A stretch of 32,552 bases of DNA from Candidatus Staskawiczbacteria bacterium (GTDB taxonomy: Bacteria; Patescibacteriota; Minisyncoccia; Minisyncoccales; Staskawiczbacteraceae), in NCBI GenBank assembly GCA_016866675.1, contig VGLO01000003.1, positions 1 to 32,552 of the forward strand. Reading direction: 5' to 3'. Below, piece by piece: positions 1 through 32,552 of the stretch (positions are counted from its first letter, which is position 1; every line of letters begins with the position of its first letter). The translations under genes were made by a program, and so were the position numbers. A model generated the notes under the pieces. It saw nothing but the letters and a program-made list of their open reading frames with translations, ran no database searches and had not been told where the DNA came from.

Positions 1-1
1 A

Positions 2-358
2 TCCGATTTAGCCGTAAAAAAAATAACAGCACAAAATAAAAAGGCAGATTTATTAGTTATTCACGATGACATTGATTTGCCTCTAGGAAAAATTAAAGTT
101 GTAAAAAACAGAGGTTCAGCTGGCCACAAAGGCGTAGAATCAATTATTAAGGCTGTGGGAAATAAAAATTTGGCAAGAATAAGAGTTGGTATTGCTCCCT
201 TAAAAGGAAAAGCAAAAGCTCCTGAAAATTTTGTTATTAAAAAATTTTCAGAAGAAGAACAAAAAATAATTAACAAAACGGTTAAAAAAATATCGGATGC
301 CCTTGAATTATATATGGAAGAAGGCTTGGAAAAAGTTATGAATGAATACAATAAATAA
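2..358 (+). CDS. pth: Peptidyl-tRNA hydrolase, 5' end outside window
   Basis: Frame is open from base 2: SDLAVKKITAQNKKADLLVIHDDIDLPLGKIKVVKNRGSAGHKGVESII; HDDIDLPLGK and GSAGHKG are Pth family motifs. Confidence 0.9.
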   Translation, partial: SDLAVKKITAQNKKADLLVIHDDIDLPLGKIKVVKNRGSAGHKGVESIIKAVGNKNLARIRVGIAPLKGKAKAPENFVIKKFSEEEQKIINKTVKKISDALELYMEEGLEKVMNEYNK

Positions 359-2291
359 GATAAATCAGTTATTAGTAGTTTCAATCACCCCCTATTTTTT
401 AGAAAAGGAGGTTTTTTGGTTTCAGGCAAATTTAGAAGAAATTTTAAAGTCAGCTAAAACACAACAATTTTTCCAAGACAATACGGTTTTTTTAAAAACT
501 GGTTTAACTTATAATATTTCTGAATTACTAAGAAAGTTTGATGAGCTAGGATACGAAAGAGTGTTTTCTGTGCAAGACCCCGGAGAATTTTCTCAAAGAG
601 GAGGTGTAATTGATATATTCCCAATAAATATGTTGCAAGCCGTGCAATTGGATTTTTTGGGAAATAAAGTTGAGAATATTTCTCTTCTTAATATAAAAAT
701 TAATAACGAAAAAAAGTCAAAAGATGTTTTACTTAAAAGGTTAAAATCTCAAGAACTATTTTCTGATTTAAAAAATATTGAAGTCGGGAACTATTTAGTG
801 CACTTGGATCATGGAGTCGGAAAGTTTACTGGAAAAGAAGAGTTAAATAACCAAGATTACTATGTCTTAGAATATGCAAAGGGAGACAAATTATTTGTGC
901 CCGTTGGCTTAGAAAGAAAACTCTCAAATTATGTTGGCTTTTCTGACCCAATTGTTTCAAGGCTAGGATCTGAATTATGGCAAAAAACAAAAAGAAAAGT
1001 GAAAGAAGATGTTGAAAAATTAGCCAAAGATCTTTTAGATCTTTACTCAAAGAAAGAAATCACCATAAAAAAACCTTACGAAACTGATTTGAGCATGCAA
1101 AAGGATCTTGAACAAAGCTTTCCTTTCCAAGAGACTCCCGACCAACTACAAGCCATTGAAGATATAAAAAAAGATCTTCAGCAAGAAAAACCAATGGACA
1201 GGATTGTTTGCGGAGACGTAGGATTTGGTAAAACAGAAATTGCAATTAGAGCCTCTTTTTTGGCTTCATTAAACGGCTATCAAACTGCCATAATATGCCC
1301 TACGACAATTCTAGCTAACCAACATTACAATAACTTTAAAAAGCGTCTTGAAAATTTTCCCGTAAAAGTGGCTATTATTTCAAGACTGAGCACTAAAAAA
1401 GAACAGCGCGAAATTTTAAGACAAATTTCAGAAGGAAAAATTGATATTTTAATTGGGACTCATAGAATCTTATCTTCTGATGTTGAATTTAAAAAATTAC
1501 AGCTTTTGGTTATTGATGATGAACAAAGGTTTGGTGTAAAACAAAAAGAAAAGCTAAGACAAAAAAATCCGGCTTTAGATATTTTGAGTTTATCGGCCAC
1601 TCCAATTCCAAGAACAATTTATTTAGCTCTCTCTTCTTTTAAAAATATTAGTTTAATGCAAACTCCCCCGCAAGGCAGAAGCGCCATTGAAACTCATATT
1701 CTGCCATACAATGAAAATAAAATTAAAGAAGCTATTGAATCTGAATTAAAACGAGAAGGGCAAGTTTACTTTTTGCACAACAGAGTACAAACAATTGAAA
1801 CAACAAAAAAAGATTTGCAAAAACTTTTACCCGAGTCCAAAATTGCTACAATTCACGGAAGAATGAATGAAAAACAAATAGTAAGCATAATGAAGGACTT
1901 TGCAGAAAAGAAAAATAATATTTTAGTAGCTACTACTATTATTGAAAGTGGAATTGATTTAGCAAATGTAAATACCATTATAGTAGAAGATGCCTCTAGA
2001 CTAGGTCTTTCTCAGGCTTATCAAATACGTGGGCGTGTAGGCAGGTCTCATATTAAAAGTTTTGCTTATTTGTTTTACCCAAAGAAAATACCTCCTTTGG
2101 CTAAAGAAAGATTAAAAGCACTAGAGCAAGCAAAAGAACTGGGTGCAGGATATCAAATTGCTCTGCGCGACATGGAAATAAGAGGAGCTGGAAACATTTT
2201 AGGTAAAGAACAATCTGGCTCAATTAATAAAATAGGATTAAATCTCTATTGCCAAATGCTAGCTGATGCAGTTGAGAAAATGCGATCATAA
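342..2291 (+). CDS. mfd: Short Mfd-like (transcription-repair coupling factor) translocase
   Basis: RGGVIDIFP, RID/CarD-like LVHLDHGVGKFTG, Walker A GDVGFGKTEIA, DDEQRFG, SATPIPRT, QIRGRVGRS. 649 aa; most of the N-terminal UvrB-like module and the C-terminal TRCF domain are missing. Confidence 0.88.
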   Translation: MNTINKINQLLVVSITPYFLEKEVFWFQANLEEILKSAKTQQFFQDNTVFLKTGLTYNISELLRKFDELGYERVFSVQDPGEFSQRGGVIDIFPINMLQAVQLDFLGNKVENISLLNIKINNEKKSKDVLLKRLKSQELFSDLKNIEVGNYLVHLDHGVGKFTGKEELNNQDYYVLEYAKGDKLFVPVGLERKLSNYVGFSDPIVSRLGSELWQKTKRKVKEDVEKLAKDLLDLYSKKEITIKKPYETDLSMQKDLEQSFPFQETPDQLQAIEDIKKDLQQEKPMDRIVCGDVGFGKTEIAIRASFLASLNGYQTAIICPTTILANQHYNNFKKRLENFPVKVAIISRLSTKKEQREILRQISEGKIDILIGTHRILSSDVEFKKLQLLVIDDEQRFGVKQKEKLRQKNPALDILSLSATPIPRTIYLALSSFKNISLMQTPPQGRSAIETHILPYNENKIKEAIESELKREGQVYFLHNRVQTIETTKKDLQKLLPESKIATIHGRMNEKQIVSIMKDFAEKKNNILVATTIIESGIDLANVNTIIVEDASRLGLSQAYQIRGRVGRSHIKSFAYLFYPKKIPPLAKERLKALEQAKELGAGYQIALRDMEIRGAGNILGKEQSGSINKIGLNLYCQMLADAVEKMRS

Positions 2292-2312
2292 TAAATATGG
2301 TATAGTTTACAA

Positions 2313-3176
2313 ATGAAAGATATTAAAATTGTAAAAATTGAGAGTGAAAGTTATCCAGAATCTCTGAAAAAAATATCTGATGCGCCAAAAGTTTTATATT
2401 ATAAGGGAATCCTGCCAAGTAAAGATGAAAAAATAATAGCAGTTGTTGGCACAAGACGACCCTCGCCCTACGGACAACAGGCAACTATTCAAATTGCAGG
2501 AGAATTGACTAATGAAAATATTACCATTATTTCTGGTATGGCACCCGGTATTGATACATTTGCCCACAAAATTTGCGTTGAGAAACAAAAAAGAACAATT
2601 GCTGTACTAGGCACAGGACTAGATGAAAAAAGTATTTACCCACAACAAAATTTAGAATTATCAAGAAAAATTATTGAAACTGGTGGATGCTTAATTTCAG
2701 AACTCAAAGAAGGTACACATGGCTCAAAATTTACTTTCCCTAGAAGGAATCGTATAGTTTCTGCTTTGTCAGCGGGAGTATTGGTGGTTGAGGCAAAAGA
2801 AAAGTCTGGGTCATTAATTACTGCTAACTATGCAAAAAAACAGAATAAAAAATTGTTTGCGATTCCAGGTCCAATATTTTCTTTAAATTCAGCAGGACCA
2901 AACAGACTTATTAAAGAAGGTGCAAAAATAGTACAAGGCCCAAAAGATATATTAAATGAGTTAAATCTGGTACAATCAAAAAAACAAAAAGAAATATTTG
3001 GAGAAACTAGTGAGGAAAATTTAATTTTGAAAGCATTGAAAGAAGAGGCATTGTATATTGATAAGATAATAGAGAAAACAAACTTGGGGGCTTCGACCGT
3101 CGCCACCTCGCTTGCCTTATTGGAGATATCAGGTAAGATACGGCACTTAGGAGGCAACACATATTCATTAAATTAA
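2313..3176 (+). CDS. dprA: DNA processing protein DprA/Smf
   Basis: VVGTRRPSPYG, ISGMAPGIDTFAH, AVLGTGLD..YP, FPRRNRIVSALS, plus winged-helix-like C-terminus. Confidence 0.95.
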   Translation: MKDIKIVKIESESYPESLKKISDAPKVLYYKGILPSKDEKIIAVVGTRRPSPYGQQATIQIAGELTNENITIISGMAPGIDTFAHKICVEKQKRTIAVLGTGLDEKSIYPQQNLELSRKIIETGGCLISELKEGTHGSKFTFPRRNRIVSALSAGVLVVEAKEKSGSLITANYAKKQNKKLFAIPGPIFSLNSAGPNRLIKEGAKIVQGPKDILNELNLVQSKKQKEIFGETSEENLILKALKEEALYIDKIIEKTNLGASTVATSLALLEISGKIRHLGGNTYSLN

Positions 3177-3183
3177 AAAATAA

Positions 3184-5256
3184 ATGGAATTAGTAATAGT
3201 TGAGTCGCCAACAAAGGCAAAAACAATTCAAAAGTTTTTAGGCAAAAAGTATAAAATTTTGTCGTCTTTTGGACACGTTCGAGATTTGCCAAAGTCAGAG
3301 CTTGGTGTTGATGTTGAAAAAGATTTTGAGCCAAAGTATATAATTCCAACAAAGGCTAGAAAAAATGTGACATTACTAAAAAAGGAAGCTGCAAAAGCAG
3401 ATGAAGTCATATTGGCTACCGACGAAGACCGTGAAGGAGAAGCAATTTCGTGGCATTTGGAAGAGGCTTTAAAGCTAAAAAATCCAAAAAGAATTGTTTT
3501 TCACGAAATTACAGAAGATGCTATTAAAGAGGCTTTAGAAAACCCAAGAAAAATTGATAAAAGATTGGTTGATGCCCAACAAGCAAGAAGAATTTTAGAC
3601 AGAATTGTCGGATACAAGTTATCTCCTTTTTTGTGGAAAAAAATATCTAGAGGACTTTCTGCTGGAAGAGTTCAATCAATTGCGGTACGACTTGTGGTTG
3701 AAAAAGAAAGGGAAATTGAAAAATTCAAACCAGTTGAGTACTGGAGCGTTGAAGCTATATTAAATAAGTCTGGAATTGATTTTTCTGCATTTCTTTCAAA
3801 GGTTAACGGAAAATCAATTGATAAATTAGAAATAAAAAATAAAGAAGAGGCTAATAAAATTCTGAATGAATTAAAAGGTTCAGAGTATAAAGTTGAGAGT
3901 GTAGAAAAAAAAGAAACCAAAAGAAACCCCCTATCACCTTTTACTACAAGTACATTACAGCAAACTTCAGCAAACAAACTTGGATATTCTTCAAAATACA
4001 CAATGTCTTTGGCTCAAAAACTTTATGAAGAAGGACATATTACGTATCACAGAACAGACTCGCTAAATCTTTCTCAACTATCTCTTAATTCAGCTCAAAA
4101 ATTTATAGAAGAATCATTTGGAAAAAATTATTATAACTTCAGAAAATTTAAAGCAAAAAGCGGAGCTCAAGAAGCTCATGAAGCAATTAGACCAACTTTT
4201 GCCAATAAAACACCTGAATCTCTAAAGGGAGAATTAGATGGCCCAAAATATAAACTTTACACATTAATATGGCAAAGATTTATAGCTTGTCAGATGAGTC
4301 CTGCCCTATTTGATTCTACTTCAGTTGATATTTTGGCAAATCAATATACATTTTCAGCAAATGGCCAAGTCTTAAAATTTGATGGTTTTTTAAAAGTTTA
4401 TCCAATGAAATTTTCAGAGAATGATATGCCAAAATTGGAAGAAAAGGAATTACTAAGTTTGGTAAAGATAGATCCGTTGCAACATTTTACAGAGCCACCA
4501 GCTAGATACAACGAAGCCTCATTAATTAAGGCTTTAGAAAAACATGGCATTGGAAGACCATCGACTTATGCTCCAACGCTATCTACAGTACAAGAAAGAA
4601 ACTATATTTCAAAAAACGAGCAAAAAAGATTCATTCCTTCAGAAATGGGTATTATGGTAAACGATATGTTGGTTGAAAACTTCCCTCAAATAGTAGATAT
4701 TGATTTTACAGCCAAAATGGAAAAAGAACTAGATGAAATAGCTGAAGGAAAGGACACATGGAAAAAAACTATTAAAGACTTTTATGAGCCGTTCTCAAAA
4801 AATTTACAGGAAAAATATGATGATGTTAAAAAAGAAAATACAGACATAAAAACTGATAAAGTTTGCCCTAAATGCTCAAAGCCCATGGTAGAAAAATTGG
4901 GTAGATTTGGTAGATTTTACGCTTGTACTGGATTTCCAGATTGCAAACATACAGAGTCATTAGTTAAAGACGGCCCGGGAAACCAAATAATAAAACTAGA
5001 TATTATTTGCCCTAAATGTAAACAGGGCAATATGGTTGCCAAAAAAACTAAAAGAGGGAAAATTTTCTATGGGTGCGATAAATACCCTGCATGCGACATG
5101 GCAACATGGGATAAACCCATAAACGAATTCTGTCCAACGTGCAACTCAATCTTAGTAGAAAATAAAAAGGGGCAAGTTAAGTGCTCCAATAAGGAGTGTA
5201 ATCATAAGAGAGAACAGTCTAATGCAGACTCAAATTCAAAAGCTAATAAAGAGTAG
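3184..5256 (+). CDS. topA: DNA topoisomerase I (type IA) with C-terminal Cys4 zinc ribbons
   Basis: VIVESPTKAKTIQKFLG, DEDREGEAISWH, YHRTDS, GIGRPSTYAPTLSTV; CxxC clusters near the C-terminus. Confidence 0.97.
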   Translation: MELVIVESPTKAKTIQKFLGKKYKILSSFGHVRDLPKSELGVDVEKDFEPKYIIPTKARKNVTLLKKEAAKADEVILATDEDREGEAISWHLEEALKLKNPKRIVFHEITEDAIKEALENPRKIDKRLVDAQQARRILDRIVGYKLSPFLWKKISRGLSAGRVQSIAVRLVVEKEREIEKFKPVEYWSVEAILNKSGIDFSAFLSKVNGKSIDKLEIKNKEEANKILNELKGSEYKVESVEKKETKRNPLSPFTTSTLQQTSANKLGYSSKYTMSLAQKLYEEGHITYHRTDSLNLSQLSLNSAQKFIEESFGKNYYNFRKFKAKSGAQEAHEAIRPTFANKTPESLKGELDGPKYKLYTLIWQRFIACQMSPALFDSTSVDILANQYTFSANGQVLKFDGFLKVYPMKFSENDMPKLEEKELLSLVKIDPLQHFTEPPARYNEASLIKALEKHGIGRPSTYAPTLSTVQERNYISKNEQKRFIPSEMGIMVNDMLVENFPQIVDIDFTAKMEKELDEIAEGKDTWKKTIKDFYEPFSKNLQEKYDDVKKENTDIKTDKVCPKCSKPMVEKLGRFGRFYACTGFPDCKHTESLVKDGPGNQIIKLDIICPKCKQGNMVAKKTKRGKIFYGCDKYPACDMATWDKPINEFCPTCNSILVENKKGQVKCSNKECNHKREQSNADSNSKANKE

Positions 5257-6952
5257 TAAAAATTCCGATAAAGTAAGAGAGGCTTTTGAATTTGCAAAAG
5301 AGATTTACAAAGACAGGAAATGGCTTTCTGGAAAAGACTTATACATTGACCATGTATTGAGAATGGCAATTACTCTAAAAGAGCTGGGCATTGATGAGAC
5401 GACTATCATGGCCAGTTTTTTGTATGGCGTAGCTGACACATCCTTATTTTCTCCTCAAGAAATAAATACAGAAGAAATTGAAAAAAAGTTTGGCAAAGAA
5501 GTAGCTTATCTTGTGAAAAAATCCTCCGACCTTAATAAAACTTACTACTCCTTTAACATTAGCCGTGGCAAGTACGACAAATTTGGAAAAGAAAAAATGG
5601 AAAACATTAAGAATATGTTTTTTGCTATGGCCAAAGATTTGAGAGTTGTTCTTCTTAAGATAGCCTCAAGGCTTGATGGTTTAAAAAGAATAGAATTTAT
5701 TTCAGATGAAACCAGAAGGCTTTACTCTATAGAAACTCTTTACATATTTGTGCCTATTGCCAATCGGCTAGGACTAGGAGAGATAAAAACCCAATTAGAA
5801 GACTTAGCCTTTGCCAATATTTACCCAGAAGATTTTAAGTGGATAGAAGAAAATATCAAAGAAAAGTACGAGGAGCGTAAAAAGTACTTGGAGAATTTTA
5901 TGCCAAAGCTAAGAAAGCTCTTAAAAAAAGAAGGGATATCTTTTCTAGATATTGGATATAGAGCTAAATCATACTGGAGCACATACCAAAAACTTCAACG
6001 CCACCAAATGGATTTTGAAAAGATATACGACTTGGTTGCCTTAAGAATAGTTGTTAAAGATATATTTTCTTGTTATAAACTGCTTGGCATTATTCATAAA
6101 AACTTTCAGCCAATGTCAGGGCAAATACAAGACTATATTGCAAAGCCCAAAGAAAACGGCTACAAATCACTCCACACAACTGTTTTTCTTGATGAAAATG
6201 AAATTTCTGAAATACAAATTAAAACAGATCAGATGCATAAAGATGCAGAACACGGAATTTGTGCTCACTGGGCATACAAGGAAAAAATAAACCTTCATAA
6301 AGAAGAAGAAAATTTAAAATTTGCGAAGGAGCTTCCTGAATTTTGGAAAAGTTTTAAAATTGATTTTTTCGACAATAAAGTTTTCACTTTTACTCCAAAA
6401 GGAGATGTAATTGTTTTACCAAAAGGGTCAACCTCTGTTGATTTTGCTTATGCAATACATTCTGAAGTTGGAAATCATTGCGAAGGAGCAAAAATAGATG
6501 GAAAAATTATCCCCCTATCTCGCCCATTAAGCAATGGAGATATTGTTGAAATAATTACCAGCAAGAAGAAACAACCGTCTTTAGATTGGTTAAAATTTGT
6601 AAAAACCAGCTTTGCAAAGTCTCATATCAATAAAATTATTTCTGCTACATTTTCACCAATTTTTTCTGTGCCAACTTTTATCGGAAAAAAAATCATTGGC
6701 ATTGTTAAAAAACCTCATAAAGAAGTAAAACCACAAAAAAAGTTAAAAACTACTGAAGTCTATATTGGCAAGCAAAAAGGCATATCATATAGCTTGGCAA
6801 AATGCTGTCTTCCAAAAGCCGGAGATAATATAAATGCTTACATAGGAAAATCTGGATCAGCTGTTTTACATAGCACTTCATGTAAAAATTTTAAAGAAGT
6901 ATCTAAAAAATTTCCCGAAAAAATAGTTGGTGCCACTTGGCATGAGAGCTAA
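5222..6952 (+). CDS. RelA/SpoT homolog: degenerate HD domain, ppGpp synthetase domain, TGS domain, short Cys-containing C-terminus
   Basis: Synthetase motifs YDLVALRIVV, DYIAKPKENGYKSLHT, EIQIKTDQMHKDAEHGICAHWAYK; TGS VFTFTPKGDVIVLPKGSTSVDFAYAIHSEVG. HD metal-binding residues are replaced. Confidence 0.93.
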   Translation: MQTQIQKLIKSSKNSDKVREAFEFAKEIYKDRKWLSGKDLYIDHVLRMAITLKELGIDETTIMASFLYGVADTSLFSPQEINTEEIEKKFGKEVAYLVKKSSDLNKTYYSFNISRGKYDKFGKEKMENIKNMFFAMAKDLRVVLLKIASRLDGLKRIEFISDETRRLYSIETLYIFVPIANRLGLGEIKTQLEDLAFANIYPEDFKWIEENIKEKYEERKKYLENFMPKLRKLLKKEGISFLDIGYRAKSYWSTYQKLQRHQMDFEKIYDLVALRIVVKDIFSCYKLLGIIHKNFQPMSGQIQDYIAKPKENGYKSLHTTVFLDENEISEIQIKTDQMHKDAEHGICAHWAYKEKINLHKEEENLKFAKELPEFWKSFKIDFFDNKVFTFTPKGDVIVLPKGSTSVDFAYAIHSEVGNHCEGAKIDGKIIPLSRPLSNGDIVEIITSKKKQPSLDWLKFVKTSFAKSHINKIISATFSPIFSVPTFIGKKIIGIVKKPHKEVKPQKKLKTTEVYIGKQKGISYSLAKCCLPKAGDNINAYIGKSGSAVLHSTSCKNFKEVSKKFPEKIVGATWHES

Positions 6953-6966
6953 AATGTGGTAAATTA
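6938..6966 (+). promoter_or_regulatory. Putative sigma70-type promoter upstream of the GIY-YIG/tRNA-Leu unit
   Basis: TTGGCA, 17 nt, TAAATT with an upstream TGG (extended -10-like). Confidence 0.45.
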
Positions 6967-6990
6967 TTGTATTGAAACATGTAATATAAA

Positions 6991-7037
6991 CCTGCCCGGG
7001 TGGCGGACCTGCCTGCCGGCAGGCAGGATTGGCAGAC
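6991..7037 (+). pseudogene. Second copy of the tRNA-Leu 5' end, interrupted by a 20-bp palindrome
   Basis: CCTGCCCGGGTGGCGGA + palindrome + ATTGGCAGAC; the flanks match 7289-7315 at the start of the intact tRNA-Leu. Confidence 0.85.
7008..7027. repeat. 20-bp perfect palindrome CCTGCCTGCCGGCAGGCAGG
   Basis: Sequence equals its own reverse complement; absent from the intact tRNA copy at the same position. Confidence 0.9.
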
Positions 7038-7045
7038 CCATAATT

Positions 7046-7285
7046 ATGAACTATTATGTTTATGCCCTAAAAAGCATTAGTAGAAACTATATTTATGTAG
7101 GAATAACTAATAATTTAGAAAGAAGGATTAGACAGCATAAAAATGGAAAAGAAGCTACAACTAATCCATATCGCCCATTTGAAATAATTTTAACAGAAAC
7201 CTATAATACGAGATTAGAAGCCAGACAAAGAGAAAAGAAGTTAAAATCTGGTTACGGAAAAGAATATTTAAAAAAACTTGTATAG
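7046..7285 (+). CDS. Small GIY-YIG nuclease domain protein (79 aa)
   Basis: YVYALKS...YIYVGITNNLERRIRQHKNG...EARQREKKLKSGYGKEYL. Start placed at MNYYVYALKS; upstream part of the listed ORF is tRNA copy plus repeat. Confidence 0.9.
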   Translation: MNYYVYALKSISRNYIYVGITNNLERRIRQHKNGKEATTNPYRPFEIILTETYNTRLEARQREKKLKSGYGKEYLKKLV

Positions 7286-7291
7286 AATCCT

Positions 7292-7378
7292 GCCCGGGTG
7301 GCGGAATTGGCAGACGCACGGGACTCAAAATCCCGCGATCGCAAGGTCATGTGGGTTCAACTCCCACCCCGGGCACCA
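7292..7378 (+). tRNA. tRNA-Leu, anticodon CAA, with encoded CCA
   Basis: Acceptor GCCCGGG/CCCGGGC, anticodon stem CGGGA-CTCAAAA-TCCCG, long variable arm GATC-gcaa-GGTC, T arm GTGGGTTCAACTCCCAC, 3' ACCA. Confidence 0.95.
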
Positions 7379-7403
7379 GAATAGAACTTAACACAAGAAA
7401 ATA

Positions 7404-7440
7404 AAAAAAGCTCCGAGCAAAATCGGAGCTTTTTGGTTTT
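7404..7440. terminator. Bidirectional intrinsic terminator between convergent units
   Basis: AAAAAGCTCCGA-gcaaaa-TCGGAGCTTTTT, with a T tract on each strand. Confidence 0.85.
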
Positions 7441-8060
7441 CAAACAATGAATTCGGTCAGCTTTTCATAGACCGCCCCATTGTCATCAGCTTTGTAGACA
7501 CAAATCTTTTGAAGCGGAAATGACAAATCAATAGGCGGTGTTTCTGGATTAATTTCCGGTACTTTACCTTCTTGGTAGCGAGTTAAAGTCACATGTGGAC
7601 GAAATAATTTATGTGCCAAATCATATCCGGTTTCCTTGGCGTTATTCTGTTGCGCCTCAGTATAGGGTGTAAAGTACCCCTCTTCATAGGGCTGGCCCGG
7701 ATTGATTCTATATTCCTTAAGCTCACTGATCAGCTTTTCATGAAGTGCGACAAATGGAGTTGATTTTTCGTAGGATACCTCAAAATATCGCCCTTTGGTC
7801 ATAAAGTAACCTGTGTGCTTGCACAAGAAAGATTTAGCTCCCTCCATTAAGCCACCAACTGATTTTAAGATATTGGGTATTTGGTCATTAGAAAAACGAG
7901 CCATATAGACTGTCATATGAGGAAACTTTGTTTCCCCATCCAAAACAAACATTGTGCCATCTGACTTAAGTGACTGGCTGATATTTACACACTCAACCCC
8001 TACTTGATCAGAGGGTATGACACAAATATTGATGATTGTAGAATTATCCGGTTTATTCAT
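7440..8060 (-). CDS. 2H phosphoesterase superfamily protein (2'-5' RNA ligase/LigT-like)
   Basis: Two HxT motifs: FPHMTVYMARF and FRPHVTLTRY. Confidence 0.7.
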   Translation of the reverse strand: MNKPDNSTIINICVIPSDQVGVECVNISQSLKSDGTMFVLDGETKFPHMTVYMARFSNDQIPNILKSVGGLMEGAKSFLCKHTGYFMTKGRYFEVSYEKSTPFVALHEKLISELKEYRINPGQPYEEGYFTPYTEAQQNNAKETGYDLAHKLFRPHVTLTRYQEGKVPEINPETPPIDLSFPLQKICVYKADDNGAVYEKLTEFIV

Positions 8061-8127
8061 TGCAATAACCTTTCTTAAAATAAGTGGTAAGAACTAGACA
8101 ATAATTTACCACATTTTTTGAATAGAA

Positions 8128-8718
8128 TCAATTAATTAACTCTCTTAACTCTCCCCTTTCTAAAGACTTTATACTTCTGTGCATATTCGAAGACTTGTTT
8201 TTAAATTGTGTTTCTAATATTTGCAAAACATCACCGTGAGAAACTAACAAAATTTTCTTTTGTTGATATATTTTTTCTAAGTCATCAATAAGAGATACCA
8301 CTCTATTTTTGACATTTTCTACAGATTCTTCATTATATTCTGGTTGCCTATTATTACTATCATTACTCCATACTTTTTGATAATTATTTGTACCTGATTT
8401 ATCAAGACTACCAAACCAACGCTCCCTTAACCTCTCATCAATATTAATTTCAATTTTTATACCCAATAATTCTTTAGTAATTTCTGCTGTTCTTTTGCAT
8501 CTAGAAAACGGTGAACAATAAATTATTACTTCACTATCAAGTATTTTTGATTTTTTAGAGTTTTCTATAGAAGTACTTACCTGCTTTTCACCATTTTTAG
8601 TTAACGAATATTCTTCATTAATTGCGTCCTCTAAATTACTTACTATAATCTCTGCTGTGTTTGCCTTGCTCTCTCCATGCCTTAAGGCAAAATATTTGTT
8701 TTTAAGTTTACTAAACAT
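8128..8718 (-). CDS. Histidine phosphatase superfamily protein
   Basis: YFALRHGESKANT; C-terminal ILLVSHGDVLQIL. Confidence 0.88.
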   Translation of the reverse strand: MFSKLKNKYFALRHGESKANTAEIIVSNLEDAINEEYSLTKNGEKQVSTSIENSKKSKILDSEVIIYCSPFSRCKRTAEITKELLGIKIEINIDERLRERWFGSLDKSGTNNYQKVWSNDSNNRQPEYNEESVENVKNRVVSLIDDLEKIYQQKKILLVSHGDVLQILETQFKNKSSNMHRSIKSLERGELRELIN

Positions 8719-9214
8719 ATAATTTTAATAAATTTATAACAATAAAAGAAATAAACCCAGAAAAAATACCGGCCAAAACATCCAAGGGCCAATGCACGCC
8801 ACAAAATATTCTGGATAATGCTATAAAAAAGCTTACAGTACAAAAAAGCAGTCCAAGTGTTAGATTATAAGGTAAAATTGAAAACGATAAAGCAAAGAAA
8901 ACAGCTGTATGACTTGATGGAAATGAAGGGTATTGAGGTTTTTTGACTAGAGAATTAACCTCTAAAACTTCTTGAGGTCTTTTTCTTTTATATATCTGGT
9001 AAATGGATTGATTAATTATAAACCTAGCAAAAAGCATTGCCAAAAACGGAAAAATTAAAATTTTAATATCTCTATAAAAAAGAGCATATAAAATTATAAT
9101 CAAAATTAAGAAGTACCCTGCGTAAACGGCAAATATTTTTGCAAAAAAATCCAAAAGATTATATTTTTTTGCGTACCCGTTAATTAACTTAAATAAATGT
9201 AAATCTAATTTCAT
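8711..9214 (-). CDS. PAP2 superfamily membrane phosphatase
   Basis: [32 protein letters not shown]; several hydrophobic segments. Confidence 0.92.
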
Positions 9215-10455
9215 TTAGGCAAAGGAAACTTTTTACATAGATTTTTAACTTCCTGACTTATTCTTTTTACCAAATAAGGTTTTGATATGACCTCATTTAT
9301 CCAACCTGCAATTTTTTTCATTTCTTTTTCTTTCATCCCCCTTGTGGTAATGGCTGGAGTGCCCATTCTTATTCCAGATGGCTTAAACGGAGAAGCTGTA
9401 TCATACGGAATACTATTTCTATTGGTAGATATTCCAATACTTTCAAGAAGATTTTGAGCATCTAATCCCGTAATATTTTTATTCCGCAAATCAATCAATA
9501 TTAAATGATTATCAGTGCCACCACTTACAAGATTAAACCCTAATTTACTTAGCTCTTCTCCTAAGGCCTTTGCATTTTTCACAACCTGAGATGCATATTT
9601 GCCAAACGCGGGTGTACTAGCTTCTTTTAAGCAGACTGCGATTGCAGCTATTGAGTTTTCGTGAGGGCCACCCTGTAATCCGGGGAAAACAGCTTTATCA
9701 ATTTTTTTTGATAAATCAGGGTCTTTCTTTAATCCCTTCTTTGTCACCATAATTAGGCCTCCCCTTGGCCCTCTTAATGTTTTATGTGTAGTTGTGGTCA
9801 CAATATCAACATATGGCACAGGGCTTGGATAAACTCCTCCGGCCACTAATCCGGCAACGTGAGCAATATCAGCTACCAAATAAGCTCCCACAGAGTCTGC
9901 AATTTTTCCTAATCTTTTCCAATCAAGTATTCTTGAATAAGCAGAGAATCCCAGCCAAATTAGCTTTGGTTTGTGCTCTTTTGCCAATTTTTCAAATTCT
10001 TCATAGTTCATCAAGTGGGTTTTTTCATATACTCCATAAGATACAGCATTAAAAAATTTTCCCGAAAAACTTACTTTGGCTCCATGAGTCAAATGCCCAC
10101 CCATAGAAAGAGCCATTCCCATAATAGTATCTCCTGGGTCACAGGTGGCCATGTATACTGCGGCGTTTGCAGGAGATCCTGAATGTGGTTGCACATTAAC
10201 GTACTCAACCCCAAAGAGCTTTTTTGCCCTTTCAATGCAAAGATTCTCAACTTCATCAATGAATTGGTTTCCGCCGTAATATCTTTTGCCCGGATATCCT
10301 TCTGCGTATTTGTCGGTCAAAAGCGAGCTCAAGGGTTCTCGCACAGCAGAAGAACAGTGGTTCTCAGAAGGAATCATTTGCAGAGTTGTCTTTTGGCGGT
10401 TAGTTTCCAATTCAATCAATTTTGCTACTTTTTGATCATTATTTTTTAACTTCAT
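9211..10455 (-). CDS. glyA: Serine hydroxymethyltransferase
   Basis: [47 protein letters not shown]. Start chosen at MKLKNND; the listed ORF runs upstream into the GC-rich cassette. Confidence 0.95.
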
Positions 10456-10491
10456 ATGTTTTATTCTCATTATTCTATCATTTTTTATACA

Positions 10492-10535
10492 AAAAAACAG
10501 CGGCCATTCAAGTTGTAAAACCCAAATAGCCGCCT
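10492..10535 (-). terminator. Intrinsic terminator of the GC-rich cassette
   Basis: - strand GGCGGCTATT...AATGGCCGCTG followed by TTTTTTT. Confidence 0.7.
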
Positions 10536-10538
10536 TCA

Positions 10539-10580
10539 TTGCTCGTCTCAACTCTCGCTTTGCGAGGTTTCGTCGAGCAA
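10539..10580. repeat. Nested hairpin in cassette 3' region
   Basis: TTGCTCG (10539-10545) pairs CGAGCAA (10574-10580); inner CTCGC-ttt-GCGAG (10554-10566). Confidence 0.65.
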
Positions 10581-10586
10581 CCCTTA

Positions 10587-10624
10587 TGCCTGCTACGCCA
10601 CGCTTGCGCGTTGCTTCGCAGGCA
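10587..10624. repeat. 38-nt hairpin repeat sharing TGCCTGC/GCAGGCA arms with the palindrome at 7008-7027
   Basis: On -: TGCCTGC GAA GC A ACGC [GCAA] GCGT G GC GTA GCAGGCA; symmetric internal loops, GNRA-type tetraloop. Confidence 0.75.
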
Positions 10625-11318
10625 GGACACGTACGGAACGAGAGCGGATATGACTGCCGGAACTGCCCACACCACAGCTGTGGACCTGGACCTTGCCGAA
10701 GTCAGGATACCAGAACATGCACGGCACGCGACCATCCACATCGCGCGAGGCAGGACAGAGTGTCAAGTTCTCGTGATCGAGGTGTTCGCCCGTAGTCAGG
10801 AAGAAAGCCAGTTCCAGAAGCTCGCGCTCCAAGAACGTCATTCCGCGATGGCCTTCCCCATCAAGCTGGTTGGTGGATTTGCCGGCATTTTCCTCATCGG
10901 CCTCCACCACGGCGCGAACACTGATGGCGTAACTGCCATTGGCCGGGTCGCGATCGTTACGCTTGGAGATTTTCTGATCCAGGTTGTCCCCGTACAAGGA
11001 ATATCCACCGCAGCGTTCCTTGATCACGTTCCACACCTTGTTGCGGATGAGACTCTTGGGCACGTAGATAGCCCACTGACCAGCTGGTGCCGCCTCAAAC
11101 TGGTCCACGACCTCTTGGAACTCCTTTTACATGCCGAGTGCCTGACCAACAGCTTTCCAGTTGAGAACAACTGGGAGGTTGGCCGGCTCTGGCCAAGGGT
11201 TCTCCTTGCGGAGAAACTTCTTGGTGGCTTCGAGCCACTCACTTCCATCTTCCCCAGAGAGCTTCTGGAGAAGATCCTCAACTGGTCCACGAACATCGCA
11301 GAGCAGTAACCGACTCAT
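10593..11318 (-). pseudogene. GC-rich hypothetical gene with one in-frame TAA (two ORFs, 11127-11318 and 10593-11108 region)
   Basis: MSRLLLCDVRGPVEDLLQKLSGEDGSEWLEATKKFLRKENPWPEP... then stop, then in-frame KEFQEVVDQFEAAPAGQWAIYVPKSLIRNK...LERELLELAFFLTTGEHLDHENLTLC. SD AAGGAG before the ATG. Pseudogene versus two cistrons is unresolved. Confidence 0.6.
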
Positions 11319-11330
11319 GTCAGTCTCCTT

Positions 11331-11381
11331 GTCCCACAAAATGGGACTAAAATGAACAGTACCGATAAAGCCCGATGCTTT
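11331..11381 (-). promoter_or_regulatory. Structured 5' leader with two hairpins upstream of the cassette gene
   Basis: GTCCCA-ttttg-TGGGAC (11331-11347) and AAAGC-atcgg-GCTTT (11367-11381); SD AAGGAG follows the first directly. Confidence 0.6.
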
Positions 11382-11394
11382 ACCTTACGATTTA

Positions 11395-11423
11395 ATTATA
11401 CATCTTTATCTTATTATTGTCAA
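11395..11423 (-). promoter_or_regulatory. Perfect consensus sigma70 promoter
   Basis: - strand TTGACA (11418-11423), 17-nt spacer, TATAAT (11395-11400); -35 lies in the tsaC 3' end. Confidence 0.85.
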
Positions 11424-11969
11424 GTATCCTTTTGTGAGATCTATAATTGTTGAGGGTTGTGACTTTTTTAAATTCCCCCCATCAATAATAAGTATATCTT
11501 CTTTTCCAAAAACTTTTTCTATTTCTCTTGAGCCAATCATACTTTCACTTCCTGAAATATTTACGGATGTCTGCACTAAAGGCTTATTTATTTTTTTTAG
11601 TAAATTATTTAAAAATTTGTATTTAGGAATTCTTATAGCAATAGTGTTTTTATTAATACCATAAATCTTTACCTCTGCTTTTCTTTGTAAAATAAACGTA
11701 TATTTCCCTGGCCAATGCCCTTTTAGTGTTTTCTCCTGGTCTTTGCTTATTTCTGCAAACTCTTTTGCCATTTTTAAATCTTTAACAAAAACCGGTAAGG
11801 GTTTTGATTTTGGTCTTTTTTTTATTTTATAAATTTTTTCAACGGCTTTTTTATTTGAGGCATCAGCCAAAAATCCATAGACGGTATCTGTTGGACAAAT
11901 AATAACGCCTCCACTTTTTATTTCTAAAATAGCCTCATTAAGCGCTAGTTTTTCCTTTATTACTTTCAT
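11406..11969 (-). CDS. tsaC: L-threonylcarbamoyladenylate synthase (Sua5/YciO/YrdC family)
   Basis: GGVIICPTDTVYGFLADA, KIKKRPKSKPLPVFV, GHWPGKYTFIL, QTSVNISG. Confidence 0.92.
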   Translation of the reverse strand: MKVIKEKLALNEAILEIKSGGVIICPTDTVYGFLADASNKKAVEKIYKIKKRPKSKPLPVFVKDLKMAKEFAEISKDQEKTLKGHWPGKYTFILQRKAEVKIYGINKNTIAIRIPKYKFLNNLLKKINKPLVQTSVNISGSESMIGSREIEKVFGKEDILIIDGGNLKKSQPSTIIDLTKGYLTIIR

Positions 11970-12699
11970 TTTTTAAAAATTCTTCAAATTTAGATACATC
12001 TTCTGGTCTGCCAAAATCCATCCAATAATCAGTAAATCTTTTTACTTTTACTTTATTTTCTTTGGCCAACAATGATATTGCGTCTGTAATTTCATACTCT
12101 CCTCTTGGAGACTTTTGGAGATTAAAAATTTTATCAAAAATAACTGGTGTAAATTTATACAAGCTTGTATTAATTAAGTTGCCAATAAATTCCTTTGGTT
12201 TTTCTACAATTTTTTCCAAATATTCCCCTTTTTCAACTAAAACTCCAAATTTTTCTGGACTACTACTTTCAACTCCAGCCACATAGCAGTATTCATCGTT
12301 TATATTTAATGCCACGAGCTGATCTTTTGTGTAGAAGTTATCTCCTACTAGTGAGATAAAATTTTCTTTGCCCACAATATCTTTAACGCATTTTATAGGA
12401 CATGCCGTGCCATACTCTTTTTCTTTTGGACCTAAAATATCAAATTGATTTACAATTTTTATATTTGGAGTTTGGTTTTTAAAACTATAAGTTTTTAAAA
12501 ACTCACTTATCATGTCTTCGCGAAATCCTACCACCATAATAATTTCTAAATAACCGGCACTCAAAATATTATCTAATAAATAGGCTAAAAATGGCCTGTC
12601 CTTTACTTCAATTAAGTGTTTTGACTTATCTTTTGAAAGGTCTAACATTCTTGTGCCTTGCCCCGCAGCTGAAATTACAACCTTCTTTATACTATTCAT
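11938..12699 (-). CDS. Sugar nucleotidyltransferase (NTP_transferase family)
   Basis: KKVVISAAGQGTRMLDLSKDKSKHLIEVKDRPFLAYLL; VGDNF; EKPKEF. Confidence 0.85.
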   Translation of the reverse strand: MNSIKKVVISAAGQGTRMLDLSKDKSKHLIEVKDRPFLAYLLDNILSAGYLEIIMVVGFREDMISEFLKTYSFKNQTPNIKIVNQFDILGPKEKEYGTACPIKCVKDIVGKENFISLVGDNFYTKDQLVALNINDEYCYVAGVESSSPEKFGVLVEKGEYLEKIVEKPKEFIGNLINTSLYKFTPVIFDKIFNLQKSPRGEYEITDAISLLAKENKVKVKRFTDYWMDFGRPEDVSKFEEFLKNESNKGKTSA

Positions 12700-12701
12700 A
12701 A

Positions 12702-15179
12702 TTAAATAACTATATTAATCAATTTATCTTGAATAAATATTATTTTTTTGGGCTTATTTTCTTTAACCCATTCTTTTATTTTTTTGCTATCTAGAGCTAA
12801 ATTTTCTGCTTCTCCTTGAGTTAATCCAGAAGATGCTTGAATTTTATCTCTCACCTTTCCATTAATCTGTACTATAATAAAAACTTTTTCCTCTTTTAAA
12901 AGCTTTTCATTGTACTTTGGCCATTTTTGTTGACTACAAAAACCTGCAAATCCAACCACTTTCCAAAGCTCTTCTGCCAAATGCGGTGCAAACGGAGAAA
13001 GAATTACTAAAAATTTTTTGAAATCTTTTTTACTTAAACCAACGCTTGAAATCTGTCCCGATTTCTTCGAGGATCCTCGATTTATTTGCAATCGGGACCA
13101 CTCATTTACAAACTCCATAAGAGAACTTACTGCTGTGTTAAACTTCATTAACTCAATATCTTCTCCAACTTTTTTGATAGTTTTATTGAGTAAAATTTTC
13201 AAACTTTCATCGCTTTCACTTTTTGAAATTTTATTATGAGTTAAATTATAAACCTTTTCCAAAAATCTTCTGCAACCAACAACTCCCTTTTGATCCCATG
13301 GAATTTGCTGTTCAAAGGGACCAATAAACATTTCATAAACCCTAAGAGTGTCTGAGCCGTATTGCTTTGCAACAATATCTGGATTCACCACGTTCCCCCT
13401 TGATTTTGACATTTTAATACCGCCCTCTCCAAGAATTACTCCATGTGAAGTTCTTTTTTTATATGGTTCTGATCCAACGGACTCTGGGACAGCTAAAATA
13501 TCATACAAAAATTTAAAAATAAATCTTGAATAAAGAAGATGCAAAGTTGTGTGCTCCATACCTCCGTTATACCAGTCAACCGGAAGCCAGTATTTTAAAA
13601 TTTTATTATCAGCTAGCGCTTTATTATTTTTTGGATCGGTGTACCTCAAAAAATACCAATTTGATCCAGCCCAATTTGGCATAGTATCGGTTTCTCTTTT
13701 GGCTGGACCTCCACATTTTTTACATTTTACATTAACCCATTTTTCAATTGAGGCCAGAGGAGATTCACCCGTATCTGTTGGTTGATATTTTTTTACATTT
13801 GGCAATTCAACTGGAAGATCTTTCTCTGAAATTGTCTGCCAATCGCAGTTTTGACAAAAAATCATTGGGATGGGTTCGCCCCAGTAATGTTGTCTTGAAA
13901 ATATCCAATCCCTTAATTTATAACTTGTCTTGGTATTGGCAAGATTTTTTTCTTTTAACCATAAAATAATCTTAGTCTTAGCTTCAGATGATTCCAATCC
14001 ATCAAATTGCATTGAGTTGTGCAAAACTCCTTCACCTTCATAACATTCTTCTAAATTCTTTACCTTATGTGAAAACTCCTCATCTTTCGGAATAATTGAA
14101 GTTCTTAAAGGAATGCCGTATTTTTTTGCCAACTTAAAATCTCTTTTATCGTGAGCATCAGCAAAAACAGCCCCTGTTCCATATTGCTCTAAAACAAAAT
14201 CAGCAACCCATATTGGCATCTCTTCATTTGTAGCTGGGTTTCTAGCCAAAACACCTTTTAGCTCAATACCAGTGACATCTTTCTCTAAGTTGGACCTTTC
14301 AATATCTGGAGTATTTTTTGCTTTTTTAATATATTCTAAAACTTGGCTTAAATTTTCTATTTTATCTTTATGTCTTTCAATAAATTTATGCCCCGGAGAT
14401 AAAATTAAATAAGTTCCAGAAAAAATTGTATCAATTCTTGTTGTAAAAACCTCTATTGGGTCTTCAAATCCTTCTACCGGAAACTTTACAATGGCTCCTT
14501 CTGACTTTCCAATCCAATCTTTTTGCTGAATTTTAACTCTTTCTGGATAATCAACCATATTTAAATCCTCTAGCAATCTTTCGGCGTAATTAGTAATTCT
14601 TATCAACCATTGTTCCTTTTCTTTTTTCTCAACATCTGCGCCACATCTTTCGCATTTTCCAGAAATTACTTCTTCATTGGCTAATACAATTTTATCTTTG
14701 GGGCACCAATTAACCAGCATCTTATCTTTATAGGCAAGACCGTTTTCAAAAAGTTTTATAAAAATCCATTGTGTCCATTTATAATATTTTGGATCTGTGG
14801 TATTTACTTCTCGTGCCCAATCAAGTGACAAACCAAGCATTTTCATTTGCTTTCTAAAATTGTCTGTATTCTTTTTTGTGGCCAAAACAGGATGAATTCC
14901 TTTTTTAATTGCATAATTTTCTGTTGGTAATCCAAAAGCATCCCACCCAATAGGGAATAAAAGGTTATAGCCCTGCATCCTTTTCTTACGAGCAATTACA
15001 TCTAAACCAATATATGGCCTACAATGACCCACATGCAAACCATCTCCCGAAGGATAAGGAAACTCAAATAAAAGATAAAATTTCTTCTTTTTTGAGAAGT
15101 TTTTTGCTTTAAAGTCACCTGACTTATACCACTTTTCCTGCCACTTTTTTTCTATTTGCTGTGGATTATATCTCTTCAT
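12702..15179 (-). CDS. leuS: Leucyl-tRNA synthetase
   Basis: FPYPSGDGLHVGHCRPYIGLDVIARKKRMQGYN, GWDAFGLPTENYAI, KMSKSRGNVVNPD. Start at MKRYNPQQ. Confidence 0.97.
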   Translation of the reverse strand: MKRYNPQQIEKKWQEKWYKSGDFKAKNFSKKKKFYLLFEFPYPSGDGLHVGHCRPYIGLDVIARKKRMQGYNLLFPIGWDAFGLPTENYAIKKGIHPVLATKKNTDNFRKQMKMLGLSLDWAREVNTTDPKYYKWTQWIFIKLFENGLAYKDKMLVNWCPKDKIVLANEEVISGKCERCGADVEKKEKEQWLIRITNYAERLLEDLNMVDYPERVKIQQKDWIGKSEGAIVKFPVEGFEDPIEVFTTRIDTIFSGTYLILSPGHKFIERHKDKIENLSQVLEYIKKAKNTPDIERSNLEKDVTGIELKGVLARNPATNEEMPIWVADFVLEQYGTGAVFADAHDKRDFKLAKKYGIPLRTSIIPKDEEFSHKVKNLEECYEGEGVLHNSMQFDGLESSEAKTKIILWLKEKNLANTKTSYKLRDWIFSRQHYWGEPIPMIFCQNCDWQTISEKDLPVELPNVKKYQPTDTGESPLASIEKWVNVKCKKCGGPAKRETDTMPNWAGSNWYFLRYTDPKNNKALADNKILKYWLPVDWYNGGMEHTTLHLLYSRFIFKFLYDILAVPESVGSEPYKKRTSHGVILGEGGIKMSKSRGNVVNPDIVAKQYGSDTLRVYEMFIGPFEQQIPWDQKGVVGCRRFLEKVYNLTHNKISKSESDESLKILLNKTIKKVGEDIELMKFNTAVSSLMEFVNEWSRLQINRGSSKKSGQISSVGLSKKDFKKFLVILSPFAPHLAEELWKVVGFAGFCSQQKWPKYNEKLLKEEKVFIIVQINGKVRDKIQASSGLTQGEAENLALDSKKIKEWVKENKPKKIIFIQDKLINIVI
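13055..13098. repeat. 44-bp composite palindrome inside leuS
   Basis: GTCCCGATT (13055-13063) and AATCGGGAC (13090-13098) are 9-bp inverted arms around CGAGGATCCTCG (13068-13079). Confidence 0.8.
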
Positions 15180-15211
15180 ATAATTTGATAATGTTATCAC
15201 GATTTATGGGT

Positions 15212-15242
15212 AAAAAAAAGTCCTGCCATTCATTGGCAAGAC
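15212..15242 (-). terminator. Intrinsic terminator downstream of the secreted hypothetical protein
   Basis: - strand GTCTTGCCA-atgaa-TGGCAGGAC then TTTTTTTT. Confidence 0.8.
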
Positions 15243-15263
15243 ATTGCAAAATCTGTCAATTCT

Positions 15264-15710
15264 TTACTCTTCTTTTTCAAAAGGCTTGAGAAACGTGAGT
15301 GATTCTCTCCTCATTAATCCATTACCTGGCAAAGTTGCCCAAACCCCTACAAGCCGTGGGCCCTGCTTAATCTTATACAAATTAACTCCTTTTATTTGTT
15401 TTCCACCTTCAGCAGTTATAGACCAACTAACCGCCAAATTTTCTCCTTGGCGAATTCCAACTCCAGAAAAATTGGACAACCCCATGTTCCAAGATACAAC
15501 ATAAATTTCGTTAACCTTTGCAATAGTAGCTACTCCGGTGTAAGTCTTACCGCTTGCTTCATTTCCTTTGCAGGTATAGTAGCCATCAATATCAAATAAA
15601 ATTTCTTCTGCCGATATTTTTTTGACTGGCACATCTTTTTGATGAGCAGGCTCTAATTCAGCCATAAAAAATACCATCATTGAAACAATAGACTTCCAAG
15701 GACAACGCAT
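15264..15710 (-). CDS. Hypothetical, probably exported protein (148 aa)
   Basis: Basic/hydrophobic N-terminus MRCPWKSIVSMMVFFMA; YYTCKGNEASGKTYTGVATIAKVNEIYVVSWNMG; SD GGAGG 5 nt upstream of ATG. Confidence 0.7.
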   Translation of the reverse strand: MRCPWKSIVSMMVFFMAELEPAHQKDVPVKKISAEEILFDIDGYYTCKGNEASGKTYTGVATIAKVNEIYVVSWNMGLSNFSGVGIRQGENLAVSWSITAEGGKQIKGVNLYKIKQGPRLVGVWATLPGNGLMRRESLTFLKPFEKEE

Positions 15711-15749
15711 GGTGGCCTCCTAAAAAAGTGTCAACGAGCGAATTGGTTT

Positions 15750-15777
15750 ATTGTATTCCTTAATAATTTTTTTTCAA
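15750..15777 (-). promoter_or_regulatory. Putative promoter for the 148-aa gene
   Basis: - strand TTGAAA, 16 nt, TACAAT. Confidence 0.4.
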
Positions 15778-15946
15778 TACTGAGTCTAGTTAATAATGCT
15801 CTTTCGAAAGATTTTGAAAAAATATTGAGCGAGAATGTGATAGAACGAGAAGGACTACCCATAGGGTAATCTGCCAAGTTATAGCGCATTCGCAGCCAAT
15901 ATTTTTGCAAAAGATGCGGATATGGCATTATTTACTAGACTCTAAA

Positions 15947-16768
15947 CTAAATTAAAAATAGATTCTTTGCGTTTTCTGTGGTTTTTTCACAGACTTTTTC
16001 AAAGCTAACATTTTTTAGTTCTGCGATTTTTTTAATGGTATGTTTAATAAATATTGGCTGATTTCTTTTTTCTTCTGCCGTTGGAGGAGTTAAGTATGGG
16101 CAATCGGTTTCAACTAAAATATTTTCTAAAGAAACTTCCTTAATCACTTCATCAATATTAAACTTGAAAATTATGCCATTAATTCCAATGTAAAAACCCA
16201 TCTCAATGTATTTTTTAGCTTGTTCTAAGCTTCCTGTAAAACAATGTATTACACCTCTCTTTTCTCCTCTTCTTTTAAGTATTTCTATTACATCATCATG
16301 TGCTACTCTGCAATGCAAAATAACAGGAAGATTTAATTCTTTTGCCAAATCCAATTGCTCATTAAAAATTCTCTTTTGCTTTTCTTTAAACTGTTGAAGT
16401 TTTAAAGCAGTTTTGGGTTTATAATAGTAATCTAAACCAATCTCGCCAATAGCTAAAACTTTCTTTGATTTTGCCAAATCTCTATATTTTTCTTTATCAA
16501 ATTCATTTTCTTGAATTAAAAATTCTTCCTCGTTTGGGTCTGTTTTTATTTTTATAAATTCAGAGGCTGAATACATTGGATGCAATCCAATTGAAGCAAA
16601 AACACCCTGCTCGTACTTTTCTGCCATTCCAACGGCACTTTTGCTTGTTTCGTATTTAGTGCCAACATTTATTATCTGAATATTTTCAGATAAAGTTTTT
16701 TTGACAACCAAATCCGCATCATCTTTGAATGCATTAAAATTTACGTGGCTATGTGTATCAATTATCAT
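15947..16768 (-). CDS. tatD: TatD family hydrolase/DNase
   Basis: MIIDTHSHVNF, SIGLHP, AIGEIGLDYYY, ILHCRVAHDD, IHCFTGS, ILVETDCPYLTP. Confidence 0.95.
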   Translation of the reverse strand: MIIDTHSHVNFNAFKDDADLVVKKTLSENIQIINVGTKYETSKSAVGMAEKYEQGVFASIGLHPMYSASEFIKIKTDPNEEEFLIQENEFDKEKYRDLAKSKKVLAIGEIGLDYYYKPKTALKLQQFKEKQKRIFNEQLDLAKELNLPVILHCRVAHDDVIEILKRRGEKRGVIHCFTGSLEQAKKYIEMGFYIGINGIIFKFNIDEVIKEVSLENILVETDCPYLTPPTAEEKRNQPIFIKHTIKKIAELKNVSFEKVCEKTTENAKNLFLI

Positions 16769-16790
16769 GTTTTTGTATTTTAAATGAAAA

Positions 16791-16820
16791 AGTGGGCAAT
16801 CGCAATTGCGATTGCCCACT
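16791..16820 (-). terminator. 30-bp perfect palindrome with T tract, likely csrA terminator
   Basis: AGTGGGCAATCGCAATTGCGATTGCCCACT equals its own reverse complement; on - it is followed by TTTTTCATTT. Confidence 0.75.
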
Positions 16821-16842
16821 AGTTGTTTGCTGATGGCGAATA

Positions 16843-17052
16843 TTACTCGCCAGGCTTTGGCAACGTGGAGGGTGCGGGCTCTGCACCCGGCTTGCCATAG
16901 ATAGCCTCGTACACCTCGTTGCGGTGCACTGGAACCTCCTTTGGCGCCACAATGCCAAGGCGCACCTTGTCGCCTCGGATATCCACCACGGTGACCGTGA
17001 TGTCATTGTTGATGACGATCCTCTCGTTCTTCTTGCGAGACAATACCAGCAT
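16843..17052 (-). CDS. csrA: Carbon storage regulator CsrA
   Basis: MLVLSRKKNERIVINNDITVTVVDIRGDKVRLGIVAPKEVPVHRNEVYEAI; SD GGAGG 8 nt upstream; start trimmed from the listed ORF. Confidence 0.95.
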   Translation of the reverse strand: MLVLSRKKNERIVINNDITVTVVDIRGDKVRLGIVAPKEVPVHRNEVYEAIYGKPGAEPAPSTLPKPGE

Positions 17053-17120
17053 TGTCGAATCCTCCGAAAGGGTGTGATGTGCCAAGCCCTCAAGGTGGCT
17101 TGACGAAGTGTTCTACTTAT

Positions 17121-17149
17121 TTTCTAACAAATTTATATTATTTTGTCAA
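17121..17149 (-). promoter_or_regulatory. Putative csrA promoter
   Basis: - strand TTGACA (17144-17149), 17 nt, TAGAAA; -35 inside the metG 3' end. Confidence 0.5.
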
Positions 17150-18571
17150 CCTTAGAAACAAAATTATAGACTCTGTTTTTTCTAGAGATAATTTAATTTT
17201 TTCTGAAGTTTCTGGTAAAAATATTTTTAGTATTTCTGAAATTTCACCTAAAGAAAATAATACATCCGAAATAACCTGAGAAGAGTTGCCTTTTTCTTCC
17301 CATGGCTTTTCTTCGTTAATATATTTGTCACAATGAGAAATAAGCTCCCAAATAGATTTTAAGGCATCATTAAACTTAAACTCACCTAAAAAGTCATTAT
17401 ATTCTTTTTTATACTTTTCTGTCTCACTCTTTATCTTTTCAGTTGGTTTTAAGTTATTAAAAACAGGTTTTTTAGCTAAAGTGACCGTTCTTGCCAAAAG
17501 GTTTCCGATACCACCTGCCAAGTCAGAATTATATCTTTGCTCAAATTTTTCGTAGGTGAAATCTCCATCTTCTGTGGGAGTAATTTCTCTTAACAAGTAA
17601 TATCTAACAGCATCTGTGCCATATTTTTTAACCAACTCAACTGGATCAACAACGTTTCCCAGAGATTTTGACATTTTTTGATTTGCTACAGTTAAATAGC
17701 CGTGAATAAAAATTTCACTTGGCAAAGAAAGACCAGCAGACATTAGCATTCCTATCCAATAGACAGCATGGAAACGAGATATCCCTTTTCCAATTACATG
17801 TAGTTTGTTTTCGTTTTCCTGCCACCAAATTTTAAAATTATCTTCATCGTCAGCATATCCTAAGGCATTTATATAGTTTGATAAAGCATCAAACCAAACC
17901 CAGATTTTTTGACTACTATCATCTGGCACATCAATGCCCCATCCACGAGACCTTTCAGATGATCGTGATATACATATATCTTCAATTCCAGAATTAATAA
18001 AACTTAGTATTTCGTTTTTTCTTTTTTTTGGAATAATCTTTAATTTATCCCCTTCAATAAGCTCTTTTATTTTATTTTGATACTTTGAAAGTTTGAAAAA
18101 ATAGTTTTCTTCTTCAATTAATTCTGGCTTTGTCTTGTGTTCTACACAAAGTCCATTTTGTAATTCACTTTCTTTATAAAATTCTTCGCACCCTACACAA
18201 TAAAGACCTGTATATTTTTTCTTATATATATCATCCTTACAAGCTAACCATAACTTTTTTGAACCTTTAATATGTCTTTCTTCTGTGGTTCTAATAAATT
18301 CATCATAAGACAAGCTAAGTGATTTTTTAAGGTTTTTAAAAACATCTGCATTTTTTGCAACTAAATCCTCCGTTGATATGCCCTCTTTTTCTGCAGATTG
18401 AACATTTTTTAGTGAGTTTTCATCTGACCCAGTCAAGAAAAAAACATCTTCTTTTAGAGACCTGTGATATCTGGCAACAACATCTGCCTGAATTTTTTCT
18501 AGAGCGTGTCCCAAATGAGGAGAGGCATTAACATAGTCAATTGCTGTTGTAATGTATAATTTCTTTGTCAT
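17138..18571 (-). CDS. metG: Methionyl-tRNA synthetase
   Basis: YITTAIDYVNASPHLGHALEKIQADVVARY; CVGC...CVEH; QKMSKSLGNVVDP. Confidence 0.97.
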   Translation of the reverse strand: MTKKLYITTAIDYVNASPHLGHALEKIQADVVARYHRSLKEDVFFLTGSDENSLKNVQSAEKEGISTEDLVAKNADVFKNLKKSLSLSYDEFIRTTEERHIKGSKKLWLACKDDIYKKKYTGLYCVGCEEFYKESELQNGLCVEHKTKPELIEEENYFFKLSKYQNKIKELIEGDKLKIIPKKRKNEILSFINSGIEDICISRSSERSRGWGIDVPDDSSQKIWVWFDALSNYINALGYADDEDNFKIWWQENENKLHVIGKGISRFHAVYWIGMLMSAGLSLPSEIFIHGYLTVANQKMSKSLGNVVDPVELVKKYGTDAVRYYLLREITPTEDGDFTYEKFEQRYNSDLAGGIGNLLARTVTLAKKPVFNNLKPTEKIKSETEKYKKEYNDFLGEFKFNDALKSIWELISHCDKYINEEKPWEEKGNSSQVISDVLFSLGEISEILKIFLPETSEKIKLSLEKTESIILFLRLTK

Positions 18572-18626
18572 ATAATAAAAATATAGCTATTGTTATAAAT
18601 ACTAAATCATTATTAACAAATCTTCA

Positions 18627-19106
18627 ATGATATTATTAGTTCACATGCTCTTTGGGTCAGCAATTGGATATACAGTATATTCCCTCACAAACCAAATTTG
18701 GTTGTCATTTTTACTGGCTTTTTTAAGTCACTACTTTTTAGATTTATTTCCTCATATTGAGTATTTGGCATCCACTGAAGATTCTGTTAAAAAATTAAAA
18801 AGCAAATCCCCAAAAGAATACCTACCAGACCTTTTTAAAGTAATTGTCGACTTTTTATCTGGCATACTTTTAATATATTTTGTTTCAATTGACCAGCCGT
18901 ATATTTATTTTTGCGCCATTATAGCAATATTGCCAGACGGACTCACTGTCATAAACTCTCTGTTTGAAATTAACATTCTTAAAAAACATCACTATTTTCA
19001 CGGAAAAATTATTCACTTTTTAAAGTATAAAAAAATCTCCAAGTTTTGGAGAATCTCAACTCAAGCGACTGCATTTATAATTAGTATTTACCTTTTACTT
19101 CTCTAG
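18627..19106 (+). CDS. Small integral membrane protein, YdjM-like metal-dependent hydrolase-type
   Basis: HMLFGSAIG...LSHYFLDLFPHIEY; hydrophobic segments. Family guess from pattern only. Confidence 0.5.
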   Translation: MILLVHMLFGSAIGYTVYSLTNQIWLSFLLAFLSHYFLDLFPHIEYLASTEDSVKKLKSKSPKEYLPDLFKVIVDFLSGILLIYFVSIDQPYIYFCAIIAILPDGLTVINSLFEINILKKHHYFHGKIIHFLKYKKISKFWRISTQATAFIISIYLLLL

Positions 19107-19108
19107 GG

Positions 19109-20134
19109 CTAATCTACTAAAACAGCTTTTCTCTTTTCTAAAAACTCTTTTGTGAACTCGTAAATTATTCCAAAAACGGGCACAACAAAAATTACTCCCA
19201 AAATACCAAATATCTTACCTCCAATAAGTATCGCAATTAAAACTAAAACAGGTGGCAAATCCAAAAACTTTTTCATAAGTATTGGTGTCACAAAGTTGTT
19301 TTCAATACTTTGTATTATGGTAAGAGCAATTACAATATATACTGCAACAAACCAAGAGCCTGAAACTCCAACAAACAAAAGAACTAAAATTGCAGTTACC
19401 AGTGGCCCTATAAAAGGAATGAATGTTAGTGCTCCTGAAATTAAAGCAAGAATAAAGCTGTACTTTACTCCAAACAAAATGAAAACTATAAATGACATTA
19501 TTCCAACAAACAAACATGCCAAAACTCTGGCTCCAAACCACCCTGCAACCTTAATTTGAGATCTCTCAAATATGTTTAATATTGTTTGTTCGTATTTTTT
19601 AGGAGACAAAAGAGTTAAAAACCTTTCTGTAGATTTATTTGCCAAAGAGATATAAAAAGCAAAAACAAATATTATTGAGGTTGAAACAACGCCTCCAAAA
19701 AAAACTGTGATGGCCCTTATAATACTTCCAGAGCTTTCCTCTAGTTGAGTAATTAGATTTTTTGTAAACTCCTCAAAATTTCTTGTGACTTCAAGGCCCA
19801 AGCTATTAAGTACTGGATTTGCCTTTTGAAAATAAGTTGGTATATTATTGCTAAATTGCTTTAATTCAAACACAAAAACTGGAGCTGTAATGTAAACCAT
19901 AAGCCCAACTGCACCAAAAATTGCAGAATAAACAGCAATTACTGCAATAACTTTTGGCACTTTCAACCTTACTAGAAAGGCCACCGCAGGCTCCAATAAA
20001 ATTGATATTATTAAAGCAAAGAAAAACCATACTAAAATATCTCTTGCCAAAAACAAAAGATACAAAACAAAACCAGTCATAAAAACCTTTAGTATAGTCT
20101 GCCAAGAAATATCCAGTGTTTGCCTATTTTCCAT
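19109..20134 (-). CDS. AI-2E family transporter/PerM-like permease
   Basis: Multiple TM segments; FTFIPFIGPLVTAILVLL and GKIFGILGVIFVVPVFGI typical of the family. Confidence 0.9.
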   Translation of the reverse strand: MENRQTLDISWQTILKVFMTGFVLYLLFLARDILVWFFFALIISILLEPAVAFLVRLKVPKVIAVIAVYSAIFGAVGLMVYITAPVFVFELKQFSNNIPTYFQKANPVLNSLGLEVTRNFEEFTKNLITQLEESSGSIIRAITVFFGGVVSTSIIFVFAFYISLANKSTERFLTLLSPKKYEQTILNIFERSQIKVAGWFGARVLACLFVGIMSFIVFILFGVKYSFILALISGALTFIPFIGPLVTAILVLLFVGVSGSWFVAVYIVIALTIIQSIENNFVTPILMKKFLDLPPVLVLIAILIGGKIFGILGVIFVVPVFGIIYEFTKEFLEKRKAVLVD

Positions 20135-20150
20135 AGTATAATAGTAAAAA

Positions 20151-21428
20151 CTATATCTTTAATATTTTTTCTAGGCTTTCTTTATCTTTTTCATCAAAGG
20201 GTCCAATTACAGATAGATTCAATTTTTCGTTTTTGAAAATATCTTCTGCTACATTCTTTATATCACTTAAAGAAACTTTATCAATCATCTCAATCTTTTC
20301 CTCTGGAGTTAAAACTTTTTCACCCATTACTTCCTGCATTGCATAAAATGAAGCCTTGCTATCTGTTGAGTCTAAAGATAGTGAAGTGGCTCCCCTTAAA
20401 TAGTCTTTGGCCTTTTGAAGCTCTTTCTCAGTAATTCCATTTTCGCTTAAGTCTTTGTATTCTTTTAAAACCAAACTCACTGCTTTTTCTAAGCTATCGT
20501 TTTTAATTCCAGCTTGTGTAACCAAATAACCAGCATCCGTTGTACCATCGTAAGATGTGTTTACATAATAGGCCAACCCATTCCTCTCTCTTACAGAAAT
20601 AAAAAGCCTAGAGCTCATATTACCCCCAAGTACCACTGAAATTATCTTTAAAGCATATCTTCTTGGGTCATACATATCATATGCCCTTACACCCAAGCAA
20701 AAATGAGTTTGGTCTGTTTTTTTATAGTGAAGCAAAATGCCCGGACTTTTTTGACTCTCCAATGTTTTTAGTTTTTCTGGACTCTCTCTTATTTCTATTT
20801 TTGAAAAATAATTTCTTACTTTTTCTTCAATTTCTTTTGAATTAACATCTCCTGCAACACAAACAACCGTATTTTCATTGGAGTAATGACTATGATAATA
20901 ATTCAAAAGCTTCTCTCTTGTATAATCAAGTATAGTTTGCTTTTCGCCTACAATTCTCCAGCCAGCTGGTTGGTCACCATAAAGTAAATCCTCAAAAAGC
21001 TCTGAAACATGTGAAGTTGGGGTATCTAAATACATATTCAATTCCTCAATAACAACTCCCTTTTCTCTTTCTAATTCGTCTTTATCAAACTTTGAGTTTA
21101 AAAACATATCTGAAATCCAGTCCAAAGCTACATCTGTGTGCTTCTTATCTACTTTTGCCCAAAACCCTGTCACCTCTTTTGAGGTAAAAGCATTGTATTG
21201 ACCACCAATTCTGTCTAAAGTTTCAGAGATAGTTAGAGTATCTGGCCTTTTCTCTGTCCCTTTAAAAAACATATGCTCTAAAAAGTGAGACATCCCATTA
21301 ATATCTTTCGTTTCGTACTTTGAACCAGTCCCCACCAATATTAAAACCGTCACGCTGTTTGCGTTTTCAACTGGAATAGTAATCAATCTTAACCCGCTAT
21401 CTAATTTTGTTTTTTTATAACTTTCCAT
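20151..21428 (-). CDS. M16 family zinc peptidase
   Basis: GMSHFLEHMFFKGT (HxxEH) and EREKGVVIEELNMYLDTP. Confidence 0.95.
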   Translation of the reverse strand: MESYKKTKLDSGLRLITIPVENANSVTVLILVGTGSKYETKDINGMSHFLEHMFFKGTEKRPDTLTISETLDRIGGQYNAFTSKEVTGFWAKVDKKHTDVALDWISDMFLNSKFDKDELEREKGVVIEELNMYLDTPTSHVSELFEDLLYGDQPAGWRIVGEKQTILDYTREKLLNYYHSHYSNENTVVCVAGDVNSKEIEEKVRNYFSKIEIRESPEKLKTLESQKSPGILLHYKKTDQTHFCLGVRAYDMYDPRRYALKIISVVLGGNMSSRLFISVRERNGLAYYVNTSYDGTTDAGYLVTQAGIKNDSLEKAVSLVLKEYKDLSENGITEKELQKAKDYLRGATSLSLDSTDSKASFYAMQEVMGEKVLTPEEKIEMIDKVSLSDIKNVAEDIFKNEKLNLSVIGPFDEKDKESLEKILKI

Positions 21429-22701
21429 TTATATACTTTTTTAATTCGCTAATTTTAATGCGCTCTTGTTTCATTGAGTCTCTATCACGAATAGTCACAT
21501 CATCGTTTTCTAAACTCTCAAAGTCAACTGTTACGCAATAAGGAGTACCAATCTCATCTTGACTGTAGTATCTTTTACCAATATTTCCTCTATCATCAAA
21601 AGCAACCATAAAATCTTTTTGCAGTTCCTTATAAATTTCCCGTGCCTTAGCAACTAATTCGGGCTTATTTTTAAGAAGAGGGAAAACCGCTACTTTATAT
21701 GGAGCAAGACTAGGCTTTAATTTCAAAACAATCCTATCTTCTTCTTCAACATATGCATCACACAAAACAGCTAAGACCGACCTATCTACACCAAATGTTG
21801 GTTCTACAACATGGGGATAAAAACCTTCATTATTTTCTTCGTCTCTATAGGGAGGTTCTTGGTAGTGATTTTTTAAATCAAAATCTGTCCTGTAGGCCAA
21901 GCCATAAAGCTCTTTTCTGCCAAATGGAAAGTCATACTCAAAATCTATTGTTCTTTTTGAGTAATGGGCTAACTCCCCTTTTGCTACTTCTAATTCGTGG
22001 ATCTTGGATTTTTCCACTCCCAAGGTTTCAGTCATCCAACTCCACATTTCTTTGCGCCACAACTCAAACTTCTCCTTCCAATCTTTTTCTTCAATAAAAT
22101 ATTCTATTTCCATTTGTTCAAATTCTCTAGTGCGGAATATAAAGTTTCCCGGCGTCACTTCATTTCTAAATGCTTTTCCTGTTTGAGCGATTCCAAATGG
22201 AAGTTTTTTTCTTGAGCTTTCCAAAACATTTTTAAAATCAACAAACATCGCTTGAGCGGTTTCCGGCCTAAAGTACACTTCATTAACTCTTTCTTCTGCT
22301 GGCCCCAAAAAAGTCTTTAACATTAAATTAAATTGTCTTGGCTGACTTAACTCTCCTTTGCATTCTGGGCAATTATTTGAATTAATATGATCAGCCCTAA
22401 ATCTTTTTTTGCATTTTTTACATTCCACTAGGGGGTCTGAAAACTCTTTCAAATGTCCTGAAGATTCCCACACTTTTGGGTTCATAATTAATGAAGCATC
22501 AATGCCAACCATATCATCTCTTTCTTGAACAAACTTCTTCCACCAGAGGTTTTTTATGTTGTTTTTTAACTCAACACCCAATGGACCATAATCCCAGGAA
22601 TTGGCTAATCCTCCGTAAATTTCAGATCCAGGAAACACAAAACCCCTTCTCTTACAAAGAGAGATAATTTTTTCCATTAAACTATTGTCTTGTTTTTTCA
22701 T
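21415..22701 (-). CDS. glyQS: Glycyl-tRNA synthetase, dimeric class II type
   Basis: RRGFVFPGSEIYGGLANSWDYGPLGVELKNN; FRNEVTPGNFIFRTREFEQMEIEYF. Confidence 0.96.
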   Translation of the reverse strand: MKKQDNSLMEKIISLCKRRGFVFPGSEIYGGLANSWDYGPLGVELKNNIKNLWWKKFVQERDDMVGIDASLIMNPKVWESSGHLKEFSDPLVECKKCKKRFRADHINSNNCPECKGELSQPRQFNLMLKTFLGPAEERVNEVYFRPETAQAMFVDFKNVLESSRKKLPFGIAQTGKAFRNEVTPGNFIFRTREFEQMEIEYFIEEKDWKEKFELWRKEMWSWMTETLGVEKSKIHELEVAKGELAHYSKRTIDFEYDFPFGRKELYGLAYRTDFDLKNHYQEPPYRDEENNEGFYPHVVEPTFGVDRSVLAVLCDAYVEEEDRIVLKLKPSLAPYKVAVFPLLKNKPELVAKAREIYKELQKDFMVAFDDRGNIGKRYYSQDEIGTPYCVTVDFESLENDDVTIRDRDSMKQERIKISELKKYINGKL

Positions 22702-22773
22702 TAATTGATTCTACTCCAAAAGACACTCAATTTCAATAAAAAAACCGCCCCGCTGACGGTCACAAAACCAATT

Positions 22774-24426
22774 TCACTGAACTACTCCTCCGCCCGAGTT
22801 TGACTGGTCGTCCGGCAATGTTGTATTTATTGATGAAATAGTTTTTTGAATTGTGGCTCCCGTAAACTGGTCATCTGCAAACACAGTTGCTTGGCCAATA
22901 ATACTTGGTGCTGTTCCTATATGAAAAGTGACTGGCTGTAAAACAATTTGTAGCGTAAGGCTTTTAGATGAATTTTCAGACAAGTCGCCAGCCAACCAAA
23001 CCAATTGGCGACTAAGACTATCAAAAGAAAGATGTGATGCCTCTCTTTCAGGGTACAAATTATCAACCAAAGAAACATTTTGCGGCAAAACCGCCTTTAT
23101 TCTGACATTTTTTAAATTACTTGTTGCGTTTTGCACACTCCAAACAATATTATACGATGTACTTTCTCCAACTTTAGGTGGAATTGGACCAAAGTTATCA
23201 ATTCCATTTGTTGAAGACCTATAAGCTTTTTGCGAAAAATTTAGTTGAGAGCTAACTTTTGTCACAAATTCTTGGCTAATATCTAAAACATTTACAAAAC
23301 TTTTAATTGTCTGGCTTGATGAGTCAGGCAAAGATTCTTTTAATTGAATGCTAAAGCTAACACTTACTTTTTGTTGCGGATAAAGATTTTTTAGTTGAGA
23401 AACTTGAGATGGACTAAAAACTACAGCCCTGCCATTCTGGTCAACCTGTCCAATTGACGACTGCAATGTTGAAAAATCATAAGCTTTTCCTTCAAGATTA
23501 ACTGTAGCAAATAAATTACTAAAAGATGTAGATCCCACATTTTGAAAAGAAATTTGGTAGCTAAGAGTTTCTCCGGGAGACGAAGAGTAGTCTGGAGACC
23601 CATTTATTGATTGTGAAATTAAAAGCCGGGGTTGGGTAATACTCATCTCTTGATTTGTTTCTTTTAGCACGATAAATGATCCATCCTGCCAAATACCAAT
23701 CTTTGCAGAAAAATTAAGATGTCCGCCAGTTTCACTGTTAATTAAACCGCTGATTGTTATTCTGCCACCCTGACCCTTATTTAAAGTATTAAGCTTCCAT
23801 TCTGTATTATCTAATGAAGATGGATTAGCTGATTTGAAGTTAAAACCTTCAACTGGATCAATTTTTATGCTTAAGTTTTCCAAGGGGTATTCAATGTTAG
23901 AAAAATAATTTATTGAGTAGCTTATTTCTTTCCCTTTCTCAACATTGGTTGGCATATCATAGGTTAGAGTGAGAGGTACGGATTCAATTTTTGTGGCAAG
24001 AATTGTATCAGACTCGTATCTTGCAGACAAATTTTTGGGAATATACGTAAGAGTAGCTTTTGCCTTTTTTACATCGCCCTCTTTGCCAAAAATTCTTCCC
24101 TTAAATTCTTTTGTATTTTCTTCTCCTGGATAAATATCTTCTAAATCTTCTGTAAATCTTGTCTTTGAGTCTTCATTTAAAGAATTTTCTGGCAATTCAA
24201 AAATCAGTCTTGGTTTTTCTAAAACAAAATTTCCATTGTTTTTGTACTTTATAGTGTATATAATTTCGTCACCGGCTTTTGCTGAATCAGGCCCTAAAAT
24301 TTCTAATTTTAAGATTTGCTTTGAAAAAACAGCTTCTCGCCAAAACCAAAAACCAACAACACCTAAAATAATCAATAAAATTATTGCCCCAAAAACAAAT
24401 CTTTTATCTTTTATTATTTTATACAT
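22774..24426 (-). CDS. Membrane-anchored surface protein with repeated Ig-like/DUF11-like domains
   Basis: N-terminal TM AIILLIILGVVGFWFW; repeats such as AGDEIIYTIKYKNNGN and PGETLSYQISFQNVGS. Confidence 0.75.
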   Translation of the reverse strand: MYKIIKDKRFVFGAIILLIILGVVGFWFWREAVFSKQILKLEILGPDSAKAGDEIIYTIKYKNNGNFVLEKPRLIFELPENSLNEDSKTRFTEDLEDIYPGEENTKEFKGRIFGKEGDVKKAKATLTYIPKNLSARYESDTILATKIESVPLTLTYDMPTNVEKGKEISYSINYFSNIEYPLENLSIKIDPVEGFNFKSANPSSLDNTEWKLNTLNKGQGGRITISGLINSETGGHLNFSAKIGIWQDGSFIVLKETNQEMSITQPRLLISQSINGSPDYSSSPGETLSYQISFQNVGSTSFSNLFATVNLEGKAYDFSTLQSSIGQVDQNGRAVVFSPSQVSQLKNLYPQQKVSVSFSIQLKESLPDSSSQTIKSFVNVLDISQEFVTKVSSQLNFSQKAYRSSTNGIDNFGPIPPKVGESTSYNIVWSVQNATSNLKNVRIKAVLPQNVSLVDNLYPEREASHLSFDSLSRQLVWLAGDLSENSSKSLTLQIVLQPVTFHIGTAPSIIGQATVFADDQFTGATIQKTISSINTTLPDDQSNSGGGVVQ

Positions 24427-25162
24427 TTTTAAAATTACTCTTTAAAACAGAACATAAATACAGGTAATAGTTTTCCGTTAAATTTACAAGAGAGTTTTTT
24501 AATGTTTCTGATATTTTTATCTTAGACAATATATCCCAATCTCTCCTTAAAATTAACCTTAAAACTTTTAAAGAATCTGATTTTATTTTAATACCCTCCC
24601 TTTTTAAAGCATAGCAGTTTTTACAAATAACTCCACCCTCACTGCTTGAGAAATAAAGTTCGTATGGATTTAGTTTTTTTTGGCAGTTTATGCAATTTAT
24701 AAGCTCTGGGTTATATCCTAATATAGAAACAAAATTCCAAAAAAAATATTGATAAATTAAATTACTCTTTGACTCCTCGAAGCTTTTGTCTAATTTTAAA
24801 AAAACATCTAACAACAAATCTAATATTTTTTCATCTTGCTCTTGACCTTTGATAAAACTATCTGCAACTTCTGAAATTTTGCAAGCTACAATAGAGGAAT
24901 GACTTCTTCTTGATATGTTTTTGAAATTCTCTAAAAAAACCGCGTCGGTCAAAGTTTTTTTTAACCTGCCCTGAATAAACTCAATATCTGATAAAGAAAA
25001 TAGCCCTATACCTCCCCTTAGCTTTGAATTAATTTTTCGTATTGCTCTCCCTAATAAATCTACTTTTCCAAAGTCTTTTGTAAAAACAGAAAAAATCCTG
25101 CTATCATCCAAATAATCCTCTTTTTTCAAAACAAATCCTTTTGTTTTATACCGCATGATCAT
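24419..25162 (-). CDS. recO: DNA repair protein RecO
   Basis: TKGFVLKKEDYLDDSRIFSVFTKDFGKVDLLGRAIRK; zinc motif CINC...CKNC. Confidence 0.9.
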   Translation of the reverse strand: MIMRYKTKGFVLKKEDYLDDSRIFSVFTKDFGKVDLLGRAIRKINSKLRGGIGLFSLSDIEFIQGRLKKTLTDAVFLENFKNISRRSHSSIVACKISEVADSFIKGQEQDEKILDLLLDVFLKLDKSFEESKSNLIYQYFFWNFVSILGYNPELINCINCQKKLNPYELYFSSSEGGVICKNCYALKREGIKIKSDSLKVLRLILRRDWDILSKIKISETLKNSLVNLTENYYLYLCSVLKSNFKNV

Positions 25163-25170
25163 AGCCGATT

Positions 25171-26139
25171 TTAAATAACCTTAACCTCCACAAACACAAT
25201 CCATACTATGTAAATAATATACAATAGTATAAATACAAACCCCTGCCAACGCTCAAGCATATGCTTTTTCCCCACAAACATAAAAGCAAAAAGAAGAAGG
25301 GTTGCTAAAACCGTCATTAAAACATCTCTTGTAAGCGATAAGGAAAAGGGCAGCGAACTAATAATTGACGAAACACCTAAAATCCAGAATATATTAAAAA
25401 TATTAGATCCCACAATATTTCCTACGGCAATATCTGGATTTTTCTTAAAAGCTGCCACAGCAGAAGTAGCAAGTTCTGGTAAAGACGTTCCAATTGCCAC
25501 GACAGTAAGGCCAATTAATGCTTGACTAACTCCCAATGAAGAAGCAATAAATACAGCTGCGTCAACAATCCATTTACCACCAATAGTTAAACCAACCAAT
25601 CCCAGAATTATCCATACAATTGACTTTACTTTTGACATTGCTTTGACTTGCACATCTCCTGAAGCACCCTCAACTTTGCTTATTCCATAGGTATAATAAA
25701 GAAAAATTGCAAAAAACGATACTAAAACCAAGCCATCGCTGCGAGTCAAACTGGAAAATGGCAAACCATCAAAAAAAGCATCATTTGCCATAAAAGCAAC
25801 TACTGCAATGGCTAACAAGCTAAAAGGAACTTCTTTCCAGACAGTGCCCCTTGTTACAGTTAAGGGATAAATAATTGCCGAAATTCCCAAAATCAGCAGG
25901 ATATTGGCAATATTGCTTCCCAAAATATTGCCTATGGCAATATCAGTATTGCCATTTATGCTGGCAAAAATATTAACAATAAGCTCAGGAGCCGATGTTC
26001 CAAAAGCAACAATTGTAAGCCCAATCACCAACGCCGAAATCCCCATTCTCTTTGCAATGGATGAAGCTCCCTCAACTAAAAAATCTGCTCCTTTGATAAG
26101 CAGCACAAATCCTATAATTAAAAAAATATATTCTATCAT
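25171..26139 (-). CDS. Calcium/sodium antiporter (YrbG-like)
   Basis: Two alpha repeats: GLTIVAFGTSAPEL...GNILGSNIANI and GLTVVAIGTSLPEL...GNIVGSNIFNI. Confidence 0.95.
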   Translation of the reverse strand: MIEYIFLIIGFVLLIKGADFLVEGASSIAKRMGISALVIGLTIVAFGTSAPELIVNIFASINGNTDIAIGNILGSNIANILLILGISAIIYPLTVTRGTVWKEVPFSLLAIAVVAFMANDAFFDGLPFSSLTRSDGLVLVSFFAIFLYYTYGISKVEGASGDVQVKAMSKVKSIVWIILGLVGLTIGGKWIVDAAVFIASSLGVSQALIGLTVVAIGTSLPELATSAVAAFKKNPDIAVGNIVGSNIFNIFWILGVSSIISSLPFSLSLTRDVLMTVLATLLLFAFMFVGKKHMLERWQGFVFILLYIIYIVWIVFVEVKVI

Positions 26140-26166
26140 TTTCTTAGGGTAATGAAATTCAACTGA

Positions 26167-27024
26167 CTAATATGCTTTCTTCTCGTTGATAAGTTTATCA
26201 TATTCATCGACCAACTTTTTTGCCTCAATTGTTTTTCGGGTATATTCTTCTTTCTTAGCTTCATCTCTTGTATTAGAAGCAAGTTCACTAAGATGCCAAA
26301 AGAAATCGCGAACTACCTGCATTTTAATTAACTCTTCGTGAACTGGACTGTGAGGACCAGTAATTTTGCCAATCATGGGAACTACCATCTGAAGATACAT
26401 TTCTGAACCATTTTTCCATTGCTCCATTAAATCTAGGTATTCTCGCTCTAGTTGCTCTAAGGCTTTTTCGCCCCATTCTTCTCTGTATTTCTCCAGCATT
26501 ATTCGCTTTTCCACCCACTCCCGCCGATAACGATCATCTAGTGTTTCGGCCATGTCATTGCTGATATAGCCAAACTCTTCAGTTTTTTCTTCGTCAGACA
26601 CTTTGCCTAACTCGTCTCGCACCCATAGCAAGTCATTGTTTGCCTCAACCAGGTGACGGGGTATAAAATTGATTGATGGATACCACTCCCCCTCTGAGGT
26701 TTTTTGAGGTCTCCAAACTAAAAATTCAACATCCTCTTCTAAAGTATTTAGTTTTGGATCACTGTAACCTTCGTTTCTGCGTCGTCGCACGCCTATCACC
26801 TCTAAATCCTTTTTATCATCTTCCGCTAAATAGCTTATATTTTCACATGATACAGAACGGGGACTACCAAAAAAGATGAAGTGGCGATCAATCATCATTC
26901 TCTTTACCTGATCGCGTAATTGCTCTCGCTGTTCCTCGATAATTTCAGTGCTCGTCTCTTTCTCGGAGGACAACTCGTGTTCTTGCTTATTTTCATTGTT
27001 TTCAAATGGATTTTCAACAGACAT
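26167..27024 (-). CDS. Hypothetical charged protein (285 aa)
   Basis: Long ORF with no recognised family; TGATATAAT extended -10 at 27056-27064 upstream. Confidence 0.7.
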   Translation of the reverse strand: MSVENPFENNENKQEHELSSEKETSTEIIEEQREQLRDQVKRMMIDRHFIFFGSPRSVSCENISYLAEDDKKDLEVIGVRRRRNEGYSDPKLNTLEEDVEFLVWRPQKTSEGEWYPSINFIPRHLVEANNDLLWVRDELGKVSDEEKTEEFGYISNDMAETLDDRYRREWVEKRIMLEKYREEWGEKALEQLEREYLDLMEQWKNGSEMYLQMVVPMIGKITGPHSPVHEELIKMQVVRDFFWHLSELASNTRDEAKKEEYTRKTIEAKKLVDEYDKLINEKKAY

Positions 27025-27055
27025 GCTTTTTATTTTTTAGAATTTACTTTATTCA

Positions 27056-27064
27056 ATTATATCA
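27056..27064 (-). promoter_or_regulatory. Extended -10 promoter element TGATATAAT
   Basis: Exact TGnTATAAT on - strand upstream of the 285-aa ORF. Confidence 0.5.
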
Positions 27065-27178
27065 AAATATCATCGTATGATATATGGTGGGAGTAATATG
27101 CATATTCTTTTACATCATCGGTAAGATTGCCCATCACCATTATAAAAAGCAGGAACACTTGCGCAGAGGATAGATCGT

Positions 27179-27553
27179 TTAGTGAGATTCATGACCTTCC
27201 TTGCCGAATTCCTTTAGCGCTTTTTCTAAAATGGTTCTGTGATCTCTCTGCTTATCAATCTCTTCAAGGTCCCCCTTATGGCCTTCCATTCTAAATCTTA
27301 TCCGAGCTGCATCTTCCATTTTCTTTGCGTGCTCTATTTTCTCCTCTAGTAACTTGTGGGTGATTTGCTGCCCAGGGTTAAAAAAATCGTGATGCAGAGA
27401 TCCTCTTTCTTTGTAATCGGATATGTGGTGCCCTAAACCTCGTGAAGTAGTTTTATCCGAGGCTGATAAACTGATTTGTCTAAAACGATCCATGGACATT
27501 GTTTTTGGGAGGTCATTTTTAGGTTGTTTATTGGGTTGATTTGGTTGTTGCAT
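27179..27553 (-). CDS. Hypothetical hydrophilic protein (about 124 aa)
   Basis: MQQPNQPNKQPKNDLPKTMSMDRFRQISLS...; start trimmed because the listed ORF overlaps ileS. Confidence 0.6.
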   Translation of the reverse strand: MQQPNQPNKQPKNDLPKTMSMDRFRQISLSASDKTTSRGLGHHISDYKERGSLHHDFFNPGQQITHKLLEEKIEHAKKMEDAARIRFRMEGHKGDLEEIDKQRDHRTILEKALKEFGKEGHESH

Positions 27554-27557
27554 ACTA

Positions 27558-30473
27558 TTAATGTGATTTTTGAATTTTAATAAAAAAACTTGTATTGTCG
27601 ACCATAAATTCCTTTTGCAAACTATTTTGAGAAAATTCACCCTCATCTGAATACTCTTTTGCTCTAACTTCTTTTAGTAGAAATTCTTTATTTTTCTCTA
27701 AAGTATCTATCATAGATTTATCGCCAGAAAAAGAAACTATAATGATATCTTGAGGCTTTAACCCAGCTTCCTTTCTCATGTCTTGCACAAATCTAATAAC
27801 TTCTCTAATATTGCCTCGCTCTTTTAATTCCTTGGTAATAGTTGTGTCTAATTCTATATCTTTCTCTATTTTATCATCAAACACAATTTCCTCCAAATTC
27901 ACTTCATCTTTTACCAAATCTAACAACTCTTTATCATTTTTTATTTTTGACTTTGTATTTTTTACCTTAAGAGCCAATAAGGGCTGACGCACTTTAATTG
28001 CTTTCTGGGCGCGTTCTGCCAAAGCAAGTGTGACAATATGTCTCACTTCATCCATTTTTTCTTCCAATTCCAAATCAACATGATTTTCTGGCATTGGCCA
28101 AGATTCCAAGTGAACAGATTCTCTATTGTTTTCACCTTTAACTTTTTTAAAAATCATTTCAGCAGTAAAAGGAATAATTGGCGCAATTGTTTTTGAAAAA
28201 ACCAAGAGTACATTTCTTAAAACCTGTTCTGCATTTTTTTTGTCTTCTGATTCTTCTTTAAATCTAACTCTTGACCTTCTCACATACCACAAAGACAAAT
28301 CCTCAACAAAATCTTTAATCAACCTGCATGACTTTACAGTACTGTAATTATCCATATAAGAAGTAATTCCCTGTACATAATGATCTAGTTTACTCAAAAT
28401 CCATTTATCAAGTGTATTGCTTGGTACAATTTTTCCATCAATTGTCTCTTTGCTTGAATACATTGAATAAAACTCAACTACATTAAGGATTGTGTTAATT
28501 ACTCTATTTCTTGCATCTTTTACATCTTGGTCTTGAAAAAACAAATCTTCGCCGTCTTTTACAGAGCTAGACATTAAATAAAACCTTAGGGGGTCAACTC
28601 CATACTGATTAATAATTGCCCACGGATCAGTATAATTTTGCTTTGACTTTGAAAGTTTTTCGCCCTTTTCATTTAGAATTGTTCCTGTTGAAACCACATT
28701 TTCAAATGAAATTTCATCAAAGAGAAGAATAGACAAAACATGCATATAATAAAACCAAGTTCTAGTTTGAGCCACATACTCTGAAATATATTGAGCTGGT
28801 AATCTCTTTTTAAAATCAGCTTTATTTTCAAAAGGATAGTGGAGCTCTGCAAAAGGCATACTCGAGGACTCAACCCAACAATCAATAACCTCTGGAATCC
28901 TTTTCATTTCTTTCTTGCAGTCTTTGCACTTAATTTTAATTTTATCTACTTTATCTTTATGTAAATCCACTTTTTCTATTTCGTCTGAATCAAAAACTTC
29001 ATCAAAGTTTAATGCTTTCTTTTTTAAATCTGTAAATGACCCAATACATTCTTTGTGTCCATTTTCACAAACGAAAAATGGTAGTGGTGTAGCCCAATAT
29101 CTATTTCTTGATATATTCCAATCTGGGGCACCCTCTAAAATATTCAAAAATCTGCCGTTTTTTAAGTGGTCAGGATACCAATTTATTTTTTCATTAAGCT
29201 TTATTATCTTCTTTTTGTCTTTCTGAATATTAATAAACCAAGCTGAGACAGCATTGTAAAAAAGTTGCGTGCCACACCTCCAGCAAAAAGGGTATGAATG
29301 AGTGTGTTGTTGTTTTGCAAACAAAAGACCTCTTTTTTCCAAATCATCCTTAATAAACTTTTCTGACTGCTTAAAGTACTTGCCTTTGATGAATTCTGGG
29401 GCGTTGCTGTTAAAGGACCCTGCTCCATCTAAAAGAGGTACCATTGGCAAATCCAATCTTACGCCCAAGTTATAATCATCTTCTCCATATATTACAGCCG
29501 TATGAACAATTCCCGTACCATCCTCTGTATTAACAAAATCGGCTGATGCGACATACCAAGCTTTTTTACCTGAATCTAAAACAGCCTTTATCTCGTATAA
29601 CGGCTCGTATCCTAAACCAACCAGCTTTTTTCCAAAAAAAGTATTTTTAATCAAATACCCTTCTTTTGGAAAAACTGCACTCAATCTATCTTCAGCTAAA
29701 ATGTAATTTTGTCCTTCTAGTTCAATGTGAGCATAGGATATTTTTTCTCCCACTGCCAAAGCAATATTTCCGGGCAAAGTCCAAGGAGTTGTGGTCCATG
29801 CCAAAATATATGTGTTTTCTGGCAATTTAAACTTTTGAGGATTTTTTACTTTAAATTTTACTGTCACCGCCTCTTCGGTAATATCTTTATAACTATTATC
29901 CATTGAAACCTCCGCCTTTGAAACGGGAGTTTCACAATGCGGACAATACATTAAAACTTTTCTGCCTTCATATATTAACCCTTTGTCCCATAAGCTTTTT
30001 AAAGACCACCAAACAGACTCCATATAAGTAGAATCCATTGTTTTGTATGAATTATCAAAATCAACCCATCGGCCAATTCTATCTACCATTTTTTTCCATT
30101 CTTTTGTGTAAGTTAAAACTTTTTCTCTGCAAACTTGATTAAACTTAGCAACGCCAAGCTTTTCCTCAATATCTTTTTTACTATTAAGTCCTAATTCTTT
30201 TTCAACTAAATTTTCAATTGGCAACCCATGGCAATCCCAACCCCATCTTCTTCTTACATAAAAACCCTGCATTGTTTTATAGCGAGGGAAAACATCTTTT
30301 GATACCGAGCTTAATATATGCCCGTAATGAGGAAGTCCTGTAGCAAAAGGCGGGCCATCATAAAAAACAAATGGTTTTTTCTTTTTTGTTTGATCTAAGG
30401 ACTTCTCAAAAATTTTGTTGTCTTGCCAAAACTTGAGAATTTCTTCCTCGTTATCTATAAAACTATTAGCCAT
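27558..30473 (-). CDS. ileS: Isoleucyl-tRNA synthetase, eukaryote-like (IleS2-type) signatures
   Basis: FYDGPPFATGLPHYGHILSSVSKD, RRWGWDCHGLPIE, GEKLSKSKQNYTDP. Confidence 0.96.
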   Translation of the reverse strand: MANSFIDNEEEILKFWQDNKIFEKSLDQTKKKKPFVFYDGPPFATGLPHYGHILSSVSKDVFPRYKTMQGFYVRRRWGWDCHGLPIENLVEKELGLNSKKDIEEKLGVAKFNQVCREKVLTYTKEWKKMVDRIGRWVDFDNSYKTMDSTYMESVWWSLKSLWDKGLIYEGRKVLMYCPHCETPVSKAEVSMDNSYKDITEEAVTVKFKVKNPQKFKLPENTYILAWTTTPWTLPGNIALAVGEKISYAHIELEGQNYILAEDRLSAVFPKEGYLIKNTFFGKKLVGLGYEPLYEIKAVLDSGKKAWYVASADFVNTEDGTGIVHTAVIYGEDDYNLGVRLDLPMVPLLDGAGSFNSNAPEFIKGKYFKQSEKFIKDDLEKRGLLFAKQQHTHSYPFCWRCGTQLFYNAVSAWFINIQKDKKKIIKLNEKINWYPDHLKNGRFLNILEGAPDWNISRNRYWATPLPFFVCENGHKECIGSFTDLKKKALNFDEVFDSDEIEKVDLHKDKVDKIKIKCKDCKKEMKRIPEVIDCWVESSSMPFAELHYPFENKADFKKRLPAQYISEYVAQTRTWFYYMHVLSILLFDEISFENVVSTGTILNEKGEKLSKSKQNYTDPWAIINQYGVDPLRFYLMSSSVKDGEDLFFQDQDVKDARNRVINTILNVVEFYSMYSSKETIDGKIVPSNTLDKWILSKLDHYVQGITSYMDNYSTVKSCRLIKDFVEDLSLWYVRRSRVRFKEESEDKKNAEQVLRNVLLVFSKTIAPIIPFTAEMIFKKVKGENNRESVHLESWPMPENHVDLELEEKMDEVRHIVTLALAERAQKAIKVRQPLLALKVKNTKSKIKNDKELLDLVKDEVNLEEIVFDDKIEKDIELDTTITKELKERGNIREVIRFVQDMRKEAGLKPQDIIIVSFSGDKSMIDTLEKNKEFLLKEVRAKEYSDEGEFSQNSLQKEFMVDNTSFFIKIQKSH

Positions 30474-31034
30474 TTAATTTAGTTCTTTAATTTCGCCAGT
30501 GTGTATTTCTCTATCTTGCTTTATCGCCTCCACAAGAGAAATTCCATTAATAGTGCTCTTTAAAATCCACCAGAAAAATCCGTGCGTGACAATTAATATA
30601 TTTTTTCCTTTATAACTCTCCTCCATTGATTTTAGAAAGTTAGAAATTCTTTCGGCTAGTTGCTCATAATTTTCTCCTTCAGGAAATGCCTGTGTAATTC
30701 TGTGAGACTCTTGTTGAAAATAAGACTCTGACTCTTCTACTGTTTTTCCATTAAATTCTCCAAAATCAATCTCCCTTAACCTTTTATCAAAATTTATGGA
30801 CAAATTCAATTTTTCTGCAACAATCTGGGCAGTTTGTTTAGTTCTTAGCACATCAGAGGCAAATATTAAGTCAATATCCTTTTTAATAAGATCTTCTGAA
30901 GCAACCCTTATCATTTCTATACCAAGGCCGGTTAGCGGGTTTTCAAATGTTTCAGGAAAAGAAGAGCAAATGTTTTTAACATTTGATAAAGCTTCTCCGT
31001 GCCTCAATATATAGTACTTATTATTTAGTTTCAT
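30474..31034 (-). CDS. Histidine phosphatase superfamily protein
   Basis: YYILRHGEALSNVKN; ILIVTHGFFWWIL. Confidence 0.9.
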   Translation of the reverse strand: MKLNNKYYILRHGEALSNVKNICSSFPETFENPLTGLGIEMIRVASEDLIKKDIDLIFASDVLRTKQTAQIVAEKLNLSINFDKRLREIDFGEFNGKTVEESESYFQQESHRITQAFPEGENYEQLAERISNFLKSMEESYKGKNILIVTHGFFWWILKSTINGISLVEAIKQDREIHTGEIKELN

Positions 31035-31100
31035 ATAAATTTCATACATTTTATTAAAATCACTCGCATAAGCTCAAGATAAGTGTTCGCTTACGCTCCC

Positions 31101-32552
31101 CTACATTCTCTCTGGTGCTGGAATACCCAATAACCAGAGTCCATTTTTAATAATAATTGAGAATGCCCGTGTTAAAGCAACTTTATAGGGTGAGAATTCA
31201 TCGTTATTATCAACAATTTTGTTTTTTGAATAATAGCTATTAAACTCTCTGGCCAACTCAATAAGATAGGTGGCGATAATATGGGGCTCATACTTTTCAC
31301 CAGCCTCCTCAACAACTTCTGGAAAACGAACCATTATTTTTTCCAATTTCCTAACTTGAAGAGGAGTATTTTTAAAAGATGATTTTACCCTTTCTTTTTT
31401 TGATTTTTCCAAAACAGAGTTTGCTCTTACATGTGAATATTGTAAATATGGACCTGAATCTCCTTCAAATGAAATTGATTTTTCAAAGTCATAAATAATA
31501 TCTGAACCAATTGACTGTTTTAAAATTGAGTATTTTATTGCTCCAATTGAAATTTTTTCTAATTCACTGTCTTCTAAGTTTCTTTGTCCTACCTTTTTTT
31601 GAATTTCCTCTTTCACTTTTTCAATTAAAGAATCTGCTCCAATTACATTTCCAGTCCTTGAAGACATTTTGCCTTCCGGCAATCTCATCATCCCGTGTCC
31701 AATATGATGGGTTTTATCTCTTAAATCAGGAAAAATTTGGCTCATTGCAGACATTACTACTTTAAAATAATCATTGACTTCTTTTCCGGTAACAACAATA
31801 GATTTATCATATTTGTATTTTTTATACTTAAAATTTGCTAAGCCCAATTCTTTTGCCTCATAAGTTGGTAGCCCTTCAGAGTTTATAAAAACTCTTGTAT
31901 GAAGTCCCTTATTTTCTCCTTTAAAAACAATTGCCCCTTTATCTCCTTCATCAAAAACACTTCCAATATTTTTTTCTACAATTTTTTTTCCAAAACCAGC
32001 AACTTGGCTTTCAAAGATTATTTCATTAAACTTTGTGCCAAGCTTTTTGTATATTAAATTAAAATAGTCAATGCTCCACTTTTTACCTTCGTCATACAAC
32101 TTATTAACTGATTTATCTGACTTCTCAAAAATCTTCTTATTTAATTCAACAATTTCTCTTTTTGAGATTTCACCTTCTTCGTACTGTTTGTTTCCAAAAA
32201 CATAGGATTCCTGCCAATTATAATTAGGGTTTTTTAACTTTCCATAAATTGCCTTTGCAATTGAAATGCCAACATCGCTTTGATAACAAAGTCTTTTTAT
32301 TTTAGATCCCTCAAACTCTAAAACCCTAGAAATTGACTCTCCAATAACATTGCTCATTAAATGGCCAATATGAAATTCCTTTAAAATGTTTGGGTCTGTA
32401 TATTCAATAATTATCTTTTTGTTTTTAAAATTATTATTTCTTCCAAAGTTTTTATCAATCTTTTTTAATTCATTAATAAAAACTTCTTTTGATAAGTAAA
32501 AATTAATAAATCCTGGGCCGGCAACCTCAACTTTTTCAAATAACTTATTTTT
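31101..32552 (-). CDS. argS: Arginyl-tRNA synthetase, N-terminus outside window
   Basis: Frame open past the listed ORF to the window edge: EYTDPNILKEFHIGHLMSNVIGESISRVLEFEG; GMMRLPEGKMSSRTGNVI. Confidence 0.95.
   Translation of the reverse strand, partial: KNKLFEKVEVAGPGFINFYLSKEVFINELKKIDKNFGRNNNFKNKKIIIEYTDPNILKEFHIGHLMSNVIGESISRVLEFEGSKIKRLCYQSDVGISIAKAIYGKLKNPNYNWQESYVFGNKQYEEGEISKREIVELNKKIFEKSDKSVNKLYDEGKKWSIDYFNLIYKKLGTKFNEIIFESQVAGFGKKIVEKNIGSVFDEGDKGAIVFKGENKGLHTRVFINSEGLPTYEAKELGLANFKYKKYKYDKSIVVTGKEVNDYFKVVMSAMSQIFPDLRDKTHHIGHGMMRLPEGKMSSRTGNVIGADSLIEKVKEEIQKKVGQRNLEDSELEKISIGAIKYSILKQSIGSDIIYDFEKSISFEGDSGPYLQYSHVRANSVLEKSKKERVKSSFKNTPLQVRKLEKIMVRFPEVVEEAGEKYEPHIIATYLIELAREFNSYYSKNKIVDNNDEFSPYKVALTRAFSIIIKNGLWLLGIPAPERM

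What the first reader, a model, noticed from the sequence alone, without database searches (positions are those of the whole stretch)
10492..11423. Self-contained GC-rich cassette in an AT-rich genome
A sharply GC-rich unit between tsaC and glyA has a perfect TTGACA-N17-TATAAT promoter embedded in the tsaC end, a structured leader, strong SD AAGGAG, one gene and its own terminator. Housekeeping neighbours lack these. It suggests a recently acquired or specially maintained expression cassette.
Basis: partly seen in the sequence, partly recalled or inferred. Interest (0 to 1): 0.7.

Follow-up and report, generated by a model that had tools for sequence, protein, structure and literature searches.

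The report
Orphan DGR target gene between tsaC–glyA
The GC-rich cassette is a homologue of the genes that patescibacterial diversity-generating retroelements hypermutate; here it sits without its template and reverse transcriptase and carries a premature stop, at a chromosomal site where sister species hold complete or split hypermutation systems.

Summary
In detail: window 10492-11423 is 53.5% GC in a 33.4% GC contig, with the contig's only perfect TTGACA-N17-TATAAT promoter, a structured leader, a good SD, one coding frame and a strong 3' hairpin/terminator block. One correction: the frame (11318 to 10593, minus strand) is broken by an in-frame TAA at 11129-11127. The gene is a homologue of the variable (target) proteins of patescibacterial diversity-generating retroelements (DGRs). 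In relatives the same family lies 5' of a template repeat and a reverse transcriptase; in 17 pairs, 352 of 367 TR/VR mismatches fall on template adenines. GC-richness and near-consensus promoters are family traits, so they do not show recent foreign origin. Five congeners have an empty tsaC-glyA junction. Three carry a target gene after tsaC and an RT before glyA, one of them fully contiguous. The window has only the target gene. The genome's single detected RT, on another contig, belongs to a clade tied to a different template type. Best reading: an orphaned DGR target cassette at a recurrent docking site, probably no longer diversified. Known kind; moderate interest.

The parts
11395..11423 (-). 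perfect sigma-70-type promoter TTGACA-N17-TATAAT; the -35 overlaps the last codons of tsaC
   Evidence: near-consensus promoter (11-12 of 12 matches) upstream of 30 of 54 family members against 0.9% of shuffles
11319..11394 (-). structured 5' leader with hairpin 11347-11331 (GTCCCATTTTGTGGGAC)
   Evidence: z -2.66
11325..11330 (-). Shine-Dalgarno AAGGAG, six bases before ATG 11318
11127..11318 (-). 5' part of the variable-protein gene: 63 codons, ended by the in-frame stop TAA 11129-11127
   Evidence: homologues have Gln, Ala or Lys at the stop position
10593..11126 (-). 3' part of the same frame: 177 codons plus TAG; a GTG at 11108 after AAGGAG (11126-11121) could restart translation
   Evidence: homologous along its length to DGR variable proteins
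10632..10748 (-). variable region (VR) equivalent, [39 protein letters not shown]
   Evidence: aligned with TR/VR pairs of relatives
10587..10624 (-). inverted repeat (TGCCTGC...GCAGGCA) directly 3' of the VR, candidate DGR hairpin/cruciform
10539..10580 (-). second hairpin (TTGCTCG...CGAGCAA); similar element after a DGR target gene in L122
10499..10534 (-). intrinsic terminator, 16-pair stem then T run
   Evidence: z -6.18
11406..11969 (-). flank: tsaC
   Evidence: orthologues
9211..10455 (-). flank: glyA
   Evidence: orthologues

Best explanation
The cassette is a gene for a DGR variable (target) protein with its own promoter, leader and 3' hairpin/terminator, inserted at the tsaC-glyA junction. 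Shown: the gene is homologous along its length to proteins whose C-terminal variable region differs from a linked, adenine-rich template almost only at template adenines, next to a DGR reverse transcriptase, in relatives. Shown: the same junction holds such target genes and RTs in three congeners and is empty in five. Inferred: in this genome the template and RT that served the gene have been lost, or the gene arrived as a target-only cassette. It is now an orphan: the one RT detected belongs to a clade linked to another template type, and the reading frame carries a nonsense codon. While it was a live target, cDNA copied from the TR with random bases at adenines would have replaced the VR and changed the surface of a binding domain at the C-terminus. 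Confidence is about 0.95 for family membership and about 0.6 for 'orphaned and decaying'.
For: Homology: relatives to E 6e-31; conserved residues shared with 52 family members. Family is a DGR target: a designed TR query found TRs between target gene and RT in relatives; 17 linked TR/VR pairs, 2090 aligned bases, 352 mismatches at TR adenines against 15 elsewhere (pairs shown). RT within the locus in 18 of 58. Locus: empty junction in G002, G005, G007, G011, G012; G008 has tsaC-target-TR-RT-glyA; G009 and G001 have the two halves on contig ends. G008's VR/TR differ at 14 A and 2 other positions. Orphan state: no TR in own genome by three searches, while the query found TRs in relatives; single RVT_1 hit, on C38; that RT sits in a 100/100 clade of 14 RTs, six with a different TR type and none with a window-type TR. 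In-frame TAA, with no internal stop in the other hits of the family search.
Against: The own assembly is in 138 contigs and contig C38 ends at the RT start, so a TR, or a second RT, may be unassembled. The VR itself shows only weak codon evidence of hypermutation (NNY 74% against 56%, p 0.044). The frame is otherwise intact after the stop, so decay would be recent, or the stop a sequencing error. The window protein is a long branch in the tree, so it is not a close orthologue of the G008/G001 target at this site.
Confidence: 0.75

Rival explanations
1. A live remote target: an RT and TR elsewhere in the genome, unassembled or unrecognised, still diversify this gene in trans, and the TAA is a sequencing error, a polymorphism or is bypassed by restart at GTG 11108.
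For: Remote targets occur: G011 has target genes on C24 and C6 and a TR plus RT on C25, with 22 of 23 mismatches at A for the C24 copy. About two thirds of family loci have no RT in the fetched flanks. C38 ends at the RT start. Intact frame after the stop, promoter, SD and 3' hairpins.
Against: No TR found in three searches. The detected RT belongs to another template type. In-frame stop.
Confidence: 0.25
2. A recently acquired foreign GC-rich gene, with GC content reflecting the donor.
For: Strong GC contrast; empty junction in five congeners.
Against: Target genes are GC-rich relative to their own loci in 54 of 58 cases across Patescibacteria, while linked RTs are not (0.524 against 0.353). 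Family members occur at the same junction in congeners.
Confidence: 0.1
3. Mis-assembly or contamination placed the cassette between tsaC and glyA.
For: The contig is from a fragmented MAG; only reads could exclude it fully.
Against: Family members occupy the same junction in G008 (contiguous) and, as split halves, in G001 and G009; a near-consensus promoter lies at the end of tsaC in G008 as in the window.
Confidence: 0.03

Closest known systems
Patescibacteria-restricted DGRs (DGR clade 2 of Roux et al. 2021, PMC8144416) and their target proteins
   Same: Phylum, C-terminal VR, adenine-specific TR/VR differences in relatives, and targets without recognised domains (no Pfam, PHROGs or relevant NCBIfam match).
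   Different: The window copy has no TR or RT in cis and a premature stop. I did not place the RTs on the published clade tree.
Remote variable proteins and VP homologues of cyanobacterial DGRs (PMC7517822)
   Same: Target-family genes separated from the DGR cassette, with 3'-terminal VR.
   Different: There remote targets are tied to a DGR in the same genome by VR similarity; here no matching TR was found. No transposase was looked for in detail.
Bordetella phage BPP-1 DGR target mtd with its IMH and hairpin/cruciform (PMC3240598)
   Same: Inverted repeats directly 3' of the VR.
   Different: The loops here do not fit the phage GRNA tetraloop; no sequence homology to Mtd was found.

Membership tests
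DGR variable (target) protein family of Patescibacteria | sequence homology to proteins encoded next to a TR and DGR RT | tested here: met
DGR variable (target) protein family of Patescibacteria | C-terminal region aligning with VRs whose mismatches to TR are at adenines (in relatives) | tested here: met
   352 of 367 mismatches at TR adenines in 17 pairs; window aligned
DGR variable (target) protein family of Patescibacteria | inverted repeat/hairpin directly 3' of the VR | tested here: met
   the phage-type GRNA loop is absent
DGR variable (target) protein family of Patescibacteria | intact reading frame | tested here: not met
   TAA 11129-11127; a sequencing error cannot be excluded. Hence filed as an orphan homologue, not as a working target
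DGR variable (target) protein family of Patescibacteria | C-type lectin fold of the VR domain | tested here: inconclusive
   confident model (pLDDT 88.5), but no PDB match better than E 1; C-type lectins, Mtd and TaqVP appear only among insignificant hits
complete DGR at this locus | TR and RT in cis | tested here: not met
   140 bases between the gene end and glyA hold only hairpins and a terminator; RT only on C38
complete DGR in this genome | cognate TR for this VR | tested here: inconclusive
   none found, but the assembly has 138 contigs
complete DGR in this genome | DGR-type RT | tested here: met
   C38 RT, nested in RTs with linked TRs, of the other template type

The most novel reading that the evidence does not exclude
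The site downstream of tsaC is a preferred docking site for DGR target cassettes, which move or are exchanged as promoter-target-terminator units independently of the RT. Five of about 22 target genes found in the order follow tsaC (window, G008, G001, G009, and G088 of another family), and they belong to more than one target and RT lineage.
Probability: 0.25. Interest if true: 0.6.

Novelty: new member of a known kind. Interest (0 to 1): 0.42.

Why it matters
Target genes of patescibacterial DGRs have no known domain and are often found away from an RT. This case gives a comparative series at one locus: empty site, complete system, split system and target-only remnant. It also shows that GC-rich islands with consensus promoters in AT-rich Patescibacteria can mark DGR targets, including orphans that RT-anchored surveys miss; Roux et al. 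(PMC8144416) state that their approach would not detect remote targets.

Tried and rejected
The first genome-contig scan with the window's own fragment found nothing, and a broad alignment was too diverged to scan with. Pfam, PHROGs, NCBIfam and PDB sequence searches gave no relevant family. Foldseek gave no significant match. Direct comparison of the window VR with relatives' TRs and with C38 gave only chance-level matches. CsrA control of the leader (ACAAGGA at the SD) was considered: the motif occurs in 2 of 56 family leaders (3.6%) against 0.4% of controls, and csrA is widespread anyway, so it is not supported. The insert between tsaC and glyA in G004 is not a recognisable target gene.

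Full report
Observation. The cassette is real and well delimited. Window 10492-11423 has 53.5% GC against 33.4% elsewhere, and no other stretch of that length exceeds 41%. It has the only exact TTGACA-N16..18-TATAAT in the contig (0.06 expected), a moderately structured leader (z -2.66) and a strongly structured 3' block (z -6.25) ending in a 16-pair terminator. The contig is the whole window (C3 of a 916 kb, 138-contig genome).

Identity. The cassette DNA occurs once in its genome. As protein it has relatives in 11 of 58 related genomes (own genome counted), mostly GC-rich in AT-rich surroundings. Their C-termini share a frame (TLCxxSRxxxGxVP...LRARSxVS) with highly variable residues between. 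That pattern suggested DGR variable regions, so I searched for reverse transcriptases and for template repeats, using a query with Asn at the variable positions. Both were found beside target genes in relatives. In cognate pairs the mismatches fall on TR adenines: for example 24 of 24, 20 of 20 and 18 of 18 in three pairs.

Breadth. A scan of one genome per species gave 60 loci, nearly all labelled Patescibacteria or unnamed bacteria; one record is titled Deltaproteobacteria and may be a binning issue. In the 17 loci with a TR shortly after the target gene, 352 of 367 mismatches are at the 577 TR adenines among 2090 aligned bases. Eighteen of 58 loci hold an RT in the fetched flank; contig ends make this a lower bound. 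Target genes are GC-richer than the rest of their locus in 54 of 58 (Wilcoxon p 1.6e-10), while their linked RTs are AT-rich (0.353 against 0.524, 18 loci). Near-consensus promoters (11 or 12 of 12) occur upstream of 30 of 54 targets against 0.9% of shuffles. GC-richness and the strong promoter are therefore family traits, and 3' hairpins are common in the members inspected. Why the constant part of the gene is GC-rich remains unexplained.

The site. In this genus leuS, a nucleotidyltransferase gene, tsaC, glyA and a PAP2 phosphatase gene are in conserved order. tsaC abuts glyA in G002, G005, G007, G011 and G012. In G008 the interval holds target gene, TR and RT, with 14 A and 2 other TR/VR mismatches. 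In G009 and G001 a target gene follows tsaC at one contig end, and an RT (with a TR in G009) precedes glyA at another; the join is inferred, not seen. G001's RT is frame-broken. G008 and G001 are orthologous in target (73% identity) and RT (100/100); G009's RT lies elsewhere in the tree. The window target falls in a five-member starred group (98); the G013, G012, G008 and G001 copies that share its ALGM-type linker are its likely members, but the window is a long branch and its exact place is unsure. A target gene also follows tsaC in G088 of another family. The site has thus hosted at least two different DGR lineages.

State of the window copy. Only 140 bases separate the gene from glyA, all hairpins and terminator. 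No TR was found in the genome; the same query worked in relatives. One RT was found, on C38. It lies in a 100/100 clade of 14 RTs, six of which have a different TR (encoding WAVNANW...) and none the window type. That other TR was not found in the own genome either, as expected if it lies beyond the C38 contig end. The stop replaces a codon that is Gln, Ala or Lys in homologues. The VR codons are compatible with adenine-derived AAY codons, but this test alone is weak (p 0.044).

Structure. Read through the stop as Gln, with 53 sequences in the alignment, the model is confident (pLDDT 88.5, pTM 0.80). No PDB match is significant; C-type lectins, Mtd variants and TaqVP recur among the weak hits. 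I do not count this as evidence of fold.

Known context. DGRs in Patescibacteria, their own RT clade and targets without recognised domains are published (PMC8144416), as are remote targets (PMC7517822) and the 3' hairpin requirement in a phage DGR (PMC3240598). This is therefore a new member of a known kind.

Noticed in passing
window 16791-17117, minus strand: A second GC-rich self-contained unit: csrA (ORF 16843-17085) between metG and tatD, with a perfect 13-pair palindromic terminator. CsrA is found in 24 of 58 relatives, mostly in the same family.
   Followed up: partly
L017 (G000:C38) end, L102, L093: A run of 9-11 G just upstream of the RT start is conserved in three genomes, and contig C38 breaks there; possibly a slippage-prone tract affecting RT expression.
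   Followed up: no
L096:1596-3264: In G004 the tsaC-glyA interval holds about 1.6 kb of unrelated DNA with apparent long inverted repeats and a 235-aa ORF; the repeats were seen by eye only.
   Followed up: no
L108 and L122, leaders of the target genes: Two target genes from different genomes share a leader hairpin (CATAGCCATAAG...TTATGGCTATG), hinting at conserved leader elements.
   Followed up: no
L090:133-1088: The RT next to glyA in G001 is split by a frame break, another sign of decay at this site.
   Followed up: no
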